Position numbers and translations under genes: made by a program. Shown one piece after another: positions 1 through 48,216 of a stretch of DNA of 48,216 bases; within the stretch, counting starts at the first letter, position 1; every line of letters begins with the position of its first letter. A model generated the notes under the pieces. It saw nothing but the letters and a program-made list of their open reading frames with translations. It did no database searches and had not been told where the DNA came from. The stretch is from Pseudanabaena frigida (GTDB lineage: Bacteria > Cyanobacteriota > Cyanobacteriia > Pseudanabaenales > Pseudanabaenaceae): assembly GCA_003242085.1 (NCBI GenBank), contig QBML01000038.1, positions 34,539-82,754 of the forward strand, written 5' to 3'.

Positions 1-627
1 CAATCCTCTTCATCCAACTGTTTCTTGTCATGTATTTTTCCTGCTCTAGCCTTGCTCAGTAAAATGATCCGCTTTTTAAGGGTGCTACCTGTAGTATGTT
101 TCCGCGTATGTCGTTTTTTTTCCTGAGTAATGTGCTTTTTGTTGCTCCGCATCTTGCGGACGTTGCACTGGTCTTTCTGTACCATCAATGATTACTTCTT
201 GGACATCAGCAAACTTTGCTAAAAATTCCTCAATGCTATGAATCTTTCTCTCTGGTAGTGTTTGTTTCTGTGCCAATGCTGTTTCCAGTATTGGCATTAG
301 TCGATGAACCCAATCATGGGCGCAGGAACGGTCAAATCCAAATAACACACTCATTAAGTCGAAGGTGGGATAGCATTTGCAGTACAACAGGATGAAAAAT
401 AATTTGTCTGCACTGCTTCTCAATGTTGCTTTTCTACCGCCTCCTAATGTTCGCCATCGTCTTTTCTTCATGAGCATTTGCTGGTACGCTTCTTCAAAGC
501 TTGCTAACAATGCCTCGAATGCTTGACGGTTTAGCCCTGTGGTTGCTCGTATTTGCCTATCTTGTTTTAATATCTTTTCTAGATTGAGCATCTTTTTTTG
601 ATTGTTTTTGGGTGATGATAACCGCAA
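1..627 (-). pseudogene. IS5-family DDE transposase, frameshifted and cut by the window edge
   Basis: The reading frame from 627 down to 85 gives a helix-turn-helix-like N-terminal half followed by the first catalytic aspartate of a DDE transposase in the context VIIDGTERPVQRP. The frame then stops. At 113-121 there is a run of eight T (A on the coding strand); moving one base at that run restores a frame that reads RHTRKHTTGS and continues to base 1 with transposase-like sequence. This is either a disabling indel, a programmed slippage site or a homopolymer sequencing error. The second half of the catalytic triad lies outside the window. Confidence 0.75.
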
Positions 628-747
628 TTGAATCTTTGTTATGCTTCAATTTATTTCGATGAGTGTGTTTGTTTAAGTGGGGATTGAAGTACAGAAATAA
701 ATGTGAAGTCGCCTCTATAACTTGCTTTTGTTTCCCGACAAGTCTAT
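1..747 (-). mobile_element. IS5-type insertion sequence, left part outside the window
   Basis: A transposase gene reads leftward off the window edge, and the DNA behind its start runs into the middle of a glycogen debranching gene. The element end near 747 is inferred: the host protein matches its family up to a Tyr-His-Gly-Asn-Thr stretch (codons ending near 748) and then continues into ten unrelated residues and a stop. The other end is not in the window, so neither the terminal inverted repeats nor the target duplication can be checked. The boundary could be off by about 20 bases. Confidence 0.7.
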
Positions 748-1224
748 TGTATTGCCATGATAATCGCGATAGTTAACTAATGCTTTAATCGAGAGTTTTA
801 TAGGAGAGCTACCGCGCTCTAGAGCATACTGAATATAGGTAGTATTTTGTCCATGCTGCATCCATATGCGCTTTTGAAGCAGTGCATCAGCACAAGCAAA
901 GCTCCATTTTGGTATGGTTCCCTCCAATGTAAAGCTTTCAATATTTTGATAGCCTGATGGCTCGATAGTTCCATCTTCCCAGCGATTAGTATGAATAGGA
1001 TAATATTTATCTCTATATTTTACGGTTTCATCTAGTTTTGAGAGTAAAAGAGATCGCTCTAAAGGAGGTTTAAGCGCGCCGACCAGTAAGCCATGATAGC
1101 GACGGGTCAGCATTCCTGAGAGCGTACCAGAAGCATAGCCACCAATACCATTAGTCACCAGCCATTCATACTCTTCTGCCTTAGTGTGATCGCCACAAAT
1201 TTCTCTTCCGAAATTAATACTCAT
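715..1224 (-). pseudogene. glycogen debranching enzyme (amylo-alpha-1,6-glucosidase), N-terminal stub cut by an IS
   Basis: The first about 160 residues are typical of the N-terminal domain of bacterial/archaeal glycogen debranching enzymes, with WLVTNGIGGYASGT and TRRYHGLLVGAL near the start. The family is normally about 650-700 residues and carries an (alpha/alpha)6 catalytic domain, which is missing here. The reading frame ends in ten residues that appear to come from the IS end at about 747. The rest of the gene may lie left of the IS, beyond the window. It sits next to a GH63-type glycosidase, so the two may once have served the same storage-glucan pathway. The stub is very unlikely to be active. 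Confidence 0.8.
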
Positions 1225-1248
1225 TGCTATCTAGTTAGGGGTATAAAG

Positions 1249-1389
1249 TTATAAATTATGGAATGTTTTTGGTGCACTTCGCGCGTTAACAAACATTATT
1301 ACGCAGAAAATCGATATTGCTTCTATCCAAAGCTGATCTAGTTTGGCAATGCTGCTAAGTCCAAGTTCTAAATGTTCGAGCCATTCCAT
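1249..1389 (-). pseudogene. DUF1622-like membrane protein remnant (46 aa)
   Basis: A short frame starting MEWLEHLELGLSSIAKL contains a hydrophobic stretch (WIEAISIFCVIMFV) and then loses membrane-protein character and stops after 46 residues. The start resembles the N-terminus of small DUF1622 membrane proteins, which are usually over 100 residues. I read it as the 5' remnant of such a gene, cut after the first membrane segment. It lies between the debranching-enzyme stub and the GH63-like gene on the same strand. The family assignment is from memory of the pattern and is tentative. Confidence 0.35.
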
Positions 1390-1413
1390 AATCCACTCAC
1401 TATTTGAGAGTGA

Positions 1414-4068
1414 TTAATCTGGGCTTTTATCAGAATATTCGCTTGATTGCTGGATTAGTTTGGCTACTAGCCCTGTCCAACCTGTTTGATGGCTAGCACC
1501 AATGCCTGAGCCATTGTCACCATGAAAATATTCATAGAATAAAACTAAATCTTTCCAGTGAGGGTCGGTATGGAATTTTGACTTTTTACCATCTTGCTGA
1601 TCGTTTAGAGGGCGATCGCCATGATCATCTTCAACAAAAATATTGATTAAACGCTGAGATAGTTCTACCGAGACATCCCATAGCGTCATCAATTTCCCTG
1701 AACCAGTGGGATACTCAATTTTGAAGCTATCACCATAGAAATGATGAAACTTCTGTAAGGATTCGACAATGAGGAAATTTACTGGCATCCAAATTGGACC
1801 GCGCCAATTAGAGTTTCCACCAAATAGTCCGCTTGAAGATTCAGCTGGTTCGTAATCAACTCGATAGTCACTGCCATTCGTTCGCCAAATATAGGGATGA
1901 TCCTTATGAAATTTAGAGATCGCCCGAATGCCATAGTCGCCTAAAAATTCGTTCTCATCTAACATTTTAGTTAAAATACGTTGGAGCTTATCGCGATAGC
2001 AGATAGCAAGTAACCGTCTAGCTTCCATCCCACAAGTTTCCATGCAAGCAACATTTTGAGTTAGCTCAGGATGGTGGGTGATAAACCAATGCATTCTATT
2101 TTTAAATTCGGGCAATTGATCTAGTAATTCTGGATCTAATGTCTGTATAGCAAAGAGGGGAATCAGCCCTACTAGCGATCGCACTTTTAGTTTTAATTGA
2201 TTACCAGAGGGTAGATTGAGAACATCATAGTAAAAGCCATCTTCTTCGTCCCAAAGCTCTGTATGCTTCTCACCGACTTTGTTCATCGCATCAGCAATAT
2301 AGAGAAAATGCTCAAAGAATTTCGTGGCAATATCCTCATAAACATGATTCTCTTTGGCAAGTTCTAAGGCAATTGTTAGCATATTTAAACAATACATGCC
2401 CATCCAGCTAGTTCCATCGGCTTGCTCAATATATCCACCCGTGGGAAGTTCAGCACTGCGATCGAACACGCCAATGTTATCCAATCCCAAAAAACCGCCT
2501 TCAAAAACATTTTTGCCATCACGATCTTTTCGATTTACCCACCAAGTAAAGTTTAATAGAAGTTTTTGAAAAACGCGCTCTAAAAATTTGCGATCGCCTT
2601 TACCATACATCTTCTGCTCGATCTTATAAACTCGATAGGTCGCCCAAGCATGAACAGGAGGATTGACATCGCCAAAAGCCCACTCATAGGCAGGGATTTG
2701 CCCATTTGGATGCATAAACCACTCACGGGTAATTACATCAAGCTGCCGCTTAGCAAAATCTGGGTCAATCATCGCGATCGGAATCGTATGGAAAGCCAAA
2801 TCCCAAGCCGCAAACCAAGGATATTCCCATTTGTCGGGCATCGAAAGAATATCCTCGGATTCCAAATGGAACCATTGAGCATTTCGTCCCTTGAGGCGAT
2901 CGCTTGGTGGTGTGGGCGTAGCTGGATCGCCTTCTAGCCAAGGCTTTACAGAATAGTTATAATACTGCTTACTCCATAACATCCCTGCAAAAGCCTGTCT
3001 CTGGACATTTCGCACGTCATCCGACATAGGAAACGGTGAAATTTGCTTATAAAACTCATTTGACTCTCTCAATCGGGTTCCAATAATTTCTGCGTCTGTT
3101 CCCAATTTAAGGGCATCTGGCGTAATATCGCTGAGTCGTAATCTGACAACTTTGGTTTCACCTGAAGCGATCTCTAGTTCGTAATGAGCAGCAGCCTTTG
3201 TGCCTTGTTGCTGAGGATTTACCGAAGCTTCACCATTGACAATATAATCATTGATGCCATCCTTCACATATTGGGAGCTATTTGCAGTTCCAAAAAGGCG
3301 TTGATAGTTGGTTTCGTTTTCTGTAAACAGTAATTCTTTACTCTCTGGACAATAGAGCCACATTTGCCCTAGATCTTCATGGCTTGCGGCGATCACGTCC
3401 GAGGAATGAGCCTTAAGTGATGGTTTCCTACTATTGTCCCAAGCCCAAGTATTGCGAAACCAAAGCGAAGGCAGAAGATGGATAGTTTGCGATTCGAGAG
3501 CGTGATTGGTAATGCTAATTTGGATCGTAATATCCTGAGGCGAGTTTTTAGCATATTCAACGACCACATCAAAGTAGCGATCGCTATCAAATACTCCCGT
3601 ATCCAACAACTCAAATTCTCGTTCCTGCCGACTGCGGTGTTTATTTCCATTCACTAGCTGTTCGTAGGGGAAAGCTGCTTGAGGATATTTGTAAAGATAT
3701 TTCATGTAGGAATGCGTGGGCGTATTATCTAGATAGAAGTAGTACTCCTTCACATCTTCGCCATGATTGCCTTCACTACCAGTTAACCCAAACAATCTTT
3801 CTTTAATAATCGGATCGGCTCCATTCCAAAGCGAGATCGCGAAACAGAGATACTGGTGATCGTCAGAAATACCAGCGATACCATCTTCGCCCCATCGATA
3901 GGCACGCGATCTCGATTGGTCGTGTGAGAAATAATCCCAAGCATCTCCCGTGGGGCTGTAATCTTCTCGCACTGTTCCCCATTGGCGATCGCTGAGATAG
4001 CAACCCCATTTCCTCCAAGGCTTGCCATTACGGGAATCTGTCAATCTTAATTGCTCTGGGTTGGTCAT
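1414..4068 (-). CDS. GH63/MGH1-like glycoside hydrolase (glucosidase)
   Basis: An 884-residue protein with the N-terminal signature [18 protein letters not shown] and a C-terminal (alpha/alpha)6-type region containing [29 protein letters not shown] and [15 protein letters not shown]. This layout is that of the large MGH1-like/GH63 glycosidases of cyanobacteria and actinobacteria, which act on glucosyl or mannosyl-glycerate type substrates. The true substrate cannot be read from sequence. There is no signal peptide, so it should be cytoplasmic. Length is normal for the family and no frame damage is seen. Its neighbour, a debranching enzyme, is broken, so this may be the surviving glucan or compatible-solute hydrolase of the locus. 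Confidence 0.8.
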
Positions 4069-4154
4069 ATTTCTCTACAACAATGTGCTGGAAATGTTTT
4101 GTAAATGAGTGTAGCTTTTATAATGGAAATTTCCAAATTCTTCTATAAAAAAAT

Positions 4155-4208
4155 ACTTTGAAGAATATTTCAAAGAGTATGGGAAATCTATGAATTTTCC
4201 ATACTCTT
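4155..4208. promoter_or_regulatory. two adjacent inverted repeats between gene ends
   Basis: The first repeat pairs CTTTGAA with TTCAAAG around 4157-4175. The second pairs 4174-4186 (AGAGTATGGGAAA) with 4195-4207 across an 8-base gap, with one G-T pair. They lie upstream of the GH63-like gene and downstream of the small secreted-protein gene, both on the minus strand. No T-run follows on that strand, so an operator or RNA-processing role is as likely as termination. Confidence 0.4.
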
Positions 4209-4288
4209 ACAGCAAAAAATCACAAGAGAATTTTATGGATTCAAAAAAAGTGACAACCGCATTTGCTGGAAAAAATCGGTTGCGTATA

Positions 4289-4645
4289 TTAGCGTGCCGA
4301 TAAAGCAAGGGAAAAAAGTTGATTGTTGACAGCAGCAATATAAGAGTCGTTTTTAAGAAATGCAGATGGAAGCCTGTTGCTATCTACCGCAGCTTTCACG
4401 ACCTGTGCAGCTGTAATCGAACCGTCATTGAATCCTTTCATTAGATCGCTTGAATCTGGAATTCCTTGCTCTTTAAAAAAGCCTTGGTGTGCCAAATAAG
4501 CAAGATTGAATGGAGTCAAAGTTACCTTCATTTTTACTTCTACTGAAGGCATTTGCATGGCATCGTCGGCCGCTTGAGATGCTGGGACAATTGCAGTTGT
4601 AGAAAGTAACAATGCTGGCAATAAGGATAGAAGCAACTTTTTCAT
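4289..4645 (-). CDS. small exported protein of unknown function
   Basis: The 118-residue product opens with a clear signal peptide (MKKLLLSLLPALLLSTTAIVPASQA, cleavage probably after residue 25). The mature part of about 93 residues has no cysteines and no motif I recognise. It contains LTPFNLAYLAHQGFFKEQGIP and ends with a helical stretch. A GGGAAAT-like ribosome site precedes the ATG. It is followed by a hairpin region at 4155-4208 and is probably transcribed alone. Confidence 0.6.
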   Translation of the reverse strand: MKKLLLSLLPALLLSTTAIVPASQAADDAMQMPSVEVKMKVTLTPFNLAYLAHQGFFKEQGIPDSSDLMKGFNDGSITAAQVVKAAVDSNRLPSAFLKNDSYIAAVNNQLFSLALSAR

Positions 4646-4787
4646 GATTTTATTTCCCGTTATGAACTTGATTGTTTGAAGTTGAACTTCATGACTAAAG
4701 TATTAACCAGTAAACTGAATGCTCGCCAATACAAAAATGAGGAATTGATTAATTTCTACTGAGAGACCTAACTGTGTTCTGCGTCAA

Positions 4788-6332
4788 TTATTTCATGCGT
4801 TCGATCAGGCGATCGCCCACTCGTAAAGCATTAGCTATAATCGTTAATGTGGGATTGACGGCGGCACTGGAGGGGAAAAAGGAACCATCAACAACATAGA
4901 GATTGTCTACATCATGGGTTCGACAATTAACGTCTAAAACGGAATCTTTGGGATCTTCACCAAACCGACAGGTTCCATTTTGATGCGCCACTGCTGCAAT
5001 ATCCAACTTCTTGCGAAAATATAGAGATACGGGAATAATCCGATCGCCGCAATCGATTGATTTTAACACTTTGCCCCAGCGATCCATCAAACGAACGAAG
5101 GCTTCCGTATTGTTTTCGGTATAGCGGAGATGCACGCTTCCATTTTTGTAGGTGACGCGATTGTTGGGATCGGGTAGATCTTCGGCAGTGACAAACCAAT
5201 CGACAGAATGTTGGGCGATTTGATCCAATGCCATCCCTGGAGCAAATACAGGTGCGTCGAGGGCGATCATATCCTTATTGACTTTTCCTAGAAGTTGGAT
5301 CAATCCCATTGGATAATTAAATCCATCTTCGCCCCAATAGTAATCGAGAACCGCGAGGGTTTTCTGGAATTCACTGGGATTTGGCTTGGGTGTGATACCG
5401 ACGATCGCGCCGTGTTGGTGTTTCATGAAGTTCCTGCCCACTTGGTCTGAGCTATTAGCCAAGCCGTTCGGATGCATATCGTTAGCCGATCGCAATAGCA
5501 GTGCTGCCGAATTAATCGCGCCGCAGGAAACAACGACAATATCGCTGGAGAAGCGAACAATTTGGTCGTCTAATTTTACTTCGACGCTGGTGATTTCTCT
5601 TCCCGTTGGGCTTGTATGCAGGCGCAGTACTTCCGCCTCGGTAAGCAAGGTGATGTTGTCTTTAGCGATCGCAGGTCGCACGCAATTTATATCCGAGTCG
5701 CCTTTGCCATTTACTAAACAGGGGAATCCATCACAGGTATTGCAACGAATGCAGGCTCCTAAGCGACGATTGACTTCATTTAGCTTGATTGCTAAAGGCA
5801 GATTGATTGGATTCAATCCCAGTTTTACTAAATCATCATGAATTTCTTGGATGCGCGGCTCATGGGAAACGTGTGGGAATGGATAGGGCGAGTCTGTCGG
5901 TGGTTCGGTGGGATCTTGACCGCGTTGTCCATGTACATCGTAAAGTTTTTCTGCTTCGGTGTAGTAGGGTTCAAAGTCTTGGTATTTCAAAATCCATTCG
6001 GGCGAAATTCCTCCTTTGTGTTCGACGCGATCGAAATCGCGCTCCCGCAACCGCAGCAAAGCACCGCCATAAACCTTGGTATTACCGCCGACCCAATAGC
6101 CAATTCCTGGATGGATTTGACTGCCATCGCGATCGTCAACCCAAGTCTCAGCAGTGTGATAGCGGTCTTTTTTATAGACTTCTACCGTATCCCAATTTTG
6201 TTTCTCTTGAGGCAAGAATGCACCTCTTTCTAAGATCAAAATCTTCTTGCCACTAGAAGCAAAGCGATAGGCTAAGGTTCCGCCGCCAGCGCCAGTTCCG
6301 ATAATAATGACATCGTAATGTTCAGTAGACAT
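4788..6332 (-). CDS. GMC-family FAD-dependent oxidoreductase with a cysteine cluster
   Basis: This 514-residue flavoprotein has the ADP-binding motif GTGAGGG at residues 12-18 and the C-terminal GMC catalytic region with HQNGTCRFGEDP and NPTLTIIANA. It is in the branch of choline/gluconate/long-chain alcohol dehydrogenase-like flavoproteins. Residues 194-205 hold C-x2-C-x2-C-x4-C, with another Cys at 217, an arrangement that could bind an iron-sulfur centre or a disulfide. The start codon lies 30 bases after the stop of the ferredoxin-cyclase gene, so the two should form an operon, and the ferredoxin module is a plausible electron partner. Substrate unknown; no signal peptide seen. Confidence 0.85.
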   Translation of the reverse strand: MSTEHYDVIIIGTGAGGGTLAYRFASSGKKILILERGAFLPQEKQNWDTVEVYKKDRYHTAETWVDDRDGSQIHPGIGYWVGGNTKVYGGALLRLRERDFDRVEHKGGISPEWILKYQDFEPYYTEAEKLYDVHGQRGQDPTEPPTDSPYPFPHVSHEPRIQEIHDDLVKLGLNPINLPLAIKLNEVNRRLGACIRCNTCDGFPCLVNGKGDSDINCVRPAIAKDNITLLTEAEVLRLHTSPTGREITSVEVKLDDQIVRFSSDIVVVSCGAINSAALLLRSANDMHPNGLANSSDQVGRNFMKHQHGAIVGITPKPNPSEFQKTLAVLDYYWGEDGFNYPMGLIQLLGKVNKDMIALDAPVFAPGMALDQIAQHSVDWFVTAEDLPDPNNRVTYKNGSVHLRYTENNTEAFVRLMDRWGKVLKSIDCGDRIIPVSLYFRKKLDIAAVAHQNGTCRFGEDPKDSVLDVNCRTHDVDNLYVVDGSFFPSSAAVNPTLTIIANALRVGDRLIERMK

Positions 6333-6362
6333 AGATTTTCTTATATATTTGAGAACGTGGAT

Positions 6363-7349
6363 TTATTTAAAGAAATTTTGGAGGAAAGACATGAACCTCT
6401 TAGGTGCAGGAGCATTAGATTCCTCTACCTTGGCGACTTTAGGCGGATTCCCTTGCATTTCAATAACTTCGTAAACCTTAAACTCGGCTTTATGTAAGGT
6501 GAAGTTCCCACTGCGATTGATAATTGCTTTATCTTTGACTTGTTTGTAAATAGATTCAGATATTAATAAATCACTGCCAACTTCTTGATTAGCTGCCTCA
6601 ATTCGACCGACCGAATTTACAATATCGCCCAAAGGCGTAAGAACATTGGGCTTGCTGGGATCTATCGGAATGAGGACAGCAGCACCATAGTGAATGCCAA
6701 TACTCACATTTAGTGGGTTGTAGGATAATTTCTTTAGAAAAACATTCAATTCCGCTATGGTTTTAAGCAGTTCCAATCCCGCCCATACCGCTCTTTCTGC
6801 GGCTAAACTACTGTTTTTCTCATATCCAAATACTGCCATGACTCTGACACCCATGACATTAGGAATAATCCCACCATATTGAGCCATGACTTTCTGGACG
6901 CGATGGAAATAGCGGCTCATGATATAGACAATATCGTAGTGAAAGTTTACTTCATCAAAATTAGTCTCTCCGCGAATTGTGGCAACTAGCAAAGCGACAT
7001 TGCGATCGCTATTTACCGCACCAGTGGCAAGATGACCTTCGAGAATGTCAATGTCTTCATTGTCAATCACCATACGGCGAATCGAAACATCTCCCGTAAC
7101 CTTGGTTTGACAGGCAAGCCGCACATGGACGGGGAAATCTAGTTTTTTGGCTAAAGCTCTTTCAGCGCTGGTTGGGGGGCTACAATTTTGCACTCCATCT
7201 AAAATCATGATGCGACAAGTGGAACAATAGGCATTCCCACCGCAGACATGGGTATGCTCGATTCCATTTGCTAACAAAGCCTCTAATACTGTATCGGATT
7301 TGTTGATTTCGACAGAACGTTTATCAGGTAGGCAATTAATTTTTGACAT
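6363..7349 (-). CDS. 2Fe-2S ferredoxin fused to a degenerate class III adenylate/guanylate cyclase domain
   Basis: Residues 1-95 form a 2Fe-2S ferredoxin with C36, C42, C45 and C80 (C-x5-C-x2-C spacing as in adrenodoxin-type). Residues about 115-300 align with the class III cyclase fold: LLVATIRGETNFDE stands where active enzymes have the first metal aspartate (F-A-D-I-R type), and NVMGVRVMAVFG stands where they have the second (F-I-G-D type). Both aspartates are replaced (Thr and Val). The transition-state Asn/Arg pair is kept in GDIVNSVGRIEAAN. By family knowledge this should be unable to make cAMP, so I infer a redox-sensing or nucleotide-binding regulator. It is the first gene of an operon with the GMC oxidoreductase. 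Confidence 0.8.
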   Translation of the reverse strand: MSKINCLPDKRSVEINKSDTVLEALLANGIEHTHVCGGNAYCSTCRIMILDGVQNCSPPTSAERALAKKLDFPVHVRLACQTKVTGDVSIRRMVIDNEDIDILEGHLATGAVNSDRNVALLVATIRGETNFDEVNFHYDIVYIMSRYFHRVQKVMAQYGGIIPNVMGVRVMAVFGYEKNSSLAAERAVWAGLELLKTIAELNVFLKKLSYNPLNVSIGIHYGAAVLIPIDPSKPNVLTPLGDIVNSVGRIEAANQEVGSDLLISESIYKQVKDKAIINRSGNFTLHKAEFKVYEVIEMQGNPPKVAKVEESNAPAPKRFMSFLQNFFK

Positions 7350-7432
7350 GATTTTAACCTTATTATTATAGAAACTTTTCTTGAGCTAAAATGACTTGTG
7401 TTGACATTGCAATACACAAAAACATTGATAGA

Positions 7433-7932
7433 ATGAATATCTCATTTCAAAAAGTGACTCCTTACAACAAAGAACTAATTGACCTTATTACTGATTGGTA
7501 TTTACAAGAATGGAATATTCCTAAAGAGCAAACAATTCAGAAGATTTCAAGTTTTCCTATTGACAGTATTCCGTTTCAAATCATGATGACAATTGACGGT
7601 GTACCGATCACTGCTGGGGGGATTTACGATCATGTTGGACTGTTTGACCGAGAACCAAGATATAGAGTTTATAGCCCTGGCTGACATTGGTTTTGACAAT
7701 ACCTAAACATAGAAATCTTGGTTATGGCAAATTGCTATGTAAAAAAATTCAAGACGTATCAAAAGACCTCGGACTAAAAGAAATTTTTCTATTCACTCAT
7801 ACTGCTGAGACTCTATATAAACGGCTAAATTGGCAAGAATTGGAGAGGTTAAAACTCAATGATCGATACATTGTTATAATAAAAAGAATCTTGACGATGA
7901 GAATTCACTTAATTAAATTTCTCCCTAAGTGA
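7433..7932 (+). pseudogene. GNAT-family N-acetyltransferase split by a one-base frameshift
   Basis: Two consecutive frames together make one GNAT protein. The first ends ...YDHVGLFDREPRYRVYSPG and stops at 7682-7684; the second reads WLTLVLTIPKHRNLGYGKLLCKKIQ, including the acetyl-CoA binding R-x-x-G-Y-G/K loop, and ends at 7932. Around 7676-7680 the second frame is one base out, so a single-base loss explains the break. An upstream ATG at 7391 would add 14 residues; 7433 fits the family start better. The 3' end overlaps the convergent gene by 8 bases. Either a recent pseudogene or a sequencing error. Confidence 0.75.
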
Positions 7933-8755
7933 GTAGTTTTTTGCAAGCAGCGATCGCCGAAATTAAAAAAGTTTTAACTCGCTCTTCACTTTCGATCGGA
8001 TCGCCAAATTGAGAAGCAGTTAGGACAGCACCAACCCAATGTTCTTTATGCCAAATTCCATCGCTGGCTAAGACAGGTAAATCGTCGGTGTTTTCTGGGT
8101 AGGGATAGGGTGTCACGTACCAGTAAGGCTTGGCATAGCTGCTGTCACCTGGGGACAATCCTACACCTACGGTTTTTTCTTCTCCATCGATCGCGGCAGG
8201 AATAGAAATTAAGGTCGCAATATCAAAATGATGCGGCCAGAGGCGAACGGATGATGCCATCGATTCAGATTCAACAATATATTGAAGAATATGATTGGCT
8301 GCCGCATAATATTCGGCAAAAAGCGACGATATATTTTCGAGGTTGAATGTCGCGCCGCGAGCGAGATCGCTATCTGGGAAGTCATCGGGTGGATAAGTAA
8401 TTGGAACGACTAAATCTCCCGAACCTCCTAATTCACTGACAAGCTCTTTTATCCATACAAAAGCTTCGGATAAGGCACGATCGCTCAAGGCAAAGGATGA
8501 AATAATTGTATCTGGGTCGGTAACAAATTCTAGGGTTAAAGAGATCGGATCGAGAGCAACTGTATAGGTTTTTTCCATAATAACGACATGAGTGATAAAT
8601 CCCAGTTGCTCGTCCCAGCCTAATCCTCTATGGTTTGGATCGGGATAAACGTTAGCGATCGCCGCTAGTGGCTGAATTGCATAATGGAGTTGAATTCTCG
8701 TCGAGGCAAGTTGTTGTAGATCGAGGGAGAATGATGATTCTTCGTTAGCATTCAT
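7925..8755 (-). CDS. conserved hypothetical protein with a WPHHFD motif
   Basis: The 276-residue soluble protein has no signal peptide. It begins with a helical segment (SLDLQQLASTRIQLHYAIQPLAAI), has a central beta-rich part (GFITHVVIMEKTYTVALD), and then the notable motif RLWPHHFDIATLI at about residues 172-184 followed by VGVGLSPGDSSYAKPYWYVTPYPYP. The histidine pair and aspartate could bind a metal, but I know no proven function. It overlaps the convergent broken acetyltransferase gene by 8 bases and is probably transcribed alone. Confidence 0.6.
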   Translation of the reverse strand: MNANEESSFSLDLQQLASTRIQLHYAIQPLAAIANVYPDPNHRGLGWDEQLGFITHVVIMEKTYTVALDPISLTLEFVTDPDTIISSFALSDRALSEAFVWIKELVSELGGSGDLVVPITYPPDDFPDSDLARGATFNLENISSLFAEYYAAANHILQYIVESESMASSVRLWPHHFDIATLISIPAAIDGEEKTVGVGLSPGDSSYAKPYWYVTPYPYPENTDDLPVLASDGIWHKEHWVGAVLTASQFGDPIESEERVKTFLISAIAACKKLLT

Positions 8756-8815
8756 AATGTTTCAGCTATATTTAAATTAAATTTTTTGAAACTGAGGTTT
8801 TGAACTTATTTGAAC

Positions 8816-9883
8816 TTATTTTTCGACAATTCTTAGGGCGTGACCGTCGGGATCTCTTACTAAAAATCCTCGCTTAAACCCTAAAGAGCGGGAAGGCATC
8901 TCGACCGTATCGGGAGAGATAAAGACCGTCCGATTAGTTCGCATTTTCTTAGCGATCGCGTCAATGTCGGTTACGACTAGCGTTGTCTGCCAATGCCATA
9001 GATCGTTAGGTCGGGCATCTGTAGGATAGGGCTTACCATCGCTTGGTGCTAAATAATCGAGAAACTCGATACCCAAACCCGATGGTGCTCTCAAACCACT
9101 GATTTTTAACTTGGCTCCAAAAACGTTATTGAGATGCTCTTGTTCATTGCCAAAATTTTCACTTTCTCCCGCTAGTCGCAATCCCAAAAGATCGCGATAG
9201 AATCTCAGACTAGCATCGGTATTACTCACGACGATTGCGGTATGGTCAATGCCGAGAAAAACTTGACTACTCCCTTTTTGCCATTTTGGATCGCCTTTTC
9301 CAGCAGGGAAATAGATGATTTCCAAGTTATGCCCGTCGGGATCTTTGAAGTAAAAAGCTCTAATACCTGCGGCGGCTTTATTAGAATCGGGAATTCTTTG
9401 GGGAGCGGTAGAAGAGTATTGAACTTTATACTTACGAAGGATTTCGTAGGCTTTGTCCATGTCGCTCACGGCGATCGCTATATGTTGAAACCAGCGATCG
9501 TTACTGCGAGAATCGACAGGAATCGCTCTGCCCTTAGGCGTGAGATATTCCGTTAATTCCAGAATTTCTTCTCCCAGCCGCATTTTTACTACTCTCAACC
9601 GCACCCCAAATAAACCTTGGAGGCGTTCGTATTCAGAGCCTAAGACTTCGACATCAGATATTTTTTGGAAGGCTAAAACTTCAGAATAAAACTGAATAGT
9701 TTTATCCATATCTGAAACTGTAATACCTACAGAGTCAACAGCAGCAATGCTATTTGTTTCTGCTTGAGCAATTACAAATGGCGATCGCGCAGAAATTTGC
9801 CCTAACAAAAAAGGCTCTTGAACAGCCAGCCCAGTTGCAGTAATAGCGATCGCAAAAATTACATTCTGAAATTTAAAACTCAT
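8816..9883 (-). CDS. exported protein with two VOC (glyoxalase/dioxygenase-like) domains
   Basis: I choose the ATG at 9883, which gives 355 residues and a start MSFKFQNVIFAIAITATGLA that looks like a signal peptide or membrane anchor; a longer frame from 9925 would overlap the upstream gene. Two VOC domains follow, the first from about residue 48 (VDSVGITVSDMDKTIQFYSE) and the second from about 210 (IDHTAIVVSNTDASLRFYRD). Each ends with the characteristic DPDGH (KDPDGHNLEIIYFP and RDPDGHALRIVEK). VOC domains bind a metal and act on vicinal carbonyls, catechols or antibiotics; the substrate is unknown. It follows the SDR gene by 7 bases, so the two are co-transcribed. Confidence 0.75.
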   Translation of the reverse strand: MSFKFQNVIFAIAITATGLAVQEPFLLGQISARSPFVIAQAETNSIAAVDSVGITVSDMDKTIQFYSEVLAFQKISDVEVLGSEYERLQGLFGVRLRVVKMRLGEEILELTEYLTPKGRAIPVDSRSNDRWFQHIAIAVSDMDKAYEILRKYKVQYSSTAPQRIPDSNKAAAGIRAFYFKDPDGHNLEIIYFPAGKGDPKWQKGSSQVFLGIDHTAIVVSNTDASLRFYRDLLGLRLAGESENFGNEQEHLNNVFGAKLKISGLRAPSGLGIEFLDYLAPSDGKPYPTDARPNDLWHWQTTLVVTDIDAIAKKMRTNRTVFISPDTVEMPSRSLGFKRGFLVRDPDGHALRIVEK

Positions 9884-9890
9884 AATCTTC

Positions 9891-10697
9891 CTACTGCTCT
9901 TGATAGTTCCATAGCAGACCACCATCTACCACCATTGTTGAACCAGTAATATATCGAGCCTCATCGGATGCTAAAAAGGCGACGACAGAAGCGACATCTT
10001 CAGGTTGTCCCAAGCGACCTAGAGGAATATTTTTTAGCAATGGCTCCAATTTGGTCGGATCGTTAAGAAGAGCCTTATTAATTGGAGTCTCGATCGCACC
10101 AGGTGCAACATTATTGATCGTGATACCAAGTGAGCCAAGCTCAACCGAGAGATTGCGCGTCATCATTTTCAAAGCGCCTTTGCTAGCACAGTATGCCGTA
10201 AAGTGTGGAAATGGCAATTCTTCATGGACAGAGCTAATGTTAACAATGCGTCCGTTGCGCTTACCTTCGCTAATTTGATGTTTAACGAAGGATTGCGTTG
10301 CAAAGAAAACACCCTTAAAATTGATATTCATTACCGCTTCAAAATCTTTTTCGGTAACATCCCAAAAGTCAGCATGTTTCTCAATCCCAGCGTTATTAAC
10401 TAGAATGTCAAGGGTTCCAAAATGTTCGATGCTCTCATCGATCAATTTGCGAACATCATCCACCATGCCTAAATCAGCACCAATACTATAGCCGCGATCG
10501 TTGTCGCAGAAACCCTCAGCCATCATGCAATCACCGCCAGTTGCTTTAATGGCATTTAAAGTCTCTTCAGCGCCTTGGGGATTAGAGCGATAGTTGACGA
10601 CAACCTTAGCGCCTTCTTTTGCCAATCGAATTGCAATACCTTGACCAATGCCACCACTGCTTCCAGTGACTAGTGCAACCTTGCCATCCAGCTTCAT
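9891..10697 (-). CDS. short-chain dehydrogenase/reductase (glucose 1-dehydrogenase-like)
   Basis: A 268-residue classical SDR. It shows the NAD(P)-binding TGSSGGIG at residues 11-18, NNAG at 101-104, the catalytic Ser155/156, Tyr169 and Lys173 (TAYCASKG), and the C-terminal [11 protein letters not shown]. The whole resembles glucose 1-dehydrogenase/3-oxoacyl reductase-like proteins. Compared with that family there seems to be an extra loop of about a dozen residues at 61-73 ([13 protein letters not shown]), whose DNA contains an ATCG-rich HIP1-like stretch. It lies 7 bases ahead of the exported VOC protein and probably forms an operon with it. Substrate not readable. Confidence 0.8.
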
Positions 10698-10919
10698 AAA
10701 TTTTCACCGCAGTAAAATTTGCAATTATTTTGGAGAGAAATCCTCGACGGGCTAAGACCATTGAGAAAGCCTTGGTCTATTTTGCATGAGTCGCTGCTAA
10801 AAAGAGTTAGAAAAGTATAAATAGTTTGTTGAAATTAGCTGATACTAAGAGAATATTTTTTAAGCGATCGCTCAGCAAATCATCATTTTTATTTCTCCAT
10901 CACAAAATATAGTCAAGTA

Positions 10920-11948
10920 ATGGCTCAAGAATTTTCTGGAATTCCTAACTCTCAAGATCAGGTTATCGGTAGGTGGTTACTCTCGATCGCTACTATTATA
11001 TTTGGTGCTTCTAATGCGATCGCTAGCAAATTACACGATCTTGGAGATACGCATTTGATCGATGGCAGAAATCCCATCTCTTTTTGCAATAGCCTATTTG
11101 TTGGAAATATATGCGAACTGGGCATCTTAATATTCATCTATTGTCGAGAGTGGAATATCAAAGAAATTAAAAAGATTAAATCAAAAAGTTGGGTTTTTCT
11201 TACTATTGTTGCTATTTTAAGTGGTGCATTAGCTCCCGCTTTGATATTTACAGCTCTAGATAGAACTACGATCAACAACGTGATTTTAGTTAGTAGAATT
11301 GAGCCAGTAATGGTTTTAGCTTTATCAATTTTAATACTCAAATCTAAAACAAGTCTTTGGAATATTACTGGAGCGATCATCACTTTTATCGGTGTAGCTT
11401 TGGTGATTTTTCTTCAGCAGACTGTTAGTTTAACCATTGGTAGTGGCGAAGTTCTAACTATTATTGGGGCAATTACCTTGGCGATCGCCTCCACAATCAG
11501 TGATGTTCAATTGTTCGACATTCCCATAGGCTTTTTTAGGATTTTTAGGACATTAATCGGCACTTTCGTCTTTGGCACAATAGTAATCTTGCTGTTTGGC
11601 TTTGAACATTTTATCGATGTTTTTTCACCATTCTTATGGCAATGGATTCTAATTTATAGTGTGGTAATTGTAGGAGTCGGGCAGTTATGTTGGATCAATG
11701 CTTTGAAGAAATCCACCTCTATTGATATTACTTTAGCTAGCGCTTTTAATACAATTGCTGGAATTTTATGTTCCTACTTTATTGTGCAGCAAGCTCCAAA
11801 TACTGCTCAGCATATTGGGGGTATTTTTATTCTGATTGGGATCGTACTTGGGGATGTGGGAGCATGGATGCAGAACAAAAAATCGAAGGGAAAACAAGCT
11901 CATTCGGCGATCGCTATCGATATGGAGTCTGGATTCAAGGGCGTATAG
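10920..11948 (+). CDS. EamA/DMT-family transporter, paralogue 1
   Basis: The 342-residue protein has about ten hydrophobic helices in two repeats of five, as in EamA drug/metabolite exporters. Diagnostic points are IDGRNPISFCNSLFVGNICELGI, SGALAPALIFTALDRT and SRIEPVMVLALSILILK in the first half and FSPFLWQWILIYSVVIVGVGQLCWINALKKSTSIDI in the second. It is closely related to the gene at 19375, sharing most of these blocks. Substrate unknown. It is divergent from the SDR/VOC operon and has a 222-base upstream region holding a HIP1 site but no clear operator. Confidence 0.8.
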   Translation: MAQEFSGIPNSQDQVIGRWLLSIATIIFGASNAIASKLHDLGDTHLIDGRNPISFCNSLFVGNICELGILIFIYCREWNIKEIKKIKSKSWVFLTIVAILSGALAPALIFTALDRTTINNVILVSRIEPVMVLALSILILKSKTSLWNITGAIITFIGVALVIFLQQTVSLTIGSGEVLTIIGAITLAIASTISDVQLFDIPIGFFRIFRTLIGTFVFGTIVILLFGFEHFIDVFSPFLWQWILIYSVVIVGVGQLCWINALKKSTSIDITLASAFNTIAGILCSYFIVQQAPNTAQHIGGIFILIGIVLGDVGAWMQNKKSKGKQAHSAIAIDMESGFKGV

Positions 11949-11958
11949 TTCAAGATCG

Positions 11959-12738
11959 TTATAATTTACACATCTGACAGCAGACTGGACTAATGCATCG
12001 AGTCGTACTATTGGGATAAAGTTTGCAGCATAACTCGGCGCGGCTTTTCTTCTTACTCGTTCGCAGATAGATTTCTGATGCGATAATCATTCCTAGAGGA
12101 GGTGCAACACAATAAATCCAAAAGCCATGCCATGTTTGGGCGGGGATAGCAGAACCCAAAGATCGCGCAGGATTTATACTCATCCCCGATATTGGTGCGG
12201 CGATCGTAATGTAAATTACTAGCAACATGCCACAAAACACTCCCGTCAATCGAGATAGCTTCGGATGATTTGATATCTGCAATATCAAAGTCATCATTCC
12301 TAATGAGAGCAGAAACTCAGCTAAAAAAGCTCCGAACTCACCAGCAGATCTGGGAACTATAGCGATGTAATTTACCGATGGATCGGCGATCGCCATGCCA
12401 AGTAAAATCCCAGCAAACCAAATGCCTAAGATTGCGCCAAGAGCCTGCGCCAATATATAAAAGCAAGCATCTATTGAGCGAATCTTTTTTAGTCGCCAGA
12501 ATGTCAAGGTCACAGAAGGATTAAGATGAGCGCCCGATCTCATTCCTAAAGGCGAATAAACTATTGACATCACGGTTAATCCAATTATTACAGCAATTAA
12601 AAAACGCCGTAATAGTGGATCGGCGATCGCTTGATGAATAGGAGAGTTAGGAAGTTGAAAAATGGCTGTTACTATGGTTGCTACAACTATAAACGCACCT
12701 AAACACAAAGCCTCGATCGCATATTCGATGGTATTCAT
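11959..12738 (-). CDS. MIP-family channel (aquaporin/glyceroporin)
   Basis: The 259-residue protein has six membrane helices. The first half-helix motif is NPS (GAHLNPSVTLTF, about residues 92-94) and the second is the classical NPA (GMSINPARSLGSA). It is related to the aquaporin Z-like proteins that end in a cysteine- and histidine-bearing tail; here the tail carries six cysteines (ELCCKLYPNSTTRC...CC..C) in the last 25 residues, which could bind a metal or form disulfides. The start is 35 bases after the ferredoxin-reductase gene, so it is the distal gene of that operon. Transported solute not predictable from the motifs alone. Confidence 0.8.
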   Translation of the reverse strand: MNTIEYAIEALCLGAFIVVATIVTAIFQLPNSPIHQAIADPLLRRFLIAVIIGLTVMSIVYSPLGMRSGAHLNPSVTLTFWRLKKIRSIDACFYILAQALGAILGIWFAGILLGMAIADPSVNYIAIVPRSAGEFGAFLAEFLLSLGMMTLILQISNHPKLSRLTGVFCGMLLVIYITIAAPISGMSINPARSLGSAIPAQTWHGFWIYCVAPPLGMIIASEIYLRTSKKKSRAELCCKLYPNSTTRCISPVCCQMCKL

Positions 12739-12773
12739 TATCCAAATTCATGTCTATGGGCTAATGGAACTAC

Positions 12774-14114
12774 TTAAATATCGAGAACTACCCTTTCAGT
12801 CTTAGGTTTAGAGATACAAATAAGAACCGAACCGCTATCAACAGAAGCCGATGGTATTTCTTCATAATCAACTTCTCCTTCAGAAATTTTGCACATGCAA
12901 GTACCGCAAACTCCAACACGGCAACTATGATCGGGATAAATATCATTTGCTTCCGCAAACTCTAAAATTGTGCCATCGGCAGGACTCCAGTTTAAAGTCT
13001 TGCCAGACTTACTGAATACTATTTCGATAGAATCTTCTTCATGAGTTAGATCTTGGACTTGTTCTGACTTCTTTGGCTTAGCTTTGGCAAAAGATTCAAA
13101 TAGAACCTTATTGTCAGGTACACCCCAATCCCTCAATCCATCTCTGAGCGAGTCCATAAATGATGGAGAACCGCATAGAAAATATTCCGCTTCCACAGAA
13201 CCACATAATTTCTGCATTTCTGGGGCAACCACATTTTTAATCAAATCAGCATCAACATAACCTTTGTGTTGATAATTGCCTTGATCGGTCAAGTTAGGTC
13301 GGCTATAGCAATAAACAATATGCAAATTAGGATTACTAGCAGCGATCGCATTAACTTCATCACGAAAAGCGTGGAGACTACCATCCCGCGCACCGTGCAA
13401 AAACCAAATATGTCTTTGTGAATTTAGCAAACTCACAGCTTTTGCCATGCTAATCATGGGTGTAATACCGACACCATTGCTGATTAAGACCGCAGGTTGT
13501 GTACTATGCACATCCAACACGAATCTTCCAGAAGGCGGCTTTGCCAAAATTATAGAGTCTTCATGAATGCGATCGTGCATAAAATTAGAAGCGATCCCAG
13601 CAGGTGCGATCGTATCTGGTGGCGCTGGCTCACGTTTAATCGATAGACGATAGTAAGAACCAGATTGAATATAATCGGAAAGTGAATAGGTGCGAATTAC
13701 AGGCTTTGGTTGTTCGGGAATATCTAGTTGAATCGTGAGAAACTGTCCAGGGACAAAGTTGGGAATAAGCCCTTCATCTAATGGACGCAAATAAAAAGAT
13801 GTAATGCTGTCACTCTCTTTAACCTTGCGATCGACTACAAATTTGCGCCAGTCTTTCCAATCTGTGGTATCAGTCTCAATCTCTGTAGTTTTAGATGCCT
13901 TGGATTTACTTTTGCCAGGTGCAAGCCCTCCCACTGCACCAACTGTAGCACTAGCTATTGAGGCGTAAACAATAAATTTATAGGCAGATTCATTCTTGAG
14001 GTTTACTAAAAAAATTGCAGCGGTGGCAGGAATTGTCACCAAAGTACTTAAAAAGAATCCAGAAGTTATTGCCTTAACAAAGGGATTTGAGATTTGTCTA
14101 ATATCTTCTAACAT
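12774..14114 (-). CDS. membrane-anchored ferredoxin reductase (FAD + NAD + plant-type 2Fe-2S)
   Basis: 446 residues. The first about 65 contain two hydrophobic segments (GFFLSTLVTIPATAAIFLV and FIVYASIASATVGAVGG), then comes an FNR-like FAD domain (RTYSLSDY, FAD-binding RxYS), an NAD(P) domain (VLISNGVGITPMISM), and a C-terminal 2Fe-2S ferredoxin with C-x4-C-x2-C (CRVGVCGTC) and the fourth Cys in VLICISKP. This order matches class I oxygenase reductases and the flavohemoglobin reductase part. The missing globin or oxygenase partner is not nearby; the membrane anchor suggests electron delivery at a membrane. It precedes the aquaporin gene and follows the hairpin at 14144-14204. Confidence 0.85.
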   Translation of the reverse strand: MLEDIRQISNPFVKAITSGFFLSTLVTIPATAAIFLVNLKNESAYKFIVYASIASATVGAVGGLAPGKSKSKASKTTEIETDTTDWKDWRKFVVDRKVKESDSITSFYLRPLDEGLIPNFVPGQFLTIQLDIPEQPKPVIRTYSLSDYIQSGSYYRLSIKREPAPPDTIAPAGIASNFMHDRIHEDSIILAKPPSGRFVLDVHSTQPAVLISNGVGITPMISMAKAVSLLNSQRHIWFLHGARDGSLHAFRDEVNAIAASNPNLHIVYCYSRPNLTDQGNYQHKGYVDADLIKNVVAPEMQKLCGSVEAEYFLCGSPSFMDSLRDGLRDWGVPDNKVLFESFAKAKPKKSEQVQDLTHEEDSIEIVFSKSGKTLNWSPADGTILEFAEANDIYPDHSCRVGVCGTCMCKISEGEVDYEEIPSASVDSGSVLICISKPKTERVVLDI

Positions 14115-14143
14115 TGGCGAATTCCGTTACTAATCTGATTTTT

Positions 14144-14204
14144 AATAAAGAAGTAATTTTTTGTGGCGCGGTTTCGCCGCGCCACAAAAAATTACTTCTT
14201 TATT
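14144..14204. repeat. long perfect palindrome with GGCGCG core (hairpin A)
   Basis: A 27-bp perfect stem: 14144-14170 pairs with 14178-14204, and G14171-C14177 extends it, leaving a 5-base loop. The inner core is GTGGCGCGG; the outer arm is A/T-rich (AATAAAGAAGTAATTTTTT). It lies between the DUF4079 gene (upstream on the minus strand) and the ferredoxin-reductase gene, so it can stop or partly stop transcription between them. It belongs with the hairpins at 15764, 29601 and 48156. Confidence 0.85.
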
Positions 14205-14240
14205 CCCTAATAGTGAAATCGCTTCCACTTTTGATCCAAT

Positions 14241-14948
14241 CTACTTATTAATTTGTGGACAAGTTTTATTCGTAAAGTCACATTTAGATATGTAGGAAGC
14301 TTGCCAACTATAGGGAATGGATAACAAATCTCTTGCCCCAGTCATGCCCTGACCTAGAAACAGAATAGTCGCAAAGATATTCAGTAAAATATGTACAGTT
14401 CGCCAGCGATTTTTGCGGTCTTGGTAAATATCCTGCACGATCGCTATTGAAAAAATCATCAATAAAGCTGCGGCTATCCCATAGTAATAATGCGAAAACA
14501 TCCACTCTTTATCGCGGCGAAACACCTCTGGTTGAGCACCTAAGATAATTAATCCCATTCCAGCAAGTGTCGCAAAAGTACCGCGCCATAATTTGCTAGT
14601 AGCTCGATAGAGAAATACCATCGAAGCTGTAGAAGCGATAAACAAGATCACTACAAGGGCGACTCGTGACGGCTCTTTAGCTAAGATGTCTCGTTCAATC
14701 ATCTTGGAAAAAATTGGGAAAGCCATCCCCAAAAGTGCGACTCCTACAACCGAGCCACTGAGCCAATAACCAATCGCTAAATGCTCAGAACCCACATTCG
14801 GAGGAATCTTACTCTTCTCTCCATTTGCGGCTTGCAGACGACGCTGACGGGTTAGCCAAGAACGATTGATGACGATACCAATCAATGGGAATACAAATAC
14901 AATTGCGATCGCAGGATGTATTAAAGCTAGGGTGTCTTTTAGATCCAT
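14241..14948 (-). CDS. DUF4079 membrane protein
   Basis: 235 residues with five to six hydrophobic helices and an opening LALIHPAIAIVFVFPLIG that includes the conserved histidine-proline of DUF4079 proteins, a cyanobacterial/plastid family that resembles the b561/ferric-reductase-like membrane fold. A second histidine pair occurs in MFSHYYYG and a third in WRTVHILLNIFATILFLGQG, so haem binding by transmembrane histidines is possible. The gene precedes a membrane ferredoxin reductase on the same strand, which fits a membrane electron-transfer role. No enzymatic function is proven for the family. Confidence 0.75.
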   Translation of the reverse strand: MDLKDTLALIHPAIAIVFVFPLIGIVINRSWLTRQRRLQAANGEKSKIPPNVGSEHLAIGYWLSGSVVGVALLGMAFPIFSKMIERDILAKEPSRVALVVILFIASTASMVFLYRATSKLWRGTFATLAGMGLIILGAQPEVFRRDKEWMFSHYYYGIAAALLMIFSIAIVQDIYQDRKNRWRTVHILLNIFATILFLGQGMTGARDLLSIPYSWQASYISKCDFTNKTCPQINK

Positions 14949-15053
14949 ATGATTGGTAGGTACAAATAATAAGTAAAAAAATTATTTTGCCCCCTCTCAA
15001 TGTCAGAGTGGGGGCTGAGAGTGAGTGTAAATATTCTCTCCACGAAATGTCAA

Positions 15054-15455
15054 TTATTTGACTTCTTTAGCAGGGAATGTAACCACTCGACCCTTTCTCA
15101 CTGCGACTACCACATCATAGGTCGCACAGTAAGAGAATGTAACATCGTTAGCTTTATTGTATAGACTAACTACCATGCCAGCCCCACCTGGTTGTACGCC
15201 TAAAGGCATAAGGTCGCCAAAGAACCAGCGACGTAACTGATCGCCACCACCAATCTGCCCTTTGTTTTTAGTAATGATTTCAATATGCTTCTCTGCATCT
15301 GTCTTTTCCGCTTGGGCTGTTTTAGAAGGCATTGTCTCAGCGATCGCCGAAGCTTGAAATTGAGGAGTGAATGAGCAGACAGCTACATCACCAACTCCGA
15401 TAAAACCTACTATAGCAACACTTGTGAGTAGAGGGCTGAGGGATTTAATATTCAT
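15054..15455 (-). CDS. exported hypothetical protein (133 aa)
   Basis: An N-terminal hydrophobic segment (SLLTSVAIVGFIGVGDVAVCSF-type) suggests export or a lipid/membrane anchor; the cleavage position is unclear. The mature part has a Lys-rich linker, then GGGDQLRRWFFGDLMPLGVQPGGAGMVVSLYN and a final beta-rich segment that ends FPAKEVK. Cys occurs at about residue 27 and in FSYCATYD. I recognise no family. It lies about 105 bases upstream of the DUF4079 gene on the same strand and may begin that operon. Confidence 0.5.
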   Translation of the reverse strand: MNIKSLSPLLTSVAIVGFIGVGDVAVCSFTPQFQASAIAETMPSKTAQAEKTDAEKHIEIITKNKGQIGGGDQLRRWFFGDLMPLGVQPGGAGMVVSLYNKANDVTFSYCATYDVVVAVRKGRVVTFPAKEVK

Positions 15456-15763
15456 CTTAATATGTTCCTAAATTGGCTAGCTAAAACTACGATAACCAGA
15501 GACATTCGCCAAATCAGCTAATCTCCACCTCTCAATAATCGCTGATAGCCATGAACCGAAGCTGAAATCAGATTATGAGTTACATAAATTTAGAATTAAA
15601 AGTAAGTAGGATAAAACTCAGCATTTACTCATTTAAAGATATAGCTTTAGCCATTTATGTTAGAACAAACCCAAAACCCATTCATAGAGTTGCAGTGCTC
15701 CGCGCCACAACGCTAATCCTTGGGTTTTAATGTCTATTTTTAGACTGGGAAGGGAGTATGGCT
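15456..15763. other. intergenic region with a decayed hairpin
   Basis: About 310 bases without a convincing gene. AAACCCAA at 15667-15674 pairs with TTGGGTTT at 15720-15727 and encloses GC-rich sequence including CGCGCCAC, the same ingredients as the long hairpins nearby but no longer perfectly paired. It may be an eroded copy of that family. The promoter of the 15455 gene should lie here. Confidence 0.4.
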
Positions 15764-15828
15764 ATATAAAACCCTAAAAACTTGTGGCGCACGCGCAGCG
15801 TGCGCCACAAGTTTTTAGGGTTTTATAT
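15764..15828. repeat. long perfect palindrome with GGCGCACGC core (hairpin B)
   Basis: A 31-bp perfect stem, 15764-15794 with 15798-15828, and a 3-base GCA loop. The core GTGGCGCACGC is the same as in the hairpin at 48156, while the outer arm (ATATAAAACCCTAAAAACTT) is only loosely shared. It starts 10 bases beyond the stop codon of the response regulator, so it is placed to terminate the kinase/regulator operon. Confidence 0.85.
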
Positions 15829-15838
15829 TTGCGCCTAG

Positions 15839-16519
15839 CTACTTACTAAGACGAAGAACATAGCCGATGCCGCGAACAGTTTGAATTAGTCGGCAGGTAT
15901 TATCAATTTCTAACTTTTGCCGCAGAGTACGAACATAAACCTCAATCACATTAGAATCCCCGCCAAAATCGTAGCCCCAAACATTTTCTAAGATCTGATC
16001 GCGTGTCATGACCTGTTGAGGATGAGTCATCAGATATTCCAACAACTCAAACTCTCGTACTGTCAACTCGATCGCTCTTCCAGCTCTCAAGATTTCGCGA
16101 GTACGGAGATTTAAACTTAGGTCTTCAAATTGGAGCGTGTCACTATCTTCTTCTTTAATACGGCGTAAATTAGAGCGAACTCTGGCAAGCAACTCCTCAA
16201 TACTAAAAGGCTTGATCACATAATCATCCGCTCCAGCATCTAAACCCGCCACGCGATCGCTAATCTCATCTCTTGCAGTAACTAAGATAATTGGGACTTT
16301 ACTCCCTGTTGAGCGCAGCCGCCGACAAATTTCCACCCCAGTCAATCCTGGCATCATCCAGTCCAAAATCACTAAATTGGGTGGATCTTGCCTAGCTTGA
16401 GTTAAACCATCCAATCCATTGTGAGCCATGCTTACCTGATAGCCCTCGCAAGTTAACTCCATCTCAATAAATTGAGCTAGTTTGATATCGTCTTCGATTA
16501 GGAGAATTTTGGTTGACAT
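15839..16519 (-). CDS. OmpR/PhoB-family response regulator
   Basis: 226 residues. The receiver domain has the acidic pair D10-D11, the phospho-acceptor D53 (VILDWMMPG), T81 and K103 (DDYVIKPFS). The C-terminal winged helix is of the OmpR type (LTVREFELLEYLM, IEVYVRTLRQKL, RGIGYVLRL). It is transcribed after the histidine kinase with 61 bases between, so the pair should be a two-component system. Its target and signal are unknown; no recognisable repeat of a PhoB- or Rpa-box type is seen nearby. A long hairpin at 15764 closes the operon. Confidence 0.9.
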   Translation of the reverse strand: MSTKILLIEDDIKLAQFIEMELTCEGYQVSMAHNGLDGLTQARQDPPNLVILDWMMPGLTGVEICRRLRSTGSKVPIILVTARDEISDRVAGLDAGADDYVIKPFSIEELLARVRSNLRRIKEEDSDTLQFEDLSLNLRTREILRAGRAIELTVREFELLEYLMTHPQQVMTRDQILENVWGYDFGGDSNVIEVYVRTLRQKLEIDNTCRLIQTVRGIGYVLRLSK

Positions 16520-16580
16520 AAATTTATAAGTACATTAAACCAAGAATTAGTGATTGATATGCAGTCACAAGAGAAGTGCA

Positions 16581-17342
16581 TCAATCGCAACTCACAGAAG
16601 AATGGAGAATAATTTTAAAAATACTACCTTCACCTATTTGAGAATACACATTGAGAGTTCCGCCCATACCTTCTACCAAAACCTTGGCGATCGCCAAACC
16701 CAATCCTGCTCCGCCCGTGTCACGATTGCGAGAACGATCAACACGATAAAAAGGGTTGAAAATATTGGGCTGATCCTGCAGGTCAATACCACAACCGCGA
16801 TCGCAGATACTGATCGCCACAAAATCCTCCGACTTTTCCAATCTAATCGTAATAGCAGTATCCGAATACTTCACAGCATTATCCATCAACCTTAATAAAA
16901 CTTGTTGAAGGCGATCAGCATCTGCAAGCACTGAAATATTTGATTGCTGAGATTCAACGACAATTTCACGCTCCTTAACTTGCTGAAAAATAGCGATCGC
17001 TTCAGATATTAACCCATGCAATGGTACTGGTTCGCGGCGCAAGCAAATAGCGTGACAGTCTAATCTTGCTAGATCAAGGGATTCTTGTAATAGTTGAATG
17101 GTATGCTTCATTTCGAACATGGCAATCTCAAGCGCATTTTTTTGGAGATCGGTAAGGTTTTCATTACGGCGGTATATGCTCTGCATATAACCATAAACCA
17201 GCGTTAATGGCGTTCGCAACTCATGGGAGAAGTTTCTAATTAGTTGTATTTGTTGAGCTTGAACTTCATCAAGACTGACCATCAGATGGTTTGCAGATGT
17301 CTCACGCGCAGTGGTCAAAGTAAAGTCACTCATATCAATCAC
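16581..17342 (-). CDS. soluble sensor histidine kinase lacking a sensor domain
   Basis: A 253-residue kinase core: H-box with His40 (FSHELRTPLTLVYGYMQ), N-box MDNAVKYSD, G1 CDRGCGID, F-box NPFYRVDRS and G2 GGAGLGLAIAK. Only about 30 residues precede the dimerisation helix, with no membrane segment and no PAS or GAF domain. The start at 17342 is the only reasonable one, and the preceding DNA is A/T-rich and non-coding, so the input must come from a partner protein or the kinase is a shortened copy. It is followed by its likely cognate regulator. Confidence 0.85.
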   Translation of the reverse strand: MIDMSDFTLTTARETSANHLMVSLDEVQAQQIQLIRNFSHELRTPLTLVYGYMQSIYRRNENLTDLQKNALEIAMFEMKHTIQLLQESLDLARLDCHAICLRREPVPLHGLISEAIAIFQQVKEREIVVESQQSNISVLADADRLQQVLLRLMDNAVKYSDTAITIRLEKSEDFVAISICDRGCGIDLQDQPNIFNPFYRVDRSRNRDTGGAGLGLAIAKVLVEGMGGTLNVYSQIGEGSIFKIILHSSVSCD

Positions 17343-17572
17343 GGTATTACAAAAAAATTAGCGATCGCGATTGCTCGCCATCTCTCCACAATCTTTAAGC
17401 TCAAGAATATAAAGTATAGAAATATCTCAGATCCTGAACATAAAATAGAAATTGCTAATATCAAAAAAAATTATATTTATATAAATAATTATTACTCCCC
17501 TAAATCGTTTCAATATGATTTACCTTTAAGTAATTAATTAGTTGATGCTGAGTTTTGGCTGAGTATATTTTT

Positions 17573-19291
17573 ATGAAATACCTGAACCGTCTCTATCTCT
17601 CCATACTGAAGGTTGTTAAAGTATTTCTAAAAAGCATTAAACACACTATTTCAGCTTTGATGCCTCAGCATCAAGCCCGTATTACAAAACAACAACGAAC
17701 CTTAGAAGTATTATCTTCGCTAAGCTATCGCACAGGCGAATTAAAAGGATATCTCCAACTAGTAGCAAATAGCGTTAGCGAATTGCTGGACTTAGATTGG
17801 GCAGTAGTAACCCTCTTTCGTGAAGGATTTGAACGTGTTTTAGCCAGCTCAATTGACATGGGTTATGACGAAGACTATCGAGCTGACTTGCATGGTACTC
17901 TCACTGAAACTGTAATTAGTAATGGTAGGTGCCTATATGTAGAAGATGCATCTATTGATAAAAGCTACGGCGAACCGCCAGATGGCTATTTTGCCTATTT
18001 AGGAGCACCATTGAGACTACCCACTGATGAAATCATTGGCACAATTTGTTCGTTTCATCGTCAGCCCCGCAAATTCACAACCGACGAAATGCAATTGATC
18101 GAAATCTTTGCGGAACGAGCGGCTACAGCCATTGACAACTATAATCTCTATCAAAAGCAACAAGAAATAAATCTAGCATTACATGCTGAAATCAAAGAAC
18201 GCCAAGAAGCAGAACAAGCATTAAAAGAGAGCGAAATGCAATTGCGCCAGATTGCAGAGAATTTAGGATCGATGTTGTGGTTGTATTCCAGTGATGGCGA
18301 GCCAATCTATATCAGTCCGATATTTGAGAGTATTTGGGGGGTGGCTAGCGAACTAATATTCGCAGATAGCAAAGCTTGCCTAAAAGCTGTTCATCTTGAG
18401 GATAGAGATAGGGTAGCAGAAGCATTTAAAAGCTTATTTACGGATAATCATAACTACGATCATGAATATCGCATTATCCGTCCTGATGATAGTGTCAGAA
18501 CTATCCACAATCGATCGTTTTCGATTTTCGATAAAACAGGGAAAATTTATCGGATTGCAGGTATTGCCGAAGACATCACCGAGCGGCAACAAGAGCAACA
18601 GCGAATGATCAAAGCGATGGAAAGACTTTCAGAGATTGGCGAACTAGCAGCCACAATCATCCATGAAGTTCGCAATCCTTTAACCACAGTGCTTATGGGT
18701 TTAAACTACTTTTATCGAATGGAACTACCTGAAGACGCAAGGAAGAGATTGATGCTAGCCTTAGATGAGGCAGAACGACTTAAGCGACTTTTAAATGAGA
18801 TTCTACTCTATGCAAAACATGAGGTTATTCAGCCAGTTCCAGTTGATATGAACAAACTATCTATGGAGCTTATAGAAAATATTTCTAGTACGCAAGTTGC
18901 AATTGGCAAGCAAATAGTTTTTGAAGAAATGCCTGAATCTCTGATAATCTTCGGAGATAAAGATAAATTAACACAGGTATTGATCAACCTATTGCAAAAT
19001 GCCTGTGAAGCAGTACCAGAAGGAGAAAAAATTTCTGTAAATTTTTCCTCTTTGACTAGTTCTCGACAGATTTGCTTACAAGTGCAAAATAGAGGTACAC
19101 CTATTCCCGCTGACATTTTACCAAATTTAACAAAACCATTTATGACGACTAAAACCGATGGTAATGGTTTGGGCTTAGCGATCGTCAAGAAGATTGTGGA
19201 AGCTCATGGAGGTGAATTAGTGATTGAATCATCAGCGATCGCAGGCACGATCGTTATGGTTTTATTGCCGACAGATATGGATCTAACTTAG
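17573..19291 (+). CDS. GAF-PAS sensor histidine kinase
   Basis: 572 residues from the ATG at 17573 (an in-frame TTG at 17555 would add six). Order: short basic N-terminus, GAF domain about 45-200, coiled linker, PAS domain about 225-345 ending ITERQQEQQ, HisKA with H364 (IIHEVRNPLTTV) and HATPase_c with NLLQNACEAVPEG and DGNGLGLAIVKK. The GAF domain has no obvious CH chromophore-binding cysteine motif, so I would not call it a phytochrome. Divergent from the kinase/regulator operon with 230 A/T-rich bases between. Confidence 0.85.
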   Translation: MKYLNRLYLSILKVVKVFLKSIKHTISALMPQHQARITKQQRTLEVLSSLSYRTGELKGYLQLVANSVSELLDLDWAVVTLFREGFERVLASSIDMGYDEDYRADLHGTLTETVISNGRCLYVEDASIDKSYGEPPDGYFAYLGAPLRLPTDEIIGTICSFHRQPRKFTTDEMQLIEIFAERAATAIDNYNLYQKQQEINLALHAEIKERQEAEQALKESEMQLRQIAENLGSMLWLYSSDGEPIYISPIFESIWGVASELIFADSKACLKAVHLEDRDRVAEAFKSLFTDNHNYDHEYRIIRPDDSVRTIHNRSFSIFDKTGKIYRIAGIAEDITERQQEQQRMIKAMERLSEIGELAATIIHEVRNPLTTVLMGLNYFYRMELPEDARKRLMLALDEAERLKRLLNEILLYAKHEVIQPVPVDMNKLSMELIENISSTQVAIGKQIVFEEMPESLIIFGDKDKLTQVLINLLQNACEAVPEGEKISVNFSSLTSSRQICLQVQNRGTPIPADILPNLTKPFMTTKTDGNGLGLAIVKKIVEAHGGELVIESSAIAGTIVMVLLPTDMDLT

Positions 19292-19374
19292 AACCATTTA
19301 CGCTCTACTTCGGGCGATAGTATTTCACATTTGTTGATAGATTAGTTAGTTCCATAACTTTTTAAAAATAAACT

Positions 19375-20421
19375 ATGACGTTTACTAATAATCTACAGAA
19401 AATTTTAAATCAAACTCCTAGCTCAGTTTATCTTGTCTTTGCCGTATTAATCTTTGCATCTTCTAACTCGCTCACGCGTAAAATCGTTGAAATTGGAAAC
19501 TATAACTCGATCGATGGCAGAAATCCGATCTCACTCTGTAACGTCTTATTTATCGGAAATATTTGTGCTTTTGGGTTAATGCTTCTAATCTTTCATAAAG
19601 ATTGGACTCTGAATAACCTCAAAGCTTTAACTCGTAAAGATTGGATTAGCTTAACCGTTATAGGAATTTTATCGGGGGCGATCGCGCCAGCGTTAATTTT
19701 CACAGCCCTTGGGCAGACAAATGTCACTAATATCGTTTTAATTGGTCGTATTGAACCAATTTTTACTCTTGTATTGAGTGTTTGGCTATTGAAATCAAAG
19801 GTTAACTCTTGGACAATTTTAGGTTCCCTAACCTCTTTTGCTGGTGCAGTAACAACTGCTTTTTTAACAAATTCACCTCAACAAATGACTATGTTAGGAT
19901 TCCAACTTGGGACAGGAGAAATCTTGGTAGCGATCGCGGCAGTTATTGTTTCTATTTCAACTGTTATGAACAAATTGCAACTGCGATCGATTCCATTAGG
20001 AATTATTACTATCTATCGTAATGTTCTCGGAACCTTGATTTTCTTCATACTAGCCAATTTTCTTTACGGAGCAAAGCATTTTGCTGATGTACTATCTCCT
20101 TTTCTGTGGCAATGGATGCTAATTTATGCAGCAATTATAGTAGTTGCAGGGCAAATATGTTGGTTAATGGCGGTAAAAAAAGCTACTTCAACCGAACTCA
20201 ACTTAGCAAGTTTATTCAACCCAATTATCGCTATTTTTATGGCTTATTTAATCTTGGGTGAAGTACCAACTTCCGCACAATATTGGGGAGGCTGTCTATT
20301 GTTAATCGGAGTTGTCTTGAGTTATATTGGCAATCTATATCAATCTAAAACTAATCAGAAATTATCTAAACCCAATCTTCGTGAGGCAATGGAAATGAAT
20401 ATAGGTTTTCGAGGCATTTAA
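19375..20421 (+). CDS. EamA/DMT-family transporter, paralogue 2
   Basis: 348 residues with ten hydrophobic helices. It shares IDGRNPISLCNVLFIGNIC, SGAIAPALIFTALGQT, GRIEPIFTLVLSVWLLKSK and LSPFLWQWMLIYAAIIVVAGQICW with the gene at 10920, so the two are clear paralogues within 8 kb. Their C-termini also match (both end in a Glu-Met/Met-Glu...GF+G stretch). The start follows the kinase gene by 83 bases on the same strand. Substrate unknown. Confidence 0.8.
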   Translation: MTFTNNLQKILNQTPSSVYLVFAVLIFASSNSLTRKIVEIGNYNSIDGRNPISLCNVLFIGNICAFGLMLLIFHKDWTLNNLKALTRKDWISLTVIGILSGAIAPALIFTALGQTNVTNIVLIGRIEPIFTLVLSVWLLKSKVNSWTILGSLTSFAGAVTTAFLTNSPQQMTMLGFQLGTGEILVAIAAVIVSISTVMNKLQLRSIPLGIITIYRNVLGTLIFFILANFLYGAKHFADVLSPFLWQWMLIYAAIIVVAGQICWLMAVKKATSTELNLASLFNPIIAIFMAYLILGEVPTSAQYWGGCLLLIGVVLSYIGNLYQSKTNQKLSKPNLREAMEMNIGFRGI

Positions 20422-20677
20422 TCCTATAGTAGTTTTCAGATACTAATCTCATACGGATTCAGACATGCTAGAAGTTGATACGATATCCAGGAACAATTTT
20501 TAATTTGAACAGTACAAAGCTAATGGGATAAGTAAGCGCATACTCGAATTGGATGTGTTTCAATTAGCTAGTTAGGACTGACTATTACTGGCATTCTAGA
20601 TCTCTTATTTTAAACTGATGTTACGTGGAAGGAAAGCAGAGTAGAGTAAAGATAGACGCAGAAAGAGGTTGAAAGGT

Positions 20678-20904
20678 ATGGACAGAAAGTTCTTAGACCT
20701 ATACTCAGACTACCTAATTAGTAGTTTCGGGAAGATAACCGCCACAGGACTATCAGAATTATTAGACGGAGAACTAAGCCATAACCAAATTACAAGTCGG
20801 TTAAGCAAAGTACAGGAGGTTCACCTGAGTTATGGTATCTGGTCAAACCGACAATCCGCAAGCATGAAAGCGAAGAAGGAGTACTGCTAATTGATGACAC
20901 GCCC
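20678..20904 (+). pseudogene. IS4/IS701-like transposase N-terminal remnant
   Basis: The frame starts MDRKFLDLYSDYLISSFGKI and reads ATGLSELLDGELSHNQIT, the N-terminus of an IS4/IS701-type DDE transposase. Near 20815-20822 it shifts by one base; the original frame then continues ELWYLVKPTIRKHESEEG and VLLIDDT, where the aspartates are the first catalytic position. Exactly at those codons the sequence meets the end of an IS5-like element. A purine-rich ribosome site precedes the ATG. Both frameshift and truncation make it non-functional. Confidence 0.65.
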
Positions 20905-20906
20905 TA

Positions 20907-21192
20907 GGGTGTCATCAATTAGGTAAACTGGAGGAAGGAAAAAGTAACAAACAAAAAGCAAAACGAGATGACAGTCCGCCGATATGCCCTGAGAGATGAG
21001 CAGTGGGAAAGGATCAAAAACTTATTGCCAGGCAGAGAAGGAACCGTCGGAGTCACGGCAAAAGACAACCGATTGTTTGTTGAGGCAGTGTTATATCGCT
21101 ACCGAGCAGGAATACCTTGGCGAGATTTGCCAGAGAGATTTGGGGATTATCGAGTAGTACATACAAGGTTTAGTCGATGGTCAAAAACAGGT
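20907..21192 (+). mobile_element. truncated IS5-like element (copy 1), transposase 5' end only
   Basis: From GGGTGTCATCAATTAGG at 20907 the sequence matches the 5' end of the full copy at 22256-23092 almost base for base, with one TIR difference and one G/A change before the start codon. The ATG is at 20968. The match stops at about 21192, after 75 codons (MTVRRYALRDEQWERIKNLL through WSKTG), and unrelated sequence follows. The near identity indicates a recent duplication. The encoded fragment lacks the catalytic core. Confidence 0.8.
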
Positions 21193-21885
21193 AAAGCAAA
21201 ATTCGTATCTGAGGAAAGCAAAAATGAGATGATGAGAAACATGCTCCATCGCGCCTCTCTAATTCCAATAACTGGCGCAAGAGTTTCAACAGTTGATTGA
21301 AAGATATTTTGCAAACACACCAAGGAAACTTACAGCCATTTGCTTTCAAAACCGCAACAAATAATATAAAACCCATTGCGGGGCTTCGCCCTGCGACCCT
21401 TCTTGTGGCGGGTTTGATCGAACATTGCTGTAAGGTTTCCAGAAACGACACACGTTAACAACACAACCTAAAACATCCTTTGGGGTTAATACCGAAGGAT
21501 GTCTTGCCTATTCAAAACGGTTCAAAGACTCAAAACAAAATTTAAGCCAGTCACAGAGGCGATCCTTGAATGCCTACAATGTAACTGGCTTTTAATTTTT
21601 ATATGTTATGCGCTGCCTTACTACTTAGTTCATCTATTGTTAATGAATCTTAGTGTTGGAAGCGATTTCTTGTTTTTATTAACATTACTCAGTTTTTCAT
21701 GATAAGTCTTCTATCTAAGTACATAATCGCCTCTGTATCTTGATGAATATCTAAATACCAATAGGGTTAGGTGGCAAGGACTAGGTCTAAATACTGCCGC
21801 TACGCTATACCCTTACCCATACCGCCATCGAAATGAAGGAATCGTTGTCGTACCACACAATACCAAATTTGAGACCACATTAGAT
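21193..21885. other. mobile-element debris with a repeat hairpin
   Basis: No gene here is convincing. A frame around 21285-21360 reads LAQEFQQLIERYFANTPRKL and looks like the C-terminal scrap of a lost protein. At 21366-21418, AAACCCA precedes a TGCGGGGC-TTC-GCCCTGCG hairpin and GGCGGGTTT, resembling a damaged member of the long-hairpin family. ACATCCTT (21473-21480) pairs with AAGGATGT (21495-21502). A 67-residue hydrophobic frame at 21499-21702 has no visible ribosome site or family. The stretch 21727-21885 is open in the same frame as the next gene and reads RHRNEGIVVVPHNTKFETTL, but no start codon is visible. Confidence 0.5.
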
Positions 21886-22299
21886 ATGTTCAAGAATAAT
21901 AAATTTATGCCAATTATCTTGCTCCTAATTGGAGCAGGACTATTATTTCTTGTAGTTTCAGGCTCTTTTACGGTAATCAACAATTTACTAGAAGGCTATC
22001 TAAGTCAAAGTTGGGGAAGCGTTAACGGAAAGGTTATCAGTTCCAATATTAATTCATCAAAAACAAAAAATGGATATTCGTATACTCCTGAGGTAGTCTA
22101 TGAATATTCTGTGGTTCATAATGTCTATACAAATAAAACCATTGCATTTTATTTTGAAAGCACCGATAGCAATAATGCAGGAGCTAGGGTTTCAAAATAT
22201 TTGACAGGCAGTCATGTAAAAGTCTTTTACAATCCAAATTCACCAAGCATCTCTTGGGCGTGTCATCAATTAAGCCAGATAACGGAAGCAGTGAGATAA
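21886..22299 (+). pseudogene. DUF3592-like membrane protein, cut by the IS
   Basis: The first about 122 residues (ending NPNSPSIS) form an N-terminal membrane helix (MPIILLLIGAGLLFLVVSGSF) and a beta domain with GSVNGKVISSNI and VKVFYNPNSPS, the pattern of DUF3592 proteins. From 22256 onward the codons belong to the terminal repeat of the IS element, and the frame ends at 22299. The 3' flank of the IS does not clearly continue the gene, so the amount lost is unknown. Function of the family is unknown. Confidence 0.65.
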
Positions 22300-23092
22300 A
22301 TAGCACCGAGAAAATTCGTTGCACGTTTATCGTAACGGGTAGCAATTGCTCGAAACTGCTTAATTTTAGCGAAAAAGTTTTCAATCAAATGTCGAGCTTT
22401 GTACAGATGCTTGTCATATTCCCGTTGAGTTGTACGATTACGCTTGGGCGGAATCACAGGCGTTTTACCCTGTTTCTCTAGTCTCTCAATTACCCGTTCA
22501 TCAGCATCATAGCCCTTGTCGGCAAGCAGAGTATCAGCAACCAAGTTATCAATGAGCACATCAGACCCATCCAAGTCACAAGCTTGACCCTGACTTAAGT
22601 GAAAGTCTATTGGATTTCCTAAGGCATCAACTAGGGTGTGAATCTTGGTGCTTAAACCTCCTTTGCTGCGACCAATTGCTTCGCTTTTTGCATCCCCCCT
22701 TTTGCACCAGCACTGTGCTGATGGGCGCGGACTATTGTTGAATCAATCATCGCGTATTCATTGTCTGCTTCATTGGCTAAATCTTGGAATACTCTTTTCC
22801 ATACACCTGTTTTTGACCATCGGCTAAACCTTGTATGTACTACTCGATAATCCCCAAATCTCTCTGGCAAATCTCGCCAAGGTATTCCTGCTCGGTAGCG
22901 ATATAACACTGCCTCAACAAACAATCGGTTGTCTTTTGCCGTGACTCCGACGGTTCCTTCTCTGCCTGGCAATAAGTTTTTGATCCTTTCCCACTGCTCA
23001 TCTCTCAGGGCATATCGGCGGACTGTCATCTCGTTTTGCTTTTTGTTTGTTACTTTTTCCTTCCTCTAGTTTACCTAATTGATGACACGCCC
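22256..23092 (-). mobile_element. complete IS5-family element (IS427-like layout, copy 2)
   Basis: About 837 bases bounded by inverted repeats GGGCGTGTCATCAATTA at 22256 and TAATTGATGACACGCCC ending at 23092. It carries one transposase in two frames joined by a -1 shift. The flanks are ...CTCTT and TAAGC..., which do not form a clean 2-, 3- or 4-base direct repeat, so either the target duplication was lost or the element was reshuffled by recombination with copy 1. Both copies lie within 1.5 kb. Confidence 0.85.
22266..23029 (-). CDS. IS5-family transposase expressed by -1 frameshift
   Basis: Frame 1 (23029 to 22652, 125 residues) begins MTVRRYALRDEQWERIKNLLPG, the DUF4096-type N-terminus, and includes the first catalytic Asp in EYAMIDSTIVRAHQHSAGAKGG. 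Frame 2 ends at 22266 and contains LLADKGYDAD (second Asp) and ARHLIENFFAKIKQFR (catalytic Glu). The frames meet at a GCAAAAGGGGGGAT stretch near 22695-22710; a -1 shift there gives one product of about 250 residues, as known for IS427-group elements. Both frames are otherwise intact, so the element may be active. Confidence 0.8.
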
Positions 23093-23223
23093 TAAGCTAT
23101 TGGCTCATTTTTTCGCTCACTTTCTTGCTCACTTGTGAGCTATTTACCGAGTCCTCAAATGAGCCTTAAATTTTATTGCGATCGCCCAAACTATAAGAAC
23201 TAGCCAACACTAGTCTTAAGAAA

Positions 23224-24426
23224 ATGTCGCGAAAAGCCAAAATGTTTATTTTTTCAATATTCATCTTACTTGTCTTAAGTATGATTGGGATCTACGTCTA
23301 TTGGGTTTACGTTCTTCCAAAGTTAGGATTATTTGAAGATGGTAGACGTACGGAGAACTTTCGTTCTATGCAAAAAATATTTCCCGCAAAGGTTATCTAT
23401 CGCTCTGACAATCCCTATACATTAAAAGAGAATTTACGCAATCTCGATGTATCCTACGAATTTACTGGTAAACAGCACAAAATGTCCGATCTGCTTGAGC
23501 GATCTGAAACCACTGGGCTTCTTGTGGTTAAAGATGACACTATCGTTTACGAGAAGTATTTTCAAGGCAATACAAAGTTAGATAAAAATACTTCTTGGTC
23601 GGTAGCGAAGTCATTTGTCTCGGCACTTGTAGGCATTGCGATCGCGGAAGGACATATCGCTAATATCAACGATTCGATTACAAAGTATATGCCCGAATTG
23701 GAACAATCTGGATATCGCAACGTTCCCATCAAACATATCCTGCAGATGTCCTCTGGCGTTAAGTTTAGCGAAAAGTATGACGATCCCGAATCAGATATTT
23801 TTCAAGTTGTTCCTAACCTTTTCTTTTATATGCGATCGATGAAAGATCTTGCCCGTAGCTTTCCGTCAGAGGGTGCATCGGGGCAAAAATTCCATTACAT
23901 TAGCCTCGATACACAAATATTGGGAATGCTAATCGAGCGCGTCACTGGAAAGAGCGTATCATCTTACTTGCAGCAAAAATTATGGAATCCAATGGGCGCT
24001 GAATCAGATGCTTTTTGGTCAACGGATAACTACCATCTAGAACTGTCATTTTGTTGTTTGAATGCTACTCTGCGCGATTATGCCAAGTTTGGATTGCTCT
24101 ATTTACATGATGGCTATTTTAACGAAAAGCAGATCGTTCCCAAGTCTTGGGTGAAAGAATCGATCGCACCCGATAGCCCTCATTTGCAAGTTGGATCCAC
24201 TGACGAAAAAGAATATGGAAAATGGGGATATCAATATCAATGGTGGATTCCCACAGGTTCTCATGGAGATTACAGTGCGGTAGGCATCTTAGGACAGTAT
24301 ATTTACATCGATCCTAAACACAATGTCGTTATTGTCAAGACTAGTTCGGGTTCCCTATCCTCAACAGCAAAGGATGACGATGAAGCGATCGCGCTCTTTC
24401 GCGCCATTATTAAGGAATTGAACTGA
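23224..24426 (+). CDS. membrane-anchored serine hydrolase (beta-lactamase/class C-like)
   Basis: 400 residues with an N-terminal membrane helix (MFIFSIFILLVLSMIGIYVYWVYV) and a periplasmic domain. The active-site S-x-x-K is S126-V-A-K129 in NTSWSVAKSFVSALVGIAIAEG. Further family marks are INDSITKYMPEL and VPIKHILQMSSGVKFSE, and near the C-terminus GDYSAVGILGQYIYID, where the KTG-like element should lie. This family includes 6-aminohexanoate-dimer hydrolases, D-amino peptidases and esterases; the substrate is uncertain. It is probably followed in the same transcript by the deacetylase-like gene 42 bases on. Confidence 0.8.
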   Translation: MSRKAKMFIFSIFILLVLSMIGIYVYWVYVLPKLGLFEDGRRTENFRSMQKIFPAKVIYRSDNPYTLKENLRNLDVSYEFTGKQHKMSDLLERSETTGLLVVKDDTIVYEKYFQGNTKLDKNTSWSVAKSFVSALVGIAIAEGHIANINDSITKYMPELEQSGYRNVPIKHILQMSSGVKFSEKYDDPESDIFQVVPNLFFYMRSMKDLARSFPSEGASGQKFHYISLDTQILGMLIERVTGKSVSSYLQQKLWNPMGAESDAFWSTDNYHLELSFCCLNATLRDYAKFGLLYLHDGYFNEKQIVPKSWVKESIAPDSPHLQVGSTDEKEYGKWGYQYQWWIPTGSHGDYSAVGILGQYIYIDPKHNVVIVKTSSGSLSSTAKDDDEAIALFRAIIKELN

Positions 24427-24468
24427 GTCAAATAGTAAAACTTTCCAAAACAATCTAAGGTAAGAGAA

Positions 24469-25515
24469 ATGCAAGTGATTTACTCAGATACGCATCGGAA
24501 GCACCATCCATCAATTCAAATATTTGGTGGAGGCGAAAAAGTACCATCTTTTGAAAGTCCAGAGCGATTGGATAGCATTGTAACTGCTCTGAAACAGACC
24601 GATTGGGCAGAATTGCGATCGCCTGAAGAATTTGAATTAGAACATATCCTTGCTGTTCATGCTCCCGACTATGTAGAATATCTGCAAAATGCTTTTAACG
24701 CATGGAAGACATATAAAGAGAATCTCGGTGAAACATCTCAAAATTCATTTGTGATGAGTGACACCTTTCCCCCACGACGCTCAAACCGCAAACCTACATC
24801 CATTGTTGCCCAAGCAGGATATTATTCTTTCGATCTATGTTGTCCGATTGGTGCTGACACTTACGAAATCGCCGTTACTTCAGCAAATTGCGCTCTCACT
24901 GGAGCCAAAATTCTACAAACTGGAGAGAAATCTACTTTTGCTCTATGCCGTCCCCCTGGACATCATGCGGGTCGAGACTTTGCAGGCGGATACTGCTACC
25001 TGAATAATGTAGCGATCGCCGCTAAGTATTTATCTAATCAAGGAAAAGTTGCCATTCTTGACATTGACTATCACGCAGGAAATGGTACACAAGATATCTT
25101 CTATAGTTCATCGGACGTGCTGACTATCTCTATTCATGCCGACCCAGCATTAGATTATCCTTACTTTGTAGGCTACGCCGACGAAACAGGTGAAGATGCT
25201 GGACAAGGCTATCATCATAACTTTTCGCTTTCCTTAGGAACTGGTGATGACGAATACTTCCAATCGCTTGAAAAGGCTCTGGAACTTGTCAAAAAATTTA
25301 TGCCAAAGTATTTTCTAATTTCCTTTGGTGCAGATATATTCCAAAGCGATCCATTAGGAAGCTTTTCTATTAGTAGCGAAGGACTGCTAGAAATCGGAAC
25401 TCGTATATCCAGTTTGAATCTACCAACCCTGATTGTGATGGAAGGTGGATATAATGTTGATACCCTCGGACTTAATACATGTGCCATGCTCTCAGCATTT
25501 GCACGACGAGTGTAG
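24469..25515 (+). CDS. histone-deacetylase-fold amidohydrolase, acetylpolyamine deacetylase-like
   Basis: 348 residues covering the whole arginase/deacetylase fold. Catalytic His165-His166 lie in RPPGHHAGRDFAGGYCYLNN, zinc ligands are Asp200, His202 (LDIDYHAGNGTQ) and Asp289 (FGADIFQSDPLG), and Tyr328 is in MEGGYN. The long loop after residue 80 and the ASPERL-like start (SFESPERLDSI) point to acetylpolyamine amidohydrolases rather than acetoin-utilisation proteins. It would remove acetyl groups from polyamines or similar amides in the cytoplasm. The upstream gap to the serine hydrolase is 42 bases, so co-expression is likely. Confidence 0.8.
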   Translation: MQVIYSDTHRKHHPSIQIFGGGEKVPSFESPERLDSIVTALKQTDWAELRSPEEFELEHILAVHAPDYVEYLQNAFNAWKTYKENLGETSQNSFVMSDTFPPRRSNRKPTSIVAQAGYYSFDLCCPIGADTYEIAVTSANCALTGAKILQTGEKSTFALCRPPGHHAGRDFAGGYCYLNNVAIAAKYLSNQGKVAILDIDYHAGNGTQDIFYSSSDVLTISIHADPALDYPYFVGYADETGEDAGQGYHHNFSLSLGTGDDEYFQSLEKALELVKKFMPKYFLISFGADIFQSDPLGSFSISSEGLLEIGTRISSLNLPTLIVMEGGYNVDTLGLNTCAMLSAFARRV

Positions 25516-25890
25516 GGGCTTGTAGGTTCGCGAAGAAAAATTGAAATCTTATTTAAATGGATTTGCGCTCAACTCGCTCTCATATGACGTTTCTATAAAT
25601 TGTTAGCGATTGAGGCTAAGAGACAAGCGATCGCATCAATCACTCTTTATTAATACTAGATTGACTCTTCGAGGTATGAAACGATCGAGTTACGAGTCTA
25701 GGAATTATCCGACTGCTTAGGAATTATCCCGTCATAGTCACCAGAAGCACTAAAGTTAACTACCTTGTTGGGATGCCCATCATTTTTCTCAGTTTCAGTA
25801 ACTAATATCTTCATTGGGTAGATGCACTTTTTTAGATAAAGACTAAAATATACTTAGATTAAAGTTTCTTAATATTCGGACAATCGTATA
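25516..25890. other. intergenic region before the folate transporter
   Basis: 375 bases with no supported gene. It contains a partly repeated block (GGAATTATCC at 25701-25710 and GGAATTATCC at 25720-25729) and one HIP1 site. A 38-residue minus-strand frame (25698-25814) has no ribosome site. The promoter of the transporter should be in the A/T-rich stretch near 25830-25880. Confidence 0.4.
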
Positions 25891-27339
25891 GTGCTAATCC
25901 AATCAGACTGGCTCAAAAGCTTGCGAAATCGCTCGTTTGACCCAGAGTTGGGGGCGATCGCGGTTATTTATTTTGTACAAGGCGCAATGGCAATCTCGCA
26001 ACTTGCCGTGAGTTTCTTCCTTAAGGATGACTTGGGATTAAGCCCTGCGGAAGTCGCTTCAATGGTCGGCATTACAATGTTGCCTTGGACAGTTAAGCCC
26101 TTATATGGTCTTATTTCTGACGGATTTCCTGTATTTGGATATCGCCGCCGCCCTTACCTATTGCTATCCAGCGTTTTAGGGATATTTGCATGGGCAAGTA
26201 TGGCTTTATGGGTAGCGACTCCCTTTTGGGCGATCGCCATGATCGCCGTGGGCTCGTTATCCCTTGCTTTTTCTGATGCAATTACGGATGCACTGATTGT
26301 CCAACGCGCGAGATTAGAAACAGAGGGAGATGCAGGCTCACTACAGTCTTTTAGCTGGATTGCTTCATCAATTGGGGCGATCGCTTCAGCGTATTTAAGC
26401 GGTTACTTACTAGAGCACTTCGGGGCAAAGTTTGTATTTGAGATTACGGCAATTTTGCCGCTTTTGGTAGGTATCGCAGCCTTTGCGATCGCCGATCCGC
26501 CGATGTCCACAGTTTTTATTGCTGCTCCTAATTCATCATCTGACAACTCAGTCCCAGCAACTTTATCGAGAAACTCGCAACTATGGATGTCGTTGAAGTT
26601 TAACTTCATTCAACTGCGTCAAGCCTTTACGAATAAAGCGATTTGGCTGCCTGCGGCATTCCTGTTTTTTTGGCAAGCTACACCCAGCAGTGATACAGCC
26701 TTCTTTTATTTCACAACTAATGAACTGAACTTTAACCCAGAATTTCTGGGCACAATGCGATTTTTTGCAAGTTGGGCAGGTTTGCTTGGCGTATGGCTAT
26801 TTCAGCGCTTTTTTAAAGGTGTACCCACCCGCAAGATTTTCTTTTGGACGACGATTATCTCAACTGTATTAGGGTTAACGAGTTTATTGTTAGTTACTCA
26901 TGCCAACCGATCGCTAGGTATTAGCGATCGCTGGTTTAGCCTCGGCGACAACTTGATTTTGACCGTTGCAGGACGGATTGCTTTTATGCCAGTTCTGGTC
27001 TTGGCGGCACGTCTTTGTCCAGAGGGTATCGAGGCAACTTTGTTTGCCCTTTTGATGTCTGTATTGAATATTTCGGCGCTATGTTCTTTCCAATTAGGTG
27101 CAGGCTTGACGCATCTTTTAGGCGTAACTGAATCTAATTTCGATAATCTTTGGATATTAATTTTAATTGCCAATGTTACTAGCCTCTTACCACTGCCTCT
27201 TTTAAAGTGGTTGCCTGATGAGAAAGTGAAGATGTCAGAAGAGCTAAACCCTAAATCGGTTTTGATGGAATCTCAAAATGTTGAAGTGAACTTATTAGAA
27301 AGCGATCGCCCCGAAGTAATTTTGCAAGAGAAAATCTAA
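25891..27339 (+). CDS. folate-biopterin transporter (BT1/FBT family)
   Basis: 482 residues with about twelve membrane helices. The signature blocks ITMLPWTVKPLYGLISDGFPVFGYRRRPYL, and SLAFSDAITDALIVQRARLET are those of the BT1 family, whose cyanobacterial member (Slr0642 of Synechocystis) moves folate. The gene starts with GTG; the hydrophilic tail of about 45 residues is acidic. The middle loop (about 200-235) is poorly conserved, as usual. Next comes a small VOC gene 44 bases later on the same strand. Confidence 0.85.
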   Translation: MLIQSDWLKSLRNRSFDPELGAIAVIYFVQGAMAISQLAVSFFLKDDLGLSPAEVASMVGITMLPWTVKPLYGLISDGFPVFGYRRRPYLLLSSVLGIFAWASMALWVATPFWAIAMIAVGSLSLAFSDAITDALIVQRARLETEGDAGSLQSFSWIASSIGAIASAYLSGYLLEHFGAKFVFEITAILPLLVGIAAFAIADPPMSTVFIAAPNSSSDNSVPATLSRNSQLWMSLKFNFIQLRQAFTNKAIWLPAAFLFFWQATPSSDTAFFYFTTNELNFNPEFLGTMRFFASWAGLLGVWLFQRFFKGVPTRKIFFWTTIISTVLGLTSLLLVTHANRSLGISDRWFSLGDNLILTVAGRIAFMPVLVLAARLCPEGIEATLFALLMSVLNISALCSFQLGAGLTHLLGVTESNFDNLWILILIANVTSLLPLPLLKWLPDEKVKMSEELNPKSVLMESQNVEVNLLESDRPEVILQEKI

Positions 27340-27383
27340 ATTATATTTTTGAGACTCTTCGCACCTTCAAAAGTTGGGACTTT

Positions 27384-27785
27384 ATGGAAATAGATTACAT
27401 AGCTCTATTTGTCTCTGATGTAGCGCGATCGCTAGTTTTTTATCGCGATGTATTAGGTTTTAGATTCGAGAAGCCAGCCAAACCCGATGGCGTAGAAGGA
27501 TATAGTGGCAAGTTGAAAATTGGGATTTACGATCGCGTCTGGTTGACCAAACTGTTTGGAGATCGTGGCGAACAACCCATGAGTGGTAATCCATTTTTGC
27601 TATCAATGACTGTTGATAATCTCGATCGGGTTTATCAAGAAATATGCGAACGGCAAGCTACTATCCCTATAAACGTCATCTCACCGCCCACTATGATGTC
27701 TTGGGGACAAAGAATTTTATTTTTGAGCGATCCCGATGACAATATTCTCGAAATCGTGCAATCGAGCCAGAGCAATTCGTCATGA
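27384..27785 (+). CDS. single-domain VOC family protein
   Basis: 133 residues forming one complete VOC module: ALFVSDVARSLVFYRDVLGFRFEKP at the N-terminus and FLSDPDDNILEIVQ at the C-terminus. Such proteins bind a divalent metal and are often glyoxalases, fosfomycin-type resistance enzymes or isomerases. The predicted metal ligands cannot be fixed without an alignment. It follows the folate transporter closely and may be co-transcribed, but a functional link is not shown. Confidence 0.75.
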   Translation: MEIDYIALFVSDVARSLVFYRDVLGFRFEKPAKPDGVEGYSGKLKIGIYDRVWLTKLFGDRGEQPMSGNPFLLSMTVDNLDRVYQEICERQATIPINVISPPTMMSWGQRILFLSDPDDNILEIVQSSQSNSS

Positions 27786-27903
27786 GTTTCTTCCCAGTCA
27801 TTTGAATACATTTTTTAGAAGTCGTTCTTCTGGCGCTCTCTAATTTCTAGGTTTCTTGCTATATATTTAACTGTGGTTAAAACTTCAAAGGTTTATAACA
27901 CTT

Positions 27904-28812
27904 ATGCCTACCCAAAACGATATCCCCGTTGCCCAAAGGCTCAGCGATCCCAAGCGATCGCCCCAAAAGCAATCGACTCCAGCCAACCCAATTTCGCGAT
28001 CGCTACAGGCAGTGCCTTGGTGGGGATATAGTTTAGCTGTCTTAGCCTTTTTATCACCAATTGTCAGCACACGCATCTGGTTTGCTCTTAATGCCAATGC
28101 GACCAATCAAGCTCAAGCAACCACTGCTGCACCGACAGAAATTTCACAGCCAGTAGCCGCGCAACCTCCTCAAGCTATTCCTACTGTGCCATTTACTAAC
28201 CCAGCTAAACCTACAAGCAACCCAACCAGCGATAACCCAGAAACCATAGCTAAAGAACCTGAAAGTCCACCCGACCTATTTGGACATCATCCCTATAGCG
28301 AAGCTCCCCTCAACCAATTACGCACCATCGGCAGAGCAGGGGATGGTTATGAAATTAAGCTGCGTGAAGCTGCCGCAAAAAGTTATCTGAAGATGGAAGC
28401 TGATGCCAAAGCTGATGGTGTTGATTTTGTTGTAATCTCAGGATTCCGCACGATTGCCGAACAACAAGAGCTTTTCTTCGAGATCAGTAAGCAACGCAAT
28501 CAAACCCCAGCCCAACGTGCCAAGGTTAGTGCCCCTCCTGGTCATAGCGAACACCACACAGGCTATGCCCTAGACATCGGAGATGGTGCTGTTCCCAGTG
28601 CAAATCTCTCAACCAGTTTTGAGAAAACTGCTGCCTACCAGTGGCTCCAAAATAACGCAGCGAAGTATGGCTTTGAAATGTCTTTCCCTCCCAACAATCC
28701 TCAAGGTGTAATGTATGAGCCTTGGCATTGGCGTTTTGTTGGCGATGATGACAGTCTGATTACTTTCTACAAAAAACAAAGCCGTAGTTCTTCCTTTATT
28801 AAAAAGCCATAA
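27904..28812 (+). CDS. VanY-type D-alanyl-D-alanine carboxypeptidase (M15B)
   Basis: 302 residues: basic cytoplasmic N-terminus, one membrane helix at about 38-60 (VPWWGYSLAVLAFLSPIVSTRIW), a Pro/Thr/Ala-rich linker to about 125, then the peptidase domain. Zinc-binding and catalytic marks are APPGHSEHHTGYALDIG and EPWHWRFVG, the H-x(6)-D ... H pattern of VanY/M15B enzymes. It should trim peptidoglycan stem peptides in the periplasm. It is 53 bases ahead of the M41-like gene on the same strand. Confidence 0.85.
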   Translation: MPTQNDIPVAQRLSDPKRSPQKQSTPANPISRSLQAVPWWGYSLAVLAFLSPIVSTRIWFALNANATNQAQATTAAPTEISQPVAAQPPQAIPTVPFTNPAKPTSNPTSDNPETIAKEPESPPDLFGHHPYSEAPLNQLRTIGRAGDGYEIKLREAAAKSYLKMEADAKADGVDFVVISGFRTIAEQQELFFEISKQRNQTPAQRAKVSAPPGHSEHHTGYALDIGDGAVPSANLSTSFEKTAAYQWLQNNAAKYGFEMSFPPNNPQGVMYEPWHWRFVGDDDSLITFYKKQSRSSSFIKKP

Positions 28813-28865
28813 TTAAGTAAGTATTCTTGCGAATTGGGCAACTTGCCAAACCTGTGAAACTTGCT

Positions 28866-29570
28866 ATGAATGTTACTGCTACAGATTTGCTAGCGATCGC
28901 TATATTTACAATTACGATGATGTCTCTAGTAGGGACAATGGTCGGACTATCGCCAGTTGTACCGAGTGCGATCGCGATTAGCTTACTCAGTATTTGGGGT
29001 ATTGATATTGGTTTTTGGCAAGGGAAATTTGGGGCATATTCACAAGCATGGCTGAGAGCGCGATCGCCAAAATATCGCGAACGAGTTTCTTATCACGAAG
29101 CAGGACATTTCCTCGCCGCCCATATCTTGGGATTTAAAGTTGTTAGTTATAAGATCGCGGGTATAGTCGGTAAATCGCTTGGTGAAGTACTAGCTGATGA
29201 TGCTGCATTCACAGGCATCGAAGGCGGTGTCGAAATCGAATTGGAGAAATCACCCAGTTCTGTAAACTATTCTGCAAATTTGTTAGATCGCTATTGCACC
29301 GTTTACATGGCAGGTCTTGCTGCCGAACAACTCATGTGTGAAGGTGAGACTGAAGGTGGCTTGGATGATATAAAGCGATTGCGCCAAGCTATTTCGCATT
29401 TACCTAATCCTATGACGCAAGAGCGTTGGGCTTTACTAAATGCTCGAAATTTATTGAGCGATCGCCGTTCTGTTTTAGTTACTCTAGCCGCACAAATGCT
29501 TAATGGGGCGAGTGTAGAAGAATGTTGTCAAACTATAGATCTTGCACTCAAACAAGAAGTGAGTGTATGA
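28866..29570 (+). CDS. stand-alone M41 (FtsH-type) protease-like domain, membrane-associated
   Basis: 234 residues from the ATG at 28866. Two hydrophobic helices lie at about 5-50 (DLLAIAIFTITMMSLVGTMVGL and VVPSAIAISLLSIWGIDIGF), then the zinc motif HEAGH (VSYHEAGHFLAAHILGF) and the third ligand region ETEGGLDDIKRL. The AAA ATPase domain of FtsH is absent, so it is a short M41 relative of the type found in cyanobacteria and plastids; proteolytic activity is plausible but not certain. It ends 30 bases before hairpin C. Confidence 0.7.
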   Translation: MNVTATDLLAIAIFTITMMSLVGTMVGLSPVVPSAIAISLLSIWGIDIGFWQGKFGAYSQAWLRARSPKYRERVSYHEAGHFLAAHILGFKVVSYKIAGIVGKSLGEVLADDAAFTGIEGGVEIELEKSPSSVNYSANLLDRYCTVYMAGLAAEQLMCEGETEGGLDDIKRLRQAISHLPNPMTQERWALLNARNLLSDRRSVLVTLAAQMLNGASVEECCQTIDLALKQEVSV

Positions 29571-29600
29571 CCATAGTAATGAAAGCTTTACTTAGGACAT

Positions 29601-29655
29601 AAAACCCAAATAAATAGAGGCGGCGCGAAGCGCCGCCTCTATTTATTTGGGTTTT
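29601..29655. repeat. long perfect palindrome with GGCGGCGC core (hairpin C)
   Basis: A 26-bp perfect stem, 29601-29626 with 29630-29655, around a GAA triloop. The core GAGGCGGCGC sits inside the arm AAAACCCAAATAAATAG. It lies between two convergent genes (M41-like protease and thioredoxin-reductase-like), where a bidirectional stop is needed, and is followed at 29683 by a second hairpin. Confidence 0.85.
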
Positions 29656-29682
29656 GATTTTTCCTAGATATCTCTTTAATTG

Positions 29683-29731
29683 CTACAGTTTAAAAAAAGC
29701 CTCGCATAGCGAGCCTTTTTTTAAACTGTAG
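29683..29731. terminator. bidirectional intrinsic terminator overlapping a stop codon (hairpin H)
   Basis: 23-base arms (29683-29705 and 29709-29731) with an ATA loop and one C-C mismatch. An A7 tract precedes and a T7 tract follows the GC-rich part (AGCCTCGC/GCGAGCC), giving a U-run in either direction. The stop codon of the minus-strand flavoprotein gene (29721-29723) is inside the right arm. Confidence 0.8.
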
Positions 29732-30731
29732 TAGTAACTTTTATGTTCTCTTCCCATTTGCGTGGTGGACTAGCACGTCGGATATTGCGCCAGATTTGGG
29801 TTGCCGCGACAGTGCCATCAGCAACGGCGATCGAGACTTGATTCAAACCTTTTTTCAAATCGCCGAGTGCAAAAATGCGATCGTGGCTAGTCTTTGCCAT
29901 CTCATTGGTGACCAAATTCTGTCCGTCCCATTCCAGCCCTTCGATACCCTTGAGGTAATGGTTGTGATAAACAGAACCCATTCCAACTAGACCAGTTGTA
30001 GCTTCCACAATTGTGCCATCAGTTAGTTCCACACCACTGAGTTGATGATTTTCACCCAAAAACTTGGCGATCGGTGCTTCGTATAGTGGATAGCCATGCT
30101 CGGCAAGCTTCTGTTTTGTTTTATCGCTGACTTCACATAGTCCATGAGTCAGAACGGAAATATAGGGAGTGAACCAGTTCAAGACAAAGGCAGCACCAAT
30201 TTGCCCTTCTGTATTCGCAATCAGAACTGCCTTCTGATCCCACATATCAAAACCATCACAGATCATGCAGACATGAAGAGTGTAACCCGCATAATCATAG
30301 ACATTTTGCATATCTTCTAGCTGCGGCAAATTGTCCATAATCCCAGAAGCAGCGACCAGATACTTACTGCGAAATACGGGATAAATACTATTTTGCTTGC
30401 CAACTTTTACTTTCACAGCAAAAGTTTCTCCTTCATCGGTGACATCTTCCACATAGCCACGTAGATGATCGGCGCCCCAATCTATAGAGGTTTTAGTTGC
30501 ATGATTTAAAATGTCGCGCCCTAGGGTGTGTGGATCGAGCCCAACATAGTTACGCAAATCTTGCATCCATAGCGATCGCCCTTTACCCTTCTCAATTACC
30601 AAGCACTTGAGACCATAGCGAGCTAGATATATTGCTGCTGATAAGCCGCCCATGCCGCCACCAACCACGATCGCATCGTAGAGTGTATCAATACGTTGGT
30701 CGAGATTTTTGCTAGATAGTTTCATTGCCAC
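29721..30731 (-). CDS. thioredoxin-reductase-like FAD/NAD(P) oxidoreductase
   Basis: 336 residues. The FAD motif GGGMGGLSAAIYLAR is at about 24-38 and a redox-active CxxC is present in HVCMICDGFD (about 155-164), which matches the CxTC-D of thioredoxin reductases. The second FAD element is RIFALGDLKKGLNQVSIAVADGTVAA. The usual NADPH motif GxGxxA/G appears as NTEGQIGAAFV, weak at the first glycine, so nucleotide use may differ. It neighbours peroxiredoxin and perR, consistent with a role in thiol redox control. Whether its partner is thioredoxin or another disulfide protein is unknown. Confidence 0.75.
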   Translation of the reverse strand: MAMKLSSKNLDQRIDTLYDAIVVGGGMGGLSAAIYLARYGLKCLVIEKGKGRSLWMQDLRNYVGLDPHTLGRDILNHATKTSIDWGADHLRGYVEDVTDEGETFAVKVKVGKQNSIYPVFRSKYLVAASGIMDNLPQLEDMQNVYDYAGYTLHVCMICDGFDMWDQKAVLIANTEGQIGAAFVLNWFTPYISVLTHGLCEVSDKTKQKLAEHGYPLYEAPIAKFLGENHQLSGVELTDGTIVEATTGLVGMGSVYHNHYLKGIEGLEWDGQNLVTNEMAKTSHDRIFALGDLKKGLNQVSIAVADGTVAATQIWRNIRRASPPRKWEENIKVTTTV

Positions 30732-30793
30732 CCCACTTAAATAATTTAGTTAAAATGTCAAGATACGACGCGCGCATCTTGACATTTTGTTTA

Positions 30794-31366
30794 TTAGCCA
30801 ACAAATGCTAAACGAGGAGCAGATACACCAGTAGCTTCAGCACCCTTGAGGTAAGCCAACATTGTGTCAGCATCGGAAACTTCAAAAGGATCGCTACCAG
30901 CGTTATCAGCAAAGCCTGGTTCTACGAAGATCTTTTCAATTTTAAGATCGTTTACCAACATGGAATAGCGCCAAGAGCGAAGTCCAAAACCAATATTTGA
31001 CTTATCGACGAGCATTCCCATCTTGCGGGTAAATTCGCCAGCGCCATCAGGAAGCAAGAATACATTCTTTGCGCCTACTTCTTTGCCCCATTTAAACATT
31101 ACGAAGGCATCGTTAACAGAAATACAGATCACTGAATCAACGCCTAGAGCCTTGAATTCTTCATAAAGCTCTTCATAGCGAGGCAAGTGATTGGATGAAC
31201 AAGTAGGTGTAAATGCACCAGGCAAAGAGAAAACAACTACTTTTTTACCAGCAAAAAGATCTTGAGTGGTTTTATCTTCCCAACGATAAGGATTAGGACC
31301 TTCTACGGACTCATCACGAACACGAGTTTTAAAAACAACGTTTGGTACGGTTTCGATAACTGCCAT
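30794..31366 (-). CDS. type II/5 peroxiredoxin
   Basis: 190 residues with the peroxidatic Cys56 in [20 protein letters not shown] and the conserved Arg region [20 protein letters not shown] places it in the Prx5/PrxII group that takes electrons from glutaredoxin/thioredoxin. It reduces hydrogen peroxide and alkyl peroxides in the cytoplasm. Gene order matches Synechocystis sll1621, which is divergent from perR (slr1738) and controlled by it. Two copies of AAATCTAAGAAT lie just upstream (31414 and 31468). Confidence 0.9.
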
Positions 31367-31756
31367 ATTTTTCTCTGAGTTGGTGTCAAAAGTTTTGATT
31401 ACATACAGTCCAGAAATCTAAGAATTGAATGAGATTTACAAGGTCTTATTTCAATATTTTTCTGAACAAATCTAAGAATAGTTCTGATTTATGAGTTAGT
31501 CAATACCCATAATTATTTAATTCTTTGAAAAAGTTTAATAAACTTGTAGTTCCTAGATGGAAGTGATATAGTTGCAATCCAAGTGAATAAGCAAGTTAGA
31601 CGTTTGTGGCTTTTTAGTTAAAATTTCTTGATTAAATGCCGATCTCCAAAAAACTAAAGAGATAACTACAAAAAACTAAGATGCTTTTAAGGCTTAAAAA
31701 GCCTATCTTAAATAGGCTTTACAAGGATATTTGGAGAGTGTTAGGAGAATAGTTAG
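31367..31756. promoter_or_regulatory. shared promoter region of peroxiredoxin and perR
   Basis: 390 bases. The 12-base sequence AAATCTAAGAAT occurs twice as a direct repeat (31414-31425 and 31468-31479); the second copy is half of a dyad with GATTT at 31486-31490. These are the best candidate PerR operators. From 31691 on, GGCTT/AAGCC and AAAGCCTA/TAGGCTTT form two hairpins that use the same AAGCC segment, so only one can exist at a time in the fur-family mRNA leader. Confidence 0.5.
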
Positions 31757-32176
31757 ATGCAAAAGCAAGTAGATAGGGTTGTTCAAATCCTAAAATCAAG
31801 GGGGTTGCGTGTTACACCTCAGCGCTTTGCCGTTTATGCAAATTTACTCGATCGCCAAGATCATCCCACTGCAGAGCAGATTCTAAGCGATCTCAATCAA
31901 AATGCGCCCACTTCATCTCAGGCAACTGTTTATCTTTCACTCCAAACCTTGCAAAATGCGGGACTAGTCCGTGAGGTTTTATTAGAGCAGGGGGTATGTC
32001 GCTATGATGCTAATGTCGAGCCACATCACCACTTTCGCTGCAAGTGTTGCGGTGAAATCGAGGATATTGCGTGGAATGCCTTTGAAGGACTGGGTTTTCA
32101 GCAAATTCGCGCGGGTTTAAAAATTGATAGCTATGAGGTTACCGTCAATGGTATTTGCGATCGCTGCAACCATTAG
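31757..32176 (+). CDS. perR: Fur-family peroxide regulator PerR
   Basis: 139 residues. An N-terminal winged helix (ILKSRGLRVTPQRFAVYANLL) is followed by the metal domain with HHHFRCKCCG (His91-93, Cys95, Cys98) and ICDRC (Cys134, Cys137), the four-cysteine structural zinc site of PerR/Fur. The sensing ligands H36, D84 and H91/H93 are in their expected places. Divergent placement from a PrxII gene agrees with PerR rather than Fur or Zur. An AGGAGA ribosome site precedes the ATG. Confidence 0.85.
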   Translation: MQKQVDRVVQILKSRGLRVTPQRFAVYANLLDRQDHPTAEQILSDLNQNAPTSSQATVYLSLQTLQNAGLVREVLLEQGVCRYDANVEPHHHFRCKCCGEIEDIAWNAFEGLGFQQIRAGLKIDSYEVTVNGICDRCNH

Positions 32177-32203
32177 AGGATCGATCGTTTCGCGCTCAGT
32201 CCT

Positions 32204-32734
32204 CTAATCTTCTGTTGTCAAATCTCCCATAAAACCATCAGAGCGCATATCATCGGGAGTGATTAGGCGCTTTTGTTTAGCTGTCTCGTCTTCAGCTAAA
32301 TCTCCAGCCGACTCATTATTAGTGAGTAAATTTTCTTGATACCTTTCTGAAGGCGATCGCCTCTGACGACGAGGACGACCGAGGGATTTTAATCCTGCTT
32401 TTAGCCCAGCAAATGCACTTTTAGTAGCGATCGTGGCGCTAGAAGCACCTTGTCGTACACCTTTAATGCCATCATTTACTTGCTTAACTGCCTCACCAGC
32501 ACTTTTTGCACCTTGGTTGAGTTCATCACTCAACTCGCTAAGCTCTAAACCCGTCAATCGGATTGCTTCAAGTGTTGCGGGTAATTCTCGCGTTAAAGTG
32601 TCAGCCAGACGAATAATGCTACTTGCTGCCTTTGCTAATTCTTGAAAAGCGGGAATTGCCGTTAGCAAAAGAATCGTCAGGCAAACGACAACCAATAAAA
32701 ACGATAAACCTAGCAGAAAGATAGCTTCTGACAT
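32204..32734 (-). CDS. DUF948-like single-pass membrane protein with an apolipophorin-type helical region
   Basis: 176 residues. One membrane helix (AIFLLGLSFLLVVVCLTILLL) is followed by a long helical segment at about 30-120 (AFQELAKAASSIIRLADTLTREL, SELSDELNQGAKSAGEAVKQV) that looks like a coiled coil, then a basic RPRRQRRSP stretch and an acidic, disordered C-terminus. This is the layout of DUF948 cell-surface/thylakoid proteins. It is the last of three minus-strand genes with 31-base and overlapping spacing, so the three are one operon. Confidence 0.6.
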   Translation of the reverse strand: MSEAIFLLGLSFLLVVVCLTILLLTAIPAFQELAKAASSIIRLADTLTRELPATLEAIRLTGLELSELSDELNQGAKSAGEAVKQVNDGIKGVRQGASSATIATKSAFAGLKAGLKSLGRPRRQRRSPSERYQENLLTNNESAGDLAEDETAKQKRLITPDDMRSDGFMGDLTTED

Positions 32735-32765
32735 AATTTCTGATTAAGTGCTTTCTCTTAAGAGC

Positions 32766-33116
32766 TTACTCTTCATCTTCGATTGAGCGATCAACTGTTT
32801 CAATGGATGGACTACTCATTGATAAAGCTAATTCTTCTTGTAGTTTACGACTAGCCTCTTTTCCAGTTTCGATCGCCTCCTGTAAACTCACAAGAGCATC
32901 ATCGATAGCACGCTGAGCCTGCTCCGTAATGCGATCGGCTTGATATTGAACATTAGAACCTAATTGTTCTGCAAGTTTGGGCAAATCTTGCGTCGATTTT
33001 TTTAAGGCTTGCCGAGTTTCTCTACCCGATTTTGGCGCAAATAAAATACCTGCGGCTGCCCCAATCGCTGTTCCCACAATTAATCCACCCCAAAATTTAC
33101 CTGCGCCGTTTGACAT
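32766..33116 (-). CDS. YtxH-domain protein
   Basis: 116 residues. The N-terminus GKFWGGLIVGTAIGAAAGILFAPKSGRETRQALKK is the glycine-rich membrane segment plus APKSGxETR of YtxH (gas-vesicle/general-stress) proteins, followed by a long amphipathic helix with AQRAIDDALVSLQEAIETGKEAS. Such proteins are thought to be membrane-tethered stress factors. Its start overlaps the previous gene's end by 20 bases, and the next gene begins 31 bases later, indicating one operon. Confidence 0.75.
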   Translation of the reverse strand: MSNGAGKFWGGLIVGTAIGAAAGILFAPKSGRETRQALKKSTQDLPKLAEQLGSNVQYQADRITEQAQRAIDDALVSLQEAIETGKEASRKLQEELALSMSSPSIETVDRSIEDEE

Positions 33117-33483
33117 TATTCTCTCTCCCTGACGATTTGATGCCTGACGACTTTTTACTTAAATAATTTGATGGGTTTTGACGAGCCTTTTGCCAACGAC
33201 TCCCTAAAAAGGATACACCACGTCCAACCATAGACAATAACTTACTAATTCTTTCTAATTGTATTTGCAAATTTTTGTACTGGCTTCGCAAGGAACCAAC
33301 ACCACTACGAGCAACATCAATATTGGGCGAAGATCCCTGTAGACCATTTTGGCAAATCTCCGTCCAACCATCTACAGTTCTTACTGTTGCTTTTAGCGAT
33401 TTTCGCAACGTCCAAATTTGCCATGATGTCCATAGCAATCCAGCACTAAGTATTAACTGTATGGCGATCGCAATCCAAATCAT
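33097..33483 (-). CDS. small membrane-anchored protein of unknown function
   Basis: 128 residues with an N-terminal membrane helix (IAIAIQLILSAGLLWTSWQIWTL) and a helical middle containing VRTVDGWTEICQNGLQGSSP and YKNLQIQLERISKLLSMVGRGVSFLG, ending in a very basic tail (RENNVKRRR). I do not recognise the family. It overlaps the YtxH gene by 20 bases and is the first gene of a three-gene operon of membrane helix plus coiled-coil proteins. Confidence 0.55.
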   Translation of the reverse strand: MIWIAIAIQLILSAGLLWTSWQIWTLRKSLKATVRTVDGWTEICQNGLQGSSPNIDVARSGVGSLRSQYKNLQIQLERISKLLSMVGRGVSFLGSRWQKARQNPSNYLSKKSSGIKSSGRENNVKRRR

Positions 33484-33963
33484 TTTTTTAACAAGAAGTC
33501 ATAGCATGTTTAAAATTTTCTAATCCAGACAAAAAGTAACATATGCTTCACTTTTCTCTAAACCGCATCTATTTTTTTAGGAAATTTCTTTAATTGTAAT
33601 TAGGAGTATAACAATCACTAACTAAAATTGAGGTATAAAATCAAGAAAGTAATATTAATCTGATTGCTTTAGGTTTAATCAGCTCAAGAATCTCTAAAAA
33701 ATTAAATCCTAAAAGGTTGAGTTACCTGATGGTAGAGCATTTTGTTTCTAAAATTTTATAGCTAGCTATTACTGACAAGCTAGCTATATATAAGACCGCT
33801 TTTATAAAGAGGCTATAATCTTTACGGGGCTTTGCTTAAATTATATTCAGTTTCTATGAATGACATAATATGTCGTCAAAAGTCATGAATATGAAAAAGG
33901 AACTCAAAATTTATTAAACACGTCTCACAATATATAAATAGGTTATATTGGCAATTGATTGAG
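33484..33963. promoter_or_regulatory. 480-base upstream region with an 11-bp dyad and a TATAAT box
   Basis: 33757-33767 (TATAGCTAGCT) pairs with 33778-33788 across a 10-base spacer, and GCTAGCTAT is also a direct repeat (33761 and 33779). A TATAAT follows at 33814-33819, close enough for the dyad to act as an operator or activator site. The remainder is A/T-rich and I see no gene in it. The ATG chosen for the FHA gene is at 33964. Confidence 0.45.
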
Positions 33964-34677
33964 ATGCACACAACAAAGTTGTCTAACAGTTCAGTGACAC
34001 TTCTACACCCACACCCTTATCTGATTGTTCATGCAGATGAGGGTCAGCAAATGATTCCACTTACAAACGCAGACTTCTGGACAATTGGGCGGGGTTACGA
34101 TAACTCAATTGTATTAACAGACAAATGGGTCTCGCGCTACCACGCCACATTGCAAATTGTTGGCGCGTCCAAGAATGATGGATTTGAATCTTCTATGAAA
34201 GGAGATGCAAAAACCCGTAACACTAACAATGAGTCAGGTAGTTTTTATCTGGTAGATTTTGGCAGTCGCAATGGCTCCTTTATGCGCGGACAAAGAATTA
34301 CCTTTCCGATTTTGCTAAAAAGTGGCGATCGCATGACTATTGGCAAAACCGATATAGACTTTTTCTCACCACACAAGCGCGAGCCACACCGTACTCCTAG
34401 TGAGCATATGCGGTTATTTCAGCAGCCGACGGCACCAGTTTCACGTACCAATCTCACACCTTCTGAAGAGAGAGTTTTCTGGCAAGTTGTCCAAGGCTTT
34501 ACTAACAAAGAAATTGGCAAGCGCCTCCAAATCAGTCCTCGCACCGTACAGACACATCTCAGCAGTATCATGACGAAGCTTAATCTGGAAAACCGTTCAC
34601 AGATTGTGCGCTATGCCTTTGAGCAAAGTTATCGTCCTAGTGGCGATAGTTCTGATAGTACTGATGCAAGTAACTAA
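33964..34677 (+). CDS. FHA-domain protein with a LuxR-type DNA-binding domain
   Basis: 237 residues from the ATG (a TTG three codons earlier is possible). The FHA domain spans about 25-125, with WTIGRGYDNSIVLTDKWVSRYHATL and GSRNGSFMRGQRI, i.e. the Gly-Arg, Ser-Arg-His and Asn-Gly residues that bind phosphothreonine. Residues about 165-220 are a LuxR/NarL helix-turn-helix (LTPSEERVFWQVVQGFTNKEIGKRL, SPRTVQTHLSSIMTKL). This joins phosphothreonine binding to DNA binding, so a Ser/Thr kinase may control it. No kinase gene is nearby. It ends in a strong hairpin (34697). Confidence 0.8.
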   Translation: MHTTKLSNSSVTLLHPHPYLIVHADEGQQMIPLTNADFWTIGRGYDNSIVLTDKWVSRYHATLQIVGASKNDGFESSMKGDAKTRNTNNESGSFYLVDFGSRNGSFMRGQRITFPILLKSGDRMTIGKTDIDFFSPHKREPHRTPSEHMRLFQQPTAPVSRTNLTPSEERVFWQVVQGFTNKEIGKRLQISPRTVQTHLSSIMTKLNLENRSQIVRYAFEQSYRPSGDSSDSTDASN

Positions 34678-34696
34678 GATTACTTAATGACTTTGC

Positions 34697-34743
34697 AAAA
34701 CAAAAATAGAGATAGTGCGAGGCACTATCTCTATTTTTGTTTT
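34697..34743. terminator. intrinsic terminator after the FHA-LuxR gene (hairpin E)
   Basis: A 22-bp perfect stem, 34697-34718 with 34722-34743, and a GAG triloop. The arm AAAACAAAAATAGAG is like that of hairpin C, while the GC part (ATAGTGC) is different. It starts 20 bases after the stop codon. Confidence 0.85.
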
Positions 34744-34814
34744 TGTATTGGGGAATCGCTGTACTTGAGCTTAAAATATGTACATCTTCGTTACTCCCTT
34801 TAAACTTTTAAACC

Positions 34815-34940
34815 ATGCTCGATCTCAAAGTTATTCTGCCTATTCTGACTATTGTATTTACAGTTAGCTGTTTATTCTTCGGAACTCGTAATGGCTTTTA
34901 CGATACTGACAAATACCATGGCAATGGTTCTGCACACTAA
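34815..34940 (+). CDS. 41-residue single-pass membrane protein
   Basis: A complete small frame: MLDLKVILPILTIVFTVSCL is a membrane helix, followed by FFGTRNGFYDTDKYHGNGSA and His at the end. The pattern helix plus (W/F)G-R-N-G-F recalls small subunits of photosynthetic complexes such as PetN, but it is longer and I cannot name it. It sits alone between the FHA-LuxR terminator and the rpsO leader. Conservation in other cyanobacteria would decide whether it is real; coding character (helix, Gly-Asn-rich tail) is in favour. Confidence 0.5.
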   Translation: MLDLKVILPILTIVFTVSCLFFGTRNGFYDTDKYHGNGSAH

Positions 34941-35160
34941 AAACAAGATGGTGCAATGCACTGCCTTGTTTGTTGCAGCAATTTTCGTTATAATAGTCGA
35001 TTTGTTGAAAGCTCCTAGGGTACTGAAAACAACAAAATTAATTGCATAATGAGAATTGCTGTATTTTTTGTTGATTCACAAAAATATGCGGTCAACATGT
35101 TAAGCTAGTTTCTCTGAAAGATAGCATCTTCAGGAAATTAGCGATCGTCACACAATATAC

Positions 35161-35384
35161 TCAGAGACTACTGAGAAACGGAAACTGCCTATGCAGTCGG
35201 GCTGTCCAAGCGTAAGTATATATACTTCCCTAGGATAAGTGGCGAAATCCCAGAAATGGGGATAACTAGGAATGCCCAATCGTGAGATTGGGAAACCCGC
35301 ACCGCAATGCCTAACTCTAAATAATTGGGCATTTAGTGTCGAGTTTATGTCACGTACACCTCAAAACACGTTCAAGTTTTTATC
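35161..35384 (+). promoter_or_regulatory. structured mRNA leader upstream of rpsO
   Basis: Several stems can form: ACTGC/GCAGT at 35184-35197, the 14-base palindrome AAGTATATATACTT at 35214, CCTAG/CTAGG enclosing ATCCC/GGGAT (35229-35270), and CCCAATC-GTGA-GATTGGG (35275-35292) with a GNRA tetraloop. The segment AATGCCCAAT (35271-35280) can instead pair with ATTGGGCATT (35324-35333), which excludes the tetraloop stem. No known riboswitch consensus was recognised. Ribosomal protein S15 often controls its own mRNA, so autoregulation is a reasonable inference. Upstream, 34941-35160 is A/T-rich with no gene seen. Confidence 0.5.
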
Positions 35385-35654
35385 ATGGCACTGTTGCAAG
35401 AACGCAAACTGGAAATATTCTCAGAATATCAAAAGCACCCTACAGATACTGGCTCGTCAGACGTTCAGGTTGCTTTGCTAACCGAGCGTGTCACTCAGTT
35501 GACTACTCATCTCAAACTGCATCCTAAAGATTTCTCATCTCGTCGTAGTTTACTCAAAATTATCGGTCAACGTAAGCGTTTGCTCGCCTATGTGCGTAAC
35601 CAAGATCGCGCTCACTACAAACAACTTATCCAAAGTTTAGGCGTAAGAGGTTAG
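35385..35654 (+). CDS. rpsO: 30S ribosomal protein S15
   Basis: 89 residues, the usual length. The sequence shows DTGSSDVQVALLTERVTQLT, HPKDFSSRRSLLKIIGQRKRLLAYVR and the 16S rRNA-contacting residues of S15. It binds the central domain of 16S rRNA early in small-subunit assembly. It is preceded by a structured leader and followed 70 bases later by the PAM68-like gene, an arrangement conserved in other cyanobacteria. Confidence 0.95.
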   Translation: MALLQERKLEIFSEYQKHPTDTGSSDVQVALLTERVTQLTTHLKLHPKDFSSRRSLLKIIGQRKRLLAYVRNQDRAHYKQLIQSLGVRG

Positions 35655-35724
35655 TCTTGGTCTATTTTGGGCGATCGCTTCACACTCTAGAATGTAAATA
35701 AAGAGTCAAAAGTGAGGAGCTAAA

Positions 35725-36222
35725 GTGAAGAACAAATCAAGTAAAGACACTGAACGCATTCCTTTCGAGCCAAATAATCGCAGCAAAAAAGCTAAGGAAG
35801 CAAAAAAGCTACCCACCGCTCCAGTAGTTGCGAATAAAAGCAAATCAAAAGCGAATTCTAGCGTTAAGCAGGATTCGCAAGATATACCAGATGAAGTAAA
35901 TCGCCGTATTATCCGACGTTCGGCTCTATTCTGTGGTATCCCAACAGGTTTAGGTATCACCACATTCTTTGTTAGCTATATTCTTGTTAGCAGACATATA
36001 GTCGATCTACCAACTTCAGCAGTTGTTTTATTGAGTATGTTATTTCTAGGAATAGGAGTTTTAGGATTGAGTTATGGAGCTATTTCAGCTTCTTGGGACG
36101 AAGGACGTATAGGCAGTTGGTGGGGCGGCGATGAGTTTAAAAAGAATTTTGGTCATTTAAAGGAAGCCTGGAAATCTCAACAACAAATAGTCAAAGCTGC
36201 TCAACAATCTAAAAATCAATAA
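35725..36222 (+). CDS. PAM68-like photosystem II assembly protein (DUF3464)
   Basis: 165 residues starting with GTG; GAGGAG lies about 8 bases upstream. A basic, disordered N-terminus of about 55 residues is followed by two membrane helices (ALFCGIPTGLGITTFFVSYIL and AVVLLSMLFLGIGVLGLSYGAI) with the conserved ASWDEGRIGSWWGGDEFKKN after them. This is the PAM68/Sll0933 family, which acts in early steps of photosystem II assembly; linkage to rps15 is known in other cyanobacteria. The stop codon lies in the left arm of hairpin F. Confidence 0.85.
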   Translation: MKNKSSKDTERIPFEPNNRSKKAKEAKKLPTAPVVANKSKSKANSSVKQDSQDIPDEVNRRIIRRSALFCGIPTGLGITTFFVSYILVSRHIVDLPTSAVVLLSMLFLGIGVLGLSYGAISASWDEGRIGSWWGGDEFKKNFGHLKEAWKSQQQIVKAAQQSKNQ

Positions 36223-36261
36223 AAAAGAGGCTCGTGAAACGAGCCTCTTTTTTATTGATTT
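36213..36261. terminator. bidirectional terminator including the PAM68-gene stop codon (hairpin F)
   Basis: A 23-bp perfect stem, 36213-36235 with 36239-36261, and a GAA triloop. The GC part is GAGGCTCGT with A6 before it and T6 after it. The stop codon of the PAM68-like gene is at 36220-36222, inside the left arm; the convergent V4R gene ends 5 bases after the right arm. Confidence 0.85.
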
Positions 36262-36266
36262 ATTGA

Positions 36267-36923
36267 TTATTTCAATAAACGCTGCAAAATTATCTCATGG
36301 TCTAGTCCTTCGGCGAGAAACGACTCAACTATTTGGAGTCTTTCTGGTAAGCCAATAATATAAGTATTGCAATCAGCACCCAGAGATTCACAAGTTGTCT
36401 GCACTGCCAATAGTTCTCGCCCTGTAAGACGAGTAAAAAATGAAGTCAAGATACCAGATTCAAGATAGCCAGTCGGTAGTTTATTACCGCTAATTGCACG
36501 GACATAAGGGGAATTATAAGTTTTAACAAAAATAAATCCTTGAGCTTGATATTTTGGATCGAATTCAAACTTACCCCAGCCATGAGTCTGCCAGCATTGT
36601 TTGAGACTCTGGATGAAAGTAATCATATCCATTTCAGCAAGTGACTGAGAATAGTACTCTTCGAGGGATTCGGTAAAGCGCGTATAAAAGTTTTTACCCC
36701 ACCATTTGCCACAGTTAAATAGAACCAGTCTTGATGCTTGCCCTGTTTCCTTGGCTAAACCCGCATAAAGCGAAGAGATTAATGTATCGGGAACCGCTAT
36801 CAAGCGATCGCCGCGCCGATTCTCCAATAGCCCAATTTCGAGATCTCCCTTAACGTAGGCGTTATAGTCAAAAAAGTTGGCAGGGATGCGATTTTCCTTA
36901 ACGAGATCGGCGACAGAAATCAT
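36267..36923 (-). CDS. V4R-domain protein (Slr0144/Slr0147-like)
   Basis: 218 residues. The V4R (4-vinyl reductase) fold is recognisable by LPTGYLESGILTSFFTRLTGRELLAVQTTCESLGADCNTYIIG, where C-x(8)-C-like residues of the V4R ligand site are present. In Synechocystis, Slr0144 and Slr0147 belong to an operon linked to photosystem II assembly. It is the last gene of a five-gene cluster here and lies 12 bases after the phycobilisome-like gene. Its paralogue is at 37791. It may bind a tetrapyrrole or hydrocarbon ligand. Confidence 0.75.
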   Translation of the reverse strand: MISVADLVKENRIPANFFDYNAYVKGDLEIGLLENRRGDRLIAVPDTLISSLYAGLAKETGQASRLVLFNCGKWWGKNFYTRFTESLEEYYSQSLAEMDMITFIQSLKQCWQTHGWGKFEFDPKYQAQGFIFVKTYNSPYVRAISGNKLPTGYLESGILTSFFTRLTGRELLAVQTTCESLGADCNTYIIGLPERLQIVESFLAEGLDHEIILQRLLK

Positions 36924-36935
36924 AGTAGTTAGTTC

Positions 36936-37394
36936 TTAGTAGATTAGCGTAACTTGAGCAGAAGTAATTAAAGGCTGAAGTAGAGCAAGTTGAGCGGGAC
37001 TAAACTGTTGGCGTAGTCCTTGATTTAGGAGCTTATACAGAGTTTCATTAAGGCGGCGCATATCACGCATTGACATAATGCCTTCTAACCAATTAAGTAG
37101 CCGCTCCTTTAAAAAACTTTCATCATTCAATAGCATCGCCATAGAACAGTAGCGCAGCACAAGAATTAGATTTTTAATACCCATTTCTAAATCTTCTACA
37201 GTCACATTAGGGAGTTCTGAGGGTACTTGATCGGCTACAGCCTGTAAAATGTCAATTTCGCGATCGCGAATTAGTTTGTAAAGTTTGAGGCGATCGGGCA
37301 ATGAATTCATGTAGCTTTCCATTAGACCAAGCTCGTCTGACGCAAGATAACGATCTTGAGCTTGGTTAATTAGTTCTTGAATCTTCGGAATCAT
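36936..37394 (-). CDS. phycobilisome-like globin-fold protein (Slr0146-like)
   Basis: 152 residues, all-helical. LKLYKLIRDREIDILQAVADQV and IKNLILVLRYCSMAMLLNDESFLKERLLNWLEGI follow the phycobiliprotein helix pattern, but the Cys that carries the bilin (in the C-x-x-D/R-C type sites) is not evident; only one Cys, in LRYCSMAML, is present. It is therefore likely to be a phycobiliprotein relative without the normal chromophore. Position between V4R genes matches Slr0146 in the Synechocystis slr0144-slr0152 operon. Confidence 0.65.
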   Translation of the reverse strand: MIPKIQELINQAQDRYLASDELGLMESYMNSLPDRLKLYKLIRDREIDILQAVADQVPSELPNVTVEDLEMGIKNLILVLRYCSMAMLLNDESFLKERLLNWLEGIMSMRDMRRLNETLYKLLNQGLRQQFSPAQLALLQPLITSAQVTLIY

Positions 37395-37509
37395 GGTTCT
37401 TGTGGTGAGAATGATCGATATTTTGATTTTCTATACAAAGTAGAAAAAGATGTTTGTTAAGGCTTATGGATGCGGTATTTACAAAAAATACTGCTATCTA
37501 GACTAATTG

Positions 37510-37794
37510 TCAGAAAAATTTAGAAATATCATCAAGAAAGTCTTCAAGAGTTTCACTACTTTCTTCAACAACAGCACTATTACTTAGATTGGTGTCGATT
37601 GCTGTAGAACCAATTTCAAGGATCCCAGTCCAAGAAATAGCTCGAAAATATTCTCTTACAGTCATCAAATAGCTAAGTGCTGGAGCGGCTTTACCGTTGT
37701 TCTGGCTTAATGCTGGGACGACCGCCCGATTTTCCCAATTTACATTTTGCCAAAAATTGCGTAGTGGCTGTAAGCGCCAATCTGGATCGATCAT
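37510..37794 (-). CDS. small protein of the slr0144-like cluster (Slr0145-like)
   Basis: 94 residues with no membrane helix. It opens MIDPDWRLQPLRNFWQNVNWENR and ends in a strongly acidic stretch (VVEESSETLEDFLDDISKFF). The start codon overlaps the V4R gene stop by 4 bases (ATGA type), so translation is coupled. By position it corresponds to Slr0145. There is a 115-base gap before the next gene in the cluster. Confidence 0.6.
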   Translation of the reverse strand: MIDPDWRLQPLRNFWQNVNWENRAVVPALSQNNGKAAPALSYLMTVREYFRAISWTGILEIGSTAIDTNLSNSAVVEESSETLEDFLDDISKFF

Positions 37795-38471
37795 TTTAAG
37801 AATTCTCCATTTCGCAGACGACCTTCAATGTCACGAGTTGTCGCCCCTTCATTTAGCCAAAATGAAGCAGCATCAATGCGATTTTTGCCACCTAGCAAAA
37901 ACTTACAATAGTTTTCTCCCATTGAATAACATTGAATTTCAATGCACTCTAGCTCTTTATTTACTAAATGAGTAAAAAATCCTGAAAACAAGCCCGCATA
38001 CAGGTGGCAAACTGGCTTGCCGACATCGCCAAGGCTACGGGCAACGGCTGAGTCAAATACGCTGATAAACATAAATCCTTGTTTGCGATCGCTCATATCT
38101 ACTTGCCAGCGACCCCAACCTTGCGATGTAAAGGGCCACCACCAAGTTTCTAGCAAAAAAGGTAGGTTAGTTTGACGAATACTACGTCCAAAATCTTTTT
38201 CAAACCATTCAGTAAATACTAAAGCGTCTTGCCGACCCCATTCACAGCCAATTGAATACATGACGGCTGCCGAAGCTTCCCCCACTTCATCTTCTAGCCC
38301 TTCTTGTAGCCCAATGATGAAGTCTTCACTGGTCAAAATATTCCTGAGCCCGTTCCAATCTTCGATGATTCCTTTTTCAAGATTAGGCTGAAAAAAATCT
38401 TGTAGGCTGTAGTGATTATTTTTTCTTTTGAGTTTGGATGCGCTATTTGGACGTTCTACAGCAACAGTCAT
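37791..38471 (-). CDS. V4R-domain protein, second copy (Slr0144-like)
   Basis: 226 residues with the same build as the gene at 36267: GDVGKPVCHLYAGLFSGFFTHLVNKELECIEIQCYSMGENYCKFLLGG, including the two cysteines of the V4R ligand site (CIEIQC...C). The N-terminal half has a conserved WWPFTSQGWGRW motif shared with the other copy (as WQTHGWGKF). It overlaps the next gene by 4 bases and lies 93 bases after the ferredoxin gene. Role in photosystem II assembly is inferred from the Synechocystis operon. Confidence 0.75.
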   Translation of the reverse strand: MTVAVERPNSASKLKRKNNHYSLQDFFQPNLEKGIIEDWNGLRNILTSEDFIIGLQEGLEDEVGEASAAVMYSIGCEWGRQDALVFTEWFEKDFGRSIRQTNLPFLLETWWWPFTSQGWGRWQVDMSDRKQGFMFISVFDSAVARSLGDVGKPVCHLYAGLFSGFFTHLVNKELECIEIQCYSMGENYCKFLLGGKNRIDAASFWLNEGATTRDIEGRLRNGEFLK

Positions 38472-38564
38472 AAGTAAATACTCCTATCCAAAAATTATTG
38501 AATTCAACGCTTTTATTGATAATCATGTCGAAAAAGTTTGAGCTTTACTGTTTAAACTTCAGTA

Positions 38565-39065
38565 TTACTTTGTCTCAAAAATATCAGCTCTTTTTGTATT
38601 TGCCAATTGTTCTCCAACGCTAAAGTTAGTGTTCTCAAGTTGACGAACTACCGAACGTGTAATTAGTTGACCTACTTCAACTAAGGTCTGACCTGTGATT
38701 GGGCTAAGTAAAGGTTTTTCACAACGTCGTCCTATGAGAGCTTCAATATCTTGAATCGATTGGACATACATACCTACAGGTAGTTCAACGACAATACCTT
38801 CGCCAATTACTTTTGCTTGACAGGCAAGTCTAGAGTTTGGCTTGCAGGTTGTAATTACTTCTAAAGTACGTTGCTCCCTCTTTCCCATAGGGCTGAGAGA
38901 CGACATACCATCTTGGATATAAACGTGACAAGTCGCGCACATGCCACGACCACCACATTCCTTTAAAATACTTAGCTCTTCCCCCATTAAGCCAGATAGT
39001 AATGCACCATTTGTTGCAATATCTGCTGTCTGGGCAATAGGCTCAATTCTTACACGCTTAGCCAT
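38565..39065 (-). CDS. 2Fe-2S ferredoxin (Slr0148-like)
   Basis: 166 residues: the ferredoxin domain is residues 1-100 with C37, C43, C46 and C82 (C-x5-C-x2-C), followed by about 65 residues containing IEALIGRRCEKPLLSP that are not part of a usual ferredoxin. The spacing equals that of the fused ferredoxin at 6363. In Synechocystis Slr0148 is in the slr0144 operon; here the ferredoxin gene is the first gene of the cluster rather than lying after the V4R genes. Confidence 0.8.
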   Translation of the reverse strand: MAKRVRIEPIAQTADIATNGALLSGLMGEELSILKECGGRGMCATCHVYIQDGMSSLSPMGKREQRTLEVITTCKPNSRLACQAKVIGEGIVVELPVGMYVQSIQDIEALIGRRCEKPLLSPITGQTLVEVGQLITRSVVRQLENTNFSVGEQLANTKRADIFETK

Positions 39066-39235
39066 TATTTAGCTTGCCTCTGCAATTGCTCCCCTTAATA
39101 CTAAAACCAGTCTAACCCATTTGAGGTGTATGCATAGAGTAGTTCCCGCCAAATTGCTTAGAATTGTTAAGCAGGATTAAGAGAGATTTCGTTTTTTGGA
39201 GGATATTAGGAATCATTAAGCAACGAATTGTATTT

Positions 39236-40294
39236 CTACATCAAAAATTTCTTTTGGCGTTCATCCAGACAATCTTGTTCGAGCATTTGATCGAAATTAC
39301 GAATTACTTGTTTGCATCGTTTCACGTAGGATGCTACCCATGACTGAATTTGCTGCTGTTGCTCCAATGTACAAATGATGGCAGCTTGTTTGGGGTGTGA
39401 TATTTGTCCATTGCGATCGACTTCAAATTCTTTTAGCCAAGACGACTCGGGACAACTAGATTTCCAGTAGTTAGTAACTACAACTTTGCCAAGATATTGC
39501 GTCGTAAACTTGCTTAGCTTATTTAAAGCAGCTAAAAGTTCATCTAACTTATACTCTTGAGTGTCAGTTTTGACTGATACTTGCTTAGTATGGCTATCAG
39601 TAACTTCTATGAGGTTGTTTTTAGCATTTATTGGAGAGGGCGAGGTCGAGACGAATGCAGGAGGTGTTTGGGGCTTAGTGATATTTGGCTGTATTTGTGC
39701 AGTTGTATTTGCATTTGTACTTGGAATTCTATTGGGTTGACTATTCCTATTTGGATTTTTTTGTCCAGATGCTGAGCTAGGAGATGGCGGTAAGTTTATC
39801 TCTGGATTGGGATCGGTAATAGCATTAGCAAAGCTATGTGTGGTCGGTTTATCTTGAACTTTTGCCGTTTCCGTTATAGGGGTGGCACTAGCATTCCAAT
39901 TTGGTCTTGGTAAAGAATGCTGAGTTACAGAGCCTAATAAAAGCTTAAAGTGTGCAACTGTGTTGTATGTATCTGTTTCGATCAGATATTTGATCTTGGT
40001 GATGCCCCGCCTGTAATCAACTGGTTCGATCCCGCTATCTGTCAGTACCAGTAGTACTAACCCATGCGTTAGCTTGTAAATAAAAACAACATGACCAGCA
40101 AAGTGAAACTCAAAGGACTCAAATCCTTCTGGCACATTTTCTACAACTTGCAGTACCCCTTGCCCTAATGCTTGCTTTGTCCTATCCAATACGGCATCTA
40201 ATCCGTAGAAATAAGGACGCATACGACGGTTTGTGAGGGCAATTCCCACAACCCCTGCTAAATTCAAAAAATCTTGAATAACCTCCCGACTCAT
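39236..40294 (-). CDS. conserved hypothetical protein with a roadblock-like N-terminus and a Pro/Asn-rich linker
   Basis: 352 residues. Residues 1-120 form an alpha/beta domain ([49 protein letters not shown]) that resembles Roadblock/LC7 domains. Residues about 125-235 are a low-complexity linker (Pro, Asn, Ser, Thr). The C-terminal about 110 residues ([28 protein letters not shown], then a helical end) form a second domain. I cannot assign a function. Only 19 bases separate its start from that of rbcR, transcribed the other way. Confidence 0.55.
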
Positions 40295-40313
40295 CTTTTC
40301 TCACGCTGCTTCT

Positions 40314-41240
40314 ATGATCGACATACCGTTCACCCTAGACCAATTACGCATTCTTAAGGCGATCGCTTCAGAAGGTAGCTTCAAACGAGCTGCTGATAGT
40401 CTTTATGTGTCCCAACCCGCCGTTAGTTTGCAAGTCCAACATCTAGAAAGACAACTAGATGTACCTTTGTTCGATCGCGGGGGCAGAAGAGCACAGTTGA
40501 CGGAGGCAGGACAGTTGCTACTTTCTTATGGCGATCGCATTTTGAGCCTTTGCCAAGAAACTTGTCGCGCCATCGACGATTTGCAAAATCTTAATGGTGG
40601 AACTCTGATTATAGGAGCTAGTCAAACAACTGGAACCTATTTGATGCCTCAGATGATAGGCTTATTTCGCAAGAAATACCCAGAAGTTTCAGTGCAACTC
40701 CATGTTCATTCTACAAGGCGAACGGCATGGAGTGTTGCTAATGGACAAGTGGACTTGGCAATTATTGGCGGTGAAATCCCTGCGGATTTGCTGGATTCTT
40801 TAGAGATTACACCCTACGCCGAAGATGAGCTTGCGCTAATTCTACCAACTTCTCACGTACTTGCTCAGGTTGGTGCGTTGCCGATTGATGAGTTGTATAA
40901 ATTGCAATTTATTACCCTTGATTCACAATCGACAATTCGTAAGGCAATCGATCGCGTATTGCTTGATAGTGGTGTCGATCCTCGTCAGTTAGCAATCGCG
41001 ATGGAGCTAAATTCGATAGAAGCAATCAAAAATGCGGTGCAGGCTGGGTTAGGGGCGGCATTTTTATCGGTAACAGCGATCGAAAAAGAGTTGCAAATGG
41101 GCGCATTACAGCAGGTGCGGATCGATGGGGTAGTAATCAAGCGGATGTTGTTGCAAATCCGTAATCCTAACCGCTACCGTTCCAAGGCGACGGAAGCTTT
41201 TTGTAACGAAGTCTTGCCCATATTTCGAGATAAAACTTAG
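40314..41240 (+). CDS. rbcR: LysR-type regulator RbcR (CbbR/NdhR group)
   Basis: 308 residues. The helix-turn-helix ([35 protein letters not shown]) is of the Rubisco-operon regulator type known as RbcR/Ycf30, and the effector domain follows ([22 protein letters not shown]). Such proteins switch Rubisco and carbon-uptake genes in answer to carbon metabolites. No rbc gene is in the window. The gene is divergent from the hypothetical gene at 40294 with a 19-base gap, so its promoter must overlap that coding region or lie within it. Confidence 0.85.
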
Positions 41241-41332
41241 CAAAATAGGAGCTTTACGCCTATTTTGCTCTCTAGTCATTATGGCGATTGCTATACAATA
41301 GTAAACTTGTCGTGAGTTTTCACATTTCTGCT

Positions 41333-42379
41333 ATGAGCTATTTTCGCCCTGCTATTGATGCTATGACTGGCTATGTTCCTGGGGAACAACCAAAGTCGGG
41401 TATCAAAGTTATCAAACTAAACACTAACGAAAACCCCTATCCGCCTTCGCCAAAAGCGATCGCCGCTTTGCAAAGTATTGATGGTGATTCTTTGCGGCGT
41501 TATCCCGATCCTTTTGCCTCCGAATTTTGTCAAGCAGTAAGCAAGGCTCTGGATATTCCTGCGGATTGGGTAATTGTGGGTAATGGCAGTGATGATGTTT
41601 TAAATATTTTGATCAGGGCTTGTGCCGAAGGGGACGATCGTAAAGTTGTTTACCCAATGCCCACCTATGTGCTTTATCGCACTTTGTCGGCAATGCAGCC
41701 AGCGAAAATAGTTGAAGTTCCCTATAGTGAAAATTTTCAGTTGCCGATCGCCGAACTTGTGGCGGCAAATGGTGCAGTGACCTTTATTGCTTCTCCTAAC
41801 AGCCCATCAGGTCATATGGTGCCATTGGATGATTTACGCAAATTGGCGCAGCAGGTATCGGGCATTGTGGCGATCGATGAGGCTTATGTTGATTTTGCAG
41901 AGTATTCAGCCTTGCCATTAGTACGTGAATTCGACAATGTGATTGTCCTACGTACTTTATCGAAGGGGTATTCGCTAGCAGGTTTACGATTAGGTTTTGG
42001 TGTGGCGAATCCCAGCTTGCTTTCAGGATTATTTAAGGTTAAAGATAGCTATAACATTGATGCGGTAGCGATCGCGATGGGTACGGCATCAATGCGCGAC
42101 CAAGAATACAAAAAGTCAAATGCTGAAAAAGTCAAAATCTCACGCACCAAACTTTCTCTAGATCTACAAAATCTTGGATTTACCGTCTTAGAGTCTCACG
42201 GTAATTTTGTACTAGCTACACCACCTAAAGGTAATGCTGAAGAGATTTATTTGAAACTCAAAGAATTCGGCATTTTAGTACGCTATTTCAATCAAGCAGG
42301 ACTATCCGACAAGTTACGCATTACTGTTGGTACTGATGAGCAAAATCAAGCTCTGATTGATTTTTTATCCACTCTTTAG
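41333..42379 (+). CDS. hisC: histidinol-phosphate aminotransferase
   Basis: 348 residues from the ATG at 41333; an earlier TTG would add 15 residues without family support. PLP-dependent fold type I: NTNENPYPPSP, VGNGSDDVLNILIRA, VAIDEAYVDFAEYS, and the PLP lysine in LRTLSKGYSLAGLRLGFG. It transfers the amino group from glutamate to imidazole-acetol phosphate in histidine synthesis. It follows rbcR on the same strand with 92 bases between and is probably its own transcript. Confidence 0.9.
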   Translation: MSYFRPAIDAMTGYVPGEQPKSGIKVIKLNTNENPYPPSPKAIAALQSIDGDSLRRYPDPFASEFCQAVSKALDIPADWVIVGNGSDDVLNILIRACAEGDDRKVVYPMPTYVLYRTLSAMQPAKIVEVPYSENFQLPIAELVAANGAVTFIASPNSPSGHMVPLDDLRKLAQQVSGIVAIDEAYVDFAEYSALPLVREFDNVIVLRTLSKGYSLAGLRLGFGVANPSLLSGLFKVKDSYNIDAVAIAMGTASMRDQEYKKSNAEKVKISRTKLSLDLQNLGFTVLESHGNFVLATPPKGNAEEIYLKLKEFGILVRYFNQAGLSDKLRITVGTDEQNQALIDFLSTL

Positions 42380-42410
42380 CATTTTCTAATTGACTTATGA
42401 GCTAATTTCT

Positions 42411-43586
42411 ATGACACAGCTTAATATTAAAAATCTAGGTCAAATCAAGAGTGCAAATATAGATTTTGGCGATCTAACTCTTTTTGTTGGGCCTCAAGCT
42501 ACAGGGAAGAGTATTTTATTACAACTCATAAAGTTGTTAATTGATGGCGAGAATATTGCAGCTACTCTCATGAAATATGGATATCAATGGGAAGATGATT
42601 TATCCAAGTTCAATGAGCTTTACTTTGGCGAGGGAATGTGTAATCTTTGGAGCGAAAGTACAGAGGTAATTATTGACGACGAAGAGATATATCTAGATGC
42701 TCTATTGCCATATGAACTGTCAGAGGAATATGAATATATCGATGAGCCTGAACACATATTTTTTATGCCTGCTCAACGTGTGTTAACTCTTGAGAATGGA
42801 TGGCCCCGTTCTTTTACTAGTTTTGAAATCGGAGACCCATATGTTGTTTGTAAATTTAGTGAGCATCTTCGGTTACTAATGCAACAAGGGTTTATGAGTA
42901 AAGATAAAGACAGTGCTATTTTTCCTCAAACAGGAAGACTTAAACAAGAAATAAGTGATGCTCTTGATGTCAGTATTTTTCATGGCGCTAAAGTTGAACT
43001 AAATACAGTTGAAATGCGGAAACGTATTCAAATTAATGTTAATGGTAATTTGTTGCCATTTATGGCTTGGTCGGCTGGACAAAGAGAGTTTATGCCTTTA
43101 CTGTTAGGGCTTTATTGGCTAATGCCTGTATCAAAAGATTCAAAGAAATCGGATATAGATTTTGTAGTTATTGAAGAACCAGAAATGGGTTTACATCCCC
43201 GCGCAATTTTGTCGGTTATTTTGATGTGTTTAGACCTCTTACACCGAGGCTATCGTTTACTTGTTTCTACTCATTCACCTGTCCTTTTAGAGGCAATTTG
43301 GGCAATTCGTAACTTACAGAATAATAATTCTGATGTTAAGTATCTCTATCAACTTTTTGATTTAAACCCGTCACCACCTATGACTGAACTTTTTGAAAAC
43401 ATCCTTAAAAACAAGAAGTTTTTCACCTATTATTTCGATCAAAAAGAAGATGGTGTTGAGGTACGTGATATTTCATCATTAGATCCATTTGATGAGGACT
43501 TGTCAACTGCTGATTGGGGTGGTTTAACTAGTTTTAGTAGCAAAGCATCTGAAGTTGTTTCTCAGGCGATTCAAGACACACTATAA
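42411..43586 (+). CDS. AAA-family ATPase (AAA_15/OLD-like ATPase head)
   Basis: 391 residues from the ATG at 42411 (an upstream TTG is unlikely). An SMC/ABC-type ATPase head: Walker A GPQATGKS at residues 27-34, a long inserted middle, signature-like WSAGQRE, Walker B FVVIEEPEMGLHP and the switch histidine in STHSP. There is no Toprim nuclease domain after it, unlike OLD/GajA proteins. A second gene 8 bases downstream encodes a small nuclease-like protein, so the two form an operon, as in anti-phage modules such as Septu. Located between hisC and a tRNA gene. Confidence 0.75.
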   Translation: MTQLNIKNLGQIKSANIDFGDLTLFVGPQATGKSILLQLIKLLIDGENIAATLMKYGYQWEDDLSKFNELYFGEGMCNLWSESTEVIIDDEEIYLDALLPYELSEEYEYIDEPEHIFFMPAQRVLTLENGWPRSFTSFEIGDPYVVCKFSEHLRLLMQQGFMSKDKDSAIFPQTGRLKQEISDALDVSIFHGAKVELNTVEMRKRIQINVNGNLLPFMAWSAGQREFMPLLLGLYWLMPVSKDSKKSDIDFVVIEEPEMGLHPRAILSVILMCLDLLHRGYRLLVSTHSPVLLEAIWAIRNLQNNNSDVKYLYQLFDLNPSPPMTELFENILKNKKFFTYYFDQKEDGVEVRDISSLDPFDEDLSTADWGGLTSFSSKASEVVSQAIQDTL

Positions 43587-43594
43587 GTTTTAAA

Positions 43595-44029
43595 ATGGAT
43601 TTTAAAGAAGCGATCACTGCAACACCTTCACTAAAAAATGCTTATAAAAATGGGTTGCAAGCATTAGGAAATTATAGTAATAAGGTCAAACCAACTGACA
43701 CAAAAAAGTGTGAAGGTAGTGTCGATATTGATGCTGCTGTTAATCAGATTTACCCTAATGATTCACGTTGGGATTATGCAATGGGCTATGATGGGACAAC
43801 ATATTTTATTGAAGTGCATAGCGCTGAGACATCTCAAGTTACACCAGTTTTAAAAAAATTTAGGTGGCTAAAAGACTTTTTAGTAACAGATGCTCCCGAG
43901 TTAAACAAACAGCAAAAGAAGCGTTTTTATTGGATAAGTTCAGGTGGTAATAATATTTTACGAGGCAGCCCCCAAGCACGACAGTTAGCACAATCAGGGA
44001 TTACGCTTGATAGACAACTTAATTTATAA
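43595..44029 (+). CDS. small nuclease-like partner of the AAA ATPase
   Basis: 144 residues, no membrane helix. I do not recognise a named family. The motif RWDYAMGYDGTTYFIEVHSAETSQV has the shape of the PD-(D/E)XK nuclease core (Asp60, then Glu73-x-His75 where most have Glu-x-Lys), with an upstream acidic GSVDID. If so, it is a variant nuclease; an inactive structural role is also possible. Encoded 8 bases after the ATPase gene and ends 4 bases before the 3' end of tRNA-Ala on the opposite strand. Confidence 0.55.
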   Translation: MDFKEAITATPSLKNAYKNGLQALGNYSNKVKPTDTKKCEGSVDIDAAVNQIYPNDSRWDYAMGYDGTTYFIEVHSAETSQVTPVLKKFRWLKDFLVTDAPELNKQQKKRFYWISSGGNNILRGSPQARQLAQSGITLDRQLNL

Positions 44030-44033
44030 AAAA

Positions 44034-44106
44034 TGGAGAATAGGAGGCTCGAACCCCTGACCTCTGCGGTGCGATCGCAGCACTCTACCAACTGAGCTAA
44101 TTCCCC
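44034..44106 (-). tRNA. tRNA-Ala (anticodon CGC)
   Basis: A 73-base cloverleaf reading on the minus strand: acceptor GGGGAAT/ATTCTCC with the G3-U70 pair that identifies alanine, D arm GCTC...GAGT, anticodon stem CTGCG/CGCAG with loop ATCGCAC (anticodon CGC), T arm AGGGG-TTCGAGC-CTCCT and discriminator A. CCA is not encoded. The anticodon stem-loop includes a complete HIP1 octamer (GCGATCGC). It converges on the ATPase/nuclease pair. Confidence 0.95.
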
Positions 44107-44216
44107 AACAGGTTATAAATACTAGCATATTTACAATTACTGCCACACGCCTTAAGACGAATTGAGAATATAAATTAAGGTACTAATAAGAATAGTATTC
44201 TTGAAAATAATTGGGT

Positions 44217-44711
44217 TTATTCTTCATTGGTAGATATTGTCGAGCGCAAACCATTATTCTTTAAAAAGCGAGTAATCTTTTGCTCATATCCAGAGCCATC
44301 GGGAAATTCAACTATAAGAACTGGATTTTTAATTTTCCCCGATGGTAGCTGCAACATATAAACATAGTCGCCATTATAGAACTCAAAATAAGTTCCTTGG
44401 CTAGGATTGTAGGTTTTAGCAGTGAGCTTTACCCCTGGAGTGCCATTCTTATTAACACTCCGATAGTAACGGGGTTGAGAAATATCTTTGATATCTGAGC
44501 AAACATATAAAGAGTAGTCTTTGGTCTCAGCATATGCCAAAATTCCACCTGTACCTTCACAAGTTTTGTCATTTACTAACTCGCTAGTTGACCCTAAAAT
44601 CAACTCGGCAGACGCAGGCAAGCCTTGCCCCATAACTGCACAAAACGCTAAGAACGAACCTAAAAGTTTTGAGTGAAAAGACTTTCTAAAAATTAAATTA
44701 TTGAGTGTCAT
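44217..44711 (-). CDS. exported protein of unknown function
   Basis: 164 residues from the ATG at 44711, which has GAGG 6 bases upstream; a TTG four codons earlier is less likely. The signal peptide runs to about ASA (FHSKLLGSFLAFCAVMGQGLPASA). The mature part contains two cysteines (TCEGTGGI and LYVCSD, a likely disulfide), tyrosine-rich beta sequence (GTYFEFYNGDYVYMLQLP) and a charged C-terminus. I do not recognise the family. Confidence 0.6.
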   Translation of the reverse strand: MTLNNLIFRKSFHSKLLGSFLAFCAVMGQGLPASAELILGSTSELVNDKTCEGTGGILAYAETKDYSLYVCSDIKDISQPRYYRSVNKNGTPGVKLTAKTYNPSQGTYFEFYNGDYVYMLQLPSGKIKNPVLIVEFPDGSGYEQKITRFLKNNGLRSTISTNEE

Positions 44712-44987
44712 CTCAAACCTCAAGTTTTGCTACAGGTACTACACAGGCTACTTGTGATCTAAATAACGAGCTTTTGTCAGCATTAAATAAAGACCACATT
44801 TACTGATCAGATCGTCTACAACCTAGCAATGCCGGTAGATGCTTGTAATCCGCAAAGTAGCTGAATATTTTTGTCAGCGAATGTAGAAACTTAGAGGATA
44901 CTTTTTACCCTTTCTGATTTCTAGGTATGATCGAAGCAAAGCGCGATCGCTCATTAGAGAAATCAACTGGACTTTATAAGCATTTCT

Positions 44988-45884
44988 ATGACTACTGGCA
45001 TTCATGAAACTGAACCGACATTTTTCAAGATCTTTCGCCTTTTACGTTGGCACAAGCCCGCAGGACGATTGATTTTAATGTTGCCTGCACTGTGGTCAAC
45101 CGTAGCTGCCGCGAAAACACAACATCAACTGCCGCCGCTTGATTTACTTGGGGTAGTGATCCTTGGCAGTTTGGCAACTAGCGCCGCAGGTTGTGTGATT
45201 AACGATCTCTGGGATCGCGATATCGATCCGCAAGTAGAACGCACTAAAAAACGCCCTCTTGCAGAGCGATCGCTGTCTATTCAAGTAGGCATAGCGGTTT
45301 TGCTAGTCGCCCTATTCTGTGCGTTTTTACTATCGACCTATTTAAGTCCTCTTAGTTTTGGACTTTGCTTTGCTGCTGTCCCTGTGATTGCTATTTATCC
45401 AGCTTGTAAACGCTTTTTCCCCATCCCGCAACTAGTTCTATCGATCGCTTGGGGGTTTGCCGTATTAATTCCTTGGAGTGCGGTTACAGGTGGTTTGGAT
45501 CGCCATGCTTGGGAATTATGGACTGCTGTAATTGCTTGGACAATGGGCTTTGATACTATTTATGCCATGAGCGATCGCGAGGACGACCTTCAAGTTGGCA
45601 TTAAATCTAGTGCCTTATTTTTTGGAAGATATGTAACTTTAGCGATCGGTGTATTTTTTGCGATCGCCTTACTCTGCTTGATTTGGCTGGGTTTTGAGAT
45701 TCAACTCGGTTACACACACTACCTTGCTTGCTTGACGACAGGAGTAATATGGATATGGCAATGTAGCAGACTGACACAAACTGAAATTCCTATTGAGTTA
45801 TACCAAAAAGCATTTGGTCAGAATGTATGGGTCGGCTTTATCATATTGGCAGGAATGCTGTTATCCACCTTCGGCATTGGCTAA
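44988..45884 (+). CDS. 4-hydroxybenzoate polyprenyltransferase (plastoquinone pathway)
   Basis: 298 residues with nine hydrophobic helices. The two aspartate-rich motifs of UbiA enzymes are NDLWDRDID and DREDDLQVG. It attaches the solanesyl/nonaprenyl tail to 4-hydroxybenzoate; in Synechocystis the orthologue (Slr0926) serves plastoquinone synthesis. The gene has its own 264-base upstream region with A/T-rich stretches and a HIP1 site. Membrane-located. Name ubiA or plqA would both be used; I leave the symbol open. Confidence 0.85.
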   Translation: MTTGIHETEPTFFKIFRLLRWHKPAGRLILMLPALWSTVAAAKTQHQLPPLDLLGVVILGSLATSAAGCVINDLWDRDIDPQVERTKKRPLAERSLSIQVGIAVLLVALFCAFLLSTYLSPLSFGLCFAAVPVIAIYPACKRFFPIPQLVLSIAWGFAVLIPWSAVTGGLDRHAWELWTAVIAWTMGFDTIYAMSDREDDLQVGIKSSALFFGRYVTLAIGVFFAIALLCLIWLGFEIQLGYTHYLACLTTGVIWIWQCSRLTQTEIPIELYQKAFGQNVWVGFIILAGMLLSTFGIG

Positions 45885-45986
45885 CCTAACTTCTTACCTT
45901 TGTAGAGGTGGTTCCTACTCCTGTTGTATGATGGCTATCCAGCACCAGTCTGTTAGTATCTAAATTACAGAGCATAGACAAAATAC

Positions 45987-46208
45987 ATGAGCAATATTAC
46001 AGAGAAGATTCAAGAAGAATTGAAGCAAGCTAGAGAAACCTGCGAAGTTAGCGGTACTGGATCTAAAGAATGTGCTGCTGCATGGGACGCAGTCGAAGAA
46101 TTGCAAGCTGAAGCATCTCATCAAAAGCAAGAAAAGGGTAAAAATTCCCTTGAAATCTACTGCGATGATAATCCTGATGCTGCAGAATGCCGTTTGTACG
46201 AAGACTAA
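45987..46208 (+). CDS. cp12: CP12 (Calvin-cycle redox regulator)
   Basis: 73 residues, the usual length. Two cysteine pairs are present (Cys19/Cys29 and Cys59/Cys67), with the conserved AWDAVEELQAEASHQ core and the C-terminal YCDDNPDAAECRLYED. Oxidised CP12 joins GAPDH and phosphoribulokinase into an inactive complex in the dark. It lies 100 bases after the prenyltransferase and ends before the small terminator at 46308. Confidence 0.95.
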   Translation: MSNITEKIQEELKQARETCEVSGTGSKECAAAWDAVEELQAEASHQKQEKGKNSLEIYCDDNPDAAECRLYED

Positions 46209-46307
46209 TTTTTTGTTAACTTTATTGCGCGATTACCATTGCTAGCTGCATATCTAAAACTCTGCAACATAGAGTTAGCCACCTTCCCAGTCTTATATTA
46301 TATTCCT

Positions 46308-46342
46308 ATAGCAAAAGCCTCGCATTGCGAGGCTTTTGCTAT
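46308..46342. terminator. intrinsic terminator after cp12 (hairpin G)
   Basis: A 16-bp perfect stem, 46308-46323 with 46327-46342, with loop ATT, core AGCCTCGC/GCGAGGCT and flanking A4/T4 tracts. It has the same AGCCTCGC half-stem as hairpin H. Confidence 0.8.
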
Positions 46343-46484
46343 TTAAGATCGTTATTTTTAGCCTTAAGCTAAAATTTATCTCTAAATTCGTAAATTTGTA
46401 AGATTGTCAGTTACATTTAGATTGATTGAATTAATTTGAAATTAATTTAACTCGATCGATAAGGCAATCCATAAATATAGTGTT

Positions 46485-46511
46485 TTTCAAGTTGTTTGTT
46501 ATAACTTGAAA
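46485..46511. promoter_or_regulatory. 9-bp inverted repeat upstream of the acidic protein gene
   Basis: TTTCAAGTT at 46485-46493 pairs with AACTTGAAA at 46503-46511 across a 9-base spacer. It sits about 130 bases ahead of the start codon in A/T-rich sequence, a good place for a repressor or activator. The other 300 bases between cp12 and this gene hold only the terminator and show no gene. Confidence 0.4.
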
Positions 46512-46640
46512 TTTTCAAAATCTAAATATATGTTTGTTTGTGATTTTCACATTGTCTGAGCCAATCTAAGAAATATGATAGTGCGAAACATTGAGACATC
46601 TATAGTTGCTAGGGAAATTTGTAGCTAATTGGGGATAGGT

Positions 46641-48131
46641 ATGACACAACTAAGCGTTATGGAATTAGCAAAGCAAGGCGATCCTCAAGCGATCGCCTCT
46701 TTGATTAATCGATCGCTAGCATCTAAGGGTATTCATGCTGAGGCAAAGCTTGAAGCCGAATCTCTCACAATTTCTTTACACGCATCACAGGTACCCAACC
46801 AAAAAGCAGTTGTTACAATTATTCACCGAGGCATGGTGATTTTACAGATCGAGCAAATCAAGCATGTCAAAATATTGACTTATCGTTCTGACAACAACTA
46901 TTTGGCTTGGCAAAATGAATTCTCTCTCGACAATCAGACCAAAGAAGTTTTACCAACTTTGCAAGCTAATGAAGCCAATAATGACTCAGGACAAGACCAA
47001 GGCGTTAACCTTGTCAGTAATCCAAAAGGAGTTATCCTAGTACAAAAATTTTCTCAAATTCAGAAAAACTTGCAAGAATATCAAGATATTATTGTGCGCT
47101 TCACCGATGAGCATGTTGGAACTGTCCGATGCTTGACTACTCTCACGGAATTAATTCAAGTAATTAGTAAACCAAGTTTTTTGTTTGCCGCAGTCGCTTC
47201 TAATCCCAACTTGCGTAGCTTGCTCGATACGATCGCTGAATCTAGTAAAACTGACGAACAGGGCGATCAGGTAATTACTAACTTATCGATATTACAGCCA
47301 GGTCAACAATGGCAAAAAGCAAAAATTCGTCTTGTGTCAAAGATATTTTTAGAACCCGCTGAAGATCAAGATGACATAAAAGATAGACATCAAGGTATTA
47401 CAGTAGATTTGCAAGAAACTACGCCTCAGCCTGTGGAACTAGATAATCCTAAACCACTATCTCCTCCAGCCGTTGAGACTGAAGACTTGCTTACTAATTC
47501 AGAATCTTTGATCGGTCAAGCATCTGAGATTTCCGAACCAGTTGCTTCTAAATCGGTTACTGTTGATTCCTTGTTTGATGAATTTCCAGAACCTTCTTCA
47601 TCAAGTTTGAAATTAATTGATGACGTAACTGAAATACCAGAGCTTACTGACTCATTATTCGATGACTTTATAGATGCTGGAGATAAAAAATTATTTGACG
47701 ATCAAAACCTTCATGTAGATCTAGCGGAAACCGCTCCTACGGATGGTGAAGATGATTTATTTGATAATTTTTCCTTTGCCTCTCAAACTACCGATTTAAC
47801 TTCTAAAGAGTTTAATGCAAATAATTTGGAAAGTAATATTGATGCCATCAAATCAATAATTCCAAAGCAGAGTTTAGACCAATTATTGTCGTTAATGGAA
47901 GAAGAAGAGCAAACTAAAATTGAATTACAAACTGCTAATAATAAATTAATTGATAAAGACGAGAAATTAGGTTTAGTGGAGTCCGATCTTGGAGCGACAA
48001 CAATAGAGAAAATATTAGGTAATATGGAAACGATTAATTTGAATGGTTCGAGTACAAAGGAAGAATCTAAATCCTCAGACTTTGTCACTTTAGAAAATTT
48101 TTCAGAAGATTTAGAATCGTTAGGTTTCTAA
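46641..48131 (+). CDS. long acidic protein with repeated LFD(D/E/N)F motifs
   Basis: 496 residues from the ATG (a TTG four codons earlier is less likely). The N-terminal about 100 residues (MELAKQGDPQAIASLINRSLASKGIHAEAKLE, IIHRGMVILQIEQI) form a compact alpha/beta domain seen in other cyanobacterial proteins. Residues about 130-240 form a second domain. The rest is acidic and disordered, with four similar short motifs: SLFDEF, SLFDDF, KLFDDQ and DLFDNF. Such motifs often dock onto partner proteins. No catalytic site seen. Confidence 0.6.
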   Translation: MTQLSVMELAKQGDPQAIASLINRSLASKGIHAEAKLEAESLTISLHASQVPNQKAVVTIIHRGMVILQIEQIKHVKILTYRSDNNYLAWQNEFSLDNQTKEVLPTLQANEANNDSGQDQGVNLVSNPKGVILVQKFSQIQKNLQEYQDIIVRFTDEHVGTVRCLTTLTELIQVISKPSFLFAAVASNPNLRSLLDTIAESSKTDEQGDQVITNLSILQPGQQWQKAKIRLVSKIFLEPAEDQDDIKDRHQGITVDLQETTPQPVELDNPKPLSPPAVETEDLLTNSESLIGQASEISEPVASKSVTVDSLFDEFPEPSSSSLKLIDDVTEIPELTDSLFDDFIDAGDKKLFDDQNLHVDLAETAPTDGEDDLFDNFSFASQTTDLTSKEFNANNLESNIDAIKSIIPKQSLDQLLSLMEEEEQTKIELQTANNKLIDKDEKLGLVESDLGATTIEKILGNMETINLNGSSTKEESKSSDFVTLENFSEDLESLGF

Positions 48132-48155
48132 GTAGCTGGGCAAAATTAAATATAA

Positions 48156-48206
48156 AACCAAAAAAAAAGTGGCGCACGCTGCGCGTGCGCCACTTTTTTT
48201 TTGGTT
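48156..48206. repeat. long perfect palindrome with GGCGCACGC core (hairpin D)
   Basis: A 24-bp perfect stem, 48156-48179 with 48183-48206, and a TGC triloop. The core GTGGCGCACGC is the same as in hairpin B; the outer arm is AACC followed by nine A. It starts 25 bases after the acidic-protein stop codon, near the window edge. Confidence 0.85.
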
Positions 48207-48216
48207 CCAGTTAATT

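Follow-up and report, generated by a model that had tools for sequence, protein, structure and literature searches.

A PDC-M56-type gene pair encoding an SMC/ABC-head ATPase and a predicted PD-(D/E)XK-like protein beside hisC in Pseudanabaena frigida, a candidate defence module

Introduction

The defence systems closest to the locus described here couple an ATPase with a nuclease. Septu follows an HNH design, in which the partner of the ATPase PtuA is the HNH protein PtuB, and PtuA-PtuB also serves as the effector of retrons such as Ec78, Eco7, and Ec83. PARIS follows a Toprim design, as AriB carries a Toprim-type nuclease. To our knowledge, few defence systems have been worked out in cyanobacteria. 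Besides established systems, PADLOC holds a series of candidates named PDC, for which the cited source is reportedly a 2024 preprint by Payne et al. Two papers describe PDC systems as putative candidates obtained via “guilt-by-embedding” and released in PADLOC-DB 2.0.0 (PMC10855318, PMC12988326). Two other PADLOC candidates, PDC-M63AB and PDC-S04, gave no defence in the one model system in which they were tested (PMC12409345).

Here we analyze a two-gene locus in a 48,216-nucleotide stretch of the Pseudanabaena frigida genome (assembly GCA_003242085.1, contig QBML01000038.1, positions 34,539 to 82,754; referred to below as the window, with positions counted from its first letter). A first-pass annotation made from the sequence alone had marked the locus as a candidate ATPase/nuclease defence module, which agrees with a PADLOC catalogue entry, PDC-M56. 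The same annotation had stated that the small partner matches nothing known and had suggested a profile search against defence families; that statement does not hold, as the search identifies the partner as the already catalogued PDC-M56B and the ATPase as PDC-M56A. No paper naming PDC-M56 was found in a full-text search of open-licence literature other than preprints. What was already known is the catalogue entry, a defence candidate that is unproven; what we add is a fold and a site assignment for the small protein, counts of linkage, a copy embedded in a methylase/helicase operon, and the turnover of the pair at one site within a genus.

Results and Discussion

The Gene Pair in the Window

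The two genes, tentatively referred to as A and B, and their flanks are as follows:

41288..42379, + strand: hisC, left flank, matched in 25 of 26 genus genomes
42411..43586, + strand: gene A, PDC-M56A-type, 391 aa, a single SMC/ABC-head ATPase with no Toprim match in the searches given below
43595..44029, + strand: gene B, PDC-M56B-type, 144 aa, predicted PD-(D/E)XK-like nuclease (PADLOC profile and model)
44033..44107, - strand: tRNA-Ala(CGC), right flank, its 3' end toward the pair and 3 bases past the B stop

The location between hisC and a tRNA gene and the 144-residue partner starting 8 bases downstream of A on the same strand are thus as first described. A starts at a conserved ATG at 42411, the in-frame TTG at 42390 being the mechanical start. 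Since only 31 bases (42380-42410) separate the hisC stop from the start of A, the pair may be transcribed by read-through from hisC. A promoter and terminator scan at the pair gave counts at the level of shuffled sequence, and we claim neither. The pair is not a chance arrangement, as both families recur jointly in other genomes.

ATPase A

The sequence motifs of A, all present in its translation, are located as follows:

42489..42512, + strand: Walker A GPQATGKS, A residues 27-34
43068..43088, + strand: ABC-type signature WSAGQRE, A residues 220-226
43167..43199, + strand: Walker B VIEEPEMGLHP, A residues 253-263
43266..43280, + strand: H-loop region STHSP, A residues 286-290

A matches PDC-M56A (PDLC04710) with an E-value of 5.3e-175, residues 1-389 aligning to positions 1-380 of the 382 in the profile; its second-best PADLOC family is AriA (E 2e-23), and its Pfam matches include AAA_15 (E 1.3e-20), AAA_21, and AAA_23. 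The Walker A, Walker B, and STHSP motifs reported in the first-pass annotation are all present in the translation, together with the signature WSAGQRE, which had not been listed there. In an alignment of 14 copies (A4), the invariant positions are G27, Q29, A30, G32, K33, and S34 of Walker A, W220, S221, A222, G223, Q224, and E226 of the signature, and E255, E256, and E258-P263 of Walker B. STHSP is likewise invariant among these 14 copies, and is replaced by STHSS, STHST, and STHAP in the later copies L092, L093, and L096.

The model of A (mean pLDDT 84.9, with low confidence at residues 101-110) shows a head fold, so that Walker A, signature, Walker B, H-loop, and fold together bear out an SMC/ABC-type head, as do the Pfam AAA matches. 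The Septu ATPase PtuA is the best structural match (Z 17.0, rmsd 7.1 over 293 residues), and SMC/Rad50 heads match at about Z 15. No Toprim family occurs among all 6 Pfam matches, all 10 NCBIfam matches, and the best 25 of 112 PADLOC matches of A, in line with the Toprim-free ATPase first described; the profiles of OLD, GajA, and ATPase-Toprim_I-B, which from name or recall we take to include a Toprim part, align to A via the ATPase motif regions. Toward the C-terminus, residues 339-383 (with ISxLD and GGL) show strong conservation among the 14 copies and less in the more distant L092; this segment may contact B.

Armadillo-repeat profiles also matched A (residues about 281-328, E down to 1.2e-7). 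As the model places these residues within the ATPase head, we take these matches as spurious local similarity; none of them has a stretch passing on its own.

Protein B and Its Candidate Active Site

B matches PDC-M56B (PDLC04711) with an E-value of 2.4e-61, residues 2-143 aligning to positions 7-149 of 151, and this is its sole PADLOC match at E<=1. In other sequence searches with B, no Pfam family scored above the cut-off and no HNH match appeared at E<=1, NCBIfam gave no match, PHROGs gave E 0.063 at best, and a PDB sequence search gave only E 0.28 and above. No relatives of B were found in viral contigs or phage records.

The model of B, built from 14 aligned copies, has a mean pLDDT of 95.3. 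From the second helix on, its elements run helix, strand, short helix, strand, strand, long helix, short helix, strand, helix, strand. This order and the structural matches fit the alpha-beta-beta-beta-alpha-beta core of PD-(D/E)XK enzymes, the best match having a Z of 7.1 against a guideline of 8; a Z below 8 can reflect a common arrangement, and the fold of B does not by itself amount to proof. That match is Card1 (rmsd 3.6 over 123 residues, 9% identity), followed by Cdn1, Can2, and VC1899, and then by EndoMS, AF1548, Avs4, Hna, SfsA, and many restriction enzymes. We take the upper matches to be mostly PD-(D/E)XK enzymes, and those down to about Z 4 to be mostly nucleases; from Z 3.8 down, the entries include unrelated proteins, among them Sec4 and phosphoribosyltransferases, and NADH:quinone oxidoreductase is also found low in the lists. 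Foldseek gave nothing at E<=0.001; above this threshold its top rows are the nucleases Cdn1 and N.BspD6I, with some unrelated proteins further down.

Conservation was assessed in 28 distinct copies of B, i.e., the window and 27 loci with repeats removed, two of them from one Parapedobacter genome. The positions of interest are:

43730..43732, + strand: D46, candidate active-site acid, 28/28 copies
43772..43774, + strand: D60 (in WDY), candidate metal ligand immediately preceding the second core strand (model strand 61-65), 28/28 copies
43811..43819, + strand: E73-x-H75, at the position of the (D/E)xK motif inside model strand 68-78, 28/28 copies
43856..43858, + strand: K88, on the helix after the core strands (model helix 79-98), 27/28 copies, the remaining one having a gap

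G41, S42, D46, W59, D60, Y61, E73, and H75 are unchanged in all 28 copies, and D44 is kept in 25. The Asp...Glu-x-His array noted in the first-pass annotation corresponds to D60...E73-x-H75. In the model, the acidic pair D60 and E73 lies at the start of and inside a hairpin (61-65/68-78), and the candidate site falls at the predicted positions of the fold, with D60 before the second core strand, E73 in the third, and H75 at the place of the lysine. The catalytic lysine of (D/E)xK is itself missing from B, all 28 copies having H75 instead; K88 on the next helix might replace it. On account of the missing lysine, we call B PD-(D/E)XK-like, with a predicted E-x-H variant site, rather than filing it as a member of the superfamily. 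The nuclease-like character first proposed for the partner is borne out to this extent.

Linkage and Spread of the Pair

The first-pass annotation had held that its proposal would fall if the two genes were not linked in other genomes. In 26 of the 28 distinct copies (window copy included), B is immediately preceded by A on the same strand, and the pair occurs in Cyanobacteria, Bacteroidota, Planctomycetes, and Verrucomicrobiota. In the remaining two copies, B is either broken (L025) or without its N-terminal part (L095). The 26 include L052, where B is broken and A is reduced to a C-terminal fragment; elsewhere, a stop interrupts the C-terminal part of B in L048, and L096 has a late-starting open frame for B.

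A contig scan yielded 14 loci, which belong to Pseudanabaena (sp. UWO311, P. cinerea FACHB-1277, and sp. “Roaring Creek” among them), Planktothrix, another Oscillatoriales MAG, and Leptolyngbya among cyanobacteria, and otherwise to Cytophagales, Saprospiraceae, another Bacteroidetes MAG, Parapedobacter, and a Pirellulaceae MAG. One more copy lies on a plasmid of Opitutaceae TAV5. Genes A and B overlap end to start in 11 of these 14 loci, the B start codon being an assumption in three of the 11 (L048, L049, and L050), and such overlap suggests coupled translation. One Parapedobacter genome holds both a broken copy (L052 3070-3959) and an open one (L053 332-1947).

Within lineages the pair is patchy. 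Counting in each case the starting genome, known beforehand to carry the family, B is present in 5 of 386 sampled cyanobacterial genomes, 7 of 26 genomes of the window's genus (one of the seven broken), 7 of 10 genomes of the genus of G301, and 6 of 395 sampled genomes of the phylum of G436, a Cytophagales MAG. A at E<=1e-40 is present in 5 of 373 sampled cyanobacterial genomes, starting genome again included, with five candidates per genome scored and weaker relatives of A uncounted; these are the same five genomes that carry B. A probability of 1.7e-11 was obtained for the co-occurrence, but as it counts related genomes as independent samples, we give it no weight.

Turnover at the hisC/tRNA-Ala(CGC) Site

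Among the 26 genomes of the genus, the pair directly follows hisC in six (G000, G001, G002, G004, G008, and G022), and remnants persist in two others, a broken B in G021, where A was not found, and pieces of A in G018. In eight genomes, hisC and tRNA-Ala are 2-145 bases apart with no pair between them (the gap in G013 has a run of N), and in four (G006, G010, G015, and G019) 304-719 bases of other DNA lie between the two. tRNA-Ala(CGC) is absent from the stretch read in five (G007, G011, G014, G017, and G024), and one genome (G009) has no hisC match. Where the site is filled, the tRNA lies 3-4 bases past B in four of six cases and 718 bases away in G004, and the stretch read in G001 has no tRNA-Ala(CGC). 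On a hisC tree of 24 rows, which as a single gene adjoining the site is a guide only, the distribution of the pair needs six changes, at least three of them forced by well-supported branches, and the sister genomes G008/G016 and G004/G014 differ in the pair.

The identity to the window copy also swings along A and B within single genomes. The most variable stretch of A lies at alignment columns 80-120 (window 42648-42764, residues about 80-118); at these columns the G008 copy has 19% identity to the window copy, versus 100% in the last block of B. Such a mosaic pattern suggests allele exchange within the pair.

The first-pass annotation had pointed to the tRNA gene as a common integration spot. 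The variable half of that idea stands, since some genomes of the genus carry the pair at this site and others do not. Integrase-driven integration at the tRNA is unsupported: visual inspection of the ORFs adjoining the window pair revealed no recognisable integrase, and no att-like direct repeat shared by the hisC side and the tRNA end was found. As the simplest reading of the site history, we infer old residence with repeated loss, decay, and allele exchange, not repeated integration.

Other genes were seen at the same site, which seems to hold small variable genes. An opposite-strand ORF of about 215-263 aa, by eye presumably resembling Uma2-type proteins, occurs there in four Pseudanabaena-group genomes, in G004 beside the pair:

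L024 9778-10521; L025 10734-11471; L089 2582-3370; L091 297-941: opposite-strand ORF at the hisC/tRNA-Ala(CGC) site

In G021 (L025 8023-9697), two minus-strand ORFs lie between hisC and the broken B, the first of which resembles DUF3037 by eye.

These distributions bear on whether the pair serves the host in DNA repair or end processing, like a minimal Rad50-nuclease couple. Such a role would accord with the SMC/Rad50 heads, which match A not far below PtuA, and with EndoMS and other repair nucleases among the structural matches of B. However, patchy presence and decay in one genus, with sister genomes that do and do not carry the pair, ill suit a housekeeping function, as does the occurrence in 1-2% of sampled genomes in two phyla, and we consider a repair role quite unlikely.

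Neighbours of Copies outside the Genus

ORFs were listed around ten copies outside the window's genus, and the neighbours scanned were mainly those that already looked defence-like or mobile, so that the two defence settings found among these ten loci speak to existence, not rate. The defence reading of the first-pass annotation is in keeping with both. In the Pirellulaceae MAG (L050), the pair lies between an N6-methylase of 1458 aa (best PADLOC family DrmMI, E 6.4e-81; Pfam Eco57I) and a helicase of 1687 aa (best PADLOC family DruE, E 3e-89), all on the same strand, the gaps between these genes being about 34 and 10 bases. In Leptolyngbya PCC 6406 (L047), a PLD-SNF2 helicase and an HSDR_N protein precede the pair, and PDC-M28-like genes follow. 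These downstream genes (L047 8086-11201) comprise a PDC-M28 A match (E 2.8e-7) and a single 891-aa ORF with B- and C-like parts. By eye, the neighbours in Planktothrix (L041 and L044), at the other listed loci, and around the window pair look like ordinary genes.

The Pirellulaceae copy raises the question of whether A and B are subunits of larger Druantia/DISARM-like methylase/helicase systems, stranded and inactive when alone, as in the window. Lone pairs (the window pair, Planktothrix L041 and L044, and others) nevertheless keep open frames and conserved motifs, even if decayed copies also exist (L025, L052, and the pieces in G018), and we regard stranded subunits as very unlikely.

Besides these, the pair of Opitutaceae TAV5 adjoins a TrwC relaxase gene on a mobilizable plasmid, as might be expected of a toxin-antitoxin-like module in which B would be the toxic nuclease, A would neutralise it in an ATP-dependent manner, and the pair would be retained because it stabilises the element, not for phage defence. 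The two often overlapping genes and the small size of B would also fit, and the weak sequence matches of A include AriA (E 0.054), which PDB molecule names call an antitoxin. In the pair, however, the first gene encodes the larger partner, a conserved ATPase, and a plain addiction module would have no need to sit inside a methylase/helicase operon as one copy does. A toxin-antitoxin role, mechanically near to the explanation that we favor below, is unlikely in our view.

A Possible ATPase-Gated Nuclease

From the sequences, family membership, linkage, modelled fold, conserved sites, and setting, and by analogy with Septu and Rad50-type couples, we propose that the pair is a PDC-M56 member working as an ATPase-gated nuclease defence similar to Septu, in which an A-B complex is triggered to cut and infection is stopped; we put the probability of this reading at about 0.6. 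A would be a stand-alone SMC/ABC-head ATPase forming dimers or larger assemblies with ATP between the heads, and B a small nuclease of PD-(D/E)XK-like type whose active site is an E-x-H variant. ATP-bound A would form a complex with B and hold or position it, until B is released or activated by a phage-induced trigger, which might be DNA ends, a phage protein, or the loss of ATP or dNTPs. Once active, B would cut nucleic acid, perhaps DNA or tRNA, and thereby stop the infection.

The PDC-M56 matches, the linkage of A and B and their shared five genomes, the conserved motifs of A, the model and sites of B, the settings, and the patchy presence support a defence function. Against it stand the lack of a PDC-M56 paper in our search, the defence setting in only two of ten listed loci, the structural matches of B below Z 8 and above the Foldseek threshold of E 0.001, the histidine in place of the lysine, and the negative results for PDC-M63AB and PDC-S04. 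Taken together, the pair is real and conserved, and is probably a defence module.

A more far-reaching and rather doubtful extension is that PDC-M56 represents a separate, functional type of defence, in which a minimal Rad50/PtuA-like ATPase would gate a PD-(D/E)XK-like nuclease whose E-x-H active site is obligatory, either alone or as a plug-in of methylase/helicase systems. If true, it would link Septu-type effectors with Druantia/DISARM-type restriction. Should the pair prove protective at all, a catalogue entry would gain a function, and a further ATPase plus small-nuclease design would stand beside Septu and PARIS in cyanobacteria. The invariant acids and the E-x-H of B offer point mutants for a clean test.

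Comparison with Known Systems

Among CRISPR-ancillary nucleases (Card1, Can2, and Cdn1), Card1 is the top structural match of B and aligns in its C-terminal part, presumably its nuclease part. At 144 aa, however, B has no room for a CARF domain, and its identity to Card1 is low, as given above.

Gabija and OLD share with A an ATPase head of the same superfamily (A versus GajA, E 1.4e-9; versus OLD, E 3.2e-15). Unlike Gabija, A has no Toprim match among its best 25 of 112 PADLOC rows, and the pair is flanked by hisC and tRNA-Ala instead of a GajB helicase gene. Similarly, PARIS resembles the pair through AriA, the second-best PADLOC family of A (best stretch 166-292), whereas an AriB match is absent for B.

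Septu shares with the pair two genes encoding an SMC-like ATPase and a small nuclease (predicted in the case of B), and PtuA is the best structural match of A. However, the PtuA profile covers only A residues 178-307 (E 5.5e-8), and B has no PtuB match and is modelled as PD-(D/E)XK-like. The closest system is PDC-M56 of PADLOC-DB 2.0.0 itself: both window proteins match its profiles nearly end to end, the B protein is encoded directly downstream of the A protein, and we saw no difference between the window pair and the catalogue entry.
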